Shown here: piece after piece, positions 1 to 64,000 of the stretch | Layout: each line of letters opens with the position of its first letter | Position numbering within the stretch: the first letter of the stretch is position 1 | DNA from: Pseudobdellovibrionaceae bacterium | Lineage (GTDB): Bacteria; Bdellovibrionota; Bdellovibrionia; Bdellovibrionales; UBA1609 | Direction: 5' to 3' | Assembly (NCBI GenBank): GCA_018663505.1 | Contig: JABJQG010000061.1 | Coordinates: 1-64,000, forward strand | DNA: 64,000 bases | Made by a program: the position numbers and the translations under genes | The notes under the pieces: model-generated | Databases searched by the model: none | Told to the model about the DNA's origin: nothing | The model's input: the letters and a program-made list of their open reading frames with translations, nothing else

Positions 1-1
1 A

Positions 2-115
2 ATAAAGTGGCAAGCCTATGGGTATAAAGATATGGCTTATTTTGCTCTTAAAATCCTGCAAAAATGCGGATATTTAAACTCAAACTTCCATAATAATGAG
101 CTGGCTGTAATTTAG
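2..115 (+). pseudogene. C-terminal tail of an ISL3-type transposase (5' part outside the window)
   Basis: The reading frame is open from the window edge to a TAG at 113-115 and encodes 37 residues. Its segment GYKDMAYFALKILQKCGYLN aligns with the C-terminus of the complete transposase at 59881-61143, with 16 of 21 positions identical across the block ending CGYLNS. The last residues differ, so this is a diverged relative and not a recent copy. Whether the upstream part is intact cannot be seen. Bases 116-301 show no other gene. Confidence 0.8.
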
Positions 116-301
116 AGCTCCCACAAATAAGCTAAAGACCTAGTTAAGTGTCGTCATAATAGACAGTGAGTAGCCTATTCGCGTATTCCATGGAAAATAA
201 TAGAGAATCAAATTTGTGGACTACATAACTTGCTGAAATTAAATAGCAATTTTGATTAAACCAAAGTCCTCCTTGGCACGATTATTTCATTATATTCAAT
301 T

Positions 302-1840
302 ATGAAGTTTTTTAATCTAACGCCATTTGTACTATTCTTAATCAGTCTCTTTTTAACTGTATCTTGCGGTAAAGGAGTAGCTACGAAGAGTTTAGGGAAA
401 AGTGGAGGTTCACACAGGAAGGGTCAAGTATATCCACATGTTAGAAGTTTTGATAATGATTCGGACCAGGTGCCACAGCAGGGAGACGAAAGTTCTGATG
501 ATGGCTGGATCAGTGGAGGAGGTTATGCACCAGGACCTCAGTTTAACCCATGGTATGTGAAAAATACTAAATCAGTTAAGTACTGTTTTATTTACAGTAA
601 GGAAAACTTTGGGTTGAGTTTGTCTCAGTCTAAAAAAGTTGTGCGCTATGCAATTACTTACTGGCAAAAGGAGTTCGAATATTCACGCAAGTACCACCAT
701 TCCTCGAACATTGAGATTGAAGATGGAGAACAATTTGTCTTTTTAGCAACTCAAAAATTTATTGAGCAAAAAAGCTGTGATAATGAAAGTGATTTAAAAA
801 TTCAATTAGGAGTATTAAGTAAGGAGCAAACTGATAGATATATTCATATTCCAAAAGATTATCTAGCGAATACTGTGAGGACAAATTATGACGAAGCTCG
901 GTTGAGAGGTAAGGGGTTTATGTATTTTGCGCCTACGCAAGGTCCATTAAAGCCAAATCATGGTTTATTTAAAGAGAAAATTTGGCAATGGAACGACTCT
1001 TTTATTTTTAAAGCTATGGCTATTCATGAATTTGGTCATATATTTGGTACAACGAACTCTAATCATCATATATTTATGGACTCCAATTTTATTTATCGTC
1101 TACTAAGTAATTTTGACCCAGAGAAACCAGTGAAAGATCAAGAACGACTGGTTTCGCCCAACTTTTTTACAGGTACGCATATAGCTGAAGCACCCCCCTA
1201 TCAGGTACGTAGAGTTTGTGCTTCTGGTGGGGCAACAGAATCTGAAGAGGTGCCGACAATGACCTTGCCAATTGTTGGAAAAGTACGCTGTATTCGTTTT
1301 ATTTATCAAAGTAATTTTCCAGGCCCTGGAATGCCACCTGAAGTCTCTGCAAATCTGGAAGTGAGTATAGACGGTGAGCGATTTGTCCCTTACGCTGAAT
1401 TAAGGCAACTAAAAGGTACTACTGAACTGGTAAGATATGGTGATTTTTATTTACCAAAAAAACAAGAGGTGTTTGTGAGTCCTGTACCAGATAAACAAAT
1501 ACTGAGGACACAGAATTTTTCAAACTCCAAAGAGCTTTATGGAATGATCTATTTTCAGATGGAACCACAAAATAATTTTAATTCTATAAATTTAAATATA
1601 AACTACAATAATGAAATGCCAGTTATGGTAAAAATTAACGGCTCGGACTCTTTTAAAGTACTTCCTCTACCTTGGATGGCTGAAGGTGATAAAGCCAGTT
1701 GGGTGCCTTATTTTCGTTTTGAAGGAGAGACTTCATCAAATGATTATACTGCTCCAGGTGCACATTTAGAGTACCTTGGCTTTGAAGCAATTCCAAAGTC
1801 CATTTGGAAACCATTTAAAGATAGTGCCAATACACCTTAG
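302..1840 (+). CDS. Metalloprotease-like lipoprotein (HExxHxxG motif)
   Basis: The 512-residue product begins with a hydrophobic signal ending in the lipobox LTVSC (Cys22), so it should be an exported lipoprotein. HEFGHIFGTTN starts at His242 and fits the zinc-binding HExxHxxGxx(H/D) signature of metzincin-like proteases, but the third ligand position holds Asn rather than His. An SNHH segment follows directly and could supply a ligand. The C-terminal half has no domain I recognise. The gene stands alone, facing the gene on its right. A TTGGCACG box at 273-280 resembles a sigma-54 -24 element, but the -12 element is imperfect. Protease activity is inferred from the motif only, and the substrate is unknown. 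Confidence 0.7.
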   Translation: MKFFNLTPFVLFLISLFLTVSCGKGVATKSLGKSGGSHRKGQVYPHVRSFDNDSDQVPQQGDESSDDGWISGGGYAPGPQFNPWYVKNTKSVKYCFIYSKENFGLSLSQSKKVVRYAITYWQKEFEYSRKYHHSSNIEIEDGEQFVFLATQKFIEQKSCDNESDLKIQLGVLSKEQTDRYIHIPKDYLANTVRTNYDEARLRGKGFMYFAPTQGPLKPNHGLFKEKIWQWNDSFIFKAMAIHEFGHIFGTTNSNHHIFMDSNFIYRLLSNFDPEKPVKDQERLVSPNFFTGTHIAEAPPYQVRRVCASGGATESEEVPTMTLPIVGKVRCIRFIYQSNFPGPGMPPEVSANLEVSIDGERFVPYAELRQLKGTTELVRYGDFYLPKKQEVFVSPVPDKQILRTQNFSNSKELYGMIYFQMEPQNNFNSINLNINYNNEMPVMVKINGSDSFKVLPLPWMAEGDKASWVPYFRFEGETSSNDYTAPGAHLEYLGFEAIPKSIWKPFKDSANTP

Positions 1841-1875
1841 GGCAATGTGATTAGTATAGACTTTGCAATATAAAA

Positions 1876-2658
1876 TTAGTTAGTGGAATTATTTAGTTCT
1901 GCAAAAAAATTTAAAATTCGTTTGGCATTGACGCCAAAATCAGATTGGCCCATTCGAGAGCGTGATCGCATTTGCACTATGCTACTTGGATTATTATCTT
2001 GAACTTCAATAACAATATCGTCTGTAAATCTAAAAAATTTTGTTTGTTCTGTGGCTTCAATAAATTTCAATTGAGCATCACTTGAAACTATTTTCCATGA
2101 AGTATTGTGAGTGATGTGATCTATAATTTTTTTGTATACAGTGTCTGATGATGAATTAAGAACAAGAGGCTTAACTTCAGGATAGTATTTTTTTTGTAAA
2201 GCAATAAACTTTGTATTATAGGGTTTTCTATTTAAGGCTTTAAAAGCAGTAGGCTGCTCTGGATGAGTAGTAATGTCGTTCATACGTGGTTGAGCTAATA
2301 AGGCCATAATTGATAGTAAAGCTAACAGAGCGGGAAGAGTTTGTAAAAACAAAATGCTTTTGCTAACAGTGATCGCCCCGTAAATTCCGCAGATCATAAT
2401 AAAGATTAAAATATAAACTTGTATGGATCTGCTTGATTCTGTATTCGAGGCAGATAGGGCCCAAAATAAACCAAGAGCTAAAAGCAGATTATATATGGCT
2501 TGGTTTCCGGCAAGATTTGCAGTTAATTTTGCTTGTTCGGCGGTCATTCTAAAAAGCTTATGGCCAACAGGTGTTGTCCAAAGGAATCGCTCTAAAACAA
2601 AGAATCCAATATGTAACAAACCAACAATAACTATAAGTGTATTTGATATGATATTCAT
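1876..2658 (-). CDS. DUF1304-DUF1499 fusion membrane protein
   Basis: The N-terminal part (about residues 1-120) has four hydrophobic segments and the DUF1304 pattern: LLHIGFFVLERFLW, then a NLAGNQAIYNLLLALGLFWA-type stretch. After a linker, the C-terminal part (about 140-260) matches DUF1499, with KKIIDHITHNTSWKIV, FRFTDDIVIEVQ and the late motif MRSRSRMGQSDFGVNAKRI. Both are functionally uncharacterised families that are usually encoded separately. The layout suggests a membrane anchor carrying a soluble domain. The gene is convergent with the lipoprotein to its left. The domain calls are from memory of family motifs. Confidence 0.75.
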   Translation of the reverse strand: MNIISNTLIVIVGLLHIGFFVLERFLWTTPVGHKLFRMTAEQAKLTANLAGNQAIYNLLLALGLFWALSASNTESSRSIQVYILIFIMICGIYGAITVSKSILFLQTLPALLALLSIMALLAQPRMNDITTHPEQPTAFKALNRKPYNTKFIALQKKYYPEVKPLVLNSSSDTVYKKIIDHITHNTSWKIVSSDAQLKFIEATEQTKFFRFTDDIVIEVQDNNPSSIVQMRSRSRMGQSDFGVNAKRILNFFAELNNSTN

Positions 2659-2730
2659 GAAAAAACAATATATTAAGTATGTAAATATAGCATTAAATTA
2701 ATTAAGCTATATTTGCTAGGTGTTCTTAAT

Positions 2731-3306
2731 TTATTTTGCAGGAGAGAAGTAAGTTGCCGCTTTTGTGGCAATGCCCGCTGCTAAAATGGCTTTAGCAATG
2801 CCCCCTGGAATAAAGGGAATTAATCCTAGTGCTAAAACTTTAGAGTTCTCTATAAAGAAAGAAAGGCCAAGAAGCCCAAAAAAATAGATCACTACATTGC
2901 CGATAAGTACCGCTAACAACGCTTTTTTAAAGCTGCATGTATATCCATGGTCAGCCAGGTGCCCAACAACAACAGAGGCGAAGAACATTCCAATAAGGTA
3001 ACCGAAAGTAGGGCCAATTAATAATCCAGAACTGGAGGCAGCAAAAATGGGTAAACCAGCTGTTCCTAAACTAAAATATATAAAGGTGCTCATTGCTGCT
3101 CTACTTTTTCCCCAAGTCAGTGCAAGTAGTAGCACCCCAAAAGTTTGTCCTGTTATGGGAACAGGAGAAAAAGGGACGGGTATGGCTATTTGAGCAAGTG
3201 CACTAATAAAGAGTACTCCAAATATTATAGAAGAAATATTTAGTAAAATAGTGTGATTTTTATGTGTGTAAAGATAGTTGGGTAATAAAGCCTGGGAATG
3301 AGTCAT
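2731..3306 (-). CDS. bioY: Biotin transporter S component BioY
   Basis: This 191-residue hydrophobic protein carries the BioY hallmarks FSPVPITGQTFGVLLLALTW and a GPTFGYLIGMFFASVVVGHL stretch, followed by a C-terminal Gly/Ala-rich helix. BioY is the substrate-binding membrane subunit for biotin uptake, acting alone or with an ECF ATPase/T pair; no ECF partner is in the window. The frame is open further upstream, into the divergent phosphofructokinase gene. I place the start at the ATG complementary to 3304-3306, which has an AAGGA ribosome site about 6 bases upstream and gives the normal family length. Confidence 0.9.
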   Translation of the reverse strand: MTHSQALLPNYLYTHKNHTILLNISSIIFGVLFISALAQIAIPVPFSPVPITGQTFGVLLLALTWGKSRAAMSTFIYFSLGTAGLPIFAASSSGLLIGPTFGYLIGMFFASVVVGHLADHGYTCSFKKALLAVLIGNVVIYFFGLLGLSFFIENSKVLALGLIPFIPGGIAKAILAAGIATKAATYFSPAK

Positions 3307-3485
3307 AAGAATCCTTACTGTGCGAAGAGAGCTTCTGGAAAGGGTTTGCAGGGCTAATATGCTGTAGATGCAATGAAAAGTCAATAAAACCCATTTTATT
3401 TGAACTTTAATGATGAGTTGTGGAAGTTCTATGATAGTAATTATTGCCACAGATGAAATAAATTTTTTAATTTTTAGGGGGTAAT

Positions 3486-4511
3486 ATGCGTATTGGTATT
3501 TTAACAGGCGGCGGAGATGCACCAGGGCTTAACGGAATAATTGAGGCCGCGGGAAAAACAATTTTAAATATGGGTCATGAATTAGTAGGTATTGAAGACG
3601 GCTTTGAGGGCGTTTTTGATGATCGCACTAAAATTTTAACTGCTGAGTCACTTAAGGGCCTTCATCAAGTTGCAGGCACGTGTCTGGGAACTTCCAATAA
3701 ATGTGGTACTGAGGGGCGCGAGTCTGAATTTCTGGAAAAATATAAGAAATTAAATCTGGATGGGATTATTGTGGCTGGTGGAGATGGTACATTTAGAGGC
3801 CTTTCTGAGTTTAAAGAAGAAATTAAAGTCATTGGCGTTCCAAAAACAATCGATAACGATTTATCTGGAACAGAGGTGACTTTTGGCTACGATACCGCCT
3901 GCCATGTGGTGGCTGATGCAGTTGATGCCTTAAGAGCCACGGCCCATGCTCACAGAAGAGTAATAGTCGTGGAGACAATGGGGAGAACAGCAGGCTGGAT
4001 TGCCTTAGGTGGTGGATTAGCCTCTTATGCAGATGCTATTTTAATACCAGAACGGCCTTTTGAAAGAAAAAAACTACTCCAATATATTAACGAAAAAAAG
4101 AAAACTCAAAGAGGTTTTTTAATGGTTGTGGCAGAAGGGGCTCATGCAGTGGGTGAGTCAGCAGAAGTTGCCTTTAAGGTGGAGGGTGCACCACAGGAAG
4201 AGCGTCTGGGTGGTATTTCTCAACGTATGGCTAAGTGGATAGAACTAGAAACAGGTTGGGATGGACGTCATGTAATTTTAGGACATTTGCAACGCTCACA
4301 CTCACCCACAACAACAGATCGATTTTTAACTCTGGCAATGGGTGTAACTGTGGGAAAAATGGTAAAAGAAAATGCATGGGGACAAGCCGCTGTATTTAAA
4401 AAAGGAAAGGTGACTCAGGTCCCTATTACCGAGCTTATGGGAGAGCCCAGATTAGTAGAGAAAGACCACCGGTGGGTTAATATGGCCCAATCCTTAGGAA
4501 TTTTTATTTAA
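3486..4511 (+). CDS. pfkA: 6-phosphofructokinase (ATP or PPi dependent)
   Basis: The product is 341 residues long. The N-terminus has GILTGGGDAPGLN, then GGDGT at 98-102, PKTIDND at 119-125, and the MGRTAGWIALGGGLAS and GHLQRSHSPTTTDR segments of the PFKA superfamily. The enzyme phosphorylates fructose-6-phosphate at C1 in glycolysis. The residue after GGD is Gly, as in ATP enzymes, whereas the Lys in PKTIDND is typical of PPi or mixed-substrate enzymes. This combination occurs in the group that contains both ATP- and PPi-using actinobacterial enzymes, so the phosphoryl donor cannot be settled from the motifs. The gene diverges from bioY and converges with a small lipoprotein gene. Confidence 0.92.
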   Translation: MRIGILTGGGDAPGLNGIIEAAGKTILNMGHELVGIEDGFEGVFDDRTKILTAESLKGLHQVAGTCLGTSNKCGTEGRESEFLEKYKKLNLDGIIVAGGDGTFRGLSEFKEEIKVIGVPKTIDNDLSGTEVTFGYDTACHVVADAVDALRATAHAHRRVIVVETMGRTAGWIALGGGLASYADAILIPERPFERKKLLQYINEKKKTQRGFLMVVAEGAHAVGESAEVAFKVEGAPQEERLGGISQRMAKWIELETGWDGRHVILGHLQRSHSPTTTDRFLTLAMGVTVGKMVKENAWGQAAVFKKGKVTQVPITELMGEPRLVEKDHRWVNMAQSLGIFI

Positions 4512-4543
4512 AAAATTGAGCCGTACTAATTTTTTAATAGTGA

Positions 4544-4951
4544 TTATTCGCACTTAAAGCGCATTTCAACGGAGTAACCTTTGCCAAGGGCTGAGTTGTA
4601 TATTCCTCCGCCCATCATAGCAAGGCCCCCTAGTTGGCTTTCTTTTTTTCCACCAAAAACTGCAGCTGCAGAGCCGACTCCTTGAGTGGCTTTGGCAATA
4701 CGCTTTTGCTGTTTATAAGATTCTTCATCACCAGCGCCAACAAAACGTTTTTTCTCATCTAGGATTACGGCATATTTACTTCTCTTATCGCAGAAATGAT
4801 TAGCTTGGTTTAATGCATCTCTAGCCCCAGCATCTTCGGTCTCAGATTGCACAAGTACCCGGTGCATTCCGCCACTACCTGGGCGTACATCTTTGTGGTG
4901 AGCACATGCGCTCAATATAAGTAAGAAACAAATAGTAAGTAATTTTTTCAT
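4544..4951 (-). CDS. Small lipoprotein of unknown function
   Basis: The 135-residue product has a lysine-rich start, a hydrophobic stretch and a lipobox LSAC with Cys16. The mature part contains a few cysteines and a glycine-rich tail (QLGGLAMMGGGIYNSALGKG) that could form a glycine-zipper-like membrane segment. I recognise no family. It converges with pfkA, 32 bp away, and has no operon partner. Confidence 0.7.
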   Translation of the reverse strand: MKKLLTICFLLILSACAHHKDVRPGSGGMHRVLVQSETEDAGARDALNQANHFCDKRSKYAVILDEKKRFVGAGDEESYKQQKRIAKATQGVGSAAAVFGGKKESQLGGLAMMGGGIYNSALGKGYSVEMRFKCE

Positions 4952-5289
4952 AAAAATCCTCTCAATTTTTAGTGAACATATCGTTAAATATCTATAAACC
5001 TCATTTTTTTTTGAAGATCAAGGCACTGGATATACATATGAAAAAATAATTTACCAGTTAAAATAAAAGCTTAGCGGCGCACTGTGAGTATATAATTTTC
5101 GAAATCTAAAGAGCCTTTTATCTAAACCTAACTATAAGAATTAGTAAGATGGCATATAAATTCTACAGGCTATTAAATACTACTCATCATTAGTGCAGAT
5201 TTGGCATACATCTTGAGATAGGAATAGTGCCTTGGTGCCAAAAGCGCACCAGTAGGGTCTTTCAAGAGACAACAGTTAAAGGGGATAAA
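4952..5289. other. Intergenic region with 5' UTR hairpin
   Basis: No gene is seen. At 5233-5251 there is a hairpin, TGGTGC/GCACCA with a 7-base loop, upstream of the large metalloprotease gene. A TTGGCAT motif at 5201-5207 has the spacing of a sigma-54 -24 box, but the -12 position reads TTGA instead of TTGC. An AAAGGGG ribosome site precedes the ATG at 5290. Confidence 0.45.
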
Positions 5290-8200
5290 ATGAACAATAA
5301 TACTAATAACTTCAAAAAGTTCTTTGCGCTTGGTTTTTTGGTGCTGGTAACTGCAGTGTCGTGTACCAGAGAGCGAGCTGACAAGTTTTCTGACGGAGCT
5401 GATGATAACATTTATAAAATTAGCTTCTTTACAAATGCTAAAGTTCGGGTCTCTGTTCATCCTCAATCTCAAAACACTTCATCTGAGTTAAGTTTAAATG
5501 AAACCTACCTTATTGATGATGACTCTTATGAAGGGCCTAGTCGAATCGGCTCCATGTTTGCTAAGTTGAAGGTGATGAAAAGCAAAACTACAAATTACAA
5601 TGTGGTTTTTAAAGTTAATGAGGAATACCTTACAGCTTTTAAAGTTATGTCTAAAGTGGATTTAACAGATGTAGAAAAAGGAACTTTTAAACCTAATAAA
5701 GAAGATGCGAGTACAGTTTTAGTTCCTATTTTCCATTATGCTGTACAACAACATGGCAATATAGTTCCCTCTAAAGATATGGATGGACGATCTACAAATA
5801 GGTTGAGAATGGAGTCAGCTTCATTTGAAAAATCCACAGCTATCCGTGTTTCTAATTTAACAAAAGATAGAATTGATATGCTTTTGACTGAGGAAAGTCC
5901 CTACTATAAGTCAAAAGATGTTAATGGACGTATCTTGTTGGCCTCAGAGGTTAAGGAAAAGTTAAAAGTTAAGTTAGATGTTTCAAGTGACAAACCTTTG
6001 TACAGTGATTTAACAGAGAATCATTTGAATTTGTTTCAAGTGGTAAATTATGATGAGTTATCTGATCTTGAACAAAAATTACTAGATGAGGGTGAGGAGT
6101 ATGCTTTAAAAAAATGTACGTCATCTGTTCATAAAGCCTTGGCTAAGGACAAGAGCGCTACCTCCACAAGTCAAGTTTCCAAAGATAATTGTTATATGGT
6201 TTTGGCTTATGAAGTAAATGTAATGCATGGTGAGTTTAAACAACCTCAAAACACCAGCCAAACAGCATTAGACCCAAGTTTAACTTTTGAAGAGGTTCCT
6301 GGCTTAACCAGTGTTATTGAAATTAGCAAAAATACTGAACCTAGATCAATGAGAACATCCGATGATTACATTGATCCTGATAACATTGTTAATACCGATG
6401 ATATTATAGGTAAAGAGTTTCTATACAGATCAACAATTCAAGATGTTTCAAACGAATTTCCTCATGCCTTGCCGGGAAGATCTGGAGGACTAGAGGTTGT
6501 TAAGTTTGAACTTTTGGATCATGAGATAAAAGTGACAAGCGTAAAAGCTCTTAGGGAAGTGCAGTCTGGCACAGATACAGATAAGGAATCTATACTATCC
6601 ATTCCCGTGGCTCGTTATGTGGAAAAAGTGATGGTGGGTGATGATGGAGTTAAATTATCAAAGCCACAGTATAGAACTGTAGATAAAGGTTTTAAAGGGG
6701 CTATTGCTGAGGTAGATTGGACATCATTAAGAATGAACGGAGAGAAAGCTTCAGCAACAAGTAATTTGAGTGTTTGTTTTACGGGGAGAACAAGCAAAGA
6801 TGTTGAGTCTGTGGACAATCGTTTGTCAAACGATTCAGAGCATAGTGAAGGTATATTGAACTTTACCTTGGTTTCAGACTATAACGCCAGGGATTTTTGT
6901 CAAAATCAATATATGGATTGGTTTGATAGGGTGCAATCTAACTTTAGATTTAAAGAAAGAATTTCTTTTAAGGAGTATATAAAAAAATCAGAAAAATCAT
7001 TAATGGATATTCCTTATGAAAAACAAAAACTATTAGGCTTTGGGTTATTTACCTACAATAAGAATAATACTAATGAAGATATCCTACAGGGTTTAAGCGG
7101 TTCTAAAATTCATTTGCCAGCACTCTTTGATATTAAAAATGGTAAACAGATTAATTACGTTTTAGCTGGGCTTCCTAAAGGGCCTGGGCGTGATATAGAG
7201 CGTAAGGCTTTAATACAAGCTACAGTGGAAGTTATAGCTGATTGGAACTTGGCTTTTAAAAAAGCTTTTAAAGGAACGGATCTTGAAAGACCTGGTGACG
7301 TGATTAAGTTATCTATTGAAGGGGTAAGTGTAGAGAACAGCCAAAATCACGAGGTAGTAAAAGCTGGCTTGCCTGGGGACCTAGACAAGAATTACCTATA
7401 TTTAGTTAATAAACCGACAAAATCTTCCGTAATTGGTACTGGTGGGTCTCATCCAAATCCATTTTCTGGAAAAATTGAAAACGGATCGGTGTATCAATAC
7501 ACTGGAAATATGCTGTCTTATGCTCGAGTCATAAAACATTATGCTAAAATTAAAAAAGAGTATGAAGAAATAATGGGACAGATTGAGGTTGCTCCCTCTC
7601 CGGAAGAAGCAGAATCTTTGGATCCAGATTCTGCTGATGTTCCAGAAGAAGAACAAGCGCAAAATAGTGTTGAGAGAACCCCTGAAGCTAGCTCAGAAAC
7701 ACTTTCGATTTTAGATGGAATGCCTGAGTTAACAAACAAATGGATGGTGGAAAATAAAACCACTCCGTATGTTTTGTTTGATAAGAGAAATAAGGCCGTA
7801 GGTTTTGCTAAGAATATTAGACCAAGAGAGCTAAAGTCTTCAATGCAGCAAAGATATGAAAGAAACAAAAGAAAAAGATGGGATAAATTTGTTGAAAACA
7901 ATAAGCATGAATTAGGTGGAGAAGCCCTTGCTCTTTTTGAGTCCGTTCAAGAGGCAGCAAGTCTTGGCCAGTTGAATCAGCCGTATGTTCTTGAGAAATT
8001 TTTTAATAAATTTGCAGCGGAAAGATTAAAGGGTGAACTTTCTCCGGATAAATTAGAGAGGTTATCACTAAATTCAAAAGTAGCTGATGTGGCTAAGCAG
8101 ATTCACGATAACTCTATAGCTGCACATGAGTGCATTTATGATTCGGCTCAGGTTAATATCGCGGCTGCAGCCGATGCTCTAATTAAGTTTGAATCAGAGT

Positions 8201-10230
8201 CGGATCAAGAATTAGCTATGTCAGATATTGAGTTGATGGTGCGTATTTATAAGCCAACATTAGCTCATGAAATTGGGCATAATATTGGTTTTAGACATAA
8301 CTTTGTGGCCTCCTACGATAAGAGCAATTGGTATTTTAAGGGAGAGAGTGGGGATACAACACCAAGAAATTACTCATCTGTGATGGATTATCAGCCTAAC
8401 GATCATATTACATATGATGGGCTTGGGCCACAGGATATAGCATCTATTCGTGCAGCATATGCTGGGTTGGTAGAGTTAAGTGATCAGTCTGTTGCGGACT
8501 ATGTATCCATTGATGATCAGGGTAGTTTTGTATCTAATAATACTGAAGGTAGTAGAATCAAGGTATATAATCAAAAATATATGAAAATTGAAGACTATAA
8601 AAACATAATTGGTCTGAATTCTTGGAATGATTTAACAGAAGAGGTAATAACGGCGCTACCTTTGAAGTCATATAAGTTCTGTTCTGACGAAGATGTGGGC
8701 TTGTATCCGACTTGTAATAGACATGATAATGGAACCACACCATCAGAAATTGTGGATGATATTATTGAAAATTATAAGTCAGGGTATGCTTATAGAAACT
8801 TTGCCATGGATCGAATTAAGTTCGATTACTGGAACAATGGCGGTTATATTGGTGGAGTTTTCGGAAGATTTATAAAAATCCGTCAATTCTTAGAAGAAAC
8901 TATTTATCAATTGATTACTGGTGGATCTAGTGAGGAAATCGATGGAAATTTAAATGCCGCAATTAAAGGTATGCAGTTTTTCCATGAAGTTATTAAAACA
9001 CCAGATGCTTCATTTTTATTAACAAAAAATGAACGTTTTTTAAAGTTATCTACTGCTGAGGGATCATTCATTGCTGAGAGAAAATGGCTTCGAAGTCGTG
9101 ATTTTGGTGATAAAACTGATAAGATGAGTATCAGAGGTGTTGAGTTTGACAAAATGGTAGCCTTAATTATGCTGACTCAAAGACAAATGGGCTTTCAGAG
9201 ATATGAACAAGCTAGTTTGAGGTTTTCATACCCAGAATTAGAGAAGCTATTACTTCAGTCTGGAGGAGCCTCACCTTTAGAGTACCCAACCTTGGATTTA
9301 TTGTACTCTATGATGAGTGATAATGTAAAAGCTTCTGTAGTGAGTCCAATTACTGGTCGTCCGGTAAACTTACCACAGCAGTTTAAAACAGACACTACAG
9401 AGATGCTTAGGGCCTATGCCATTATTGGCGCCATATCATTTCTAGATGTGGATGCTTTGGAAGCAACAAGAAACATGTCATCACTATTTAGAATATCAAG
9501 TAGTAAGGATCTAAAATCTAAGTTGCAGGTAACTAAGCCTGGTGGAACTTTAGAATCAGAGGACTCCTTGAAGTTATCTGCTGAAGATGGGGCAGTGATT
9601 GCTGAGAAGCTTATTATTAACAATGATGCTTTAGCGCAATTACATGCTAAAAAAGAAGAGCTCACGCCTTTGGTAAATAAGTGGTTAGATTTAACGTTCA
9701 ATCCAGAAGAAGAGGCTGAGCCTGTTGTTGTGGATGAAATTATTGAAATAGAAGAAATAGAGAGTGAGGATGGAGAAGTTGTTGCTGAAGAAGAAATTCA
9801 AGAGGATGGTTTGGCACCTCCCGCAGAAAAAAAGTATACAGCAGACGAAATTGCAGAAAAAATTGATGCCATTTTAGAAAAAATGCCAGATGAAATTGGT
9901 ATTAAAAAGATGGATGCTATGGGTAAAATATTGCTAAGTATATTTGAACAAGGGAAGCTTTTAGAAGAGAGCCTTGGGGCGGATATTGATTCAAATGACT
10001 CCAGGTTAACTATAGAAGGAGTGGTTCATCAAGTGGAATACCTGATGAAGGATATTCCATCTATTGGTGCCTTTGCTTCCATGGTTGATAAAAAGCATCT
10101 AAAAGATGTGCCTGTAACAGCACAGATTTTTAATCAAAGTTTATCTGAATCTCATAGAGGTATTAATTTTTCCAATTTAAATACCTTAAGTCGTATTTAC
10201 TTTTATAATCATGAAAGAGAAAATAGGTAA
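5290..10230 (+). CDS. Large zinc metalloprotease lipoprotein (metzincin-type, about 1646 aa)
   Basis: I start the protein at the ATG at 5290, which has an AAAGGGG site upstream, rather than at an earlier in-frame codon. The signal peptide ends in VSC, making it a probable lipoprotein. The core motif HEIGHNIGFRH begins at His993 and gives a full HExxHxxGxxH zinc site. It is followed by RNYSSVMDYQPND, whose Met fits the Met-turn of metzincins. This resembles the large bacterial zinc-dependent metalloproteases with DUF5117/DUF4953-like parts. Acidic low-complexity segments lie near residues 765-800 and 1475-1520. Location is inferred to be the envelope or cell surface. A strong terminator follows at 10255, so the gene is monocistronic. 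Confidence 0.8.
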   Translation: MNNNTNNFKKFFALGFLVLVTAVSCTRERADKFSDGADDNIYKISFFTNAKVRVSVHPQSQNTSSELSLNETYLIDDDSYEGPSRIGSMFAKLKVMKSKTTNYNVVFKVNEEYLTAFKVMSKVDLTDVEKGTFKPNKEDASTVLVPIFHYAVQQHGNIVPSKDMDGRSTNRLRMESASFEKSTAIRVSNLTKDRIDMLLTEESPYYKSKDVNGRILLASEVKEKLKVKLDVSSDKPLYSDLTENHLNLFQVVNYDELSDLEQKLLDEGEEYALKKCTSSVHKALAKDKSATSTSQVSKDNCYMVLAYEVNVMHGEFKQPQNTSQTALDPSLTFEEVPGLTSVIEISKNTEPRSMRTSDDYIDPDNIVNTDDIIGKEFLYRSTIQDVSNEFPHALPGRSGGLEVVKFELLDHEIKVTSVKALREVQSGTDTDKESILSIPVARYVEKVMVGDDGVKLSKPQYRTVDKGFKGAIAEVDWTSLRMNGEKASATSNLSVCFTGRTSKDVESVDNRLSNDSEHSEGILNFTLVSDYNARDFCQNQYMDWFDRVQSNFRFKERISFKEYIKKSEKSLMDIPYEKQKLLGFGLFTYNKNNTNEDILQGLSGSKIHLPALFDIKNGKQINYVLAGLPKGPGRDIERKALIQATVEVIADWNLAFKKAFKGTDLERPGDVIKLSIEGVSVENSQNHEVVKAGLPGDLDKNYLYLVNKPTKSSVIGTGGSHPNPFSGKIENGSVYQYTGNMLSYARVIKHYAKIKKEYEEIMGQIEVAPSPEEAESLDPDSADVPEEEQAQNSVERTPEASSETLSILDGMPELTNKWMVENKTTPYVLFDKRNKAVGFAKNIRPRELKSSMQQRYERNKRKRWDKFVENNKHELGGEALALFESVQEAASLGQLNQPYVLEKFFNKFAAERLKGELSPDKLERLSLNSKVADVAKQIHDNSIAAHECIYDSAQVNIAAAADALIKFESESDQELAMSDIELMVRIYKPTLAHEIGHNIGFRHNFVASYDKSNWYFKGESGDTTPRNYSSVMDYQPNDHITYDGLGPQDIASIRAAYAGLVELSDQSVADYVSIDDQGSFVSNNTEGSRIKVYNQKYMKIEDYKNIIGLNSWNDLTEEVITALPLKSYKFCSDEDVGLYPTCNRHDNGTTPSEIVDDIIENYKSGYAYRNFAMDRIKFDYWNNGGYIGGVFGRFIKIRQFLEETIYQLITGGSSEEIDGNLNAAIKGMQFFHEVIKTPDASFLLTKNERFLKLSTAEGSFIAERKWLRSRDFGDKTDKMSIRGVEFDKMVALIMLTQRQMGFQRYEQASLRFSYPELEKLLLQSGGASPLEYPTLDLLYSMMSDNVKASVVSPITGRPVNLPQQFKTDTTEMLRAYAIIGAISFLDVDALEATRNMSSLFRISSSKDLKSKLQVTKPGGTLESEDSLKLSAEDGAVIAEKLIINNDALAQLHAKKEELTPLVNKWLDLTFNPEEEAEPVVVDEIIEIEEIESEDGEVVAEEEIQEDGLAPPAEKKYTADEIAEKIDAILEKMPDEIGIKKMDAMGKILLSIFEQGKLLEESLGADIDSNDSRLTIEGVVHQVEYLMKDIPSIGAFASMVDKKHLKDVPVTAQIFNQSLSESHRGINFSNLNTLSRIYFYNHERENR

Positions 10231-10254
10231 TTAAAATTTGACATAAATAGCGTG

Positions 10255-10283
10255 AAAAGGTCTCAGTAATGAGGCCTTTTTTT
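10255..10283 (+). terminator. Rho-independent terminator
   Basis: An 11-bp stem (AAAAGGTCTCA pairing with TGAGGCCTTTT, one G-T wobble) with a 3-base loop runs into seven T residues, 25 bases after the metalloprotease stop codon. Confidence 0.85.
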
Positions 10284-10350
10284 ATAAATAAACATTAGGA
10301 AGTTAATTATGGGCTGGTTGATTCAAGTTGGATGAAAGTTAAAAAAATAT

Positions 10351-10442
10351 CTTCTTAAAACTTAGCCAATGAGAGTGGTACAGTGAATTTCCGAAGGGGG
10401 GGAGAAAACCCACTGTGATTTCGTCAGCTAAATTTTAAGAAG
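10351..10442 (+). ncRNA. Candidate structured RNA or leader element
   Basis: The arms CTTCTTAAAACTTAGC (10351-10366) and GCTAAATTTTAAGAAG (10427-10442) pair over 16 positions with one G-U. Inside, ACAGTG pairs with CACTGT around a purine-rich loop containing CCGAAGGGG. The element lies in a 600-bp gene-free stretch between a terminator and the transglutaminase gene. It matches no riboswitch consensus that I can recall. It could be a small RNA, a distant 5' element, or a palindromic DNA element. The rest of the stretch (10443-10886) shows only a possible -10 box TATAAT at 10820-10825. Confidence 0.35.
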
Positions 10443-10886
10443 ATCCAGATACGTACAGTAATCACTCGCATAGATTGTTAGAGCAAGGCTTGGACCATTT
10501 GAAAAAAGCACTGATCTAGAATATAAGTACCTTTGAGGGCCTGGGGGTGTTATTTTTAGGCGTATTTTGTCATTATGAGACATAATTTGTCTGTTAAAGC
10601 AATCTGAAAACTAAAATGAACTTAGAGGTATGGTGCAAGTTTTGATTGAGTTCTGTGAATACCTGGAATTAAATATACCCTAATGCTCAGTGAACTCTAT
10701 TGCTATAATTCAAAAAATCTGGAGTTATTGCCTTCGGTAAATGAATATTTTTTGCTTTGAAAAATTAAATATAAGGAACTAGCTAGTTATTATATTCTAC
10801 GACCAATAGATAGGTCTAGTATAATGAGTTATTTGAAAGCTACTGTGGTCGAGAACTATAACTAAGACTTTCGGTTTCATGTTTAA

Positions 10887-12476
10887 GTGATATTATTGAA
10901 AGGTATGGCAAAATATACGGTTTTAATTATTGTGTTAGCAAGCCTAATCTTGGTGGGATATAAAGTTACATTTCTTGGCTATAGCCCTGAGCTAATATTA
11001 CCTGATTATAATTATAATGTTACCATCTCATTATCTGGGAATACTGATAAAAGTAAAGTTGTATTGCGATCATTTTTACCTACTGAGGACTTTAGACAAA
11101 CTATTTCTGACGAACAGTTTCGTTCAAAAGATTTTAACATGCAAATTGAAACTAGAGGGCTAAACAGAGAGGTGGCTTGGGATAGTTTTAATCCTGAAGG
11201 AGTCTTTCGAGTTGAATACCAATTTACCGCCGAAGCAAAACCAGTTAAATGGCAGATTCAAAAAGATTTGAAAATTGAAAAAAGTGAAAATGAAGAGCTT
11301 CAAATATATTTGCAAGAAACAGATATGATACCTTTTAATCACCCATCAATATCTAAGCTATTCGAAGAAGAAATTGGTAGTGAAAAGCAATACGTATTAC
11401 CAGTGTTGAAATTGGCATTTGATTATGTTAGCAAGATTAAAACCTTGCCATTTAAAGGCAGCACAAGTGCTCTCACGGCGTTGGCTTTGCAAAAGGCATC
11501 GTGCAATGGGAAAAGTCGTCTGATGGTTGCTTTGCTTAGAAAAGCAGGGATTCCAGCTCGCTTAATTGGCGGTTTAGTAATGAATAGTGGTAAGAAGAAA
11601 ACCAGCCATCAGTGGGTGGAAGCTTATATTGGTGGAGTTTGGGTAAGTTTTGATTCTACTAATGGTCACTTTGCCAAAATACCTGAAAACTATTTAAAAT
11701 TATATATCGGGGATCATATATTGTTCAAACACACAGCAGAAATTGGGTTTCAATGGCAATTTTCTATTCAACCTTTTCTAGCACAATCTAAGGATCTGTT
11801 TCGATTAAGTGGTAACAAATTAAATGTTCTTAATCTCTTTGAGTTGTTCGAACGGTCGGGAGTCTCTTTGGGAATACTTAAATTATTATTAATGTTACCT
11901 GTTGGAGCCTTAATTGCTACATTTTTTAGAAATGTCATTGGTACACAAACCTATGGAACGTTTTTACCAGCACTTATTGCAGCATCTGCAATGGAAACAG
12001 GGATATGGTGGGGACTTCTTGGTTTTACATCTGTCATTCTTTTCATAGCAATTATTAGAATTTTTTTTGAAAAACTAGATTTAATGCATACCCCAAAGTT
12101 ATCAGCAATGTTTAGTATTGTGATTATTGTAGTTATTGGGATTAGCTTATTGTCGGTACAGTTCACACAAATTAACTTAAGTAAAGCGAGCTTATTTCCT
12201 ATTGCCATTTTAACATTAACAGCAGAGAGGCTGTCTATAACTATTGAAGAAAAAGGGAATTTAAAAGCTTTTTTAATTTTGTTACAAACCCTATTCGTAA
12301 CGGCGGTCTGCTTTGCATTTATGAGTAATTTATTTTTACAAACTTCCTTTTTAGCTTTTCCAGAGTTAGTTTTTGTCATTATTGGTTTGAACGTTTGGCT
12401 TGGTCGTTGGGTTGGGTTAAGAGTTTTTGAAATATGGCGTTTTAAAGACCTAGTGTTTGTGGAAAATTCAAAATGA
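10887..12476 (+). CDS. Membrane-anchored transglutaminase-like protease with C-terminal 7TM domain
   Basis: The first helix (about residues 10-25) is a signal anchor. It is followed by an extracytoplasmic domain, a transglutaminase core (about 180-270), and roughly seven hydrophobic segments from about 330 to 515. The catalytic triad of the core looks intact: Cys206 in ASCNGKSRL, His241 in SHQWVEAY and Asp256 in VSFDSTNG. The architecture matches the transglutaminase-7TM proteins that occur beside ATP-grasp ligases, many of which are annotated as inactive transglutaminases; this one keeps its triad. The start is GTG at 10887, with an alternative ATG at 10905 whose AAGG site is very close. The stop overlaps the next gene by 4 bp, so the two are translationally coupled. 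Confidence 0.75.
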   Translation: MILLKGMAKYTVLIIVLASLILVGYKVTFLGYSPELILPDYNYNVTISLSGNTDKSKVVLRSFLPTEDFRQTISDEQFRSKDFNMQIETRGLNREVAWDSFNPEGVFRVEYQFTAEAKPVKWQIQKDLKIEKSENEELQIYLQETDMIPFNHPSISKLFEEEIGSEKQYVLPVLKLAFDYVSKIKTLPFKGSTSALTALALQKASCNGKSRLMVALLRKAGIPARLIGGLVMNSGKKKTSHQWVEAYIGGVWVSFDSTNGHFAKIPENYLKLYIGDHILFKHTAEIGFQWQFSIQPFLAQSKDLFRLSGNKLNVLNLFELFERSGVSLGILKLLLMLPVGALIATFFRNVIGTQTYGTFLPALIAASAMETGIWWGLLGFTSVILFIAIIRIFFEKLDLMHTPKLSAMFSIVIIVVIGISLLSVQFTQINLSKASLFPIAILTLTAERLSITIEEKGNLKAFLILLQTLFVTAVCFAFMSNLFLQTSFLAFPELVFVIIGLNVWLGRWVGLRVFEIWRFKDLVFVENSK

Positions 12477-13357
12477 TTAAGTTTTTAAAAGACATTTCAA
12501 ATGCTAACGAAGTTGTTCTAGGCATGAACAGAAGGAATGTTGAATATATTAGGAAGTACAACTCTCGTAGGGATTATCCTCTGGCAGATAATAAAATTTT
12601 TAGTAAAATATTCTTTAAGGAACATGGGTTGCCAGCACCGGTAAATATTAAAACCTATTCAAACTTATATGAGTTAAATAACTTGAAAAAAGATTTATCA
12701 TTGGTGAATGATTTTGTAGTTAAGCCAGCTTCGGGCAGTCAAGGTAACGGAATCATTGTGGTGGTTGAAAATAAGCAAGACCATGTTGTAACTATTAGTG
12801 GGAAGATTTTATCTTTAGATAACTTAAAATATGAGTGTGCCTCTATTCTTTTTGGAAAGTATAGCCAGGGAAATCAGGATGAAGTAATTGTGGAAGAACG
12901 TATTATTACATGTGAAGAACTTAAGAAAAGCAGCGAAGGTGGTCTTCCAGATATTAGAATAATTGTAATTGATGAGGTCCCATATTTAGCAATGTTACGA
13001 CTGCCAACATTAGAGTCTAAGGGTAAAGCAAATTTACATCAGGGAGGGATTGGCGTTGGTATCGATATTTTAACAGGACATTCAAATTTCGCTCATTTAC
13101 ATGGAAATAAGATTATAAAACATCCACGACTAGATTTGGACTTATCTAAAATTCAAATTCCTTATTGGCAAGAGATATTAGATATAACAAAAAAGCTTTC
13201 AAAAAAAAGTCCACTTAAATATATTGGTGTTGATATGACAATTGATGAGCACAAAGGTCCAATGATATTGGAATTTAATGCAAGACCAGGATTAGAAATA
13301 CAAAATGCCAATCAGGTTGGAATGTTAAGCTTATTTAAACAGATAGAGACATCATAA
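12473..13357 (+). CDS. ATP-grasp ligase, alpha-L-glutamate ligase-like
   Basis: The 294-residue protein has the ATP-grasp layout. A preATP-grasp segment is followed by DFVVKPASGSQGNGI (ATP-binding Lys and glycine loop), EVIVEERI (adenine-contacting strand), DIRIIVIDEVPYLAMLRLP and the metal-binding LEFNARPGLEIQNAN near the C-terminus. The family joins an amino acid or peptide to a carboxylate with ATP hydrolysis. Members next to transglutaminase-7TM genes are called alpha-L-glutamate ligase-like, but their substrates are not established. It has no signal and should be cytoplasmic. It overlaps the upstream gene by 4 bp and lies 2 bp from the TPR gene. Confidence 0.85.
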   Translation: MIKFLKDISNANEVVLGMNRRNVEYIRKYNSRRDYPLADNKIFSKIFFKEHGLPAPVNIKTYSNLYELNNLKKDLSLVNDFVVKPASGSQGNGIIVVVENKQDHVVTISGKILSLDNLKYECASILFGKYSQGNQDEVIVEERIITCEELKKSSEGGLPDIRIIVIDEVPYLAMLRLPTLESKGKANLHQGGIGVGIDILTGHSNFAHLHGNKIIKHPRLDLDLSKIQIPYWQEILDITKKLSKKSPLKYIGVDMTIDEHKGPMILEFNARPGLEIQNANQVGMLSLFKQIETS

Positions 13358-13359
13358 AC

Positions 13360-15336
13360 ATGAAATATTTACGACTTATTTCTAATTCATTCATTCCCCT
13401 GCTTATGGTATTTGCTGCAGTTGGTGGAGCATTAGTGTGGGCTCACTTTAAAATCCAAACTAAAGAAAGTAATTATATTATTGTTATTGTAAATTCTAAA
13501 AATCAAACTGACGATGACCAATTCAAATTAGTCACTTTAGGTGTGTTAAGTCCACAATATCTACAAAAGGACTTACGTGAATTAGATATAGCTCAACAGA
13601 CAGACAAGCAGCTTCAATTGTTACTCAATCAGATTATTAGCAATGAAAAACTAGATCATAAAAATATGAGAATGATGAATAACCACCTATCGCTGCTTTT
13701 GCATTTTAAGTATAAGGAGGAAACTAAATATTTTGTTGAAAAAATTATTTTTGAATTTGGTAAGTTGTTATCCTTTTTGGATTCGGTGCCATCAATTAGA
13801 ATAAAAAAAGGCTTATCTAATAATCTAGCATTATATTACTTTAGAAGACAAAATTATAAGAAAGCATCTAAATTATATAGATACTCCCTAAAAGTTAAAA
13901 ATGAGTGGCAGCAACTATTAGCTCTAGGATTAATTGAAATTAAGAAAAAAAATTTAGTTCAGGCTAAGCATTATTTTTCTCAAAGTTTAAAAATGAGTAG
14001 TGAGATGCCAAAACATCTATTCTATTTTACTTTTGCAAACTATTTAAAAAAATCCAATTTCAACATTGAAAGTCTTGAATATTATAAACAAGCACTCAGA
14101 GAAAATGAAGATTTTCTTCCTGCAAAGCTAAATACAGCAGTTGTTCTAAAAAAAATTAAGAAATTCGATGAAGCAGAGTCACTGTATAATGAAATATTGA
14201 TGCAAAATAAAAATTATTTTAATGCAAACTACAATTTAGGTTTACTTCTTAAGGACAGGGCTAGGTATGATGGAGCTATTAAAAGTTTAAAAGCAGCCAT
14301 TTTGCTTAATAAATCTCATCAAGGGGCGCGGACAACATTAGCCGATCTGTACTTCAAACAAAAAAAATACCCTGAGGCATTAGAGCTGTATTTATGGGTA
14401 TTAAAAAAATCACCTAGTGATGTGAAAGCCAGTTATGAAGTTGCAAATTGCTATATCAAAATGGCTAAAACTAAATTGGCTCAGAAGTATTATATGATGG
14501 CTATAGAAAAAAGTGGAGGGAGCTATACATGGGCTTGGTTAAAATTAGGTCAAATTCAAGAGAAGTTGGGTGAGTTAGATAAGGCAGAAGAGCATTATCT
14601 AGATTCAATTCAATTAAATCCATCCTTTGCTGGCGGACATGCAGCATTAGGTAAACTTCATTTTAAACGTGGAAACTACGGCAAGGCATTAGAATATTAT
14701 AAAAAATCCATTAAAATAAGACCACAGGCAAGTTTATATTATAGAAGGGTTGCTGACACTTACATAAAAGAAAAAAACTATAAAGAAGCCAGCGGATATT
14801 TAAAACAAGCTATTAAAATCGACCCCGAAAGTATTCTAACAAACCTAGATTATGGAAATATATTGAGTAAATTAGGTAAGTACCACGAAGCAGAAAAGTA
14901 TTTAAAATTTGTGATTAAAAAAAGGCCTTACAAGAGTTCAGTATGGAATCGATTAGGAAAGAATCAGGCAAAATCCAAACAGTATGAACAATCCATTATC
15001 TCTTTTAATAAATCTTTAGAAACTGCCGACCAGGAAGATACTAAGTTTTTATCCATTGTAACCCAGAGAAAAATTAAAAGTTTGGTAAAGCAAAATAAAC
15101 TCACTGAGGCTCAATTATTAGTGGGAAAGCTTATTGAAATGCGTGGAGACTATGTTGATGCTCATATTCTAGCTGCACAAATTGCCTCTAAGTCAAACAG
15201 GGATATGGATGTTGTGAAATCTTTAAATTTAGCTCTAAATTTCACAAAAGATGAGTGTAAAACATTGAGAAGGGCTAAGAAAATAAGGCGTAAAGAATTT
15301 GAAAAACGTTGGAAACAAGTTTGTCAAAAGCTGTAA
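13360..15336 (+). CDS. TPR-repeat protein with N-terminal membrane anchor
   Basis: The product is 658 residues. A hydrophobic segment at about residues 10-30 anchors or exports it. From about residue 160 to 620 it is almost entirely tetratricopeptide repeats, seen as recurring patterns such as FKRGNYGKALEYYKKSIKIR and LGELDKAEEHYLDSIQLNP, at least ten copies. TPR arrays are protein-interaction scaffolds, often found with secretion or envelope-assembly machines. The 2-bp gap to the ATP-grasp gene supports co-transcription. It may link the inner-membrane enzyme to the outer-membrane barrel that follows; that role is inferred. Confidence 0.8.
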   Translation: MKYLRLISNSFIPLLMVFAAVGGALVWAHFKIQTKESNYIIVIVNSKNQTDDDQFKLVTLGVLSPQYLQKDLRELDIAQQTDKQLQLLLNQIISNEKLDHKNMRMMNNHLSLLLHFKYKEETKYFVEKIIFEFGKLLSFLDSVPSIRIKKGLSNNLALYYFRRQNYKKASKLYRYSLKVKNEWQQLLALGLIEIKKKNLVQAKHYFSQSLKMSSEMPKHLFYFTFANYLKKSNFNIESLEYYKQALRENEDFLPAKLNTAVVLKKIKKFDEAESLYNEILMQNKNYFNANYNLGLLLKDRARYDGAIKSLKAAILLNKSHQGARTTLADLYFKQKKYPEALELYLWVLKKSPSDVKASYEVANCYIKMAKTKLAQKYYMMAIEKSGGSYTWAWLKLGQIQEKLGELDKAEEHYLDSIQLNPSFAGGHAALGKLHFKRGNYGKALEYYKKSIKIRPQASLYYRRVADTYIKEKNYKEASGYLKQAIKIDPESILTNLDYGNILSKLGKYHEAEKYLKFVIKKRPYKSSVWNRLGKNQAKSKQYEQSIISFNKSLETADQEDTKFLSIVTQRKIKSLVKQNKLTEAQLLVGKLIEMRGDYVDAHILAAQIASKSNRDMDVVKSLNLALNFTKDECKTLRRAKKIRRKEFEKRWKQVCQKL

Positions 15337-15484
15337 AGTCCTGTTTTTACGCAATTATATTATAATCATAATGTTCCGCTTGCGGAATAACAAAATCACA
15401 GAGAATATATAAAGGCCGTGGGTATTGCAGGCTTATTATTTTTCTAGATACTTATTGTTAATTTTTAAAAAAGGAATTGTGGTA

Positions 15485-16774
15485 ATGAAATACAATCTTT
15501 TGAAGAGTATAATGTATGTTATTTTATCTTTTACATTGTTTAACAGTTCGTTAATTCAGGCCCAAGAGGACGAAGATGTTGTAGAAAAAAAACGTATAAA
15601 AAAAAAGAAGAAAGGAAAACAAATAGTTGCCGATGTTCAGTTGGATTTGGGATATAGCTCTAATGTATTTAAAACACCTGAAGGTACTTACCTTGACCCC
15701 GAGACAGGGCTTGATAATATTAGTAAAAAAACATCAGCCACATTTGTAAACCCAGATTTAAGTATAGAGTGGTTACCATTAAATAAAAAAAGGCATAAAG
15801 TTTCTATTGAAGCTGCTTATGATGGAATGTTCTATAGTGGAGATACAAATGTTTCAAATAGTAATGGTTATGACACTCGTGCTGATTTATTTTATGAATT
15901 TTCATTAAAGAGAAAAAGAATCAAAGTGCGGAAATTAAGTTCTAAGGATCAGTTTAAAAAAATAAGAAAAAGAAAAAAACGTAAAAATACACATAATTTA
16001 AAAATTGGTGGGTACCTAAGACAACACAAGTTCAATTACATTCATCGTGGTACAGGTGGACTGAGGGTTACTAGGCTAAATCAGTTGGAAGAAGAGAACA
16101 GGTATGTTTATGGAGAAAATGGCTACTATTTTAAGTATAATTGGAAATTAAAAAAGATGTTTAACTTGGGAGCGGAGGTCAACTTTTTCTCTAAAGATTA
16201 TGAAGAAGTTGCAAATTTTGGATCTTATGACAGAGATGTATCTGTTTGGAAGTTAAAGTTTGATTATCGGATATATAAACGATGGAAATTAGGTTTTGGA
16301 AAAAAAATGATTAGCAAAAACTATTTATCACATAAAGCAAACAGTGTCACTGGAGCTTCAGTTACGGGGACTTTACGTAAATACCTTGAAGATGAATCAT
16401 CAGTAAAAATATCTTTTAAAGCAAAAAAAATAAGAGTTAAGTTTGGGTACAAATATTTTACACGTGACGATACGTATGCTAGCTATTGGTCTTATGCTCA
16501 AAATAAATATACATCTGATTTTATCTACATATTTAATAAAAAATATCGAGTTAACTTAGAACATGTACAATCAAATAGACAGTATATGTTAGAGACTAAT
16601 CCTGACGGTGCAATAAGAGACCGAACTAACACATCCACAGGTCTATCCCTAAAAAAATCAAATTCTTGGGGCGACGTACGGTTGGCAGTTAATGATAGTA
16701 ACCAGGTTGATAAGGATCCTTACTATACATATAAAAAACAGTTATACAGTTTAAGCTATTCAAAAGAGTTTTAA
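15485..16774 (+). CDS. Outer-membrane beta-barrel-like protein
   Basis: I start at the ATG at 15485, which has an AAGGA site 9 bases upstream. The signal peptide ends near LIQAQ. The mature protein opens with an unusually basic stretch (EKKRIKKKKKGKQ), then shows alternating polar/hydrophobic strands rich in Tyr, Trp and Lys. It ends in YSLSYSKEF with a terminal Phe, as expected for a Bam-assembled barrel. A second lysine/arginine-rich loop occurs near residues 140-175. It resembles surface-exposed porin-like proteins of unknown function. It lies 148 bp after the TPR gene; a small hairpin without a T-run (15372-15387) lies between them, so it is probably the last gene of that operon. Confidence 0.65.
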   Translation: MKYNLLKSIMYVILSFTLFNSSLIQAQEDEDVVEKKRIKKKKKGKQIVADVQLDLGYSSNVFKTPEGTYLDPETGLDNISKKTSATFVNPDLSIEWLPLNKKRHKVSIEAAYDGMFYSGDTNVSNSNGYDTRADLFYEFSLKRKRIKVRKLSSKDQFKKIRKRKKRKNTHNLKIGGYLRQHKFNYIHRGTGGLRVTRLNQLEEENRYVYGENGYYFKYNWKLKKMFNLGAEVNFFSKDYEEVANFGSYDRDVSVWKLKFDYRIYKRWKLGFGKKMISKNYLSHKANSVTGASVTGTLRKYLEDESSVKISFKAKKIRVKFGYKYFTRDDTYASYWSYAQNKYTSDFIYIFNKKYRVNLEHVQSNRQYMLETNPDGAIRDRTNTSTGLSLKKSNSWGDVRLAVNDSNQVDKDPYYTYKKQLYSLSYSKEF

Positions 16775-16799
16775 TTAATTTATTACTCTTCAGGGAGTA

Positions 16800-17780
16800 T
16801 TAGAGTTCTAAGGAGCCCAGTATCTTTTTATCTGTGGGGTAGGACCAATTTTTACTTTCAAGCTCAGGTTTACTTTCACGGTTATATAGGAGTACTTTTT
16901 TAGCTTCAAAAGTATCTTTAGGTGTGAAGTTATCTTGTGGTTCAGTTAAAGAGCACATAAACAGATAATGCTTTCCATTAGCAAACATAGGAGTATAGCT
17001 TTTTATTAAGTGGTCCACTTTAATATTGTTGGCTCCTACTTCTGCCTTGGCGGCACGCATAGCTGTTTCATTAGTGCTCTCTCCTGTGCGTCTACGAGTG
17101 CCAGGAATCTCTAACTCGCCAGAGGCATTTTCGAAGATTAAGAAGCCTTTAGGTGTCTTTACTAGGCAACCGGCAGAATAGGCATCGGAATAATTCACTA
17201 CTGGTTTTTTAGCTTTACGTGCATGGAATCTGAAAATTTCTGTGCGTTCGCAAATTAAATTAAGCTTGTTTTCATCAAAGTGACATTGATTAGGACTATT
17301 TCTTATTTCTGTTTTTTCTACAATTAGATCGCCCATTCCAGCAAGCTGAAGACTATCTTCTTTAACTACAATTCTCTGTTGTTTAGCAAGATGTGACTGC
17401 ATAAACTGAGCGGGTATTGTAAATTTCTTAGCTTTGTTAGTCCAAACAAAGCTGTCTCCCACCTGGGTATCGGTTTCTTCCATACTATTTGTATTAAGGA
17501 AGTTCACTTTTTTATCGTCTTTTAGAATGATATAATCTTGATCACACATAACGCGACCACTGTCAGTGGTCGATTGATCTGAGTTGCTTGAGTTAATACT
17601 GAGTTCAAAATCTTCTGCCAAACAAGTACATAGCATTCTGTTGCTGTTTGTAGCACCCATGCAGATGGAAGTTTTCTTAATATATTTTGTCTTGGTAATT
17701 ACTATATCGGAACTAGCTTTTGCATTATTGAAAGTTAAAATGAAACCCAAAATTAAAAGAAAATGTGACCTTTGCCCCAT
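16800..17780 (-). CDS. Exported Nudix-fold protein with degenerate Nudix box
   Basis: The 326-residue product has a signal peptide ending near NNAKA and several cysteines in the N-terminal 200 residues. The C-terminal part reads like a Nudix domain: GCLVKTPKGFLIFE, then LEIPGTRRRTGESTNETAMR followed by AAKAEVG. The usual box ends in REUxEExG; here the corresponding stretch is RAAKAEVG, so two of the three metal-binding glutamates are alanine. It therefore probably binds a ligand or has lost hydrolase activity. Export of a Nudix domain is also uncommon. The gene is convergent with the outer-membrane barrel gene. A weak 5-bp hairpin lies between them. Confidence 0.65.
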   Translation of the reverse strand: MGQRSHFLLILGFILTFNNAKASSDIVITKTKYIKKTSICMGATNSNRMLCTCLAEDFELSINSSNSDQSTTDSGRVMCDQDYIILKDDKKVNFLNTNSMEETDTQVGDSFVWTNKAKKFTIPAQFMQSHLAKQQRIVVKEDSLQLAGMGDLIVEKTEIRNSPNQCHFDENKLNLICERTEIFRFHARKAKKPVVNYSDAYSAGCLVKTPKGFLIFENASGELEIPGTRRRTGESTNETAMRAAKAEVGANNIKVDHLIKSYTPMFANGKHYLFMCSLTEPQDNFTPKDTFEAKKVLLYNRESKPELESKNWSYPTDKKILGSLEL

Positions 17781-17989
17781 GATTGTATCCCCCCGTTCAT
17801 TGATCTACAGCTTTACCTAGGTAAGCTTATGAGTGCACTGGTAATCATCTAATGTGTAATTTTTCCAGAGGTTATATTCAAATTTAATGAGAGTGATAGT
17901 TTTAGCTTTAAAAAGAGGTATTGGCGTAAATTTGAATAGGGCAAACTAATGTGCACAGTGGTTTAAATTTGTATATTAAGCACATACAA

Positions 17990-18037
17990 TTAAATTAAAA
18001 AACCAAATATCTATGGATATTTGGTTTTTTAATTTAA
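17990..18037 (-). terminator. Strong symmetrical terminator of the sigma-54 activator gene
   Basis: A perfect 22-bp inverted repeat with a 4-base loop (TATG) includes T6 and A6 runs in its arms, so it can end transcription in either direction. It lies 34 bp downstream of the stop codon of the activator gene on the minus strand. The remaining bases of 17781-18070 show no gene. Confidence 0.85.
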
Positions 18038-18070
18038 AATGTAACTCCAAGTTAGTGTATGGAGTTATAT

Positions 18071-19627
18071 TTATTTAGCTTTTATGATTTTTCTTTTATC
18101 AAGGTCATATTTATCAACTTTCATAATTAAACCTGCACGACTAATTCCAAGCTCTTTTGCAAGTTTTGATTTATTCCAGCCTGTTCTACGTAAGCCTTGT
18201 TTAATCATCTCTCTTTCAAGTTCCTCTAGAGCATCTTTTAATTTTCCGTGAACACGAGTACCTTGAACCTTTGCCTTATCTCCTCCTTCTAGTATTTTAG
18301 CAGAAAGGTTTTCAGGTAGGATTTTAGCCTCACCACCTGAAAGAACTTTGATTCTTTCAATTTCATTTTGTAGTTCACGAACATTACCAGGCCATTGATA
18401 ATCATAAAGTTTTTCTAAAGCTCTTTTTGATAAACTTGCTGGAGGTAAAGTGGCATCTCTTTCTTTATTTAAGAAAAACTCTGCAAGAATTGGGATATCT
18501 TCTTTTCTTTCTCTTAGAGCAGGTACAGCAACATTAATAACATTAAGTCTGTAGTATAAATCCTCTCTAAATGTACCTTGCTCCACCATTTCTTTTAGAT
18601 TTCTGTTGGTAGCAGCAATTATTCTTACATTCACTTTTTTCATCTCTGTAGATCCCACAGGGGTGAAAGTTCCTTCTTGTAGAACTCTTAAAAGTTTTAC
18701 TTGCATAGTCGGTGAAGTGTCACCAATTTCATCTAAGAAAAATGTTCCGTTATCTGCAATATGGAACAAACCTTTTTTATCTTTAATAGCGCCGGTAAAA
18801 GCACCTTTAATGTGTCCAAATAATTCAGATTCTAATAAGTTATCATTAAAAGCAGAACAATTTTGAATAACAAAAGCTTTGTCTTTTCTGTGTGAATTAT
18901 AGTGAACTGCTTTTGCTATGAGTTCTTTACCCGTTCCGTTTTCACCTTGGATCAAAATAGTACTATCAGCATGTTTTACTTTGTCTAATAAACTATATAG
19001 ATTTTGCATGGGTTTAGATTTACCAATCATGCTGTCGTATTTATAGCGACTTCCAAGTTCTTTATTTAATTCTTTAATTCTATTTTCTCTTGAAGATATT
19101 TCAAGGTGTAGAGTTACAATTTCTTGTGACACTAAATCAACGAGATCAATAAAGTGTTCTCTATCTTGATCTTCAACGTATCTAATTTGTGTTGCTGCCG
19201 CTTCAATGACTGTATTCGTTGCGCCAAAAATAGCTAATCGCTCTTTAATTTCAGAGACTCTATCAGCGATATTGCTATCTTTAATAAAGCCCAAGGCAAC
19301 CACACAGCCCATAAAATCGTTATCTATTAAGATAGGAATTATTGCCACATCAAAACCAGATGCATCCCATTTTCTAATGACATGTTTGTTTTCTGAGGTC
19401 CTAAGATCTTCAATGGATTTAGCAACAAGTTCTGAGAGGTTATCACGTGCAGTATCCTTATTGATAAAGGCTTTTACAATATCATTACATAGGTGATCGC
19501 CGGAAAACTGCCCTTTAAGATGACCTCTTTCGTCAGTAAAAAGAACATCAATGTTCCACCAAGATTTTAAAATTTGTTTGAGTTTTTTGATTACATGTAT
19601 GTGCTCAAACTCGCTCCAATTAATCAT
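18071..19627 (-). CDS. Sigma-54-dependent transcriptional activator (no receiver domain)
   Basis: The product is 518 residues. The N-terminal region (about 1-130) looks like a PocR/GAF-type ligand-sensing domain and is followed by a coiled linker (about 155-200). The AAA+ core has the Walker A loop GENGTGKE near residue 227, the sigma-54-contacting loop GAFTGA near 275-280, and arginine-finger/sensor segments. The last 45 residues form a Fis-type helix-turn-helix (GWNKSKLAKELGISRAGLIM). It activates sigma-54 RNA polymerase from upstream enhancer sites. The ribosome site AAGGAG is clear. A sigma-54-like promoter elsewhere in the window (27087) is a possible target, but no direct link is visible. 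Confidence 0.93.
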   Translation of the reverse strand: MINWSEFEHIHVIKKLKQILKSWWNIDVLFTDERGHLKGQFSGDHLCNDIVKAFINKDTARDNLSELVAKSIEDLRTSENKHVIRKWDASGFDVAIIPILIDNDFMGCVVALGFIKDSNIADRVSEIKERLAIFGATNTVIEAAATQIRYVEDQDREHFIDLVDLVSQEIVTLHLEISSRENRIKELNKELGSRYKYDSMIGKSKPMQNLYSLLDKVKHADSTILIQGENGTGKELIAKAVHYNSHRKDKAFVIQNCSAFNDNLLESELFGHIKGAFTGAIKDKKGLFHIADNGTFFLDEIGDTSPTMQVKLLRVLQEGTFTPVGSTEMKKVNVRIIAATNRNLKEMVEQGTFREDLYYRLNVINVAVPALRERKEDIPILAEFFLNKERDATLPPASLSKRALEKLYDYQWPGNVRELQNEIERIKVLSGGEAKILPENLSAKILEGGDKAKVQGTRVHGKLKDALEELEREMIKQGLRRTGWNKSKLAKELGISRAGLIMKVDKYDLDKRKIIKAK

Positions 19628-19654
19628 TTAAGACTCCTTTTTAACAATAAAAAA

Positions 19655-19680
19655 TTATCGTCAAACAACTTATCGTCAAA
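19655..19680. promoter_or_regulatory. Tandem 11-bp direct repeat upstream of the activator gene
   Basis: TTATCGTCAAA occurs at 19655-19665 and again at 19670-19680, a 15-bp period, just upstream of the sigma-54 activator start. It may be a regulator-binding site. The rest of the 19628-19932 gap shows no gene. Confidence 0.35.
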
Positions 19681-19932
19681 TAATTAGACAACTTAAGAAA
19701 GTAGATAAAATATAGACATTTTCTGAATATTCAGGACTATGGTATTAAGTCTTTGGTCTGGTGATTGTTTTATTGATGGGAATGTAGGGTTTAGAGTTTT
19801 GTATATATGTGGTTTGAGAAGATAAGGTAAATAAATAAAAATACTCATCCTATGATTATATGAATAATTCTTTAAGATGTTTCCAAAGAGCTTCCGTAAT
19901 CCTCATTATTTTTACAAACACGGCACTTTTTT

Positions 19933-20940
19933 TTAAAGCTTGTAAACTTCATATTCTGATGAAGATCCTTTGAAGAGGATATGCATTGCATTTTCAGAAG
20001 GCAAGAATACCATTGAAGCTAAGGTGCGTTCATAAGTTATTGGATATTTTTTCAGAATATTTTTCGTTTCATCTATGCTGATTTTATTCTTCTGAGCAGC
20101 AAATCTTGACTCCATTTCACTTTGTCTTGTTAAACTTGTTGAATCAGGACGTTTGACACCAATATCAGACTTAATTAATTCCGAGTCTGTCAAAAAATGA
20201 TTTGCATGACAAAAGCTGTCTATTTGAAGCTCTTTTGTAACAATCCTACTAGGGGTGCATTCGACATTTATCCCCCCGCAGCCTTCTTGAGCTAAGATGA
20301 AATTGTTGGGAACAGCGAGTGGAGTATTTTTTAAGAACTCCATAGCTGAACTTAATGTTTGCTTGGTAAGTAGTTCTCTAATAATTGCGGTAGTTGGTAC
20401 GCCTGTTAACAAGTTTCTTTCAGCATTATCTACATACTGCCAAAGTACCACAAGTTTGTGACAATTCATCCCCATGTAAGCAGGAATGCCTGGGTGGGTG
20501 TAGATAAAACTTTTGCAATTATTCTCATCTGTAAGGTGTATGACTTTATCGTATTTTGCTGAAAACCAATCTTCAGGATCTTCATCATTGGTTTGACCCA
20601 ATATCAACCTCCCATGAGTGTCTCGTGAATAAAATCCTGTACATTTTTCCTTATTACCTTCAAGCCATGCCTCATATTCAAAGCTAAGAAGGAGTAAGTC
20701 ATAAAGGTCAAGGTTTAGCTGTTTCGCTAGGCTTACTATCTCCTGATAGCAAATGGGTGTATGTGTTTTAACAGAATTTTCAAAGCATTCTAACACAGAT
20801 TTGACTTCATTCATTGCAGGAGCATATTTCACTTTTTTTTGTTCTAAAAGACTATTTATTTCAAAAGAGAGTTGATCAGCAAGTTGGGCTCCTCGCTCTT
20901 GAGCATTTCCTTTAACAGTAATAAGTCTTTTTGAAGCCAT
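19933..20940 (-). CDS. C45-family autoproteolytic acyltransferase/hydrolase
   Basis: The 335-residue protein resembles the acyl-CoA:6-APA acyltransferase (C45, Ntn-hydrolase) family. Cys100 in EKCTGFYSRD is the expected nucleophile, exposed by self-cleavage before it, and GRLILGQTNDEDP matches the downstream family motif. A family-typical N-terminal propeptide of about 99 residues precedes the Cys. The substrate is unknown; family members hydrolyse or transfer acyl groups on amides. I prefer the ATG at 20940, with GAGG 9 bases upstream, over the GTG at 20955. There is no signal peptide. The gene is isolated by gaps of about 300 and 250 bp, which show no other gene. Confidence 0.8.
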   Translation of the reverse strand: MASKRLITVKGNAQERGAQLADQLSFEINSLLEQKKVKYAPAMNEVKSVLECFENSVKTHTPICYQEIVSLAKQLNLDLYDLLLLSFEYEAWLEGNKEKCTGFYSRDTHGRLILGQTNDEDPEDWFSAKYDKVIHLTDENNCKSFIYTHPGIPAYMGMNCHKLVVLWQYVDNAERNLLTGVPTTAIIRELLTKQTLSSAMEFLKNTPLAVPNNFILAQEGCGGINVECTPSRIVTKELQIDSFCHANHFLTDSELIKSDIGVKRPDSTSLTRQSEMESRFAAQKNKISIDETKNILKKYPITYERTLASMVFLPSENAMHILFKGSSSEYEVYKL

Positions 20941-21201
20941 CTGTTCAATCCTCACAGGTAAACTGTAGCCAGTGCTTGTCTATTGATATATTTCCTCTAA
21001 TGTGTCTTTTTCTTCCACTTGCCATACGTCCCTCCATATCTTGAAGAACTTTAGGTGGTCAAGTCCTTGGGGGGTATATAATGTCATTGTTTCTTGTAAA
21101 ACATCTTTTTACCTGTGAACAACGTCAGACATCAGTTTAAACTCATGCTGATTATTTTGTAGAAATTTTAGTGTGAAAGCTTTGTAACAGACAATGGTTC
21201 C

Positions 21202-24009
21202 TTAATTCATAGACTGCTGCAGTGCCAAGGCCGTGTGTCCAGATTTTTTTCTTAACATTTGCTCTGGTGTACCTTCAAACATTATCTTGCCACCGCCATC
21301 TCCTGCTTCAGGGCCAATGTCGATAATGTAGTCTGAGTTTTTAATAATTTCTAAATTATGCTCAACCACAATCACAGAGTTTCCAGTATCCACAATTTTA
21401 TGTAAAAGCTCAGAAAGTATTTCTACCTCTTTATAATGTAAGCCTGTGGTGGGTTCGTCTAATATAAACAGGGTGTTTTTATGTTTGGACGCAAATATTT
21501 TTTTGGCAACCTTTAGGCGTTGGGATTCGCCACCACTTAAGCTGCTGGCGGATTGTCCTAGCTGGATATAGCCTAATCCCACCTCTTTAAGTAATAAAAG
21601 GGGGCGTCTTATGTTGGCTTGGATTTTAAAAAAATCTAGGGCCTCGTCCACAGTAAGACTTAATATATTATTAATATTTTTATTCTGAAATGTAACTTCA
21701 AGTACTTCTTTTCTGTACTTTGTTCCATTGCATTCATCACATGGAACTTCTATGTCGTCTAGAAAATGCATATCAACAATTTCCACACCTAGTCCCTGGC
21801 AGGTGGGACATCTTCCCCCATCCACATTTAAACTAAAGTGGCCAGGAGTGTAGCCATGCAATCTGGCAGCAGCCGTTTGTGACATAAGTTTTCTGATTAA
21901 ATCAAATATTTTTAAATAAGTGACGGGGTTGGATCGTGTGGTTTTACCAACTGGTGATTGGTCGATTAAAATCAAATCTTTGAGTAATTGATCTCCTGAC
22001 AACTTTTTAAATGGAAGGGATTTATTAAACTCTAAATTCATTTTGCGTGCTAAGGCGGGGTAAAGGGTTCCTGATATTAACGAGGACTTGCCCGATCCAC
22101 TCACACCAGAAATTGTCACTAATCGATTGAGTGGCAGTTTAAGGTTTACATTTTTTAAATTATTTCCTGTGCAGCCAGTGAGCTCAACTAAATACTTATA
22201 AGTTTTAATGTTTACTGGTCTTTTTTCAAAACTTTTTATTTTTTGTTTATGATATACATAGTTTGATGTCATAGAATTTGAATTATTCTTAAATGCCTTT
22301 ATAGGTTCATCCACACAGACTTCACCACCACGATGTCCGGATAATGGACCTATTTCTATAATATGATCAGCATTTTTTATAACTTCTTCATCGTGCTCTA
22401 CAATGACAAGGGTGTTGCCAAGATCTCGTAATTGCTTTAATAGGTGAATAAGATTGTTGGTGTCACGACTGTGAAGCCCAACTGTGGGTTCATCTAACAC
22501 ATATAATGTTTGTGATAATCCTGTACCCAACTGCTTTGCTAAGTTTAACCGCTGGGATTCACCACCAGAAAGTGTTTTTGTTGGGCGATCAAGGCTTAAG
22601 TAACTGACTCCTATTTGATTTAAAAATAATAATCTTTTTTGAATTTGCTCGAAGAGATCTTTAGCCACTGTTTGTTCATATTTATTGAGTTTAACATTAT
22701 TAAAAAAATCATAAGCGTTACCTATAGTCATTTCACAAAGATCACTAATATTTTTTTCTCTAAAATAGATTTGGCGGGCAAAACTTTTTAATCGTGTACC
22801 TTGGCAGGCCTCGCAGGGGGTTGGGCTTTTATGACGTGATAAAAATACTCGAACATGCATTTTATATTTTTTACGTTCTAGATATTTAAACAGGCCCAAT
22901 ACTCCATAGAATTTTTTTGTTCCATTCCAGATCATATCTTGATGTTTTTTAGAGAGTTTTTCCCAAGGAGTATCCAAGTCTATGCCGTCCTCTTTACAGG
23001 CTTTTTTGAGTTTAGATCTATCCTTAGCCGCACTAGGTAAGGAGAAAGGGTAGAGTACACCTTGGTTAATGGATAGTTTGGGATTAGGAATAATCTTACT
23101 TTCATCAATGCTTAATATATTTCCAAATCCACTACATTCTTCGCAGGCCCCAACAGGACTGTTAAAACTTAAAAGTTGATGAGAAATTTCAGGGAAAGTG
23201 TGAAGACATTGATTACAGGAAAGTGCTTCATCCAAGTATATGAAATCACCACCTGTGGTGATGACTTTAGCTCTTCGATGGTGAATTAAGGTGTTTACCT
23301 GAACACTCAACTCGTAGGAGTGGTTAATGGAGTCCACCAGTCGCGAATTAGATTCTGCAGAAAACCCCATTCTGTCTACCACTACATAGAAGTCTTTTTT
23401 TGGAGGACCGTTTTTAATAATTTTAGCATCATCTAAATCGGTGAGTTCAATTGTATTTTTTTTATTAGGAATATAAATCCTAAGGTAACTTTGTTTTTTA
23501 AGGTATTTTAGCAGATCCTGCCCTTTTAGAATGCGTAGTTTTTCGTAAATGGGGCAAAGGATATAACCTCGTTGATCTGAAAATTTTGTCAGTACTTTTT
23601 CAGCGCCACTTGAAGGAGAGTCTTTTTCTAGTATTATATCATGAGTAGGGCAACGGACTTGTCCAAGTTTTTCATAAAGTAGTTTTAGATAATCTAGAAT
23701 TTCAGTACTTGTTCCCACTGTTGATCTGGAATTTTTAACAGAATTTTTTTGTTCTAAAGCCAGCGCTGGAGGAATGTTTTTAACAGACTCCACCTGAGGT
23801 TTAGGAGATTTATTTAAAAATTGTTTGGTATAGTTTGATAAGCTCTCTATGTAGCGTCTTTGACCTTCGGCAAAAATTGTGTCGAATGCTAGTGAACTTT
23901 TTCCGGAACCACTGGGGCCACAGACCACAGTGATAGCATTCAATTTAATTTTTACATCAATATTTTTTAAGTTATTTTGACTGATGCCATATAACTCAAT
24001 ATATTTCAT
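21202..24009 (-). CDS. uvrA: UvrA, excinuclease ABC subunit A
   Basis: The 935-residue length matches UvrA. The first Walker A, GPSGSGKSS, is at 31-39. A zinc-binding CEACQGTRL segment, the first signature TLSGGESQRLNLAKQLG, a second Walker A GVSGSGKSSLISG, the C-terminal zinc module CPTCQGLGVE...CDECNGT and a second LSGGESQRLKVAKK follow. UvrA recognises bulky DNA damage with UvrB in nucleotide excision repair. The region that usually reads HNPRSTVGT is NSRSTVGTSTEI, slightly off the common form. Its ATG overlaps the stop of the PBP1A gene by 4 bp, indicating coupled translation. Confidence 0.92.
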   Translation of the reverse strand: MKYIELYGISQNNLKNIDVKIKLNAITVVCGPSGSGKSSLAFDTIFAEGQRRYIESLSNYTKQFLNKSPKPQVESVKNIPPALALEQKNSVKNSRSTVGTSTEILDYLKLLYEKLGQVRCPTHDIILEKDSPSSGAEKVLTKFSDQRGYILCPIYEKLRILKGQDLLKYLKKQSYLRIYIPNKKNTIELTDLDDAKIIKNGPPKKDFYVVVDRMGFSAESNSRLVDSINHSYELSVQVNTLIHHRRAKVITTGGDFIYLDEALSCNQCLHTFPEISHQLLSFNSPVGACEECSGFGNILSIDESKIIPNPKLSINQGVLYPFSLPSAAKDRSKLKKACKEDGIDLDTPWEKLSKKHQDMIWNGTKKFYGVLGLFKYLERKKYKMHVRVFLSRHKSPTPCEACQGTRLKSFARQIYFREKNISDLCEMTIGNAYDFFNNVKLNKYEQTVAKDLFEQIQKRLLFLNQIGVSYLSLDRPTKTLSGGESQRLNLAKQLGTGLSQTLYVLDEPTVGLHSRDTNNLIHLLKQLRDLGNTLVIVEHDEEVIKNADHIIEIGPLSGHRGGEVCVDEPIKAFKNNSNSMTSNYVYHKQKIKSFEKRPVNIKTYKYLVELTGCTGNNLKNVNLKLPLNRLVTISGVSGSGKSSLISGTLYPALARKMNLEFNKSLPFKKLSGDQLLKDLILIDQSPVGKTTRSNPVTYLKIFDLIRKLMSQTAAARLHGYTPGHFSLNVDGGRCPTCQGLGVEIVDMHFLDDIEVPCDECNGTKYRKEVLEVTFQNKNINNILSLTVDEALDFFKIQANIRRPLLLLKEVGLGYIQLGQSASSLSGGESQRLKVAKKIFASKHKNTLFILDEPTTGLHYKEVEILSELLHKIVDTGNSVIVVEHNLEIIKNSDYIIDIGPEAGDGGGKIMFEGTPEQMLRKKSGHTALALQQSMN

Positions 24010-26903
24010 TCAGAAAATTCCTGTTTGAAAAAGTCTTGATCATTATCTTCGCTGTCATTTTTTTCTGTATTGTTGTCATCAGATTCAAAAGTAGGTTCTG
24101 TTCCTTCTTTAAAAGCTTGGCGAATGACATTTTTTGATTTTGATGAGGCAAGTGTACCTGTTTCGTTGTCAATATTTGCAAAAACAATATTTTCTGGTGT
24201 AGAAAAATTTCTGACTCTTTTACTTTTATGGGCATCCTTCATGTATTCCACCCATATTGGAAGAGCAGCACGTCCACCGCCTTCACCGCGGCCTAAAGTT
24301 TTTTCATTGTCGTAACCTACCCAAACACCGGTACTGATATCTGCTGTAAAGCCAATGAACCAAGCATCAAAAAAGCCGCTAGTAGAACCTGTTTTTCCCG
24401 CAACTGGTCGGCCAAGAGCTCGTGCTCTAGCACCTGTGCCACCGGTTTCCTCTACAACACCTTGCAAAATATTTGTTAGTACATAAGCTGAGTTTGGGTC
24501 AACCAGTTGAGATGGACTTTTATAATAAAGATGAGGCTGTTTTTCATATTGAAAACGACTAATATTAGATTTTTGCAAGACCTCTTCTGCAGGGGCTGTG
24601 ATTTCATTTTTAGCAGTTTTGGTTTTAGACTCTTGATCATTATCACTAGTTTCTTGCTGATGTTTAGCTAAATACAACTGCTCGTTAACTTCTGCCTGCA
24701 CATCCTCGGGGCTTTCACCCGCTTCAATTCTTCTTTTCATCTTTAAATATAAATCACGTTTAAACTCATACTCTTGCATTAATGCTGTGAGTTCTTTTTC
24801 AAATTTTAGATCTAGCCGCATTTTGCCTATAAGTTCTTTACCGTTTTTATCAACAACCTTATGGATGATTATAGGTTCAATTTTTTTTCCCATGCGTCCG
24901 ATTTGAGCAAAAACTTTTGTCATCTCATACAGAGTTGTACTACTGGATCCTAAAGCTAAAGTGAAATCTTGATTTAAAGGACTAAAGATACCTAGGCGTC
25001 TTGCGTAATCTGAAACCCAATCCACGCCAATACTTTCAATGATTTTTACTGTGGGTATATTTAATGAACGAATGAGTGCATTTCTAAATAAGACGTCACC
25101 TCTAAATTTTTTGGCATAGTTGGACGGCTTCCACTTGGTAATAGTTTCTTCCTCGTTATCGCTTTCGTCCTCGTTTTTGGAGGTTTCTTCATAAACAAGG
25201 GGAGCATCAAGTATTTTTGTTGAGGGTGTGTAGCCTTTATCTAATGCCGCTAAATAAACAATGGGTTTAAAAGAAGACCCTGTTTGTCGGATAGCCTGAT
25301 AAGTCCGGTTAAACTGAGACCTATCAAAATCATAACCGCCAACCATAGCTAAAATATCCGAGTTTTGTTGATCAAATGATATGAGAGCGGCTTCTGCCAA
25401 AGGCTCCTGTTCTAATTCTACCTCTGTGAAGAATTTAAAATTTGGTAAAGCCTCAGGACGCTCAAAGGGCTCTTTGGATTTGCTGGCTCTGTATTTTTTC
25501 TTAAGATCCATAAGCTCTTTATTTATTTTTGAAGAATAAAACTTTCTTCCCACAATACGGGCTTGGATAACATCACCCACTTTTAAAGCTTCAGATGGGT
25601 TTTTGATTTCTGCTTGCGAATACACAACATTGGTGTTTGGTTTACGAGCCCACTTCATGGACTCCATATCAATTAGTCCACGGGTCTCACCATAGCGAAC
25701 ATGTACTATCCCCCATTTATCATCAACTTTAGAAACAATAGCTTCCACAACTTGATCTAATTCTAAGTAATCAGGCATAAAGTGACGTTTAGTCGGATCA
25801 TCCACGGGATCGGCAAGGTTAAGGGGGCCTTTTTCTTGAAAGCTACCATCGGGTTTTAAAACTCTAAGCTGAGACTTTCTATCGATTAAAGTATTACGGC
25901 CCTTTAACAAGAATTCAGTGATCTGAGTTTTATCTTTAATGTTTTTGAGAGGGCCTCGGTAACCTTGTCTTTTATCAAGAGCTCTTAAGCCTAGACGCAC
26001 TTGTTTTTGCGCTTGTAGTTGTTTATCAAGGTCTAAGCTGGAATATATTTTTATACCCTCATCTAAAACAGTAACCTCACCCAGTTCCTCAACAAGCATT
26101 TGGCGAATTGTTTCTAAGTAAAAAGGAGCAAGAGTTTTATAGTCTTTACGTACAAAAACATTTAAGGGGCTTTCTATGGCCAATTTAGCTTCTTCTGGAG
26201 TGATAAACTTTTCAGTGGCCATTCGACCAAGTACATAGACCTGACGTTCTTTAGCTCTTTTTGGATTATAAATAGGTGAAAAACGACTAGGTGCTTTTGG
26301 TAGACCAGCAAGAAGTGCACACTCCTGACTATTTAGTTCAGCAAGGTCTTTACGAAAATAAATTTCCGCCGCCATCTTTACGCCATAAGCACCTTGGCCC
26401 AAATAAATTTGGTTCAGGTAAAGGAACAAAATATCTTCTTTAGATAAATTACTTTCCATTTGTCGTGCCAGTAAGACTTCTTTAATTTTACGAGTATAGG
26501 TTTTTGTAGAAGTGAGTAATAATGTTCTCGCCACCTGTTGTGTAATGGTAGAGGCTCCTTGGACTTTACGGCCGGCTTTTATATTCACAAGGGCTGCACG
26601 CAAAATGGCTTTTAGATTTATTCCATTATGCTCAAAAAAGGAAGAATCCTCCGCAGCGATAAAAGCATTCACTAAATTTTTAGGAATTTCTTCATAAGGA
26701 ATCACTTTTCTTTTCTCACGAAAGAACTCACCAAATTTTTTCTCATGTACATCAAATACTTCTGAAACCAAAAGCGGTGAGTAGTCTTCCACAGTGATGA
26801 GCTGAGGCAGGTTAGAAGCTAAAATAATTACATACACTGCCACGCCGGCAACAGTAGCAAAGCCAAGGGCAATTAGGCCTGATAGAATATTTTTGAAGTT
26901 CAA
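24006..26903 (-). CDS. mrcA: Penicillin-binding protein 1A (glycosyltransferase/transpeptidase)
   Basis: A bifunctional class A PBP of about 965 residues. After one N-terminal membrane helix comes the GT51 domain with EDSSFFEHNG, GASTITQQVAR and LFLYLNQIYLGQGAYGV, then an OB-like insert, then the transpeptidase with TGSSFKP (active Ser about 543 in this numbering) and GKTGSTSGFFDAWF. A TTG at 26901-26903 has a GGAGAG site 6 bases upstream, and I choose it. An ATG 51 bp earlier lacks a clear ribosome site. The protein polymerises and crosslinks peptidoglycan in the periplasm. Acidic insertions occur before and after the transpeptidase core. Confidence 0.92.
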   Translation of the reverse strand: MNFKNILSGLIALGFATVAGVAVYVIILASNLPQLITVEDYSPLLVSEVFDVHEKKFGEFFREKRKVIPYEEIPKNLVNAFIAAEDSSFFEHNGINLKAILRAALVNIKAGRKVQGASTITQQVARTLLLTSTKTYTRKIKEVLLARQMESNLSKEDILFLYLNQIYLGQGAYGVKMAAEIYFRKDLAELNSQECALLAGLPKAPSRFSPIYNPKRAKERQVYVLGRMATEKFITPEEAKLAIESPLNVFVRKDYKTLAPFYLETIRQMLVEELGEVTVLDEGIKIYSSLDLDKQLQAQKQVRLGLRALDKRQGYRGPLKNIKDKTQITEFLLKGRNTLIDRKSQLRVLKPDGSFQEKGPLNLADPVDDPTKRHFMPDYLELDQVVEAIVSKVDDKWGIVHVRYGETRGLIDMESMKWARKPNTNVVYSQAEIKNPSEALKVGDVIQARIVGRKFYSSKINKELMDLKKKYRASKSKEPFERPEALPNFKFFTEVELEQEPLAEAALISFDQQNSDILAMVGGYDFDRSQFNRTYQAIRQTGSSFKPIVYLAALDKGYTPSTKILDAPLVYEETSKNEDESDNEEETITKWKPSNYAKKFRGDVLFRNALIRSLNIPTVKIIESIGVDWVSDYARRLGIFSPLNQDFTLALGSSSTTLYEMTKVFAQIGRMGKKIEPIIIHKVVDKNGKELIGKMRLDLKFEKELTALMQEYEFKRDLYLKMKRRIEAGESPEDVQAEVNEQLYLAKHQQETSDNDQESKTKTAKNEITAPAEEVLQKSNISRFQYEKQPHLYYKSPSQLVDPNSAYVLTNILQGVVEETGGTGARARALGRPVAGKTGSTSGFFDAWFIGFTADISTGVWVGYDNEKTLGRGEGGGRAALPIWVEYMKDAHKSKRVRNFSTPENIVFANIDNETGTLASSKSKNVIRQAFKEGTEPTFESDDNNTEKNDSEDNDQDFFKQEFSE

Positions 26904-26986
26904 GTTGATCTCTCCATGTGTTTGAAATGAATTGCGAATGTAAGAATCATACACTAAGAAAACAAAGGGCTAAAAGAAAAAATCCA

Positions 26987-27029
26987 GACCAAGGGCTACC
27001 AACCCATTGCGTCGCATAGAGGACCAAGG
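26987..27029 (+). promoter_or_regulatory. Paired GACCAAGG repeats, possible activator sites
   Basis: GACCAAGG occurs at 26987-26994 and 27022-27029, 35 bp apart and about 60-100 bp upstream of the sigma-54-like promoter at 27087. Spacing and position suit an enhancer-binding protein; this is inference. Confidence 0.35.
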
Positions 27030-27086
27030 TCTAGCTTGCCCATAGTGCTCACAAAACCATCCAAAAATACCGACAAATACAGGGTA

Positions 27087-27103
27087 TTGGCCCTAAAATT
27101 GCT
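27087..27103 (+). promoter_or_regulatory. Sigma-54 promoter
   Basis: TTGGCCCTAAAATTGCT carries GG and GC separated by exactly 10 bases and matches the consensus YTGGCACGrNNNTTGCW except at two positions. The predicted start of transcription is near 27113, leaving about 20 bases before the ATG at 27134, enough for the GGGAGAG ribosome site. Confidence 0.75.
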
Positions 27104-27133
27104 TTTATTATACAAAGGGGCGGGAGAGAAATT

Positions 27134-28843
27134 ATGAAGCTTAAAATGTTCAAGACTAAGACAGTTGCATATAAGTGGCTTTACAGTGGTGTTTTATTGG
27201 CTCTGTTGGTGGTTGGTGGTGTTGGTGAGGTTTTTGGAGCTGAGGATACTGCGCCAGTGTGTTCAGAGAAAAGGGCTAATTGTGCTGATGGGTATGGCCT
27301 GCATTTAAAAAGTGATGGAAAAGTTTGTGAACTTGATTACAAGAAGTATCAAGGGAAAATATTAGAAGGCGACAAAGTAATACCGCCTGAAGTACTTACA
27401 AAATATAGAAAATGTGTGAATAAGGAAAATAATAAAAAAGAAACGCCAGAGGCCTGTAAAGACGCTATCAAGGATTACCAAGATGCTAAAGGAAAGTTTG
27501 ATTCGTCTTGTGAGGATACCTCCAATGTATCTATTTGTGTTGAGGATATTTTAAGTTGTAGAAAGAAAATAGGCTTAGTTGTTGGTGATGAAGAAGAAGA
27601 TGACGATGAAGACGACGATGATAATGATGATGATGATGATGAAACTATAAAAGAATTGCGGAGTTCAAAATCCTGCAAGCGGTTATCTTCTGACGGTATT
27701 AAAGAATTAAAAGCAGAGATCAAAAAAGATAAAGGCAAGATTGATGATTTAGAAGAGAAGATTAATAAGGTTAAAGATGATATAAGTAAATCCAATGAAA
27801 AGTACGATGGACTGATTAAACAGGCTAATCTCGATTTAAAAAAATTAAATGATGATCAAAAATCTTTAAGCACAGAGTTGGAAGGTGCCTTCCTTGGTTT
27901 AGGAGAAGAGCTTGGGAAAGCAGAAAGAGATATTCAAAATGCTATTTCTCAGACGCAGATACAAATTTCTGCAGGATATAATAAAATTCAAAAGTTGTCT
28001 GTGGATCACACTAATAAGATATTGGAACTTAGACAGTCCTGTCGAGTAGAGGCTCAAAAAAAATTAGATGAACAGATTAGAGTTTATAAAACTGCAAAAC
28101 AGCAGCAACATCAGACATCAGTGGCTGCTGTTCGCTTAAAAACAGCATTAACCACAGGCAAAGGTAATTATGGAAATGTTTTTACTAAATATAAAAATAG
28201 CCAAAAAAGAAAGTGTTTAACGGATGCCGCCTTAAGCATCAAAATATTGCAAAATAGTTTAAATCACCAAAAGAAAACCATTGAAGAGGAGATCTCTTTT
28301 TTGAAAAAAAATATTGAGTCACAGCAACAACAAAGAAGAGAAAATAATACTAAAGTGGGGAGTAAAAGAGGCTTTATTGAAAAGCAACATATAGAAAAGG
28401 TGAATAGGAAGTATGAAGAAATTAATGCTAAACATGAAGAGATCAAAAAATTACAAATGGATAAATTAGCTAAGTCTAGCGTCAATGCGGACGGCCGTGG
28501 TCCTATGAATACTTTGAATATTTATAAGGATAAATTACAGACCCTAACTACCGCGGTTGCTACTAAAGATCTACGAATGCAGGAAATGAATCCTAACGGA
28601 GACTTACATTCCACAGAGATAGGCTCCACAGAAAAGGCAATGCAAAAATTTGCTGCATTAACTGAAACTCTAAGAACAGGAATGGGAACGTGTGGGTGCG
28701 ATGATAATCGGTCTAGAAACTTATTTACAAAAGCCGGATTATTGTATCAGGAGTTTTCTGAGGAGAATCCTTACTGTATTAATGAGGGTACAGTAGCTAA
28801 CCCTGTTTGGAGAGTTAAGACAGAGTCTGAAAAGGCAAATTGA
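27134..28843 (+). CDS. Exported coiled-coil protein with poly-acidic segment
   Basis: The 569-residue product has a signal peptide ending near EVFGA. The N-terminal third contains about ten cysteines, suggesting disulfides. A run of Asp/Glu (about residues 150-170) follows, then a long heptad-rich region (about 185-450) predicted to be coiled coil, and a C-terminal part with CGC and EENPYC segments. I recognise no family. It lies behind a near-consensus sigma-54 promoter and is convergent with the ATPase gene 9 bp away. Its composition suggests a periplasmic or surface structural protein. Confidence 0.7.
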   Translation: MKLKMFKTKTVAYKWLYSGVLLALLVVGGVGEVFGAEDTAPVCSEKRANCADGYGLHLKSDGKVCELDYKKYQGKILEGDKVIPPEVLTKYRKCVNKENNKKETPEACKDAIKDYQDAKGKFDSSCEDTSNVSICVEDILSCRKKIGLVVGDEEEDDDEDDDDNDDDDDETIKELRSSKSCKRLSSDGIKELKAEIKKDKGKIDDLEEKINKVKDDISKSNEKYDGLIKQANLDLKKLNDDQKSLSTELEGAFLGLGEELGKAERDIQNAISQTQIQISAGYNKIQKLSVDHTNKILELRQSCRVEAQKKLDEQIRVYKTAKQQQHQTSVAAVRLKTALTTGKGNYGNVFTKYKNSQKRKCLTDAALSIKILQNSLNHQKKTIEEEISFLKKNIESQQQQRRENNTKVGSKRGFIEKQHIEKVNRKYEEINAKHEEIKKLQMDKLAKSSVNADGRGPMNTLNIYKDKLQTLTTAVATKDLRMQEMNPNGDLHSTEIGSTEKAMQKFAALTETLRTGMGTCGCDDNRSRNLFTKAGLLYQEFSEENPYCINEGTVANPVWRVKTESEKAN

Positions 28844-28852
28844 GAATAAAGC

Positions 28853-29992
28853 TTAAACCAAGCCAACTTCCTTACAAAATTTAATAAAGGGGAGTACTCG
28901 AATACCGTTCTCAGGAGAATAGTCTTTTTTCTGTTTATGAACCTGGTAAAACATTGGGATTCTAGTGCGCTGCTTAAAATAATAGATATTTTTTGAGACA
29001 CTTTTTTCTCCTGTTTTGCACTCCACAGCAAAAATAGGCTTCTTATTCTTTAGGACTACGAAATCAATTTCTCTCTTATCTGTATCTCTTAAAAAGCGTA
29101 GTTCCATATTTTCACCTTCTGTATCTTCAATGAAATGACAGTATTTAAGTAAATGTGAGGCCACTATGTTTTCAAATCGACTCCCTTCGTCTTCACAGCT
29201 ACTCCAATCCCAAAGATATAGCTTGCGTTCTTTTTTTACGGCTCTGATTTTAGGTGGTCCAAAGGGTGAAATGCGAAAGCAGAAATAAGTTTGTTCTAGA
29301 ATTTTTATCCAGTTATCTATGGTTCTAAAATTGAATTCTAAGTCTTCAGCCAATGACTGCACGGATAATGGAGAGCCTACTTTAGAGGGAAGGAGCTCGG
29401 CCAGACTCTCTATACTTGAATATTCTCTTAAATTCTCTAGGCTTCTGATGTCGTCTTGAACCAACCGGTATAGGCGCTCTCGTTGCCACAGCTTCCAATC
29501 CTTAGTTGAGGCCGATAGAAATGGTTCTGGGAATCCACCAAATTTCAAAAGTTGTTCAAAATCATTCTGTGATTTGATCTTAAGTTCAGAGACTGAGAAA
29601 GGGTGTAGACGTAAATAACGGTAGCGACCCATAAGTGAATCACCGCCTCTTCGATAATGGTCTAAACGGGCTGAGCCTGTAACTATAAATTTTTTTAGAT
29701 CCTTATTTTTATCATAAAATCCTTTTACTAGTGATCTCCAGTTTTTATATTTATGAATTTCATCAAGAATAATTAAATTCGAGTGTGGTAGCTCGCCATT
29801 TTTGATTTTTTTCTTTGAATGTAAATCATCCCAATTTAAGTAGGCGGGGTTATTGAGTCTAGAATTGTTAAGGAAGCTAAGGCTTAATGTTGTTTTTCCC
29901 ACTTGTCTTGGGCCACCTATGAAGACCATTTTTTTATTTAAAAATTCACCAATAGTTGTTTTTAAGTATCTTAATTTCAAAACAGTCTCCAT
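28853..29992 (-). CDS. AAA_14/DUF4143 family ATPase
   Basis: The 379-residue product has Walker A GGPRQVGKTTLS near residue 27, Walker B LIILDEIHKY, a sensor segment FIVTGSARLDHYRRGGDSL, a winged-helix part, and a C-terminal DUF4143 domain with a nuclease-like core (KREIDFVVLKNKKPIFAVECK). Proteins of this kind are widespread orphan ATPases of uncertain role, often near mobile or defence genes. The start codon lies at the edge of a 70-bp double palindrome that occupies the place of a normal ribosome site, so expression may be leaderless or controlled by that element. Confidence 0.88.
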   Translation of the reverse strand: METVLKLRYLKTTIGEFLNKKMVFIGGPRQVGKTTLSLSFLNNSRLNNPAYLNWDDLHSKKKIKNGELPHSNLIILDEIHKYKNWRSLVKGFYDKNKDLKKFIVTGSARLDHYRRGGDSLMGRYRYLRLHPFSVSELKIKSQNDFEQLLKFGGFPEPFLSASTKDWKLWQRERLYRLVQDDIRSLENLREYSSIESLAELLPSKVGSPLSVQSLAEDLEFNFRTIDNWIKILEQTYFCFRISPFGPPKIRAVKKERKLYLWDWSSCEDEGSRFENIVASHLLKYCHFIEDTEGENMELRFLRDTDKREIDFVVLKNKKPIFAVECKTGEKSVSKNIYYFKQRTRIPMFYQVHKQKKDYSPENGIRVLPFIKFCKEVGLV

Positions 29993-30058
29993 GAGTATAT
30001 TGTAGTTGACTACAGTATACTCATGAGTGTTTTGTAGTCAACTACAATATACTCATGG
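29989..30058. repeat. 70-bp inverted repeat of two tandem 34-bp palindromes
   Basis: The 35-base arms pair at 32 positions. Each half is itself a palindrome: the cores TGTAGTTGACTACA (30001-30014) and TGTAGTCAACTACA (30033-30046) are flanked by GAGTATA/TATACTC. The left end covers the start codon of the ATPase gene. It may be an operator pair, or a folded RNA hiding the translation start. Confidence 0.9.
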
Positions 30059-30130
30059 AGGAAATGGGCTAACATAATCGGCGGGCACATCTTTATTTGA
30101 GACTATGGGCCAAGGCTTGGAATTGCCTTG

Positions 30131-30165
30131 ATCACCCCCAATTTTACGGTAAAAATGGGGGTGAT
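30131..30165. repeat. Stable hairpin without T-run
   Basis: ATCACCCCCA pairs perfectly with TGGGGGTGAT, and an inner A-T stem extends it to about 16 bp. No T-run follows on either strand, so it is not a classical terminator. Confidence 0.55.
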
Positions 30166-30253
30166 GTATACAAGAAATCCGACACCACATCACTCTGGTA
30201 TAATTTTTAGTTAGAAATGTTTAAATTGTTGTAGTTAGAAAAAGGCAAAAAAA

Positions 30254-30418
30254 AAGGCTTTTGTAGGAGCATAAACTGTAAACCCAAGTTTATCAAAGTG
30301 GGTAACCATAATAACGACTTCAGGCTTCTCAAACAAGTAGAGCATGCTCACCATCGTCAGGGACGGTCCCCGGTATTGTGCTTGTAGGGTTTACTATATT
30401 TATGGCTACAAAAACCTT
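30254..30418 (+). ncRNA. Candidate structured RNA of about 165 nt
   Basis: The ends form a long interrupted helix: AAGG with CCTT, TTTTGTAG (30259-30266) with CTACAAAA (30406-30413), ATAAA with TTTAT, and GTAAACCC (30278-30285) with GGGTTTAC (30387-30394). Inside are smaller hairpins (ACCCA/TGGGT, ATCGTC/GACGGT). A TATAAT box at 30199-30204 could start the transcript. Size and a long closing stem recall 6S RNA, but I do not find decisive conserved bases. A miniature transposable element with terminal inverted repeats is an alternative. Confidence 0.4.
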
Positions 30419-30694
30419 ATACATATAATATATCAGAGCTTGTGCCCCCTTACAATAGGGCAAAACATCTAGTTTGATAAATATGTGAAATTATTTAATT
30501 AATAATTTTTTTATTCAGAATAATGCCATAGCTGGTATTTGTTAAATTCCATTAATTTTTTTTAAATTCTAAACGAATATCAATATCTTAGGAATTCTAT
30601 CCACAAAAATATAGGATTTTTAGCTGCTATAATTTGTGAAAAAATACTGCCTTTGTCCTGTAATATTTTGAGGCGGAGTTCCGATAAGTTTATT

Positions 30695-30910
30695 ATGGAT
30701 GTGCAATATTTAGATTTTATTTTTCCATTTATAGTCCTGTTTTACGGTTTTGTAATGACAGTGGTTTTGCATTCCGCAACCATGATGAAAATTGCTGAAG
30801 ATCGGTTTCCAGATTATTGGTTAAAGCGTTTTCGTTCGCACCAAACCCTGGGTCTTATTTGTTTGGTGGTAGGGGCCTTTTGGTCTTTACAGAATATTTG
30901 GGCTAATTAA
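30695..30910 (+). CDS. Small two-helix membrane protein
   Basis: The 71-residue product has two hydrophobic helices (FIFPFIVLFYGFVMTVVL and LGLICLVVGAFWSLQNIW) around a basic loop. I use the ATG at 30695; the frame extends to a TTG at 30653, and a GGCGGAG stretch lies between them. I recognise no family. It is followed by a 440-bp gene-free region before xseA. Confidence 0.55.
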   Translation: MDVQYLDFIFPFIVLFYGFVMTVVLHSATMMKIAEDRFPDYWLKRFRSHQTLGLICLVVGAFWSLQNIWAN

Positions 30911-30951
30911 GTTATTTGTTATTTTCAATTGAGAGCTGAACATCCTGATAA

Positions 30952-31121
30952 TCGAGGCTGGCCGCCTCGAGCTCCGCAATCTAATGGCATCGTGCCATTA
31001 GATCTTAAAAAAACAAACCTCCTATAAGAGCGCTAAAATCCATGGAAAACTGATTCATTTCTTTCAACAGATTCCCCCACACGACGTGGGGGAATTGCGG
31101 GTTTCAGGGCGGCAGCCCTGA
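30952..31121 (+). ncRNA. Cluster of four strong hairpins upstream of xseA
   Basis: Four perfect stems lie in 170 bases: 30952-30970 (TCGAGGC/GCCTCGA), 30979-31003 (11 bp, loop TCG), 31071-31095 (10 bp, ATTCCCCCAC arm) and 31104-31121 (TCAGGGC/GCCCTGA, loop GGCA). None is followed by a proper T-run. The GC-rich stems stand out in AT-rich DNA. It may be one structured RNA or a cluster of palindromic repeats. The rest of 31122-31351 holds the xseA leader and no gene. Confidence 0.4.
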
Positions 31122-31351
31122 TCTCTCATGGACGGAAAGGTTTCAAGGGCAGCACTCACCCCTAATCATAAACTGACGAGAAATTCGCCCCACGAAAAGT
31201 GTTGATTACCCTGTGGAAAACCTGATTTAGACGTTCAAATAATTTGAGGGGGTAGGAAGCCTCTGAAAACCATAAATATTCCTAAGGCGAAGCGGGTGGT
31301 TTAGGTGTTTCATATTGACACTTATAGAGGTGAAAGATAGGCTCCATCACC

Positions 31352-32836
31352 ATGAGTCAGATGGGTTTTAATTTTGGAGAAGTAGCAGAAGACAAAGCAG
31401 AAGAAGTTCCTTCTGCTGTTGCTGTGAAGGCTAAAAAATTTGTACCAACAAAAAAAACAAATAAAAACCTTAGTTCAGAAGTTCCTGTTGAGGGGTCCCC
31501 CCAACAAGAAGAAGCTAAAGTCCTTTCAGTATCTGATTTAAATAAAGAAATTAAAGGTATGCTAGAGGGCCGTTTTCCAAAGTTTTGGATAAAAGCTGAA
31601 ATTTCTAATTTTAAAGCTCACACTTCTGGCCATTTTTACTTTAGTTTAAAAGATGCAAAATCACAGATTAGTGCTGTGATGTTTAAGGGTGTGAATTCTA
31701 AATTAAAGTTCCGCCCAGAATCAGGTATGGAAGTGATGGTCCGTGGACGAGTCACTGTTTATGAGCCCCGTGGTAATTATCAAATTTTTTGTGAAAAAAT
31801 GGAGCCTGTTGGGGCAGGGGCCTTACAGATCGCTTTTGACCAATTAAAATCCAAGCTTCTTAAAGAGGGACTTTTTGATAGGACTATAAAAAAACAAATT
31901 CCAGATCTATGTACACGCATTGCCATTGTAACTTCACCCACAGGTGCTGCCATACGAGATATGATTCATGTGTTACATCGTCGTTTTAAGGGTGCCGAAA
32001 TTTTGGTAGTTCCAGCTATGGTTCAAGGACCAGTGGCTAAAACCAGTATTGTTCAGGGCATCCAAGCAGTAAATCGTATTCACCAGCAAAATCCATTTGA
32101 TGTTTTAATTGTGGGTCGTGGTGGTGGATCTGTAGAAGACCTTTGGGCTTTTAATGAAGAAATTGTGGCCCGAGCTATTGTGGCCTCAGAAGTTCCGGTA
32201 GTTTCAGCTGTGGGCCATGAGGTGGACTATACCATCTCTGATTTTGTAGCTGACCTTAGAGCGCCAACCCCTTCTGCAGCCGCAGAGGTTGTGGTTAAGA
32301 ACGTTGTGGATTTAAAAGATCGTCTTGGTTTTTATAAAAATCAAATGCGTTCGGTGATTGTGAATAAAATTGTTACTAAGAGACAAAATTTGAATCAGTT
32401 AAAACGTGACTTAGTAGACCCACAAAGAAAATTGCAGGATTTGGTTTTAAGATGTGACGAATTACTGACAAGTATGGAAAAGGTGATTCAGCAAAAAATT
32501 TCTAATAATAAAATGCAAGTACATTTAGCTGTGGAAAGAATGGGAACCCCACTGGATAGGTTAAAATTAGTTTGGCAGAGGCAACAGCAGTTAGCTTTGC
32601 GTTTAAGTCAGCTGATACAACAATCACTAAGGGTGCGAGGCGAGAGATTGAAACATAACATTTCCATGCTGGATTCTTTAAGTCCTTTAAAAGTATTAGA
32701 ACGTGGTTTTAGTTTAGTAAAATTAGAAGATAAAATTGTGCGTTCTTACAAAGATGTAAAAAAGGGCGATTTAATAACTATTAATTTACACCAGGGGCAA
32801 TTGACCTCTGAAGTTAAAGAGATCAAAAAGTCTTAA
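31352..32836 (+). CDS. xseA: Exodeoxyribonuclease VII large subunit
   Basis: The product is 494 residues. After a lysine-rich N-terminal extension of about 55 residues not usual in the family, the OB-fold begins (SVSDLNKEIKGML, FWIKAEISNFKAHTSGHFYF). The catalytic domain has IVTSPTGAAIRDM, the GRGGGSVEDLWAFNEE motif and VSAVGHEVDYTISDFVADLR followed by APTPSAAAE. A coiled-coil C-terminus follows. With XseB it degrades single-stranded DNA to oligonucleotides. It is first in an xseA-xseB-ispA operon with spacings of 11 and 2 bp. Confidence 0.96.
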   Translation: MSQMGFNFGEVAEDKAEEVPSAVAVKAKKFVPTKKTNKNLSSEVPVEGSPQQEEAKVLSVSDLNKEIKGMLEGRFPKFWIKAEISNFKAHTSGHFYFSLKDAKSQISAVMFKGVNSKLKFRPESGMEVMVRGRVTVYEPRGNYQIFCEKMEPVGAGALQIAFDQLKSKLLKEGLFDRTIKKQIPDLCTRIAIVTSPTGAAIRDMIHVLHRRFKGAEILVVPAMVQGPVAKTSIVQGIQAVNRIHQQNPFDVLIVGRGGGSVEDLWAFNEEIVARAIVASEVPVVSAVGHEVDYTISDFVADLRAPTPSAAAEVVVKNVVDLKDRLGFYKNQMRSVIVNKIVTKRQNLNQLKRDLVDPQRKLQDLVLRCDELLTSMEKVIQQKISNNKMQVHLAVERMGTPLDRLKLVWQRQQQLALRLSQLIQQSLRVRGERLKHNISMLDSLSPLKVLERGFSLVKLEDKIVRSYKDVKKGDLITINLHQGQLTSEVKEIKKS

Positions 32837-32847
32837 AGGAGATTATT

Positions 32848-33072
32848 ATGGACTTTGAAAAAAAATTAACACGTATGGAAAGCATAGTAGAGAATATGGA
32901 AAACTCGGACACCTCTTTGGAAGACTCCATAAAGCTTTTTGAAGAAGGTGTTCAACTTTCTAGAGATTGTCACAAGCAATTGAGTGAAGCTGAGCAGAAA
33001 GTTAAGGTTTTATTAAGTGCTGATCAAAGTGGAAATGCGGAGACCAAAGACTTCCAAACCGAAGGAGCTTAA
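32848..33072 (+). CDS. xseB: Exodeoxyribonuclease VII small subunit
   Basis: The 74-residue product shows the family pattern FEKKLTRMESIVENMEN, then LEDSIKLFEEGVQLSRDC and LSEAEQKV. AAAGGAG lies 7 bases before the ATG. XseB binds XseA and controls its activity. The stop is 2 bp before the ispA start. Confidence 0.95.
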   Translation: MDFEKKLTRMESIVENMENSDTSLEDSIKLFEEGVQLSRDCHKQLSEAEQKVKVLLSADQSGNAETKDFQTEGA

Positions 33073-33074
33073 GG

Positions 33075-33953
33075 GTGTTAGAGGCCTACACTGCTGAACT
33101 TTCTAAAATAGAAGTATTTATTGAATCTCACTTTCGTGAACGTAAAAGTGAGTTTTATGGAAAAAATAAAGAATTTCAAAAAATTGATTCTTTATTTGAG
33201 TCCATGCAGTATTCAGTGAAATCCGGTGGAAAAAGGTTTCGTCCTCTGCTCTCTATACTGACCTCCAAGGTTTTAGATAAAGATGTGGCAGATGTAATTC
33301 CTTTTGCGGTGGCTGTGGAGTTTATCCATACTTACTCTCTAATTCATGATGATCTACCTTGTATGGATGATGATGATTTAAGGCGAGGGCAGCCAAGTAA
33401 CCATAAAAAATTTGGTGAGGACATTGCTCTGCTGGCAGGCGACGCTTTACTTACGGAGGCTTTTTACCTGCTTTCAAAACATTATGGGGGAGCAAGGGCT
33501 GGTCAGTTGGCATTACTGCTTTCAGAAGCCATAGGTGCTACAGGCATGATTGGTGGCCAAATTCTTGATATTTTAAAAGTAGAGGGTCAAAAATCTAAAG
33601 AGCTTTTAGACGCCATTCATGAGTTAAAAACTGGAGCTCTTATTCGTGTATCTGTAGAAGGAGCCGCTGCTTGTTGTGGCTCTAATGTTGAAACACAAAA
33701 TAAGTTGAGACAGTTTGCTGCAAGTTTAGGTTTTGCTTTTCAATTAGCAGATGATGTTGATGACTATATGGAAAAAGGTGCGGAAAACACAAATTATGTA
33801 AACATTTTGGGTTTAGATTCCACACGAGAACTTCTGGAGTCAGTCACTCATAAGTCCTTAGGTTTTCTGGACGAACTCAAATTGTCATCACAGCCTTTAA
33901 AAGATATGGCTGAGTTTAATTTTCAGAGAATTGATCATAACTCTATTGGATAG
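33075..33953 (+). CDS. ispA: Polyprenyl (farnesyl/geranyl) diphosphate synthase
   Basis: The 292-residue enzyme carries the first Asp-rich motif in IHDDLPCMDDDDLRRG and the second in FQLADDVDDYMEKG, with KSGGKRFRP for IPP binding near the N-terminus. It condenses IPP with allylic diphosphates to farnesyl or geranylgeranyl diphosphate; chain length cannot be fixed by eye. GTG is the start, 2 bp after xseB. The gene usually next in such operons, dxs, is absent here. Confidence 0.93.
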   Translation: MLEAYTAELSKIEVFIESHFRERKSEFYGKNKEFQKIDSLFESMQYSVKSGGKRFRPLLSILTSKVLDKDVADVIPFAVAVEFIHTYSLIHDDLPCMDDDDLRRGQPSNHKKFGEDIALLAGDALLTEAFYLLSKHYGGARAGQLALLLSEAIGATGMIGGQILDILKVEGQKSKELLDAIHELKTGALIRVSVEGAAACCGSNVETQNKLRQFAASLGFAFQLADDVDDYMEKGAENTNYVNILGLDSTRELLESVTHKSLGFLDELKLSSQPLKDMAEFNFQRIDHNSIG

Positions 33954-34013
33954 AAAAAGGTTTTGAATCTGAGTGAGAGTGAATTATCCATGGGAAATCC
34001 AGGGGGAGTCGGA

Positions 34014-34985
34014 ATGTGTAAAAAAACAAGAGTGAGTTTGTTTACAGTACTAGCAGTTATGTTTTTAACCTCCTGCAGTCAGCTGGAGAGAAGAAGATCA
34101 TCTAAAGGGGTAAGAGGGGTTATAGATTCTCAGCAAGGAGTGACTTTTGATCAAAGCAACCAAGGGGAGGAGCTACCTGCTGAAGAGCTAGAGGCCAAGG
34201 AACCATTGCCTCCTCCAAAAGTAGGCTTAATTCTAGGGCCGGGAGGGATTAATACATTTGCCCACCTTGGTGTTATTAAAGAACTCAGTGAGAGCAAAGT
34301 GCCTATTGATATGATTGTGGGTATTGAATGGGGAGCACTTGTTGGGGCCCTTTATGCAAGTACTGGACAGATCCATAAAGCTCAGTGGGAGATTTATAAG
34401 CTGAAGGATTCTGATCTACCACAAAAAAGTATGTTTTCAAAAAAGCTCACGGCACAGAAAGTTCATCAGGTTTTAAAGAAATTTAGTTTTAAAAATATTA
34501 AAGCTAATGTTCAATTTTCTTGTCCTTCACAACTGATATATTCGGGATCATTAAAGTGGCAAAAGGGCCATAGCCTCTATGATAACACTAAAAGGTGTAT
34601 GGCTTTTCCTCCGGCCTTGGAATCTGAGGGGGGATGGGTGGCACAGCCCTTTTCATTAAAACAGTCCATAGATTATTTAAGATCAAGAGGGGCTCAAATT
34701 ATTATAATTTCAAATGTACTTGGAAATTCAGATATTTTAGATAGAAGTGTGGTTAAGGAAAATGTGAGTGCCGCAGTAATGTGGAACCAGGTTCGAAACA
34801 CTTACAATGAATTTCTTCAGCCAGAAAATCTAAAAGCTTTAGGCTATAAAGATGTATTTGTGGTACACTCATCTAGTATTAAAGGTCAAATTTATGATTT
34901 TTCTAAAAGAAAAACCATGGCTTTGAAGGGGCAAAGAGCGGCTCGCCCAGTTGTGGCAGCCATTATTGAACAATTCGGATTTTAG
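34014..34985 (+). CDS. Patatin-like lipoprotein lacking catalytic residues
   Basis: The start at ATG 34014 is supported by GGGGGAG 7 bases upstream. The signal peptide ends in LTSC (Cys21), so it is a lipoprotein. The fold signature is patatin-like: VGLILGPGGINTFAHLGVIK (oxyanion-loop region), then GIEWGALVGALYAS. The nucleophile elbow GxSxG reads GIEWG, with Glu in place of Ser, and the DG(G/A) motif reads EGGWVAQPF. Both catalytic positions are changed, so lipase activity is unlikely. It could be a structural or binding protein of the envelope. It lies between ispA and pepP, only 8 bp before pepP. Confidence 0.75.
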   Translation: MCKKTRVSLFTVLAVMFLTSCSQLERRRSSKGVRGVIDSQQGVTFDQSNQGEELPAEELEAKEPLPPPKVGLILGPGGINTFAHLGVIKELSESKVPIDMIVGIEWGALVGALYASTGQIHKAQWEIYKLKDSDLPQKSMFSKKLTAQKVHQVLKKFSFKNIKANVQFSCPSQLIYSGSLKWQKGHSLYDNTKRCMAFPPALESEGGWVAQPFSLKQSIDYLRSRGAQIIIISNVLGNSDILDRSVVKENVSAAVMWNQVRNTYNEFLQPENLKALGYKDVFVVHSSSIKGQIYDFSKRKTMALKGQRAARPVVAAIIEQFGF

Positions 34986-34993
34986 GGGCTAAT

Positions 34994-36316
34994 ATGAGAA
35001 AACCAAATTATAATATGACACTTTTTGAAGAACGACGCATTCGTTTACGTGAGAGCTTAAGCGAACAAAAAGTGAAAGATGCAGCCATTGTTATTTTTGC
35101 CAATCGAGAACTTATTAGAAATAATGATGTGCCTTATAGCTTTAGACAAGATACTAACTTTTTTTATTTAACGGGATTTGAAGAGCCAGACTCTGTATAT
35201 ATTTTTAGACCAGGACATAAAGAAGAAAACATTATGTTTGTACGTAAAAAAGATGCCCTAAAAGAAACCTGGGAAGGCTTTCGCTATGGTACAGAAGGGG
35301 CAAGAAAAGAGTTCTTTATGGATGATGCTTTTTATCTGGAAGAGTTTAGCACTAAAGCGGCAAGCCTGTTAAAAGACTGCTCTCGAGTTTATTTTGATTT
35401 ATTTTCAGATCCACAGAATGATGCTACAATGAAAACTATTTTTGAAAAAATTAAAAATTTAAACCATAGATCTGGTCGAGGAACACTGCCTGTATTTAGC
35501 TCCAAAGAAGTTATTGGGGAGCAGAGATTATTCAAATCCTCAGATGAGGTTGCATTACTAAAGAAAGCTTGTGAGATCACTACTCAGGGGCATATTGCAG
35601 TGATGAAAGAAGCCAAAGTAGGTATGAACGAAAGAGCGCTGCATGGAGTTTTTCTTAACGAGATTATGAAACAAGGTTCCCCAAGAGAAGGTTACGGTGG
35701 GATTTTTGCAACCGGAAGCAATGCTACAACTTTACATTACGTCTTTAATGATGAAGAGATGAAAGATGGGGAATTGATTCTTGTGGATGCGGGTGCGGAA
35801 CATGAATTTTTTACCGGAGATATTACTAGAACTTTCCCTGTAAACGGAAAGTTCTCAGATACTCAAAAAAGAATTTACGGAACCATGCTTGAGTTACAAA
35901 AAAGTTTAGTAGCCGCAGTTAAGCCCGGAGTTACCTTTAAGGAATTAAATTCTCAAATGACCAGAGGAGTAACGGAGCTTTTAGTAAAAGAAGGGGTTCT
36001 GCAAGGCGAAGTGGATGAACTTATAGATCAACAAAGTTTCACAAAATATATTCCCCATGGTGTGGGACATTTTTTAGGAATGGATGTTCATGATGCTGGA
36101 CTGACTATGTTGAAGGGCGAGCCTCGTCCACTGGCAGCAGGTATGGCATTAACCATAGAACCAGGTATTTATATTCCAGCCGATGATGAAGTAGCCCCAA
36201 AGGCACTAAGAGGCCTTGGCATACGCATAGAAGATAATATTCTTGTCACTGAAAATGGAAACATAAACCTAACGGCGGATTGTCCAAAATCTATTGAAGA
36301 GCTAGAGAGGTCGTAA
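34994..36316 (+). CDS. pepP: Xaa-Pro aminopeptidase (aminopeptidase P)
   Basis: The 440-residue product has an N-terminal AMP_N domain and a C-terminal pita-bread domain with the metal ligands: the Asp pair in LILVDAGAEHEFFTGDITRT, His in PHGVGHFLGMDVHDAG, Glu in LTIEPGIYIP and Glu in GLGIRIEDNILVT. It removes the N-terminal residue from peptides with proline second. There is no signal, so it is cytoplasmic. It lies 8 bp after the patatin-like gene. Confidence 0.95.
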   Translation: MRKPNYNMTLFEERRIRLRESLSEQKVKDAAIVIFANRELIRNNDVPYSFRQDTNFFYLTGFEEPDSVYIFRPGHKEENIMFVRKKDALKETWEGFRYGTEGARKEFFMDDAFYLEEFSTKAASLLKDCSRVYFDLFSDPQNDATMKTIFEKIKNLNHRSGRGTLPVFSSKEVIGEQRLFKSSDEVALLKKACEITTQGHIAVMKEAKVGMNERALHGVFLNEIMKQGSPREGYGGIFATGSNATTLHYVFNDEEMKDGELILVDAGAEHEFFTGDITRTFPVNGKFSDTQKRIYGTMLELQKSLVAAVKPGVTFKELNSQMTRGVTELLVKEGVLQGEVDELIDQQSFTKYIPHGVGHFLGMDVHDAGLTMLKGEPRPLAAGMALTIEPGIYIPADDEVAPKALRGLGIRIEDNILVTENGNINLTADCPKSIEELERS

Positions 36317-36490
36317 AAAACCTCTAGTAATTACTGAAGCCTCATTTGATTCTCCATATATGGTGAATATGCCATGTTTAACGCCAAATATGATGAATTA
36401 GTTAGTTTGGGGTTGGTAATTTTGAATTTGGACCCCTGATCATATTCACAGTTTAGGTAAAAGTTGCGAGATCTCTTAATATACTGAGAT

Positions 36491-37225
36491 TTATTTTGAT
36501 AAATAGAACCAACCTTCTTTTTTAGCATATTCTAGTAACTCTATTTCAGAAGGGAATACCCTTTCATCTCGTGTGGCAGAGTGCATGGCTAAGCGGATAT
36601 GGGACGAATGTTTTAAAAGCTCTAAGTCACCAAAAGTGTTTCCTGATACAAAAAAAGGTTTTTGTTGGGTTTTAAATTGTAGGCCATCTACTTTTCCTTC
36701 TCTAAAAGTCACTGGTCCATATTGCTCGTTAGTAACAATGCCATCAGTGACCAAGGTTTCTACGCCTATTACGTTTGCTTTTGGGATATTATAAAGATTT
36801 GCGCAAGGTTCCACAGCCCATTTTATGGATGCGGTGACAATAAACACTTGAACGTTGTTTTTGTGTAAATGATCAATGATTTGTTTTTGCTGTGAAAAAG
36901 TAGGATAGGGCGAAGCTTCTTCAAAGGCTTTTTGTGCCCAGTCTTGAACTTGGGTCAGAGGTAAGCCATTAAAAATTTGAGCCAGCCATAGATATGCTAT
37001 AACCGGGCTTTCTTTTTTCATTTTTAAAAAAGATTCCCAAGGGGATTCAGGTAAGCTCACAAGTTTATTTTTAATAATATATTCGTAGAAAATATCGCCA
37101 GCATCCGCGGACCAAAGAGTACCATCGGCATCAAATGCAGCAAATTTATTGGCACCCTGATCTAGGGCTGTATCGATTTGCTTTAAAATTTTTGAGACAG
37201 TATCTTCGCTATTTTTAAAAGGCAT
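36491..37225 (-). CDS. HAD-superfamily phosphatase (phosphoserine phosphatase-like)
   Basis: The 244-residue product has the nucleophile motif FAAFDADGTLW, motif II in VFIVTASIKWAVEP and motif III/IV around SGNTFGDLELLKHS. The helical cap insertion after motif I places it in subfamily IB, near phosphoserine phosphatases. The substrate is unknown. It converges with pepP; the 170-bp gap shows nothing notable. Confidence 0.85.
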   Translation of the reverse strand: MPFKNSEDTVSKILKQIDTALDQGANKFAAFDADGTLWSADAGDIFYEYIIKNKLVSLPESPWESFLKMKKESPVIAYLWLAQIFNGLPLTQVQDWAQKAFEEASPYPTFSQQKQIIDHLHKNNVQVFIVTASIKWAVEPCANLYNIPKANVIGVETLVTDGIVTNEQYGPVTFREGKVDGLQFKTQQKPFFVSGNTFGDLELLKHSSHIRLAMHSATRDERVFPSEIELLEYAKKEGWFYLSK

Positions 37226-37312
37226 ATTTTTTCCTAAGCTAATGTGTATATTTAGAAAATAGATGAGCTTTGTAGATTCTAGATAAAAGTGGTTTCTTAA
37301 GATGCAGTTGAA

Positions 37313-37341
37313 TTGTCAAAGCCCAACAATAATTATATATA
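37313..37341 (+). promoter_or_regulatory. Housekeeping promoter of glpD
   Basis: TTGTCA (37313-37318) and TATATA (37336-37341) are separated by 17 bases, placing the transcript start near 37348, about 110 bases before the glpD ATG. Confidence 0.55.
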
Positions 37342-37456
37342 CTAAATAAGTATGTAATAGAGTTTGAAAATTTATATCAAAAACAAAGATAAAAAGCGAG
37401 TTTTTGGCTACATTAAAATTAATATTAGATTTTTAAATGTAAATGGGATTCACCAA

Positions 37457-39091
37457 ATGAAAAATTTTTCTGTTCAAAAAAGATCAAGTAATATTAAGCA
37501 GTTATCTGACGAAACATTCGACATTGTTATTGTTGGCGGAGGTATAACTGGTGCTGGTGTTGCCAGAGATGCTGCAAGTAGAGGCATGAAAGTGGCGCTT
37601 GTGGAGGCTCAAGATTTTGCAGAAGGTACAAGTTCGCGATCTTCGAAGTTGATTCATGGTGGCATACGCTATTTAGAAAATTTGGAGTTACATTTAGTTT
37701 TTGAAGCCTTAAGTGAGAGAAATCTACTGTTTGAAATAGCTCCACACTTAGTGCATCCATTACGTTTTTTACTACCAGTTTATAAAGGTGGCAGAGTGCC
37801 TATTTGGCAAATGGCTATGGGTATGTGGCTTTATGATATTTTAGCATTGTTTCAGGCACCTAAGATGCACGAATATTTAAACACTGAAGATGTTCTTGAT
37901 CAATTCCCCTATTTGCAGCGTAAAGGGCTAGATGGTGGTTTTATTTATTCGGATGCTGCTATGGACGATGATCGTTTAACAATTGAAACCTTAAGGTCGG
38001 CCAATGATTTAGGGGCCATATGTGTCAACCACGTGAAAGCCACAAAACTAGAGCATTCAGAGGGACTTTGTGTCCTTAAATGTGAAGACCAGGCTCAGCC
38101 TGGTAGCTTGGAAATTAAAGCAAAACATGTGGTGTCTGCTGTAGGGCCTTGGACAGATGTGTTTGGAGAGCATTTGTTAAAATCCAAGTGGAAAAAAGTG
38201 ATGCGCCCTTCTAAAGGTATACATTTAACATTTACCACAGATAGAGTTCCTTTAGAAAAAGCTATTGTTATGGGTGCTGAAGAGCGTATTGTTTTTGCCA
38301 TTCCCAGAAATGACATGGTTGTTGTTGGTACAACAGACACTGATTATAAGCAAAATCCAGATTCAGTTCATTCAGATGAGGGAGATGTGCAGTATGTATT
38401 AGGGGTCATTAACGATTATTTTCCAGGATTAGGCCTACAAGAATCTGATATTGTATCTAGTTATTCAGGGGTAAGACCCTTGGTGCATGATGGTTCCGAA
38501 TCAGAGGGCAAAACCTCAAGAGAGCATACTGTTTTTCAGCCAGAACCATTTATCACCTTTGTGTCTGGTGGCAAGTACACTACTTATCGTAAAATGGCTC
38601 TAGATGTTGTTGAGCAGGCCTTGGAATCATATTCTAGTAAAGATAGAGTGGAGTTTAAAAATTCTCAAACCAGGCAGCCATTAAACCCTAAGGTCACGGT
38701 GGATTCACAGTTAATCTGTGAGCTACAAAAACGGAGTTGGTGCAAAGAATTTAATGTGGATTTAAAGAGTGTGGAACACTTTGTATTCAGGTATGGTTTT
38801 GAGGCCAGGGACTTGCTGGTTATAAATCAAAAGTATTTGAATTTGGATAAAAGTAGTATTTGGGCCACAGAAGCGGATTTTGCCATCGAGAATACAATGT
38901 GCATGGGATTGGTTGATTTTTACATTCGCAGAACACCATTGTTTTTATCTAAAAAAGATCATGGCTTTGAGTTTTTGGAAAGCATCACAAATGTTTTTGC
39001 TGAAAAATTAGGATGGTCGAAGGAAGAACAGGCAGCGCAACAAAACGCTTTGCGTCAGCATTTACAAAAAGAGATGGGTTGGCGGAAATAA
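37457..39091 (+). CDS. glpD: Glycerol-3-phosphate dehydrogenase (FAD-dependent)
   Basis: I start at ATG 37457, giving 544 residues; the open frame begins 31 codons earlier without family similarity. The FAD dinucleotide fold reads FDIVIVGGGITGAGVARDAA, followed by TSSRSSKLIHGGIRYLENLE, and the C-terminal part has the GlpD cap domain. It oxidises glycerol-3-phosphate to dihydroxyacetone phosphate at the inner membrane, feeding electrons to quinone. No other glycerol gene is near. Confidence 0.94.
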   Translation: MKNFSVQKRSSNIKQLSDETFDIVIVGGGITGAGVARDAASRGMKVALVEAQDFAEGTSSRSSKLIHGGIRYLENLELHLVFEALSERNLLFEIAPHLVHPLRFLLPVYKGGRVPIWQMAMGMWLYDILALFQAPKMHEYLNTEDVLDQFPYLQRKGLDGGFIYSDAAMDDDRLTIETLRSANDLGAICVNHVKATKLEHSEGLCVLKCEDQAQPGSLEIKAKHVVSAVGPWTDVFGEHLLKSKWKKVMRPSKGIHLTFTTDRVPLEKAIVMGAEERIVFAIPRNDMVVVGTTDTDYKQNPDSVHSDEGDVQYVLGVINDYFPGLGLQESDIVSSYSGVRPLVHDGSESEGKTSREHTVFQPEPFITFVSGGKYTTYRKMALDVVEQALESYSSKDRVEFKNSQTRQPLNPKVTVDSQLICELQKRSWCKEFNVDLKSVEHFVFRYGFEARDLLVINQKYLNLDKSSIWATEADFAIENTMCMGLVDFYIRRTPLFLSKKDHGFEFLESITNVFAEKLGWSKEEQAAQQNALRQHLQKEMGWRK

Positions 39092-39100
39092 CTTACTGTA

Positions 39101-39130
39101 TTGACTTGGGAATTGCCTCTATCATACAAT
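39101..39130 (+). promoter_or_regulatory. Promoter of mreB
   Basis: TTGACT at 39101-39106 and TACAAT at 39125-39130 are 18 bases apart, upstream of mreB. Confidence 0.55.
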
Positions 39131-39145
39131 TTTTATGTAACTTAA

Positions 39146-40237
<1,092 letters not shown>

Positions 40238-40265
40238 TTGATAATAAGTTAGGGGGCCGCTTGAT

Positions 40266-40715
40266 ATGAGTGAGTCTATAATTCAGAAAATTAGTTTATT
40301 TTTCTTTTATGCTTTTTTAGATGAGAGGCAGGCCATTGTTGCTTCAAAAAAAGCTATAGATGTTTTAAATAAAAAAGTCTCTTTATCAGAAGGAACAGGA
40401 AATGCACCTGACTTAGAACCCTCCTTAATAATTCATATTATTTTTAAAATATGGAAGTCTATGAAAGATTCGAATAGTTTGTCTTTTACTAATTTTAATT
40501 TAGAAGCAGGGTGGATTGTCCCTGAAGATATAAACCTCGGTTTGTGGAGGCAGTTTTTAAAAGACGCATCTGAACCTGAGTTACATGCTGCTATATTATC
40601 TCAAATACTATTCTTTTCGGATGCTGATATTTCCAAAGGACTTGGAGTTACGGTGGGTACAGTAAGAATGAGAACAAGCTATGCATTAAGAAAACTAGGG
40701 GCATTAAGACTGTGA
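40266..40715 (+). CDS. Sigma-factor-like HTH protein
   Basis: The 149-residue product ends in DADISKGLGVTVGTVRMRTS and a following YALRKLGA stretch, which reads like region 4 of ECF sigma factors. The N-terminal 100 residues have no clear region 2, so it may be a divergent sigma factor or a plain DNA-binding regulator. Its stop overlaps the next gene by 4 bp, and that gene resembles an anti-sigma factor, which supports a sigma/anti-sigma pair. Confidence 0.6.
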   Translation: MSESIIQKISLFFFYAFLDERQAIVASKKAIDVLNKKVSLSEGTGNAPDLEPSLIIHIIFKIWKSMKDSNSLSFTNFNLEAGWIVPEDINLGLWRQFLKDASEPELHAAILSQILFFSDADISKGLGVTVGTVRMRTSYALRKLGALRL

Positions 40716-41716
40716 AAAAAGAGAGGAAGCCTCAATTAAAAAAAGAGAGAAAGCTGAGCTCTTATATGTGCCAGGAGCTGCTATATGATTATGTAACGGA
40801 TTCTTTAGATAATGACCGTAAAGAGGATGTTAAAAATTTTTTAGATAATAATGAAGATTGTCATTTAGAAAAAGAAAATATTGAATTTGCATTAAAGTAC
40901 TTAAACCAACTTTCTAAGACGGAGATATCTAAACCGGTAGAGGCTCAACTCACTTCCAAAGAATTAAGTGTTCATGAGTTAGTTAATTACTTAAATTGGT
41001 ATAGATGGAATGATATGTTAAGGTGGGGTGTTCAAGCTTTAGCAGTTTCCAGCATAGTGGCATTTATTGCTGTGCAAATACCATGGTTAAATAAAAAAGT
41101 TTTTCAATTTACAGATGCAAATACTGTTGTTTTAGCTAAATTAAGCCGGCCGGTAGGTGAAATTGTTAAGCAAGGGAGCGAAACTAATAAGCCAGTAAGC
41201 AGTATGGAAAAAATAAAGCTAGCACCAGAGAAAGTGGCAAAAAATATACCTGATGTACAGAAAGCAATTGTTAAAAGTAAATCTAAAGAAAAAATTGAAA
41301 CTAAAAAAGTTAAGCAAGCTTCTCCTACGGTAAACAATACTAAAACAGAGACTGTACTGAGTACCACGGCTACCACTAATTCAATCAGTATTGAAAAAAA
41401 TAAAAATAAAGTTGCAGGTACAGGGCGCTTATACAGGGTTTATATGGTTTTGCCTGATCTAGAAACTGCGGAGCCAAAGATAACAAAAAAAATAAGAGCA
41501 TTAAATGGCAATAAAGCAGGGCGTGTTGAGCTTGGATTAAGAAAAAAAGAAGGTTTGTATTACCACTTTATTATGCCTTCCAATAATGAAACTTTATTGT
41601 ACAATTATTTAAAAGAATTTGGTGCAGTGAAGGTTTATGAGAAGGAGCACAGTCGAGTAATGGCTGAAGGCCAAAAGAGGTTTATCTTATGGATTCAAGA
41701 TCTAAACAAAGAATAA
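40712..41716 (+). CDS. Anti-sigma-factor-like membrane protein
   Basis: The 334-residue product starts at a GTG overlapping the previous stop. The N-terminal part (CQELLYDYVTDSLDNDRKED) resembles the cytosolic part of anti-sigma factors. One transmembrane helix follows at about residues 110-130 (VQALAVSSIVAFIAVQIPWL), then a Lys/Thr-rich linker and a C-terminal folded domain of about 100 residues. The layout is that of a membrane sensor holding a sigma factor. No zinc HxxxCxxC motif is present. Confidence 0.6.
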   Translation: MKKERKPQLKKERKLSSYMCQELLYDYVTDSLDNDRKEDVKNFLDNNEDCHLEKENIEFALKYLNQLSKTEISKPVEAQLTSKELSVHELVNYLNWYRWNDMLRWGVQALAVSSIVAFIAVQIPWLNKKVFQFTDANTVVLAKLSRPVGEIVKQGSETNKPVSSMEKIKLAPEKVAKNIPDVQKAIVKSKSKEKIETKKVKQASPTVNNTKTETVLSTTATTNSISIEKNKNKVAGTGRLYRVYMVLPDLETAEPKITKKIRALNGNKAGRVELGLRKKEGLYYHFIMPSNNETLLYNYLKEFGAVKVYEKEHSRVMAEGQKRFILWIQDLNKE

Positions 41717-41720
41717 TCAA

Positions 41721-43538
41721 TTGAAAACAAATAAGCCAAAACGCTCAATTAGAACAATTTTAATTACTTCATATTTGTTAATAGCCACTGTGCCAGTGGC
41801 TGTTGTTTCCTTATATATTCATTTTAAATTTCAAGAAATCTTCAATGAAGAAATTATTGAACGCTTAAAGCAGAATAGTGTAGAGGTCAGTCGGCAAGTG
41901 GAAGTCAGAACCTCTAGGCTAGGTGAAATTCATAAGATTCACCTTAGGGATAAGGCATTATCCTACTTTTTACTGAGTGATGATGAAAAAAAGATAGAAT
42001 CAGCAGTGAGTGCATGGACAGGTCTTAAGTATCTGTCCACAGTATCTATTTTTAATCGTTCTGGTCAGCAGATAGTGGAACTTAAAAAAACTGGTTTTAG
42101 AAAAAATCCATCTAAGCAGATGAATGCTAAGTTTTTAGAGATGATAGGGGCTGCGAACACCAGTATGCTTGTGGATTATGTGAAGAAAAATGGTGTAGAT
42201 TTAATTTTATTTTCTAAAATAAAATCAAAAAATGGAGACCTCCTGGGATATCTAGAAGAGTCCATATCTTTGGATAAAAAATTTATTTCTCAGGTATCTA
42301 AGAAGCTTGGAGTGAATATTTATGTAAATGATCCTCTTAACAAGTTTATTTTATCCTCACATAAGCTTTCAACATACTTTATGAACAGTATGTTGAAAGA
42401 CGTGTTCTCTAAATCTAAAAATTATTTTGAAATTTCAAGTGAGAAGAGATCCTATTTGCTTAATAGCTTTAATGTCCCATGGGGGAATCAGAATATTCAG
42501 GTTGCCCTAGGGCTATCTCCTAAAAGTGATGCTATTCTAAAAAACATGGCTATGGCCATTGGTACGGCACTGGTATTTGTTTTTATAATTATTGTATTTA
42601 TGTCACTGGCTTTATCGCGATTAGTATTAAAACCTTTGAGCGATCTGGTGGACGCCATTCAGGGCATGGAGCTCGGTAAAGAAGTATCTGTGATACATAG
42701 TAAAAATCAGACAGAAATAGGATTGTTAGCTGAAAGTTTTAATGAGATGGCTAATCGAATATATAATGCTCAATTACAATTAGTTCAATCCGAAAAAATG
42801 GCTTCATTGGGGCAGTTGGTTGCGGGAGTGGCCCATGAGTTAAATAACCCCATTAGTTTTATATATAGTAATATGCAACACTTAAGAGAGTATTCGGAAG
42901 TTTTAATAAAACAAATAAATCTAGCAATACATGATTGCAAAGAGTTTTCACAACAGGTGGATAAAGAAGAGATTTCTTATTTATCTAAGGATATACCCAA
43001 GTTAATTAAATCATGTGAAGATGGGGCACAGAGAACTAAAGAAATTGTTTTAGGTTTAAGAAGTTTTTCAAGGTTAGATTCGTCAGATTTAAATTTGGTG
43101 GATTTAAATCAATGCATTGAAAGCACTTTGGTTTTGTTAACTTCAGAAATAAAAGATAAGATGAGTATAAAAAAAGATTTTGAAGATCAGATGATGGCAG
43201 AGTGTTACCCCAGTCAAATTAACCAAGTTATTATGAACGTTATTTCAAATGCCATTCAAGCAGTGGATGGCCAGGGTGAAGTGGGTATTAAAACTTTTTC
43301 TAAGGATGATTATTTCCATATTCGTATTCAGGATAACGGAGTTGGTATGACAGATGATCAAAAAGCTCATGTTTTCGAACCGTTTTATACCACTAAAGAC
43401 ATAGGCCAAGGTACTGGTTTAGGCATGAGTATAAGCTTTGGAATTATTCAAAAGCACGGTGGGGAAATTAAAATTGAGTCTGAAGAAGGAAAAGGTTCAA
43501 TATTTACCATAATTTTGCCAAAAGAATTTAATCATTAG
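41721..43538 (+). CDS. Membrane sensor histidine kinase
   Basis: The 605-residue product has a transmembrane helix at about 12-30, an extracytoplasmic sensor region, a second helix near 275-297, a HAMP domain, and a HisKA box MASLGQLVAGVAHELNNPIS with phospho-acceptor His372. The HATPase domain shows the N box (NVISNAIQAV), G1 (IQDNGVGM) and G2 (GQGTGLGMSIS) motifs. It starts at TTG, 4 bp after the previous stop. No response regulator is nearby, so the partner must be elsewhere. Confidence 0.92.
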   Translation: MKTNKPKRSIRTILITSYLLIATVPVAVVSLYIHFKFQEIFNEEIIERLKQNSVEVSRQVEVRTSRLGEIHKIHLRDKALSYFLLSDDEKKIESAVSAWTGLKYLSTVSIFNRSGQQIVELKKTGFRKNPSKQMNAKFLEMIGAANTSMLVDYVKKNGVDLILFSKIKSKNGDLLGYLEESISLDKKFISQVSKKLGVNIYVNDPLNKFILSSHKLSTYFMNSMLKDVFSKSKNYFEISSEKRSYLLNSFNVPWGNQNIQVALGLSPKSDAILKNMAMAIGTALVFVFIIIVFMSLALSRLVLKPLSDLVDAIQGMELGKEVSVIHSKNQTEIGLLAESFNEMANRIYNAQLQLVQSEKMASLGQLVAGVAHELNNPISFIYSNMQHLREYSEVLIKQINLAIHDCKEFSQQVDKEEISYLSKDIPKLIKSCEDGAQRTKEIVLGLRSFSRLDSSDLNLVDLNQCIESTLVLLTSEIKDKMSIKKDFEDQMMAECYPSQINQVIMNVISNAIQAVDGQGEVGIKTFSKDDYFHIRIQDNGVGMTDDQKAHVFEPFYTTKDIGQGTGLGMSISFGIIQKHGGEIKIESEEGKGSIFTIILPKEFNH

Positions 43539-43562
43539 TTAACAGGTTCCGATAAGCCTAAT

Positions 43563-44168
43563 ATGGGTTCAGCCAAAAAAGAAATCTATTTTTTAGCAAT
43601 TCTGATGTTTATGGTCGGATTGTATTTGTTGGTGAAAACTCCAGAGTCCCAGGGTGATGCTAAATCTAGTGTTGTTCCTGGGAAGCAAAAGCAAGTTAAC
43701 GAGGCCGTAAAAAGCAATCAATACAACGTACCCGAAAGAGAGAAGAAGAAGTTAGATCTTATTAACGAGAATCTTAACAGTACTCACGGGGCAAAAAAAA
43801 TTAGATCAGGTCGAGTTGATGTGGATAATTTTGAAGTTTCAGAGATGAACGACAAAATTAAGTTAAATAATACAAACTTAGATTATGGAGTCACAGTTAG
43901 TGGCGAAGATAAAGCTGGTGGAGTCTACAAAGACTTAAAAGAAGATGAAGAAAGCTTTTCTGATATCTCTCCTGGAGATAAAATTCAAAGTCGGCTGTCA
44001 TTTAAAAAATGGGAAGAAAACTATGATGAAGGCTATGAGAACGCCTATGTTGTAGAGTTTCTAGAAAAAGCCAGAGCATCTGGGTATAAGATTCGTCTTA
44101 ACGAAAACTTAGAGGTAATTTCTGTTAAAAAGATTAAGAGGAGAAACTCTTACGAGTCTCCTCATTAA
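43563..44168 (+). CDS. Small membrane-anchored protein of unknown function
   Basis: The 201-residue product has one N-terminal hydrophobic segment (IYFLAILMFMVGLYLLVKT) and a charged, Lys/Asp/Glu-rich soluble part. I recognise no family. It follows the histidine kinase by 24 bp in the same orientation and is probably the last gene of that cassette. Confidence 0.6.
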   Translation: MGSAKKEIYFLAILMFMVGLYLLVKTPESQGDAKSSVVPGKQKQVNEAVKSNQYNVPEREKKKLDLINENLNSTHGAKKIRSGRVDVDNFEVSEMNDKIKLNNTNLDYGVTVSGEDKAGGVYKDLKEDEESFSDISPGDKIQSRLSFKKWEENYDEGYENAYVVEFLEKARASGYKIRLNENLEVISVKKIKRRNSYESPH

Positions 44169-44220
44169 TCTCTAATTTTATATCAAGAGTTTTTTGTTTC
44201 CAAAATTTAGACTAGGCGTC

Positions 44221-44787
44221 TTAAATTCTCCCAACTAAATCAATACCTGGTTTTATTGTATCCGCTCCTGGTTGCCATTTTGCAGGACAAACTTCATAAG
44301 GATTTTTTTCAACATATTGTGCCGCTTGTACTTTTCTAAAAAGTTCATCTGCATTTCTACCAATACCATTGTCATGAATTTCGGCCACTTTAACTTTACC
44401 TTCTGGGTTAATTACAAATGTGCCTCTGTAGCTAATTCCATCTTCTTCTAGATACACTCCAAAGGATTTTGCTAGAGCTCCAGTAGGGTCAGCAAGCATG
44501 GGATACTTAATTTTGTTAATAGAGTCCGAGGTGTCATGCCATGCCTTATGGGAAAAATGAGTATCTGTGCTTACTGAGTAAATCTCCACACCAAGCTCTT
44601 GAAACGCAGCATATTTTTGCGCCATATCTTCTAATTCTGTGGGGCATACAAAGGTGAAATCAGCAGGGTAAAAGAAGAGTACGGACCATTTTCCAAGAAG
44701 GTCGTCGTGGGTCACTGTTTTAAAGTCCCCGTTCAAATAGGCCATCTGGCTGAACTCAGGTAATTGTTTATTAATAAGATTTTTCAT
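44221..44787 (-). CDS. ahpC: Alkyl hydroperoxide reductase C (2-Cys peroxiredoxin)
   Basis: The 188-residue product has peroxidatic Cys48 in DFTFVCPTELEDMA and resolving Cys167 in NPYEVCPAKWQPG, both in place. It reduces H2O2 and organic peroxides in the cytoplasm. No ahpF is adjacent. The upstream 185 bp hold an AT-rich region without a clear regulator box. Confidence 0.96.
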   Translation of the reverse strand: MKNLINKQLPEFSQMAYLNGDFKTVTHDDLLGKWSVLFFYPADFTFVCPTELEDMAQKYAAFQELGVEIYSVSTDTHFSHKAWHDTSDSINKIKYPMLADPTGALAKSFGVYLEEDGISYRGTFVINPEGKVKVAEIHDNGIGRNADELFRKVQAAQYVEKNPYEVCPAKWQPGADTIKPGIDLVGRI

Positions 44788-44972
44788 AAAAACTCTCCAT
44801 TTTAATGTGTTTATGGCTCTTGGCCGTTTTGAGCTATATATATCTCATTTTTACCTATAATAATCTAATACTTATTAGCTATTGCCTCATAGTCTTTAAC
44901 TATGAACTTTTTGTACAGTGTGAGTTATTCAGCTTTTTAATCTATTACTGTATCTAGCGGTTTGGGTTGGTT

Positions 44973-45782
44973 TTAAACAGCAAACCAATCAATATTTAAA
45001 CATGATAAAGTTTCAGATGGGGAGGGCTTGATGTCCTTCATCACTGATTCGATTAAGCTCAATATTTTTTGCCTAACTTCGTGATGGGTTTTTCTAGAGA
45101 GGACCATAGGGCTTGTGAAGTATAAGTCTGTTGTTTTTGGGTTGCCCATACTATTGAGTGCTAGATTACGCCAATTAGAATGATGTTTGGTAATTAAAGG
45201 AGAATTTTTTCTTATATGTACAAACTGTTCTCCCAGTTCATAGCCCTTTGACCCTTGGGTCACTAAATCATATTTAAGTAAAAATTGAAGAATCTCTCTG
45301 GTTTTTTTTAAATCTAGATTGAAATACTCACTCATTTGAAATTCATTTTCAATTGTTGGCAAGTCACTGAGGAGTCGAATTCCTGAATACATCCAAGATG
45401 AATAAAACTCTGCTTGAACATCAATGGCTAGGGACTTATTTTTTGGGATCCTGTTTTTGATGTCATAGGATTTTTGTTTAAGTCTTTGTATTTGATTTTT
45501 AAAGTTTTCTTTTAATCTATGGGATCCAGCTCTGGCAAATTGAATAAGTAATAAAAAATACTCTTTCTCTGAATCGCTAAAACCAAAATAATCGGTGATC
45601 TCTATTCCTTGTTCTAAATTGAATTCTCGGTCTCCATTAAGCACCTGAGAAATGATTACCGAGTTTATATCTAGGTGCAGAGCTAACTTTCGAAACTGTC
45701 CACGCCCTTTTTTAGGCATCTCAAGAAACCGATTTTTAATATAAGTTTTATAATCATTATACTCAAAAACGCTTTTTTGCAT
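44973..45782 (-). CDS. TIGR02147/DUF4423-type transcriptional regulator
   Basis: The 269-residue product opens with the family pattern SVFEYNDYKTYIKNRF, followed by a helix-turn-helix-like stretch (LALHLDINSVIISQVLNGDR) and the later F-SDSEKEYFLLLIQFARA and LLKYDLVTQGSKGYELGEQF segments. The family is common in Bdellovibrio and Fibrobacter and is presumed regulatory. It diverges from the small secreted protein gene at 45955, which may be a target. Confidence 0.85.
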   Translation of the reverse strand: MQKSVFEYNDYKTYIKNRFLEMPKKGRGQFRKLALHLDINSVIISQVLNGDREFNLEQGIEITDYFGFSDSEKEYFLLLIQFARAGSHRLKENFKNQIQRLKQKSYDIKNRIPKNKSLAIDVQAEFYSSWMYSGIRLLSDLPTIENEFQMSEYFNLDLKKTREILQFLLKYDLVTQGSKGYELGEQFVHIRKNSPLITKHHSNWRNLALNSMGNPKTTDLYFTSPMVLSRKTHHEVRQKILSLIESVMKDIKPSPSETLSCLNIDWFAV

Positions 45783-45844
45783 ACAAATCCTTATGAATAG
45801 TTTTCCAGAAATACTTTGTAATTACAGACTATTAAGATAGTTAA

Positions 45845-45860
45845 ATAGCATTTATGCTAT
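45845..45860. promoter_or_regulatory. Palindrome in the divergent promoter region
   Basis: ATAGCATTTATGCTAT is a perfect 7-bp inverted repeat with a 2-base centre, between the divergent regulator and 45955 genes. It is a plausible operator. Confidence 0.35.
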
Positions 45861-45954
45861 CAATATTGCATTAAATTAGCAAACTTAATCTATGAATTAG
45901 AACCAAAGTGAAGATAATGGGCTCAAGAAACAAACAAAAGAATTGGAGTAAAAG

Positions 45955-46305
45955 ATGAAAAAAATTATTGTGATACTGATGATGATGAGCTTAGGTCAGC
46001 AAGCAAGAGCTTCGGAGTTTCTATGCCAAGGACTTGGTAAGTATAAACAGGTTGTGCCACAAAAAATAAGTCTAGATAGAAGTAGTGAGGTGAAGGTGCC
46101 TGTTTTACTTACTGAAGACCTAAAGGTGTGGATAGGACTAGACCAGGCCGGAACGGAATCTTCATTTTTTCTGAGTATTTATATTGAAGAAAATAACTAT
46201 AGAGACGAGCGCATTCGAAAAATGGCTAAGGGGTCTGTGAAAGACATTGTGATCTACAGCGAGAATGTCTCGTTTATAATGTGTGCCCCAATCATAAACC
46301 CATAA
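45955..46305 (+). CDS. Small exported protein of unknown function
   Basis: The 116-residue product has a signal peptide ending at ARA-S and two cysteines in the mature part (FLCQG and FIMCAP), probably a disulfide. GGAG precedes the ATG. No family is recognised. It lies 50 bp before the lipoprotein gene in the same direction. Confidence 0.6.
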   Translation: MKKIIVILMMMSLGQQARASEFLCQGLGKYKQVVPQKISLDRSSEVKVPVLLTEDLKVWIGLDQAGTESSFFLSIYIEENNYRDERIRKMAKGSVKDIVIYSENVSFIMCAPIINP

Positions 46306-46355
46306 AATATAAAATAGCGGAATAATATTTGCTCAACTAAACACAGGAGACTAAA

Positions 46356-47999
46356 ATGAAGTTTTTAAATAATAAATATATGCGTATTATCAGTATGTTA
46401 GCTCTTAGCATGAGCCTTGTTCATTGTAATAATAACAAGGGTGCCCAACAAGTTACGCCAAAAGTGGATAAACCAGTGAGATCCACAAGCACTTCTGGTA
46501 CTGATCACAACTATTTAGGTGGGGCTGACCCAGGAGGCGGTGACGCTCTTCTTATTCACCCAACTCCAAAACAAGTGAGTCAACAACTTGAACTTATTGA
46601 AAATAATCTTCCATATGTATTTAACTACATAGAAACTATACTGGTTCTATTTTCTGATATAGCCAAAGAACCAACAAGTAAGTCTGGCGACAGTTTATCT
46701 AGCAAAGAAATACCTAGTTCAGGTGATCAAGGCTATATGCATGCTTTATCTAATGGTAAAAGTCCATTGGCTATTGAGTATAAGAAAATGGGAAGAAAGA
46801 AATTTAAAGCACGTGTAGATAAATTAATAAATACTTTTTTTGCTAAAGACAACCGAGCGAAGTTTTATAAGTTTTTGAATGACTTAGATATTCAGGATGA
46901 TGGCCCATGCAAGGATGAAGATGGAAATGTAAGGGATGGGAGTATTCACTTTTTAAAAGAGAAAAAACAACTTTGTATTAACTCAGAAAGTTTATCACAA
47001 AAGGTATATATAAATAATGTGTATGGGACCACCCAAGGTATGGTTGTTCATGAAATAGTTCATGCATCCTATCCTAAAGAATCCAATGAAGAGTTTGAGG
47101 CCCAGTTTCTTGAGGCAATGACTCAGCATGCTTCTGGGCCAGTGTCGTCAGTTGAAATGTTTAATTTTAAGCAAAGCACCAATAATAAAATTCGTAATCT
47201 TGAAGTCTTGTTGGAAGTGCTTGAAGCTCCAAGTAAAGAAGTGAATATATTATATAATAATATTCAAAAGGACATAGAAAGTTTTAAATTAAATCGAGAT
47301 GAATCAATGCTGGGTGTTGATAAAGAAATGAACAAAACGGAAAAATCTATTGTGGATGTAAAAGCAAGCCTTCAGCAAGATGAAATTAAAAATAACCAAA
47401 AGTTAGTAAAAATATATACGAAATTACTTAATGATCTCGAACAGGCAATTGAAAATCAAAAAAATAGAAAAATTAAATATACAAAAATCTATGAGGAAGC
47501 TATTCATCAAAGCCAGAATCGATTGGTTGACTTAGAGAAATTAATTGACCCAAGTTTAGATCCTCAGACCGCATATGAGCAAGGAATATGTAGTACAATT
47601 AAAGGTATTGCAAATACAAGTTCTTTTACTTTGGGTGCAGGGAATTTTACACATTATGGTGCTACCCCTGAGAAATTGGCTTCAATACTGCCCTACGAAC
47701 AGGGTTTAATCTTTTCAGTTCAAAAAATACAAATTGCCGAGCTGGCACATTATTGTATGGATTTACGTGCAAAAAATTTCGGAAGTAAAACTGAAGTTGC
47801 CTTTTCTGAGTATGTATCTCTAGGCACAGGCGGCCCGTCCTCTGAGATGACGAGGTGGTTTAAGGATATGGATGCAATACCAATTGCTTTAATCCCGCAT
47901 AAAAATAAAGCTAAGCTGGTGGCAGTGTTACAAAGAGTGATTGCTGAAATGAGAGAGGCTCTGAACACTATCATCGACCTTCCTGAAGACGATGAGTAG
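46356..47999 (+). CDS. HExxH-containing lipoprotein
   Basis: The 547-residue product has a signal peptide with LVHC (Cys24) as lipobox. The segment VVHEIVHASYPKE puts a HExxH zinc motif at His232-His236, and Glu residues in the following NEEFEAQFLEAM could be the third ligand. A coiled-coil stretch covers about residues 290-400. It is probably an envelope metallopeptidase, or a protein derived from one. AGGAG precedes the ATG. A TTTGCT motif at 46328 spaced after GG at 46319 hints at a weak sigma-54 site. Confidence 0.65.
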   Translation: MKFLNNKYMRIISMLALSMSLVHCNNNKGAQQVTPKVDKPVRSTSTSGTDHNYLGGADPGGGDALLIHPTPKQVSQQLELIENNLPYVFNYIETILVLFSDIAKEPTSKSGDSLSSKEIPSSGDQGYMHALSNGKSPLAIEYKKMGRKKFKARVDKLINTFFAKDNRAKFYKFLNDLDIQDDGPCKDEDGNVRDGSIHFLKEKKQLCINSESLSQKVYINNVYGTTQGMVVHEIVHASYPKESNEEFEAQFLEAMTQHASGPVSSVEMFNFKQSTNNKIRNLEVLLEVLEAPSKEVNILYNNIQKDIESFKLNRDESMLGVDKEMNKTEKSIVDVKASLQQDEIKNNQKLVKIYTKLLNDLEQAIENQKNRKIKYTKIYEEAIHQSQNRLVDLEKLIDPSLDPQTAYEQGICSTIKGIANTSSFTLGAGNFTHYGATPEKLASILPYEQGLIFSVQKIQIAELAHYCMDLRAKNFGSKTEVAFSEYVSLGTGGPSSEMTRWFKDMDAIPIALIPHKNKAKLVAVLQRVIAEMREALNTIIDLPEDDE

Positions 48000-48016
48000 T
48001 ATGTGATATGATTTTG

Positions 48017-48061
48017 TTCCTCTTAAGTTAGATTTCATTTTGTATTCTGACTTAAGAGGGA
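48017..48061. repeat. Long inverted repeat downstream of the lipoprotein gene
   Basis: CCTCTTAAGT (48019-48028) pairs perfectly with ACTTAAGAGG (48050-48059) across a 21-base loop. A second hairpin, GGACAC/GTGTCC, follows at 48101-48118. Neither has a T-run. Confidence 0.5.
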
Positions 48062-48202
48062 GTCTTAGTTAGTACAGCAAATACAAATGTACAAATGTAC
48101 GGACACACTTTGGTGTCCATTATGCGTTAAAAAAATGTCCTGAAGGAAAGGACTAAGACATTGAATTGAGAGTCTGCCGAGTATTTGGTGTGTAGTTTTG
48201 TA

Positions 48203-48418
48203 TTATAAATTACACTGAGGAAGAGACTCTTGATTTGGTTGCTCATCACACCACTTATCTAAACCTTCAACAGACATGCAAGTGGGGTCGCCAGGAGCAA
48301 CATCTTTACATGCACATTCGGGATCATTTTGACAAATATCCTCAAAAAAAAGGTAACCAAGGCGTAAACTCAGCACAATCCAAAGAGTAATAATAATTAT
48401 TTTTTTCTTCTTATTCAT
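48203..48418 (-). CDS. Small cysteine-rich membrane-anchored or exported peptide
   Basis: The 71-residue product has a Lys-rich start, one hydrophobic segment (IIIITLWIVLSLRLGYLFF) and a short acidic tail with six cysteines. A GGAG sits only 3 bases before the ATG at 48418; an in-frame GTG lies 9 bases upstream. No family is recognised, and it may be a chance frame. Confidence 0.45.
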   Translation of the reverse strand: MNKKKKIIIITLWIVLSLRLGYLFFEDICQNDPECACKDVAPGDPTCMSVEGLDKWCDEQPNQESLPQCNL

Positions 48419-48610
48419 AAGCTCCACATCATTGATAATTGGTATATTGGAACTTTTCTATATTATTGTCAGTTGTTTTTTTTAATTTTACTTTCTGATT
48501 AAAATAATTGGTATTTTGTGTAAAAATTTGGGATTGGTGCTAGAGCGGTGCTTTTTTAGGGTTTGCGGAGAGTAATTTAAAATACTTAAGAGGTATTTAT
48601 CCCCTAGCAA

Positions 48611-49180
48611 TTAATGAAAACTCACTTCCAAGCCAATGGCGGTAAGTATAGAGGAGGCTTCGGGGAAATCCACTTTTGCTCCTTTTAACTTTGTATATTG
48701 CGGGTCAATAAAATAACGAATGGCATCCCTCAAGTCAGCATTTCTTAAATCAGATTGGTTAAAGGATGCATTTTGTAACATAGTGCCTGAAAAAATTGCT
48801 CCAGATAAATTGCAATTAGAAAAATCAACTTCTTTGGCAGAGCAGTTTAGAAAAGAAATTTTTCGTAAATCCAGACCTTGAAAAACGGAATAGTCCATCT
48901 TGCAATGTTCAAAATTTGGATCAGAAATACTTCTGCATGCTGTCCAGTTAACTCCCATCAATCGACATTCTTGAAAAGCAACTTCACGAAAAGTGGTGTT
49001 AACTAAATCCACTTCGCTGAAGCTACATTTAATAAACTGGCATTCAATGAATCGCCATGACCGAAAAGAGAGATCTGAAAAATCAAGCCTGGTAAAAGTA
49101 CACTCTTCTAACTCAGAGATATCAAGATCCCTTAATTCCTCTAAGCTTTCAGATGTAAAATTTTTTCCATGAATGTCCAC
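48611..49180 (-). CDS. Pentapeptide-repeat protein, Qnr/McbG-like
   Basis: The 189-residue product is made of A(D/N)LXX-type pentapeptides, e.g. CTFTRLDFSDLSF, VDFSNCNLSGAIF and ASFNQSDLRNADLRDAI, in two blocks separated by a short break near VNWTACRSISDPNF. It ends with YTKLKGAKVDFPEASSIL and an AIGLEV tail. Such right-handed beta-helices mimic DNA; Qnr and McbG relatives protect gyrase. Function here is inferred from architecture. There is no signal peptide. Confidence 0.8.
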   Translation of the reverse strand: MDIHGKNFTSESLEELRDLDISELEECTFTRLDFSDLSFRSWRFIECQFIKCSFSEVDLVNTTFREVAFQECRLMGVNWTACRSISDPNFEHCKMDYSVFQGLDLRKISFLNCSAKEVDFSNCNLSGAIFSGTMLQNASFNQSDLRNADLRDAIRYFIDPQYTKLKGAKVDFPEASSILTAIGLEVSFH

Positions 49181-49225
49181 AGTTTTCAGCCTTTCGTTTT
49201 AGTTGTGAGATTGCTACCTTTAAAC

Positions 49226-49852
49226 TTAATTCTTAGGAAACACTTCCATGAGTAGTGGGTGAATTTGTTTTTTGATCCAATTTAAAGTACTTCTTTTTAC
49301 TCTTGCATTCACCCATAAGGTGACATGATACTCTTGGTGTAAGTTCAAGTCTGTACCAGAAAAAGTGACGCTCTGAATGCTGCCTTTTTTAAAGTTTTTT
49401 TCACAATGAGCTGCATTTCCAACTTCATCATTTTGTCTTTCTTTGAATGCTTTTTTTTCTGATTTAATTTTTTCTTCCAACGACATTTGTTTGTAAGATA
49501 GGTCAGTATCTGGATCAAACTCCATTTCATCTTCAATAATTATACCATAAATTGAATCTCCTATTTTACTGGCATCACTAAAGATAATGGGGGCATTAAA
49601 TTTATTTTTGGCTTCTAAAACTATTTTTTCGATATTAATTCGTAAGGGTTTTAGTTTTTCCTCGTAGCCATCTCCTTCTTTATTAATATTGGAATAATCA
49701 CCGCCCATAGGTGACATACGTAGTTTACTTGTAACTAGCAAACTGTACCATTTTGTGCCTACGGCACCTGAAGCGCTACCACTCACATGTCCCTCCTTAG
49801 GGTTAATAATTGTTATTATAAAGATTAGACATAAAAGTTTAAATTTATCCAA
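49226..49852 (-). CDS. Exported protein of unknown function
   Basis: The 208-residue product has an N-terminal hydrophobic signal (FKLLCLIFIITIINP) and a charged middle part (KEKIKSEKKAFKERQNDE). One cysteine lies in the mature part (AAHCEKNF). No family is recognised. It is followed on the same strand by the pentapeptide gene 45 bp away, so the two may be co-transcribed. Confidence 0.55.
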   Translation of the reverse strand: MDKFKLLCLIFIITIINPKEGHVSGSASGAVGTKWYSLLVTSKLRMSPMGGDYSNINKEGDGYEEKLKPLRINIEKIVLEAKNKFNAPIIFSDASKIGDSIYGIIIEDEMEFDPDTDLSYKQMSLEEKIKSEKKAFKERQNDEVGNAAHCEKNFKKGSIQSVTFSGTDLNLHQEYHVTLWVNARVKRSTLNWIKKQIHPLLMEVFPKN

Positions 49853-50038
49853 AAATATGATCCTTTGTCACAAATAAGTTTGCACAAAATGTGTGTTAAC
49901 ATATTGCCAAATATTTCTTATTACAACAAGACTAGATAAGTATATCAGTATTTGTTTTCATACTCTGATTTATGGTGAGTTCAGTAGATTATAGGGTATA
50001 GGCAGACGATCTGAATAGTAAGTTTTCAAATAAAATAA

Positions 50039-50902
50039 CTAAACAACACCGACTCGCTTTACCATACCACCGCGAGTGTCTTTTATACTATTCATAATAA
50101 CAAAAGCATTAGGATCGATTTCGTAAACTTCAAATTGTAGTTTTGCAACCTCTAACCGAGTGAGTACGGTAAAAATAATATTATAATTTATAAGACCTTC
50201 GCCATCTTGTGCATAACCACCTTGACCGGCATATGAAGTCGCCCCGCGCTTAAGTTCATGGGTAATCATTTTTCGGATTAAATGACTTTTTTGAGAAATA
50301 ATGGTAACACCTGTGTATTCTTCAATCCCTCGAATAACAAAATCAACAGTTTTGGAAGCTGATAAATAAGTTAAAATAGCATACATCGCTGTTTCAATGG
50401 AAAAGTAATAAGCACCAATAGAAAAAATAAGAAGGTTGAAAATTAGCATTACATCCCCAATGGATAATCCAGTTTTCTTACTTAGGTGAATAGCTAAAAC
50501 CTCTGTACCGTCTATTACGGCACCCCCTCGAATTGCCAATCCAATACCGGCGCCTAGGAAGAACCCCCCAAAAACTGCAATAAGTAATTTATCTGATGTG
50601 ATTAGAGGAAAAGTAATATAGTGAACACAAATGGCTAAGCCGGCAATGGCAAGAATACTTTTTACCACAAATTCTTTTCCAAGATGCTTGAGGCCCAATA
50701 ATAAAAAGGGCAGATTCACAATAATCAGAAGCAATGAAAATGGCCAATGTGTAAGTTCGGTAATGATCAATGAAATACCCGTAACCCCACCATCGATAAA
50801 GCGATTAGGTAATAAAAATCCCTTTAGTCCAAAGGCAGCTGATAAAACGCCAAGGCTTATGACTATGAAATGATAAGGGTGAAATTTAGACTTTGTAGAC
50901 AT
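50039..50902 (-). CDS. YitT-family membrane protein
   Basis: The 287-residue product has five to six hydrophobic helices in the first 200 residues (DUF161 repeats, including GLKGFLLPNRFIDGGVTGIS and GGFFLGAGIGLAIRGGAVID) and a soluble C-terminal DUF2179 domain (IISQKSHLIRKMI...). The family is widespread; transport has been suggested, but the function is not established. Confidence 0.88.
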   Translation of the reverse strand: MSTKSKFHPYHFIVISLGVLSAAFGLKGFLLPNRFIDGGVTGISLIITELTHWPFSLLLIIVNLPFLLLGLKHLGKEFVVKSILAIAGLAICVHYITFPLITSDKLLIAVFGGFFLGAGIGLAIRGGAVIDGTEVLAIHLSKKTGLSIGDVMLIFNLLIFSIGAYYFSIETAMYAILTYLSASKTVDFVIRGIEEYTGVTIISQKSHLIRKMITHELKRGATSYAGQGGYAQDGEGLINYNIIFTVLTRLEVAKLQFEVYEIDPNAFVIMNSIKDTRGGMVKRVGVV

Positions 50903-51240
50903 TAGTAATGTGTCGGAAATAAGCCAAAAAATAAGAAGGGTTTTTAATAAATTCTTTGCTTGTGCAGGAACCCTAGCCCTAAGACTGAGAGATAGTTGCT
51001 AATTTCGATCGATTTAACTCATATTAAATGTATCTATTATCTTACCGCATGGAAAATACAATCAGCGAGGTTTGCTCAAAATGTCAATTTTGCGACATAG
51101 GGTGACACAGTCACGCAAGGTAGAATTAATAGATGATGGGAGCTGATCGGACTTCAGATAGCCATTAAAAATACTAAGACTATAGACTGGAATAAGCTCA
51201 AAATTAACAGAGTTATTTCTGTTTCGCCGATATAATTTCA
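50903..51240. other. Intergenic region
   Basis: No gene is supported. A TATAAT at 51231-51236 lies just before the ATG at 51241, too close to give it a leader. Confidence 0.4.
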
Positions 51241-52041
51241 ATGAAAGACCGCTTAATATATTTTTCTCTTTTAATTTTTTTAGCAGTATCGTTCTCTCCC
51301 GCAATGGGCGCTTTGAATCAGTTTCGTGAACGCCTTGCTTGCTATAGCTATCTTAAGGAATACGGTTTTGAGTCTAGTTCTGAGTTTTACAAATTTAATA
51401 GAATACCTCAAATAGGGGTTGATTACACAGCAGCCATATTTAAAAGGAACCCTGGATACATTGTTATTCTTCCTGGGAAATCACCGCCAAAGTCAAATAA
51501 TAGGGGCTTCTATGTTTTTTTTAATGATGGAATTTATTGGCAAAGCTTTGAGTCAAACCCTGATCCAGATGGGAAAGTATTAGACCGGCGTTATAAAATA
51601 AACATTCCGGGTCTCAAGAATAACATATATGTAAACTACCCAGATTTTATCAATTCTGATGGGTCTGAATATGGAAATATCAATATTGGAATAAACTGGA
51701 AGCCAGTTGATGGCAAAGTCTATGATGAAATTACACCGGGTGAAGCACTCACTTCTGAAACAGAAAGCCTCTTTGCTAAAGATCTTATAATAAGAATCAA
51801 AGATGTCCCTCGAGTCTTCCTGAATCATAAGCGACTAAGAGCTGATCGTATTTCTAGAAATGTTCCAGTGGGAAACTTAAAGAATGAATCAGAATTTATT
51901 AAGGCTCTCAATAAGTGCAAAAAGGGGCTGAGAGAAACCAAAGACCGAGCAATAGTTGATGTGATAAACACAGCAATTTCAAATATAGAAACCAAAAACG
52001 AGCAAAATACAATTGTAAGACCTAATAAGGGCGCCAGCTAA
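51241..52041 (+). CDS. Exported protein of unknown function
   Basis: The 266-residue product has a signal peptide (LIYFSLLIFLAVSFSPAMGA). The mature protein has two cysteines (LACYSY and LNKCKKG) that could pair and a Tyr/Asn-rich middle. No family is recognised. It converges with the three-gene set of small exported proteins. Confidence 0.6.
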   Translation: MKDRLIYFSLLIFLAVSFSPAMGALNQFRERLACYSYLKEYGFESSSEFYKFNRIPQIGVDYTAAIFKRNPGYIVILPGKSPPKSNNRGFYVFFNDGIYWQSFESNPDPDGKVLDRRYKINIPGLKNNIYVNYPDFINSDGSEYGNINIGINWKPVDGKVYDEITPGEALTSETESLFAKDLIIRIKDVPRVFLNHKRLRADRISRNVPVGNLKNESEFIKALNKCKKGLRETKDRAIVDVINTAISNIETKNEQNTIVRPNKGAS

Positions 52042-52142
52042 TTATATTTTTTTTTGAGATCAAGTTTAGGATCTTAGAGATTGTATCTGGATGAGTGTCC
52101 CAATGTTCAATATATGGTGACCAATCTATACTTAGGTTATTA

Positions 52143-52165
52143 CCTAGGGTGACAGTCACCTTAGG
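52143..52165. repeat. Palindrome between convergent genes
   Basis: CCTAGGGTGAC and GTCACCTTAGG flank a single A; the core GGTGACAGTCACC is perfect. It lacks a T-run. Confidence 0.45.
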
Positions 52166-52180
52166 GTACTTCATGGCTTC

Positions 52181-52642
52181 TTATTTTTTATTTCTTAAAG
52201 CCAATTGTCCCAAATACTCTTTATAAAATTTTTGAGAATTAAAACCTTTAGGTCTTTTTGATTTGTTTAGGCTATGTTTTTTATCAATAGTAGGAGGAAA
52301 AAAGTTTAAATTTGTATGAGCATATGAAATAGAAGCATTAATCGTCCACCACGTTTTTTTATTTGGAATTTCAGTGGTTTCGTAGATATAGCTAGTGCAC
52401 TGTTTGTTTTGGCATTTTTTTGTATGTTTATAAATTTGCCCATCATGTTTATTGTCAATTCCATCAACTTTAATAAGGGCTGTGTTTTTACTTTCATCCC
52501 CGAGTCTTAAAATTGTGACCACATAATCTCCGGAAGTATATTGCTGAGGATATTTGCCAATTTCTGGTTGAGTGTTTTTAGTTGCAGCGTTTACATTTGA
52601 AAAAGTAAACGCTGTGATAAGTAAAAGTAAAAAATCTTTCAT
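52181..52642 (-). CDS. Small exported protein, third of a three-gene set
   Basis: The 153-residue product has a signal peptide (LLLLITAFTFSNVNA) and a basic, Lys-rich mature part with a CQNKQC pair. No family is recognised. It lies 19 bp after the preceding gene. Confidence 0.6.
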   Translation of the reverse strand: MKDFLLLLITAFTFSNVNAATKNTQPEIGKYPQQYTSGDYVVTILRLGDESKNTALIKVDGIDNKHDGQIYKHTKKCQNKQCTSYIYETTEIPNKKTWWTINASISYAHTNLNFFPPTIDKKHSLNKSKRPKGFNSQKFYKEYLGQLALRNKK

Positions 52643-52661
52643 TTGAAAATCCTTTTAGTTC

Positions 52662-53303
52662 TTATTTTTTTAAATAGTCTTTACATTTTCCGGCAGTGGC
52701 ACCTTTAAGAGCCTTATGCTGAATCATTCCTTGGCATCCATTGCTCATGCCATTTTTACTGGTATTTATGGCATCTTTAATTGTGGACTTTAGCTCTGAA
52801 AAGCAAGGTCCAAATGCTACTTTCTTAGCAAATTTTGCGCTATCACTTTTTTGGGAAAGGTTCATTGAACTTATTACAGATAGTTTTAGGTCTTCATCTG
52901 AACACTGTTGTTTTGTAGGATTCTTGCTTAAACCCCAGAGAAAGTACTTAATAGCTTTTGTATCTGATACTTTTTTTCTCACAGCCTTAGCAACTCTAAA
53001 TGAAAGTTGGGAATTTTTTTGAGCTTGAGGGTACCGGTCCATAAATCTACGAGTAAAAAACTGTAGTTCATATGAGTGATCTTTCTTAATAAAATCATCA
53101 AGTCCCTTCTCTAGGGCGGTATTTAGAATTTCATTCCACTTTTTATCACGTTTAGCTGGAACAACATCTTCGATATGCTCTAAAAGCTCTTTCCAACTAT
53201 TTGATTTTTGTAAAGCTTCAAGGTCAGTTAGACTGTATTTTTTTTCAGCCATAGCTGTTTGCAAAGCAAAAATTATTAATAATGTGATAGAAATTTTAAA
53301 CAT
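52662..53303 (-). CDS. Small exported protein, second of a three-gene set
   Basis: The 213-residue product has a signal peptide (ITLLIIFALQTAMA) and a mostly helical mature part with four cysteines (QQCSDE, GPCFSE, NGCQGM, GKCKDY). No family is recognised. Spacings of 24 and 19 bp to its neighbours point to one operon. Confidence 0.6.
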   Translation of the reverse strand: MFKISITLLIIFALQTAMAEKKYSLTDLEALQKSNSWKELLEHIEDVVPAKRDKKWNEILNTALEKGLDDFIKKDHSYELQFFTRRFMDRYPQAQKNSQLSFRVAKAVRKKVSDTKAIKYFLWGLSKNPTKQQCSDEDLKLSVISSMNLSQKSDSAKFAKKVAFGPCFSELKSTIKDAINTSKNGMSNGCQGMIQHKALKGATAGKCKDYLKK

Positions 53304-53327
53304 GATTCAACCTTTATTGTTAGTAGA

Positions 53328-53783
53328 TTACCAAACTTTATCTAAGGTTTCTTTGTTTTTCCAAGTGCCCACAGCATCAACATTGAGTTTCACGTGTAAA
53401 GTTTTTCCTTTTACTTCAAATGCAGCTTGGTCATAATCAATTTTTTTCTTTTTACCAGAAAAATTTACTTTTACTATCTTGGCAATTTCAGTTTTTTTAT
53501 TTTTATCTGAACAGGACTCACTCATGTTTTCAAGAATTTTTGCTGCTAAACCACCAACGTGACCCATGTTTTTTGTGTTTTCTTCTTTAATTTTACTTTT
53601 TTCCCATCTGTTCCAATCAATTTTGACGTTTAGTTCTTTATTACCACAGTCTTTTTTAATTATTGTAACGGCTGCATTTACCTTTTTATCGGCTTCATCT
53701 TTTAAAGTTTTTATTGCGGCAGGGCCTGCATATGCAAAGTTAACTGATAGTATTAGTGATGCTGCTAAAATAAATATTTTCAT
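53328..53783 (-). CDS. Small exported protein, first of a three-gene set
   Basis: The 151-residue product has a signal peptide (FILAASLILSVNFAYA) and a Lys-rich mature part with two cysteines (KKDCGNK, SESCSDK). AAGGAGAGA is a strong ribosome site 1-3 bases from its ATG. No family is recognised. Confidence 0.65.
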   Translation of the reverse strand: MKIFILAASLILSVNFAYAGPAAIKTLKDEADKKVNAAVTIIKKDCGNKELNVKIDWNRWEKSKIKEENTKNMGHVGGLAAKILENMSESCSDKNKKTEIAKIVKVNFSGKKKKIDYDQAAFEVKGKTLHVKLNVDAVGTWKNKETLDKVW

Positions 53784-54038
53784 TTCTCTCTCCTTAGATT
53801 AGTTATTATATAATAATGCTATGGGAAAATATAAATGTTGTATAGTGCATATTCTAGAAAAATAGAGCAGTAAATAAATTGCCTTAAATTTCCTCAAATT
53901 CAAATTAGAGTCTAGTAGAGCTAAGGTTTTGATACTGCAATCCAGCATTTTAACTACTTGGGTGGGGACGCTATTACGTCTAGGTATTTTAAATTCACTT
54001 TTAAACTTATACTTTGTCTGAATAAATATTTTTGATTA

Positions 54039-55721
54039 TCAACGTAGTTCACCTTTTATATTATTCTCCCATTCCGTAAATGACCTAAACATTTGGTTTT
54101 TTGAAAGATCAAAAATTTGAGTGCCCACCCTCTCGATGAAGGCAGTGTCATGTGAAACAAAAACCACCGTACCTTCATATTCGCATAATGCTTGCTCAAG
54201 CATTTCTCTAGCCTGTACCTCCAAGTGGTTGGTTGGTTCATCGAGAACCAAAACATTGGCTCCAGACAAAATGGTCTTCGCCAGTGAGGTTTTGACTTTC
54301 TCACCTGGACTTAAATGTTCGATCTTTTGGTTGATAATGCTCGCGTCGAGTCCAAGGCTACCCAATACAGTCCTGGCAATGTGTTCTTCTACTACTTCGG
54401 GCTGCCAAACAGATTGTATAATTGTACTTTTATCTGAAAGATCAACGGTCTCTTGATAAAAGGTATTTACTGCTGCAGAGGCAGCCCACTTAATTTCACC
54501 ATGGTCCAAACTAAGTTCGCTGTGAAGAAGTTTTATCAAAGATGTCTTACCGCACCCATTTTCACCGACAATAGCTAGCCGCTGCCCCCTATCAACATAA
54601 AAGTCCAAATCTGAAAAAATCATTCTGTCGCCATAGTTAAGGCAAAGGTCTTTTGCAGATAGAACAGTCTTACTATTGCAAGGTGAAGACACGGGTAAAA
54701 TGATTTTTCTCTTTTTCTCGATCCAAGGTTTCTTAGCCTCCTCTCGCTCTATCATTAACTGAACTCTTTTCTCTACAGCTTTTGCCGTCCGCATTTTCTT
54801 TGTAGGATCTGCCGATCCAGAACCAGAGCCTTCATCTCGTTTACAAAGACCGCCATTATTTTTTACTGACCGTGTCTTTTTGAAGTTCTCCATTCGATTG
54901 GCATCAACCCTCCTGGTAGAGGCAGCCGAACTGAGTTGCTCCACTTTCTTTTGTTGCAACTCAAACTCTTCAAGGTCAGCTTGGAAATTCTGATCTTTAG
55001 TTTTTTGAAGAAAGCTATAGTTCCCTGAGAAGACTTTGAGACTACCATATTCTAGGTCCCAAATTTCGTTCACACTATCATCAAGAAGTGATCGATCGTG
55101 ACTAACAACAATCAAGGGTAACTTACTTGAGCCAAGAAATGCCTTTAGCCACTGGATTGCAGAGACGTCTAAGTTATTTGTTGGTTCGTCGAGTAAAAGA
55201 ATATCCGGCTCTGTAACCAAGATTCTTAGCAAACCAACCTTGGTCTTTTCACCACCGCTTAGTGTTTGAAGTGGACGTTCAAGAAATGAAGTATCAAGTC
55301 CAACCTCTTTCAGATTTTTCTCTATAGCAACCTCAAAGTCATATCCTCCAGCCTCTTCATATTCCGTAAATACAGTCCAATCTTGGTTGTCTGGTGTATT
55401 TTCAATAAGCGACAACCGCTTTTTTATTTTATAAAGACTGGGATTTGCATTCCACACATAGTCAGATACTGAGAGAGTATCATTATTTGATTGAACCTGT
55501 TTAAGGTAGCCTATTCTTACCTCAGGTGATGACTGTAGATGCCCTGAATTTGGGCGTAACTCTCCCAGAAGGAGTTTGAGAAGAGTTGATTTACCGCTGC
55601 CATTTTTGCCAACAATACCGATGCGTGATCGGCTGTCAATTCTAAACGAAATCCTTAAAAGTAAATCCCGAGTCTGTGATTCGTATTTGAATGTAATTTT
55701 ATTGCCTTTGACCAACAACAT
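54039..55721 (-). CDS. ABC-F ATPase, antibiotic-resistance (ribosome-protection) type
   Basis: The 560-residue protein has two ABC domains and no membrane part. The first has GKNGSGKST at 38-46, LSGGEKTKVGLLRI and LLLDEPTNNLD; the second has GENGCGKTSLIKLL, LSPGEKVKTSLAK and VLDEPTNHLE. The charged linker between them (about 240-330, with a GSGSGS patch) is the part that reaches the ribosomal centre in ABC-F proteins. Resistance members dislodge macrolide, lincosamide, streptogramin or phenicol drugs; housekeeping relatives exist, so resistance is inferred. The long leader with two small ORFs and an attenuator supports an inducible resistance gene. Base use looks less AT-rich than neighbours, hinting at transfer. 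Confidence 0.85.
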   Translation of the reverse strand: MLLVKGNKITFKYESQTRDLLLRISFRIDSRSRIGIVGKNGSGKSTLLKLLLGELRPNSGHLQSSPEVRIGYLKQVQSNNDTLSVSDYVWNANPSLYKIKKRLSLIENTPDNQDWTVFTEYEEAGGYDFEVAIEKNLKEVGLDTSFLERPLQTLSGGEKTKVGLLRILVTEPDILLLDEPTNNLDVSAIQWLKAFLGSSKLPLIVVSHDRSLLDDSVNEIWDLEYGSLKVFSGNYSFLQKTKDQNFQADLEEFELQQKKVEQLSSAASTRRVDANRMENFKKTRSVKNNGGLCKRDEGSGSGSADPTKKMRTAKAVEKRVQLMIEREEAKKPWIEKKRKIILPVSSPCNSKTVLSAKDLCLNYGDRMIFSDLDFYVDRGQRLAIVGENGCGKTSLIKLLHSELSLDHGEIKWAASAAVNTFYQETVDLSDKSTIIQSVWQPEVVEEHIARTVLGSLGLDASIINQKIEHLSPGEKVKTSLAKTILSGANVLVLDEPTNHLEVQAREMLEQALCEYEGTVVFVSHDTAFIERVGTQIFDLSKNQMFRSFTEWENNIKGELR

Positions 55722-55792
55722 ATATTCAATCTCCTTTTAAAAGTTGTTTCTGGTTTTCTAAAACCGAATAGGATTGAGATTGGATTGTTCAT
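55655..55792 (-). CDS. Second leader ORF overlapping the abc-F start
   Basis: An ATG at 55790-55792 with AAGGAG six bases upstream opens a 45-codon frame (MNNPISILFGFRKPETTF...) that runs 67 bases into the ABC-F gene in another frame. It contains a GGTTTT/AAAACC hairpin (55752-55765) upstream of the ABC-F ribosome site AAAAGGAG. Translational coupling or attenuation is likely. Confidence 0.55.
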   Translation of the reverse strand: MNNPISILFGFRKPETTFKRRLNICCWSKAIKLHSNTNHRLGIYF

Positions 55793-55828
55793 GGCATTCT
55801 CCTTGCTATTGTTTATGTGGCTAAAAAC

Positions 55829-55856
55829 TAAAAAACCCAGGACAGAGCCTAGGTTT
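55829..55856 (-). terminator. Attenuator upstream of the ABC-F gene
   Basis: On the minus strand ACCTAGG (55848-55854) pairs with CCTGGGT (55835-55841) over 7 bp with one G-T, followed by six T. Its left arm can alternatively pair with GAGTTAGGT (55888-55896), which overlaps the stop codon of the first leader ORF. Confidence 0.7.
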
Positions 55857-55889
55857 CTTTATGACAAATATGAAATTTGTTAATTGGAC

Positions 55890-55934
55890 CTAACTCTTGT
55901 TCCCCCATATGTGATTTATAGATGTAATTTTCAT
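55890..55934 (-). CDS. Leader peptide MKITSINHIWGNKS
   Basis: A 14-codon ORF has GGAGAG five bases before its ATG, upstream of the attenuator. Length, ribosome site and position match drug-sensing leader peptides of inducible resistance genes. A 6-bp hairpin (55864-55880) lies between it and the attenuator. Confidence 0.65.
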   Translation of the reverse strand: MKITSINHIWGNKS

Positions 55935-56212
55935 CGGAACTCTCCGGTTAGGTATTGATATATGTAGTATCGGGGTAAACGGTAAATTTCTCAAGTCTAT
56001 TTTTCCAAACGCTGCTTGCTTCACTTACTCAGGTCAAACTCAGGGTATTTTTAATTACCGAACCAAACTAACTCATGCTGAACCAAAAAGTCAGGGTGAG
56101 GTCAGGTAAAACCCAGGAAGAAGTCTGATGTTCCATGTGAGTTCATGTAATGTCACGTAACTGCTAAGAGTCTAACGCCGTAGAATCATTCGTTTTGAAA
56201 GTTAAAAGGGTT

Positions 56213-56250
56213 AGTCGAAGGTTCTTCGCTTTGCTCAGAATGACAGTGAG
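56213..56250. repeat. Fragment resembling a dispersed intergenic repeat
   Basis: The stretch reads TCTTCGCTTTGCTCAGAATG followed by ACAG. It resembles the widespread bacterial intergenic motif TTCGCTTCGCTCAGAATGAC. It lies just downstream of tRNA-Ser. The rest of 55935-56255 shows no gene. Confidence 0.4.
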
Positions 56251-56255
56251 ATAAA

Positions 56256-56347
56256 TGGCGGAGAAGGCGAGATTCGAACTCGCGGTACATCAGATAATGT
56301 ACGGAGGATTAGCAATCCCCTGGTTTCAGCCGCTCACCCACTTCTCC
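56256..56347 (-). tRNA. tRNA-Ser (GCT)
   Basis: The 92-base class II tRNA has acceptor GGAGAAG/CTTCTCC, an anticodon loop reading TTGCTAA (anticodon GCT), a long variable arm (GTACATTATCTGATGTAC), a T-loop GTTCGAAT and an encoded CCA. Confidence 0.97.
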
Positions 56348-56472
56348 GCATGCGATCTAAATTTGCTGAAAGAACAATGTGCCATATTGGACTTTTCAAA
56401 TCAAGCTTAGATACGTATGAGGCCTAAAACGTAGGCCTTAGTGGAATGAGTGTGTAGAAAAGTGAATGAGAT

Positions 56473-57060
56473 TTAATAATTTTCTGGGAAGATATCGCGT
56501 TCTACACTTTCGATGGCGGTATGAATAATTTTTATATGTATTTCCTGAATGCGGTCGGAGGTTTCTGCGGGTACCACAATGGCTAAATCTGCCAGGTCTT
56601 TTAGCTCGCCCCCCGATTTACCTAAAAGGGCTACGGTATAAATGCCTGCTTTTTTGGCAGAAATCATGGCGTTGATTACATTTTTAGAGTTACCACTGGT
56701 AGAGAGTCCAATAAGTAGGTCTCCTTTTCTGCCTAAACCTTCAATTTGGCGGGAAAATATATACTCAAAGCCATAGTCATTAGAAACACAGGTAACATGA
56801 GAGGAATCACCCAAAGCCAAAGCGCCTAAGGGGCGGCGATCTTTGCGGTATCGGCCTGTGAGCTCTTCTGCAAAGTGCATGGCATCGCAATGACTACCAC
56901 CATTGCCACAAGAAAAGACTTTGCCGTCATTTTTAAAGGTTTCCGTGAGTTTATCGGAAAAGCTGAGGCATTTGCCCATAAGATCTTGATTTGAAGTGAA
57001 GTTATTAAGCACTTGCTGGGCTTCTTCGAAGGAGTTTTTCCAGGTGGTGGATTGGCTCAT
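56473..57060 (-). CDS. gmhA: Sedoheptulose-7-phosphate isomerase
   Basis: The 195-residue length fits GmhA. The SIS-domain motifs are VFSCGNGGSHCDAMHFAEEL, GLSTSGNSKNVI and ETSDRIQEIHIKIIHTAIES. It converts sedoheptulose-7-phosphate to D-glycero-D-manno-heptose-7-phosphate for LPS heptose. The ATG at 57060 has AAGGA 6 bases upstream; an earlier in-frame ATG at 57141 adds 27 residues without family support. No other heptose gene is adjacent; tRNA genes flank it. Confidence 0.94.
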   Translation of the reverse strand: MSQSTTWKNSFEEAQQVLNNFTSNQDLMGKCLSFSDKLTETFKNDGKVFSCGNGGSHCDAMHFAEELTGRYRKDRRPLGALALGDSSHVTCVSNDYGFEYIFSRQIEGLGRKGDLLIGLSTSGNSKNVINAMISAKKAGIYTVALLGKSGGELKDLADLAIVVPAETSDRIQEIHIKIIHTAIESVERDIFPENY

Positions 57061-57199
57061 AGGGGGTCCTTGTTGTGTTAAATTTACTCCATCATATAAG
57101 GATGGATTTAAAAAATCCATTAAACTTTGTCTTTTTGCCATATTAGCGGGTTTTTTGTTGATTTCAGGGAATAATGATTTTAAAACACAGTCCTTGTGG

Positions 57200-57276
57200 G
57201 CGCCCGTGGCTCAGCTGGATAGAGTACCTGACTACGAATCAGGTGGTCGGAGGTTCGAATCCTTCCGGGCGCACCA
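57200..57276 (+). tRNA. tRNA-Arg (ACG)
   Basis: The 77-base tRNA has acceptor GCGCCCG/CGGGCGC, anticodon loop CTACGAA (anticodon ACG, read as ICG), T-loop GTTCGAAT and an encoded CCA. Confidence 0.97.
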
Positions 57277-57362
57277 TTTTTGACAATTTAAAAGTTATTA
57301 GGATCAAGAACATCTCGTTGACAAAATTTACGGGTTTAATTAATCTAGATCTTCTTTAATGT

Positions 57363-57438
57363 TCGGGTGTAGCTCAGTTGGTAGAGCAGGTGACTGTTAA
57401 TCACCTTGTCGGGAGTTCAAGTCTCTCCACCCGAGCCA
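57363..57438 (+). tRNA. tRNA-Asn (GTT)
   Basis: The 76-base tRNA has acceptor TCGGGTG/CACCCGA, anticodon loop CTGTTAA (anticodon GTT), and T-arm GGGAGTTCAAGTCTCTC with encoded CCA. Its 3' 27 bases reappear, slightly altered, at 58763-58789. Confidence 0.97.
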
Positions 57439-57464
57439 ATTTTTCATTTTGTAGGGAGCTTCTA

Positions 57465-57875
57465 ATGACCCATATGGATTTAAGATGGAAGCAACGCCTT
57501 GAAAACCTTAAAAAAGCTTTTTCCGAACTAAATGAGGCTGTAAATCTAAGTAAAACCCGAGAACTCTCAAGACTCGAAAAACAAGGTCTTATACAGGGCT
57601 TTGAAAACACTCATGAGTTATCTTGGAGTACTTTGAAAGATTTCTTTGTTGCCCAGGGCAATACCAGGATTACTGGTTCAAAAGATGCCACCAGAGAAGC
57701 TTTTAAAAATGAGTTGATTACAGAAGGAGATGGCTGGATGGATATGATTCAAAGTCGTAACTTAACCTCCCATACATATAATCAAGAAACGGCAGATCAT
57801 ATTGTTGATAAAATAGTTTCGAGTTATGTACATTTATTTTCCCAGCTCATTGAAGATTTAACATCTAGAGAGTGA
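57465..57875 (+). CDS. hepT: HEPN toxin HepT (type VII toxin-antitoxin)
   Basis: The 136-residue product matches the HI0074-type HEPN family: WKQRLENLKKAFSELNEAV, then GFENTHELSWSTLKDF. The RNase motif RX4HXY is intact as Arg98-His103-Tyr105 in SRNLTSHTYN; in characterised HepT the Tyr is AMPylated by the partner. AGGGAG lies 7 bases before the ATG. Its stop overlaps the antitoxin GTG by 4 bp. It sits directly after tRNA-Asn. Confidence 0.9.
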   Translation: MTHMDLRWKQRLENLKKAFSELNEAVNLSKTRELSRLEKQGLIQGFENTHELSWSTLKDFFVAQGNTRITGSKDATREAFKNELITEGDGWMDMIQSRNLTSHTYNQETADHIVDKIVSSYVHLFSQLIEDLTSRE

Positions 57876-58204
57876 ACCAGGTTATGCAAAAAAATATTAT
57901 AATAAGCGAAACTGGGTTGAAAGATACTGATGTTAGTAATATCAGGCTCTGCATTTCCAAAATTTCAGTTATCAGCCAGGTAATTATTTATGGATCTAGG
58001 GCCAAAGGAAATTATAAAAATGGTTCAGATATTGATCTTTGTTTAAAAGGAAATAATCTTTCTACAAATACTGTCTTTCAATTAGATGAAAAATTAGAAG
58101 CACTAAATCTACCTTATACTTTTGATATTTCAGTTTATGATAAAATCGACAACCCAAATTTTAAAGAACATATTGATAGAGTGGGCAAGGTTTTTTACCC
58201 GTAA
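57872..58204 (+). CDS. mntA: Minimal nucleotidyltransferase antitoxin MntA
   Basis: The 110-residue product has GSX10DXD as Gly41-Ser42 and Asp53/Asp55 in IIYGSRAKGNYKNGSDIDL. MntA-type proteins transfer AMP to HepT and silence its RNase. It starts at a GTG overlapping the hepT stop. The gene order, toxin then antitoxin, is as in characterised pairs. Confidence 0.9.
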   Translation: MNQVMQKNIIISETGLKDTDVSNIRLCISKISVISQVIIYGSRAKGNYKNGSDIDLCLKGNNLSTNTVFQLDEKLEALNLPYTFDISVYDKIDNPNFKEHIDRVGKVFYP

Positions 58205-58283
58205 TTCTAACTAAATATCTTAGTTCTAGGATTCTTAGATTTTTAGGTGATTTCTAATTTCTGATTAGGGGTTCAACTGCTAC

Positions 58284-58595
58284 CTAGTCCTTTGAATATT
58301 TTAAGTAAACATCAAAAGTCCCATGAAATAAGAAATTTGTTGAATGTGTATATTTTCCTACGCTATTTAAGCATTTTTTTACGTCATCAAAATTTGCAGT
58401 ACTATTTGTTAAACCTGACCATACTAAGCTTGCTCCGGCAATTGTCCAACCTTTAGTGCAATTACCAACAACACTCCCAAACTGGCTGCCGACCTCTAGT
58501 GTTAGGTCACTTTTGGTTAAACTCTCTATGTGTTCTTTGTAGGCTGTGCATGGGCTCTGTATATTTGAGCAGTTTATTGATTCTGAGCCTAACAT
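58284..58595 (-). CDS. Small cysteine-containing protein, 5' end probably frameshifted
   Basis: The 103-residue frame has four cysteines and no signal peptide from its first ATG. In-frame codons upstream (without a start) encode ISFSSIFAGETENSS, a typical end of a signal peptide. A GTG at 58669-58671 in the next frame encodes VKELTPIMC. Removing one base near 58640 would join the two into a normal exported protein. Either the gene is broken or the sequence has a one-base error. Confidence 0.5.
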   Translation of the reverse strand: MLGSESINCSNIQSPCTAYKEHIESLTKSDLTLEVGSQFGSVVGNCTKGWTIAGASLVWSGLTNSTANFDDVKKCLNSVGKYTHSTNFLFHGTFDVYLKYSKD

Positions 58596-58762
58596 AATAC
58601 TGCTATTCTCTGTCTCACCAGCAAAAATACTTGAGAAGCTGATGGCACATAATAGGGGTGAGTTCTTTCACACGTATAATGTAATCTTACGCTTCAAATT
58701 TCATGCAAAATCTTTAAACTATGTGTCAGGACGGACAACCTATAACGTTTCTATGTTGATAA

Positions 58763-58789
58763 GGAGTTCAAGTCTCTCCGCCGGAGCCA
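58763..58789 (+). repeat. Duplicated tRNA-Asn 3' end (att-like site)
   Basis: GGAGTTCAAGTCTCTCC is identical to 57412-57428 in tRNA-Asn; the next 10 bases differ at two positions and end in GAGCCA, giving 25 of 27 identical. No anticodon arm precedes it, so it is a tRNA remnant. It bounds a 1.35-kb segment carrying hepT-mntA. Confidence 0.8.
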
Positions 58790-58870
58790 TTTTTACTCTC
58801 CGTGAGGAGATGGATCTCCTCACTTAACTACATTTTACTCCGAACACATCATAAAATGAAGATACCTGAG

Positions 58871-59701
58871 TTAGTTTAATTTTTCAGGCTTAGGAGGGAT
58901 GGCTGTATAACTTCGAAGCCTTTCCATTACTTGTAAGATTATATTCATAGTTTGATCTGGAGCTTGGGATCTCATAAATCTGTGTTTTTGTTTATCTTCA
59001 GTGGTTAAAGTGTGATAAAGAGCATCAAAGTTTTTATCATTAGTTAGCCAGATTCTTGCATTTACAATGTGGTGATAAAATTCGCCTTCATAAGAAAAAC
59101 TCTTTAGTATATCTGTTAAGAGGGTTTTAACTCCCATTGGCATTGCTTGTTCTTCATTTAAGTAATCTTTTGCTACTCTCCATTCACTCAAGTCGTACTG
59201 TAATCCTTTTCTTAAATATACACAGTACTCACCTAACTTTTCTTCTTTTTGTAAACTATCTTCTTGGCCCCAGGTACCATTGCCATAAGAATAAACCTTG
59301 CAACTAACAAAACGATTAAAAAATAAGTTAATTGTCCTTGCGTACACAGTAGTTCGCTCTCTTAAATCAAGCTTTTTAGTTAGATCCATCTTATGAAAAT
59401 TATCTCGTTCTTTAGACAATTTGTATATCTGAGGTAACTCAGTGATTACGGATCCCCATTGTGCGCCACTTTTGGCAAAAACGATGTCTGTTTGCTGTTT
59501 CTCCGTGGTATAATCTTGTTGTTGTTTTAAGTTTTTTATTACAGCTTTAATTTTAGGTCGAAAAAAGTCTTTGTAGGACACACAGTTTTCTTCTACAGCA
59601 ATTTGATCATCCGTACAAATTTGTGATTCAACGGATTTATCATCAGCAAAGCTAGTATTCCATAGAGCTAAAAATATAATTAAAAACTTAATATGTTTCA
59701 T
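58871..59701 (-). CDS. Exported protein of unknown function
   Basis: The 276-residue product has a signal peptide (FLIIFLALWNTSFA) and four cysteines. The mature protein is mostly helical and charged. AAGGA lies 9 bases before the ATG. No family is recognised; its position beside a mobile element suggests accessory DNA. Confidence 0.6.
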   Translation of the reverse strand: MKHIKFLIIFLALWNTSFADDKSVESQICTDDQIAVEENCVSYKDFFRPKIKAVIKNLKQQQDYTTEKQQTDIVFAKSGAQWGSVITELPQIYKLSKERDNFHKMDLTKKLDLRERTTVYARTINLFFNRFVSCKVYSYGNGTWGQEDSLQKEEKLGEYCVYLRKGLQYDLSEWRVAKDYLNEEQAMPMGVKTLLTDILKSFSYEGEFYHHIVNARIWLTNDKNFDALYHTLTTEDKQKHRFMRSQAPDQTMNIILQVMERLRSYTAIPPKPEKLN

Positions 59702-59880
59702 TTAGCGCATCCTTTTATTTGTTACATGCTAGTGTTTTGTCAATATTAACATATAAAAACATTATTCAGATGCCTGCTTATAAAATTTGAATGTTTGTGA
59801 AAAAAAGAAAATTATCTATTCAGATCGCCTAAAAGTTAGACAACAAAATGTTTCTATTTCATTTTAGTTTCATCTCAAAA

Positions 59881-61143
59881 CTAAAGCATATAAGGGTCTG
59901 TAATGTACCTTGAGTTTAAATATCCACAAGTTTGGAGGATTTTAAGCTTGAAATAATGCATATTTCGATATCCAAAGCCTTTTCGCTTCAAAGTTTTAAT
60001 CACATGGTTCATTCCTTCAGCTAATCCAGATGTTACTCGATGTTCAAAATAGTTTTTTAGTATACTCCATTTTTTTGACATAAATTCATGCCACCTCATG
60101 AGCGGAACAAGATCAGATTGCCAAGCCCAACCCCCAATCTCATCAAATATTTCATAAGCATCTTCGGCTGTTCGTGCATTAAAAAAACTATGCATTCGTT
60201 CTTTCACAAGCTCTAGTTTTAAAAACTGTTTGTTCTCTTCAAACACACTTTCTATATGTTGTCTTTCAATTGAACTTCGCCTTGAACTCTTTTTTAAAAA
60301 CATAAACCTAAATTTACCTCGAGTGAGTCGCTGTTCCTCTGAGCCTTTTTGAGCTTCTTCATGCAGCTGCTTTCTTGTTTCATTCACAGCATCATCAAAC
60401 TGCTGCATAATATGAAACCGATCCCAAACAAGTGTTGCCTGCGGACAATACTGCCGCACTGATGCGCCATAACCGTCGTGCATGTCTGTAGCTACAACAG
60501 TTATTTTTTCACAAGCTTTCTTTCCTATAATTAGAAAAAATTCATCTAAAGCCTCTTTACGCCTTGAATAGGATACCCAAATCACTCTTCTCGTATCAAG
60601 ATCACAAATAATTGTAAAAAATAAATCATCACGTGTTTCACCTTTTTCTTTTTTTCTTCTCGTATAAACTTCGTCAACGCAGATTCTAGTGGCCTTTGGA
60701 ATTTTATAATTTGAAAGCATGCGCTTCATGCGACTGTAATCTAAACGCCAAGTGCTTGAAGCACTTTCATCTAAAGCTTCAGCCACACGTGACACCGGTG
60801 AAATTTCACACAGCCGGCCAACCCACCATGAATAATCTTTTGTTTTATGTGGAGTTTCTTTTGAAATAAAATTTATATGTTCAGATCGAGTTTTTTTACA
60901 GCTTGAACAGTGACCTTTATATTTTCTAAAAACTAGATAACAGTGGTTGTTAAACAACGGTAAATGTTGGACCTCTACTTTGTAACAACCTTTATCAGGC
61001 TTAATTCTGGATTTACAGTGGCCACACAAAAATCTGGCGTGCATATTTCTTTTTAAATGGATTTCAATTTTGTTTTTTGATAAATATTCTTTGAAATCTA
61101 CTGTTTCATAGTTTGCAAATCTAAAAATTCTAGGTATCATCAT
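59881..61143 (-). CDS. ISL3-family transposase
   Basis: The 420-residue protein has an N-terminal zinc-binding part (CGHCKSRIKPD and CSSCKKTR), an HTH region, and the DDE catalytic residues in ICVDEVYTRRK, VVATDMHDGYG and GLAEGMNHVIKTLK. The full length and intact motifs suggest an active gene. A related C-terminal fragment lies at the left edge of the window. Confidence 0.92.
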   Translation of the reverse strand: MMIPRIFRFANYETVDFKEYLSKNKIEIHLKRNMHARFLCGHCKSRIKPDKGCYKVEVQHLPLFNNHCYLVFRKYKGHCSSCKKTRSEHINFISKETPHKTKDYSWWVGRLCEISPVSRVAEALDESASSTWRLDYSRMKRMLSNYKIPKATRICVDEVYTRRKKEKGETRDDLFFTIICDLDTRRVIWVSYSRRKEALDEFFLIIGKKACEKITVVATDMHDGYGASVRQYCPQATLVWDRFHIMQQFDDAVNETRKQLHEEAQKGSEEQRLTRGKFRFMFLKKSSRRSSIERQHIESVFEENKQFLKLELVKERMHSFFNARTAEDAYEIFDEIGGWAWQSDLVPLMRWHEFMSKKWSILKNYFEHRVTSGLAEGMNHVIKTLKRKGFGYRNMHYFKLKILQTCGYLNSRYITDPYML

Positions 61144-61250
61144 GGCTGGCGTTCTCCGGTTAAGTTTTGTTGCAAACTTATTTAACCAATGGTTGAACGC
61201 CTTTTTTTATGTCTTTTTCTTGTTTTGATGCACAGCTCAGTGAAACTAGA

Positions 61251-61274
61251 CCCCACTTTTATGACAAAGAACCC
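61251..61274 (-). mobile_element. Probable terminal inverted repeat of the ISL3 element
   Basis: Read toward the transposase the end begins GGGTTCTTTGTCATAAAAG, resembling ISL3-family ends. The partner repeat on the other side is uncertain: the best candidate, GTTTTGTCAATATT near 59734, matches only partly. Confidence 0.5.
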
Positions 61275-61585
61275 AACAAAATAATTTTTTGAATACGAGA
61301 TCGTACTTGGCATTTAGATTGAATTTAAGCACTGTAAGAGAACTCATATTGGTTTTGTTTGATTCTATACCCGGTTTCGTTAATCACAAATCAAAAACCA
61401 TTGTTATAAAAAATGCAGAGCACTTTCCCTGGTTAGAAAATTTAATCGATATTATTGACGCCATTGAGAATTTTCAAAAAGGTTTAATTAGTTTTTATGT
61501 TAAAATCACTAAGTCTTTGCTGTAAGAGGGAGCAAGCTAATGGATTACAAACTTTAGATAAGTGCTATTTGTTTATGTCTATGGG

Positions 61586-62296
61586 TTAATTATTCACATC
61601 ACTATTTAAATATAGGATAGATAACACATTGTCAGCTGCAAGAGTGATTGCAAGTTCAAGACTTGCATCATCTTTTGCGCCGTTATCTAATTCATCTAAA
61701 CTATTGTCATACAAATATACGGTGCTTTTAATACTGTTTAAAGACTTTTTAGTTTTCCGAATATTTAAAAGGTAATTACTATAGCCAGCGCTTTGGGCAA
61801 ATGCACTACCAACAAGGCAGCCTACAGCGGTTTTCAAATGTGAAGGTCCACGTGTGTTGCCGATGAATGCTCCTAAGAAGCACCCAGCCCATGGTAAAAA
61901 CGGACTGCTTTCTGAGTACCAGTCTTTAATATTATCCAAACTCAAAATCTTTTCATTATATAGGGAGACCTGGTTTGTTTCTTTAAGAACAGTAATTAAG
62001 GCGTTGTGTTGTTTTTGAGAGATTGTCTTTTGAGAAGTTGATGAGATATTTAGGAGACTTAAGCATGAAACATCTGGAGTGGTAAGCTGACCTTTAATGT
62101 TGTAATTAGATTTAACACCGCACATTTGTAATGTATAGGAATTTGACCCGTCAGTTGTTTGTGCGGGGCTGGTTATAAGAAATAACTGTTGTTCATCACC
62201 TTTTGCCGAAGCGAATTGAGTAAAAAAAATACTTAACAACAATACTAATAAAACATTTTTACTGATTTTTGAAATACTTGTCTCACTTAAAATCAT
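61586..62296 (-). CDS. Exported protein with glycine-rich membrane segment
   Basis: The start at 62296 is preceded by GGAGAGG at 5 bases and gives a clear signal peptide (ISKNVLLVLLLSIFFTQFASA); the frame is open 34 codons further. The middle contains WAGCFLGAFIGNTRG and AVGCLVGSAFAQ, glycine-zipper-like stretches. No family is recognised. The gap 61275-61585 holds only a weak TTG frame without support; 62297-62600 shows nothing. Confidence 0.6.
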   Translation of the reverse strand: MILSETSISKISKNVLLVLLLSIFFTQFASAKGDEQQLFLITSPAQTTDGSNSYTLQMCGVKSNYNIKGQLTTPDVSCLSLLNISSTSQKTISQKQHNALITVLKETNQVSLYNEKILSLDNIKDWYSESSPFLPWAGCFLGAFIGNTRGPSHLKTAVGCLVGSAFAQSAGYSNYLLNIRKTKKSLNSIKSTVYLYDNSLDELDNGAKDDASLELAITLAADNVLSILYLNSDVNN

Positions 62297-62600
62297 TTTA
62301 ACCTCTCCTGACTTTGGGTGATATTTAGGACAAATTTGAGAACTCATTTCCATTATGAATCGAATTAATTTGCATCGTTTTGTAGCAACATAACACAAAT
62401 CCAGAGGTTATTTACAAAATATCAATGAATTGAAAATAAGTAAAAAATACTTAAAATTGTTTAGAAATTTAACAATGGTAGAGGGGGTGAGATGTGCTAT
62501 TCTCTGGCTTTTAGTTGAAAAAGTGCTGCAAAAGCAAATGATCTGAGGCTTCTTAGATATTGTTAAGCATAATGGAGAGTTTGTTTTTTTAAGTCTATCT

Positions 62601-63014
62601 TTATAGTTTAACAGTTTTAGACTTTCTTAAATCATCCAGACTGACGCTTTCGGCCATTTTATTAATTTGTTTTTTGTGTTTTTCCCAATATTTATGCATA
62701 GAACACGGGGAGTCATCAGAGCATTTATCAAATCCTAAAATACAGCGTTTGAAATCCATGTTTTCGTCAACAGCATGTACGATATCTTTTACGGTTATCT
62801 GGGATAACTTTTTTTTAATACAGAAGCCGCCTTCACGACCTCGAACTCTTTGAACTAATTTTTTTTTCGAGAGCTCAGTCATAAGCTTGGTTAAATATCT
62901 ATAGGGTAATCCGAGTTCTTCGTGCAGAAAATTTGCAGAGTAAACTTTAGTTTCGTCATAAGCCATAAAAGTGAGCACCCGAATAGCGTACTCAGAGGTT
63001 TTGGAAAAGCGCAT
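62601..63014 (-). CDS. Rrf2-family regulator, NsrR-like
   Basis: The 137-residue product (ATG at 63014, GGAG 9 bases upstream) opens with MRFSKTSEYAIRVLTFMA and a winged helix, and has Cys in RCILGFDKCSDDSPC (spacing 6 and 5), the expected iron-sulfur ligands. Rrf2 proteins of this kind sense nitric oxide or Fe-S status. It diverges from norC, so it probably controls the nor operon. Confidence 0.88.
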   Translation of the reverse strand: MRFSKTSEYAIRVLTFMAYDETKVYSANFLHEELGLPYRYLTKLMTELSKKKLVQRVRGREGGFCIKKKLSQITVKDIVHAVDENMDFKRCILGFDKCSDDSPCSMHKYWEKHKKQINKMAESVSLDDLRKSKTVKL

Positions 63015-63100
63015 TGCGAATAACTCCAATAAACATTATGTTTTTATTATATATAAGCTATCGTAAAAACAAACCTTTATCAATAAAAATAACCTTGTAT

Positions 63101-63120
63101 ATACCACCCCTGGGTAGTAT
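63101..63120. promoter_or_regulatory. Palindromic operator upstream of norC
   Basis: ATACCACCCCTGGGTAGTAT is a palindrome with one mismatch between the divergent Rrf2 gene and norC, a likely binding site for the Rrf2 regulator. Confidence 0.55.
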
Positions 63121-63163
63121 TTTTTTAAATCAAAATAAAGACTTAAATTAAAAAGGAGACAAT

Positions 63164-63586
63164 ATGCTTTCAAAAGCTGCCGCGAGAAATTTTTTTCTGG
63201 TGGGAACCTTTTTGTGCTTTGGTGCATTCGTACTGTTAACCATAGACACAATTAGTAAGGTGCCTGCTCAAACTAATGCTGAAAATCTAACAGATTCTGC
63301 AATTAGGGGGAAACACATATTTGAAACAAATAATTGTATGGGTTGTCATACCATACTTGGAGAGGGAGCCTACTATGCTCCAGAACTCACAAAAACATAC
63401 CCTAAGCGCGGCGCTGAATTTATTCGCCTCATGCTCACCGATCCGGAGAAGTTGTATCCAGGACAGAGAAAAATGGTAAAATACGACTTTAATGAACAAG
63501 AAAAAGATGACGTGATTGCTTTCCTTAAATGGATTAGCGAAATGGATCTTAATGGCTTTCCAGCTGAACCTGATTTGATGCAATAG
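63164..63586 (+). CDS. norC: Nitric oxide reductase subunit C
   Basis: The 140-residue product has one N-terminal transmembrane helix and a cytochrome c domain with CMGCH in NNCMGCHTILGEGAYYAPEL. The distal Met is in GQRKMVKYDFNEQE. It is the c-type cytochrome subunit that feeds electrons to NorB. AAGGAG precedes the ATG. It lies 9 bp before norB. Confidence 0.96.
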   Translation: MLSKAAARNFFLVGTFLCFGAFVLLTIDTISKVPAQTNAENLTDSAIRGKHIFETNNCMGCHTILGEGAYYAPELTKTYPKRGAEFIRLMLTDPEKLYPGQRKMVKYDFNEQEKDDVIAFLKWISEMDLNGFPAEPDLMQ

Positions 63587-63595
63587 GAGAATATG

Positions 63596-64000
63596 ATGAA
63601 TTATAAAACACAGAAAATTGCTTATTACTTTTTTGCCACAAGCATGCTGTTGCTCACGCTGCAGATTGTTTTTGGTTTTATTATGGGATTTGCCCATATG
63701 GGCTATGATGGGCTTCACTCAATCATTCCGTTTCATGCTGCTAGAGCCAGTCATAACAACTTATTAGTTGTTTGGTTGTTAACAGGATTTATGGGAGCTG
63801 CTCATTATATTATTCCGGAAGAATGTGAACGCGAAATTGAAAGTCCTTTGCTGGCTTATATTCAATTGGGTTCACTTATTTTAGTAGGAGTGACGGCCAT
63901 TATTGGTTTTCATTTTAACTGGTGGGAAGGACGAAAGTTTTTAGAAATTCCACGTCCGCTAGATTATTTAGTAGTGGTTAATGTTCTTATGTTTATCTAC
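63596..64000 (+). CDS. norB: Nitric oxide reductase subunit B, 5' part
   Basis: The frame starts at ATG 63596 (another ATG at 63593), with AGGAG just upstream, and stays open to the window end (135 codons). FHAARASHNNLLVVWLLTGF followed by MGAAHYIIPEE is the NorB/haem-copper signature, with a probable haem-ligand His. NorB reduces NO to N2O at the inner membrane. The rest of the gene lies outside the window. Confidence 0.95.
   Translation, partial: MNYKTQKIAYYFFATSMLLLTLQIVFGFIMGFAHMGYDGLHSIIPFHAARASHNNLLVVWLLTGFMGAAHYIIPEECEREIESPLLAYIQLGSLILVGVTAIIGFHFNWWEGRKFLEIPRPLDYLVVVNVLMFIY

Follow-up and report, generated by a model that had tools for sequence, protein, structure and literature searches.

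A divergent rlo-type operon with an intact transglutaminase triad and adjoining TPR and predicted barrel genes in a Pseudobdellovibrionaceae bacterium

Two overlapping genes of a Pseudobdellovibrionaceae bacterium (contig JABJQG010000061.1) are, by their sequences, divergent members of the RloB and RloC families, the core of the rloABC operon. What marks the locus out is that RloA has been lost and that the catalytic triad in the transglutaminase-fold domain of RloB is intact. Both this combination and the identity of the pair as RloB/RloC of a named operon had been missed in the original prediction from the DNA alone. We tentatively read the locus, with rather less than even confidence, as an rlo-type operon, divergent in sequence, that has been adapted to export a glutamate-type peptide polymer through the envelope, by a series of steps that we infer. 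Its features lie as follows in the window, by which we mean the whole stretch of 64,000 nucleotides that was analyzed:

Gene 1, 10887 to 12476, plus strand: RloB-like protein, start codon GTG (PF14402, PF01841 and NF052267 matches; triad alignment).
Gene 2, 12473 to 13357, plus strand: RloC-like ATP-grasp ligase (alpha-L-glutamate-ligase-like), ATPgrasp_ST (PF14397, TIGR02291).
Gene 3, 13360 to 15336, plus strand: inner-membrane-anchored TPR protein (TPR_1; one N-terminal TM helix).
Inverted repeat, 15374 to 15387, no strand: perfect repeat TTCCGC-TT-GCGGAA (TTCCGCTTGCGGAA) with a stem of 5-6 pairs, in the gap between genes 3 and 4.
Gene 4, 15485 to 16774, plus strand: secreted basic protein, predicted outer-membrane beta-barrel (start codon ATG; signal peptide, C-terminal Phe, strand excess).

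Organization of the locus

All four ORFs are intact and lie where they had been predicted, and the spacing is also as claimed, with genes overlapping or 2 bp apart except for the last: genes 1 and 2 share a 4-bp ATGA overlap (gene 2 starting at 12473), genes 2 and 3 are separated by 2 bp, and genes 3 and 4 by 148 bp that include a hairpin. Because its start at 13360 falls only 2 bp past the gene 2 stop, gene 3 is very probably co-transcribed with gene 2. The lengths of gene 1 homologues agree better with a start at the in-frame ATG at 10905 than with the GTG. The inverted repeat occurs once in the window, has no T-run downstream on the plus strand, and is possibly a regulator site or a weak attenuator. 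Promoter and terminator scans gave results no better than shuffled sequence, and base composition showed no sharp break at the four-gene cassette.

Just upstream of the operon, positions 5290-10227 encode a 1646-aa lipoprotein-like protein with a DUF4953 met-zincin metalloprotease domain. Elsewhere in the window, positions 19933-20955 encode an Acyl-CoA:6-aminopenicillanic-acid acyltransferase-like protein (PF03417).

An RloB with its triad intact and an RloC-like ligase

Gene 1 encodes an N-terminal membrane helix, a periplasmic transglutaminase-fold domain and a C-terminal 7TM region. It matches PF14402 7TM_transglut (E 2.5e-46) and PF01841 Transglut_core (E 1.7e-16, with the model's catalytic end included in the match). 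Its closest NCBIfam model is that of RloB, NF052267, which matches at 2.4e-44, yet far below the model's strict cut-off. Its Cys-His-Asp residues (C206/H241/D256 counted from the GTG; C200/H235/D250 from the ATG at 10905) align in register with the transglutaminase-like structure 3isr, the nearest solved PF01841 structure, whose record title is putative cysteine protease. Cysteine peptidases are common among the PF01841 proteins of bacteria.

By contrast, the catalytic Cys is missing from all of the 27 RloBs that were aligned with the window's protein, and none of them carries the full Cys-His-Asp set; the Aeromonas RloB, whose protein was read directly, has no Cys at the catalytic position. 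These results, with the match of gene 2 to PF14397 ATPgrasp_ST (E 5.9e-71), bear out three claims made originally from the sequence: that a transglutaminase-7TM protein is paired with an ATP-grasp ligase, that the transglutaminase of such pairs is often inactive, and that Cys206-His241-Asp256 are present here. The structure prediction proposed at the same time as a check on the triad was run with AlphaFold2, but it reached a pLDDT of 33 from a 2-sequence alignment and the model was not used.

The NCBIfam model closest to gene 2 is TIGR02291, that of the RloC-type ligase (E 1.8e-80). The protein has further marks of its family, for it keeps K41, K84, D160, R162, R176, N187, E267 and N269, which are invariant across homologues and include ATP-grasp residues. 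The solved structures nearest to the RloC profile are those of RimK, archaeal glutamate ligases, TTLL (tubulin) polyglutamylases and cyanophycin synthase. The literature searched reports no product for any RloC.

The 7TM region is conserved in the window's RloB. A 7TM-ATP-grasp fusion occurs in an archaeon, Halobacterium sp. DL1, where an unannotated 584-aa ORF on plasmid CP007061.1 (L056:3845-5599) carries PF14402 followed by PF14397, with neither a transglutaminase domain nor RloA. This fusion supports the view that 7TM and ATP-grasp act together directly, as a single unit, and it offers a minimal core for biochemistry.

Comparison with canonical rloABC loci

The rloABC operon was named and described in 2025 in Pseudomonas aeruginosa PA14, where RloA, a secreted retropepsin, cuts stretches of at least 8 Glu, RloB is an inactive transglutaminase with a 7TM region, and RloC is an ATP-grasp protein (PMC12239564). 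Its phenotypes there involve hypo-osmotic stress and cell shape, and triple rloA mutants, when rloB or rloC is also deleted, fully regain growth in the absence of salt (PMC12239564). Because loss of RloBC suppresses loss of RloA in this way, the simplest reading is that RloBC acts upstream of the RloA substrate, that is, that it produces what RloA removes. An RloB-type protein also influences vesicle production in Shewanella (PMC12096838).

The window resembles the PA14 operon in that a transglutaminase-7TM RloB is followed by an ATP-grasp RloC, with the genes overlapping, and differs from it in having no RloA, an intact triad, and added TPR and barrel genes. Among 290 sampled genomes of the phylum, 27, including the window's own, contain PF14402 above the family cut-off. 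The order rloA-rloB-rloC was found in all 25 of the complete phylum loci read (two further loci are cut by contig ends), as well as in Legionella adelaidensis and Aeromonas caviae. RloA is present and the transglutaminase dead in 27 of 27 complete canonical loci, whereas in the window RloA is absent and the triad intact. The RloAs of the phylum are recognized by PF05618 at 1e-26 to 1e-27; in the window's genome, which is 97% complete, neither PF05618 nor an RloA profile matched anything.

TPR or barrel genes follow RloC in none of the other loci read, and the co-occurrence of the four families, originally proposed as a check on the system, was seen in no other phylum locus read. A cross-phylum contig scan with two weak patterns returned one locus, already known, and nothing was found in the viral contigs searched.

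Two loci show further variations. One RloA of 338 aa (L035:6395-7411) carries a pair of retropepsin motifs in tandem, RVDTGAKTTS and RIDTGASRTS; the usual working form of a retropepsin is a dimer. In one genome of the family to which the window belongs, rloC is followed immediately by the gene for another ATP-grasp protein (LAL_C2, L-amino-acid-ligase-like; L033:507-1640).

A tree built on RloB and RloC joined end to end, with gammaproteobacterial sequences as the outgroup, puts the window's pair on a separate deep branch, outside a 19-row clade of phylum sequences (support 99/97) and very long (5.49 changes per column). Grouping it with its own taxonomic family was rejected (p-AU 0.0006), and the same test was borderline (0.051) with one more row, L037. 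The placement is provisional because the branches are long. On this placement, the operon probably did not arise by recent modification of the rloABC of its own family. It may keep an older, active state of the transglutaminase domain; possibly, activity was instead regained.

Genes 3 and 4 and a possible route for envelope export

The gene 3 protein has one N-terminal TM helix, a pI of 9.75 and a net charge of +52, and matches TPR_1 over 10 stretches (E 5.9e-46; about 10 TPRs), a generic TPR match only. The gene 4 protein (pI 9.8) had no match in protein family searches; it has a signal peptide and a C-terminal YSLSYSKEF, an OMP-type end with Phe, both recognized by inspection, and a mature part with no hydrophobic helix. 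Its amphipathic strands number 18, against 13.3 +/- 2.1 in shuffled sequences (a mild excess, 2.2 sd), and these traits make an outer-membrane barrel its probable identity; the single-sequence structure prediction reached a pLDDT of 30 and was not used.

For the N-terminal region of the TPR protein, as for the barrel, 368 genomes of the phylum contained no orthologue and plasmids no convincing relative; weak barrel matches in four genomes were inspected and rejected as chance. Because of this, and because such genes come after RloC in none of the other loci read, the association of genes 3 and 4 with the pair rests on spacing, and the idea of a four-gene system on the gene spacing of one genome. 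The claim that a TPR scaffold and a basic barrel carry the system across both membranes is supported as regards a set of parts suited to span the envelope, and weakened in that the four genes recur together in no other phylum locus read. Net positive charge ranked the barrel 2nd and the TPR protein 3rd among 102 sampled ORFs of at least 400 aa in their own genome, but among its secreted-like proteins their charge reaches only about the top decile.

In alginate export, AlgK, a TPR protein, provides an electropositive route that leads to the AlgE porin (PMC9734138). The resemblance of the basic TPR and barrel proteins to this system, and their suitability for an anionic substrate, are suggestive only. 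The order of a putative membrane synthase, periplasmic modifying enzyme, TPR protein and predicted outer-membrane porin is shared with synthase-dependent exopolysaccharide exporters (AlgK/AlgE, PelB, PgaA, BcsC; PMC9734138), but the window has an ATP-grasp ligase in place of a glycosyltransferase and its TPR protein is anchored in the inner membrane. Family searches placed neither the TPR protein nor the barrel in known exopolysaccharide-exporter families.

Two other known systems invite comparison. The RloC profile matches RimK structures 5zct and 4iwx, although RimK, which with RimB serves in ribosomal S6 glutamylation, is cytoplasmic and has no 7TM partner, and a RimK-like outgroup falls far off in the tree. 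In the PgsBCA/CapBCA poly-gamma-glutamate synthases, a soluble ligase and a multi-TM partner export a glutamate polymer, which is the same general idea. The window's 7TM region has no detectable sequence relation to CapC/PgsC (PF14102), and no CapC was found in its genome.

In the export mechanism that we tentatively propose, a chain of one acidic amino acid, with L-glutamate the likeliest, would be built in the cytoplasm by RloC and moved to the periplasm by the RloB 7TM region, as one unit with RloC. There the active transglutaminase/papain-fold domain would cut, release or transfer it, replacing the job done elsewhere by RloA, and the TPR protein would lead this anionic chain towards the basic barrel, to be displayed or released. 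The whole set would thus resemble a synthase-dependent exopolysaccharide exporter of the AlgK/AlgE, PelB or PgaA type, but for a poly-amino-acid. The absence of RloA alongside an apparently living version of a normally dead domain suggests that this domain acts on RloA's substrate, and the appended export-like genes suggest that the product can leave the cell. Also in favor of export are the glutamate ligases and polyglutamylases nearest to the RloC profile, the Glu-run specificity of RloA with RloBC upstream of it, the family matches and the Halobacterium fusion, and the high charge rank of genes 3 and 4 with the AlgK/AlgE precedent. Weighing against it are the confinement of genes 3 and 4 to one genome of the phylum, the 148-bp gap and hairpin before gene 4, the lack of any reported RloC product in the literature searched, a basic charge that stands out only modestly among secreted-like proteins, an anchored TPR protein unlike AlgK, and the low pLDDT of both structure models. 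The strongest form of the proposal is doubtful: a machine spanning the Gram-negative envelope by which a polyglutamate-like peptide polymer is both made and secreted, with an ATP-grasp/7TM synthase-translocase, an active transglutaminase-fold enzyme releasing or anchoring the polymer, a TPR guide and a basic outer-membrane barrel, as a protein-polymer counterpart of alginate export.

The same uniqueness of the four-gene set, and the absence of TPR and barrel genes from every other rloABC locus read, would be expected if the operon worked only at the inner membrane and periplasm, as an rlo-type envelope stress operon in which RloBC yields either a glutamate-type peptide in the periplasm or a polyglutamylated envelope protein, the active transglutaminase trims this product in place of RloA, and genes 3 and 4 are unrelated neighbors. 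The hypo-osmotic and cell-shape phenotypes of P. aeruginosa (PMC12239564) also fit such a role, which is a serious possibility, if one that we lean against; the very probable co-transcription of gene 3 with gene 2 and the basic character of both added proteins speak against it. We consider it quite improbable that the locus is a decaying or horizontally acquired remnant, in which rloA was lost, fast-evolving genes have no coordinated role and the triad was kept by chance: the very long RloBC branch and the lack of orthologues for genes 3 and 4 would suit a remnant, but the four ORFs are intact, the RloC invariant residues and the 7TM region are conserved, and chance retention of a full triad that 27 aligned relatives have lost is unlikely. 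The chemistry of the domain bears on a further alternative, that it is a true transglutaminase or amidotransferase attaching ATP-grasp-activated amino acids or peptides to an envelope component. Its fold and complete Cys-His-Asp set would allow this; however, the peptidase leanings of bacterial PF01841 proteins and of 3isr, the cytoplasmic origin of the ATP-grasp product and the polyglutamate peptidase activity of the partner enzyme RloA point elsewhere, so that attachment to the envelope, as first proposed for this locus, is unlikely and is not the best-supported chemistry.

Follow-up and report, generated by a model that had tools for sequence, protein, structure and literature searches.

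The question raised by this locus is whether the short region ahead of an ABC-F gene forms a leader that senses the ribosome and, if so, which ribosome position switches it on. The gene lies at positions 54039-55721 of the minus strand in the window, that is, the whole stretch of 64,000 nucleotides analysed here, which belongs to contig C67 of a 3.78-Mb genome (G000) assigned to the Bdellovibrionota through its relatives, which include a Bdellovibrionales MAG. It encodes a ribosomal-protection type ABC-F protein of 560 amino acids in which both NBDs display intact motifs. With the NCBIfam model for ribosomal-protection ABC-F proteins (NF000355) it scored 444.9 bits against a cut-off of 380, and it fell far below the cut-offs of the Msr, Vga, Sal, Lsa, CplR and OptrA models, for instance 338 against 680 for Msr and 316 against 725 for Vga. 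The closest solved structure is VmlR2 (PDB 8buu). Judged by its sequence, this ARE-type ABC-F is likely an antibiotic-resistance gene. A second ABC-F gene was noticed on the same contig beyond the window (G000:C67:110069-111514, plus strand), with an open frame of 603 amino acids and a score slightly below the NF000355 cut-off. The window also contains a 6S RNA at 30250-30421 (minus strand; Rfam RF00013, 70.7 bits), as well as a tRNA-Ser (GCT) gene at 56256-56347 (minus strand), a possible insertion site, the end of which lies about 260 nt ahead of the promoter-like site described below.

A preliminary description of this DNA had listed a 14-codon ORF, a 6-bp hairpin, a terminator, a 45-codon ORF (uORF2) and a hairpin before the gene, and all of these were found again on the minus strand, to which all the coordinates that follow refer. 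Three elements had been overlooked, namely a promoter-like site, a segment ahead of the first ORF and a pairing of CAAUCUC with GAGAUUG over the ABC-F ribosome site. The promoter-like site (55966-55994; TTGAGA, 17 nt, GATACT) is recognized by consensus match only, and TTGAGA-17-GATAAT occurs in the related genomes G283 and G323. Segment 1, ACCUAACC (55946-55953), the 5' arm of a putative anti-antiterminator, lies directly 5' of the ribosome site of uORF1, which consists of 14 codons and a stop (MKITSINHIWGNKS; 55890-55934) and has the Shine-Dalgarno (SD) sequence GGAGAG (55945-55940) 5 nt ahead of its ATG. Segment 2, AGAGUUAGGU (55888-55897), holds the uORF1 stop UAG and can pair either with segment 1, via GUUAGGU, or with segment 3. 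On the 3' side of the stop, the 6-bp hairpin ACAAAU/AUUUGU (55864-55880) is a possible pause hairpin; it is also predicted in G014, is replaced by a different 5-bp hairpin in the two leaders of G126 (G126a and G126b), and is not found in the MFE structure of G283. The intrinsic terminator (55830-55859) comprises 12 pairs including an A-U flank, seven of them in the core, followed by TTTTTT, and its left arm and loop make up segment 3, ACCUAGGCUCU (55844-55854). No Rfam leader family matched the window leader at the gathering score.

The clade of this gene was searched for in up to 369 genomes of the phylum and was present in few of them. Identity to the window protein was 64-65% in G283, 53% in G323 (partly masked), 43% and 42% in the two copies of G126, 37% in G316, 34% in G345, which has one in-frame stop, and 59% over the remaining part in G014, and the N-terminus is missing in G260. 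The comparison of leaders among relatives that the preliminary description had proposed reveals a recurring layout at the clade ABC-F loci, as uORF1 and the terminator were found in G283, G323, G014, G126a, G126b and G345, making seven leaders with the window. The layout of the window is repeated ahead of the clade gene in G283, G323, G126 (both copies) and G345, four further genomes of the Bdellovibrionota; G316 harbors uORF2 and has no terminator, and the 5' region of G260 is unreadable. About 35 other, paralogous ABC-F genes of the order underwent the same scan and had no such terminator within 350 nt, and viral contigs gave distant ABC-F proteins only (32% identity or less), mostly without a terminator. 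A covariance model of the leader recovered the four loci of family f1 and G126b from RNA alone, and over the 369 genomes the model (R1) found ABC-F loci only, plus one weak match just 3' of rpsI in G158, which resembles an ordinary terminator and was rejected as the same leader. The gene neighbors vary among the genomes and include a tRNA-Ser and an SIS gene, a LysR gene, a methyltransferase and an SDR gene; the leader and the gene therefore seem to move together, resistance and its regulation apparently being carried as a single unit.

Some clade members are damaged or altered. In G014 (L026, G014:C76) a conservation of about 80% extends over the leader as far as the terminator, with a weak antiterminator and a strong anti-antiterminator pairing, and the N-terminal half of the ABC-F gene is lost together with uORF2; judging from what is retained, this locus is a regulatory remnant before a decaying gene. 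The in-frame TAA of G345 (L063) and the missing N-terminus of G260 (L064) were noticed as well, and the damaged members together suggest either frequent loss of the ABC-F gene or MAG errors. The two ABC-F paralogs of G126, L017 (G126:C138, 346-1962) and L016 (G126:C65), each have their own leader, and L017 lacks the linker motif MENFKxTRSxKKNGGICKRDEGSGS that the other members keep, so that the function of this copy, or the drugs it acts on, may differ.

Three mutually exclusive helices were recognized in the leader: the anti-antiterminator (segments 1:2), the antiterminator (2:3) and the terminator (3:4). The unconstrained MFE structure of the window leader consists of segment 1:2, with a duplex energy of -14.9 kcal/mol, the small hairpin and the terminator, and the anti-antiterminator is also part of the MFE structures of G283 and G014. 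The ACCTAAC of segment 1 is retained in all four leaders of family f1. The earlier suggestion that the left arm of the terminator can pair with the region of the uORF1 stop was confirmed, the summed 2:3 duplex energy of the seven leaders going beyond all of 1000 shuffles (z -4.5), though the leaders are related and do not amount to seven independent tests. For segment 1:2 the sum over the same related leaders gave z -3.2, and this pairing was individually not significant in G323, G126a, G126b and G345; single leaders often stay below significance for pairing, and in family f17 segment 1 is poorly defined and the transcription start uncertain. Between the paralogous leaders of G126, U/A/U is changed to C/G/C in segments 2/3/4, which keeps a standard pair in both the antiterminator and the terminator; this change destroys the uORF1 stop codon, yet both exclusive helices are kept, and we consider the three-way covariation the best single piece of evidence for a switch. 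The leader of G345, unrelated in sequence, exhibits a perfect 10-bp pairing of segments 2 and 3 (GGATCAATGT:ACATTGATCC). Column covariation within the four f1 leaders was no better than in shuffles, and these counts are uninformative because the pairs hardly vary.

With only the helices 2:3 and 3:4 at hand, the preliminary description had no means of deciding how the switch is oriented, and it called the direction unclear. A direction is now predicted from folding in which a ribosome footprint was imposed codon by codon on the seven leaders. In a transcript ending at the terminator loop, the antiterminator was available when the P site was on early codons and was lost from about codon 12 onward (codon 13 in G126a), both in seven of seven leaders, and segment 1:2 was best removed by a ribosome on codon 1. 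The footprints also bear out the earlier remark that a ribosome at the uORF1 stop blocks the antiterminator, a position that would represent the OFF state, and the ON state would be a stall near the uORF1 start, which covers segment 1. Once the transcript was complete, the antiterminator took over in G283 (codons 1-2) and in G126b (codons 3-5), G323 and G126a formed mostly the terminator, and G345 favored the antiterminator unless the ribosome was beyond about codon 8. Equilibrium folding of the finished window leader favored the terminator with a ribosome on codons 2-8 and gave a mixture at codon 1 only, and read-through in the window would therefore need an antiterminator that has formed first and persists. 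We predict that a ribosome arrested early sets the switch to ON and one that completes uORF1 sets it to OFF, aided by the order in which the RNA is made. The predicted uORF1, led by an SD in all seven leaders, has 14 codons in five of them and 15 and 17 in the other two, and its frame and length are kept while its residues vary without restraint (nonsynonymous codons 8-10, synonymous 1-2), a pattern more in keeping with ribosomes arrested at the start than with a specific arrest peptide.

Taken together, ribosome-mediated attenuation probably controls this ARE-type ABC-F gene, with an anti-antiterminator, an antiterminator and a terminator switching on uORF1 and a translational gate acting on uORF2. 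What the sequences show are the elements, their conservation and complementarity, the covariation and the geometry. We infer from the gene class that the leader senses drugs, and the translation of the uORFs, the stalling by drugs, the drugs concerned and the repression by uORF2 are put forward in the same conditional way. An undisturbed ribosome would complete uORF1 and stop on the UAG within segment 2; with segment 2 covered or re-paired with segment 1, segment 3 would be free, so that the terminator would form and transcription would end. A drug directed at the PTC would hold the ribosome at or near the uORF1 start, where it would cover segment 1 and let segments 2 and 3 pair, and this pairing would prevent the terminator and allow RNA polymerase to read through. 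On the read-through mRNA, ribosomes translating uORF2 would cross the ABC-F ribosome site and start out of frame and would terminate some 67 nt into the gene, traffic that should hinder ABC-F initiation. A ribosome held early in uORF2 would put an end to it and would also, in G283 and the window, open the helix over the ABC-F SD. The same drug event may thus be read twice, uORF1 permitting transcription and uORF2 translation occluding the gene unless its ribosomes are arrested by the drug, a double reading to which we give somewhat less than even probability.

The second step depends on uORF2 (45 codons; 55655-55792), which is preceded by the SD AAGGAG (55804-55799) and runs in the -1 frame over the start of the ABC-F gene (ATG at 55721), the overlap being 67 nt. 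An out-of-frame overlap of this kind was found in all six testable members, with 41-49 codons and 56-85 nt of overlap. The spacing from SD to ATG recurs in every one of the six, and the frame relation is the same in five, G316 using the other frame; in G323 the uORF2 start is present and the overlap with the gene is masked. Among the controls, an SD-led overlapping uORF was detected in none of 43 other window genes and in one of 73 other ABC-F genes, and the Fisher values are to be read as descriptive, as the criterion was framed after the clade had been seen and the members are related. The two control layers of the preliminary description probably hold in a changed form: the out-of-frame overlap of uORF2 is conserved, but the small GGTTTTAGAAAACC hairpin inside the uORF2 region (55752-55765) is not kept beyond G283 and was discarded as a conserved switch. 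A programmed -1 frameshift by which uORF2 would lead into the gene was also discarded, as its frame fits five of the six members and not G316, and no conserved slippery site was noticed by eye.

In the MFE structure of the window, the CAAUCUC of the early uORF2 codons (55776-55782) pairs with the GAGAUUG at 55733-55727 and so covers the ABC-F ribosome site, that is, the SD AAGGAG and its 3' flank AUUG (55727-55736). G283 retains a different 7-bp pairing over the SD (UCUCAAC:GUUGAGA). With a ribosome imposed early in uORF2, the unpaired fraction of the ABC-F SD rose from 0.20 to about 0.4 in the window and from 0.07 to about 0.6 in G283. Such sequestration was confined to these two, the effect of the ribosome being absent or weak in G126, G345 and G316. 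The conserved gate would then consist of ribosomes moving along uORF2 over the start of the gene, with the SD helix as an addition in one branch, and this is the least certain step of the proposal. A rival explanation accepts the attenuation on uORF1 and regards uORF2 as incidental, or as coupled to the gene in that its ribosomes open the ribosome site, rather than as a drug-released gate. It is consistent with the limited sequestration and with the lack of conservation in the uORF2 residues (nine nonsynonymous and no synonymous codon changes between the window and G283), and weak structure around the gene start could be melted by elongating ribosomes. Nevertheless, the spacing, length and out-of-frame overlap are shared by all six members and almost never seen in the controls, and uORF2 ends 56-85 nt within the gene, too deep for coupling of the usual stop-restart kind, which leaves this rival with a real but clearly minority probability.

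The proposed attenuator with its gate can be compared with leaders already characterized. In the vmlR leader of Bacillus subtilis (PMC9226507), as proposed here, the anti-antiterminator overlaps the uORF, a hairpin lies between anti-antiterminator and terminator, a start-stalled ribosome leads to the antiterminator, and a second layer acts on ABC-F translation. The likeness concerns the switch logic, with no leader sequence similarity claimed; the vmlR uORF has three codons (MIN) against 14 here, and its second layer is a hairpin that sequesters the SD, no second uORF having been described, unlike the long out-of-frame uORF2. The cplR leader of Clostridioides difficile (PMC10201436) likewise combines transcriptional and translational attenuation on an ARE-ABC-F gene with a short uORF lacking a strong arrest motif, but there the terminator hairpin itself sequesters the gene SD and there is one uORF (MRI). 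For are5sc and tiaA of Streptomyces, LSAP start-codon stalling is reported to switch terminator to antiterminator, with several uORFs predicted; where uORFs of are5sc overlap, they do so with one another, only one being translated, and none is reported to overlap the gene, unlike here (PMC12421871). The lmrC leader is reported to have a uORF-dependent terminator (PMC8546547), and ermB two leader ORFs ahead of a ribosome-resistance gene, as here, the gene being a methyltransferase under translational attenuation, unlike here (PMC8274638). In the literature searched, we found no ARE-ABC-F gene whose translation is gated by a conserved uORF that overlaps it out of frame.

These systems also bear on the signal. 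On uORFs of this type, LSAP drugs are reported to stall ribosomes at the start codon (PMC12421871; also PMC10201436), and near-start arrest with little sequence dependence is reported there for lincosamides, pleuromutilins and streptogramin A (PMC9226507, PMC10201436, PMC12421871). An attenuator for amino acids or general translation stress, induced by any slow translation of uORF1 such as in starvation or ribosome shortage and with drugs not as the main signal, would suit a uORF1 without a conserved arrest peptide, on which any early delay should work, and the bmrB leader, which has three alternative stem-loops, answers various ribosome-targeted antibiotics (PMC4191407). However, uORF1 has no run of one codon type, and the controlled gene is a ribosomal-protection ABC-F, a class whose characterized leaders respond to drugs, making this explanation unlikely. 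We hold it very unlikely that the leader works like that of msrD, which also places a uORF and a terminator before an ARE-ABC-F gene and in which arrest of MsrDL at the stop codon blocks the terminator directly (PMC10314930). Here the uORF1 stop lies within a pairing segment, but a ribosome at that stop removes the antiterminator strand and its front edge is 19-46 nt short of the terminator in seven of seven leaders, a geometry that excludes a direct block. That the region is an ordinary 5' region, with the terminator of an upstream transcript and chance small ORFs, is extremely improbable: single-sequence folding of the window leader is weakly unusual (z -1.8) and a single terminator-like site in 800 nt is about what shuffling would yield, but the layout is conserved across different neighborhoods and absent before paralogs, G126 displays three-way covariation and the divergent G345 a 10-bp antiterminator. 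The leader stands above chance mainly through conservation.

The preliminary description had regarded such leaders as little described in this group of organisms, and this agrees with our search, in which none was found and no report joined Bdellovibrio with an ABC-F leader, subscription journals being mostly outside its coverage. The switch logic is already known from vmlR and cplR, and the two-uORF arrangement is the unusual feature. If the proposal is right, the finding would place ribosome-sensing ABC-F attenuation in the Bdellovibrionota, Gram-negative bacteria of the predatory type, beyond the Gram-positive and actinobacterial lineages of the characterized leaders, and two small ORFs would make up a simple AND gate. 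The direction of the switch is a sharp prediction that is open to test.
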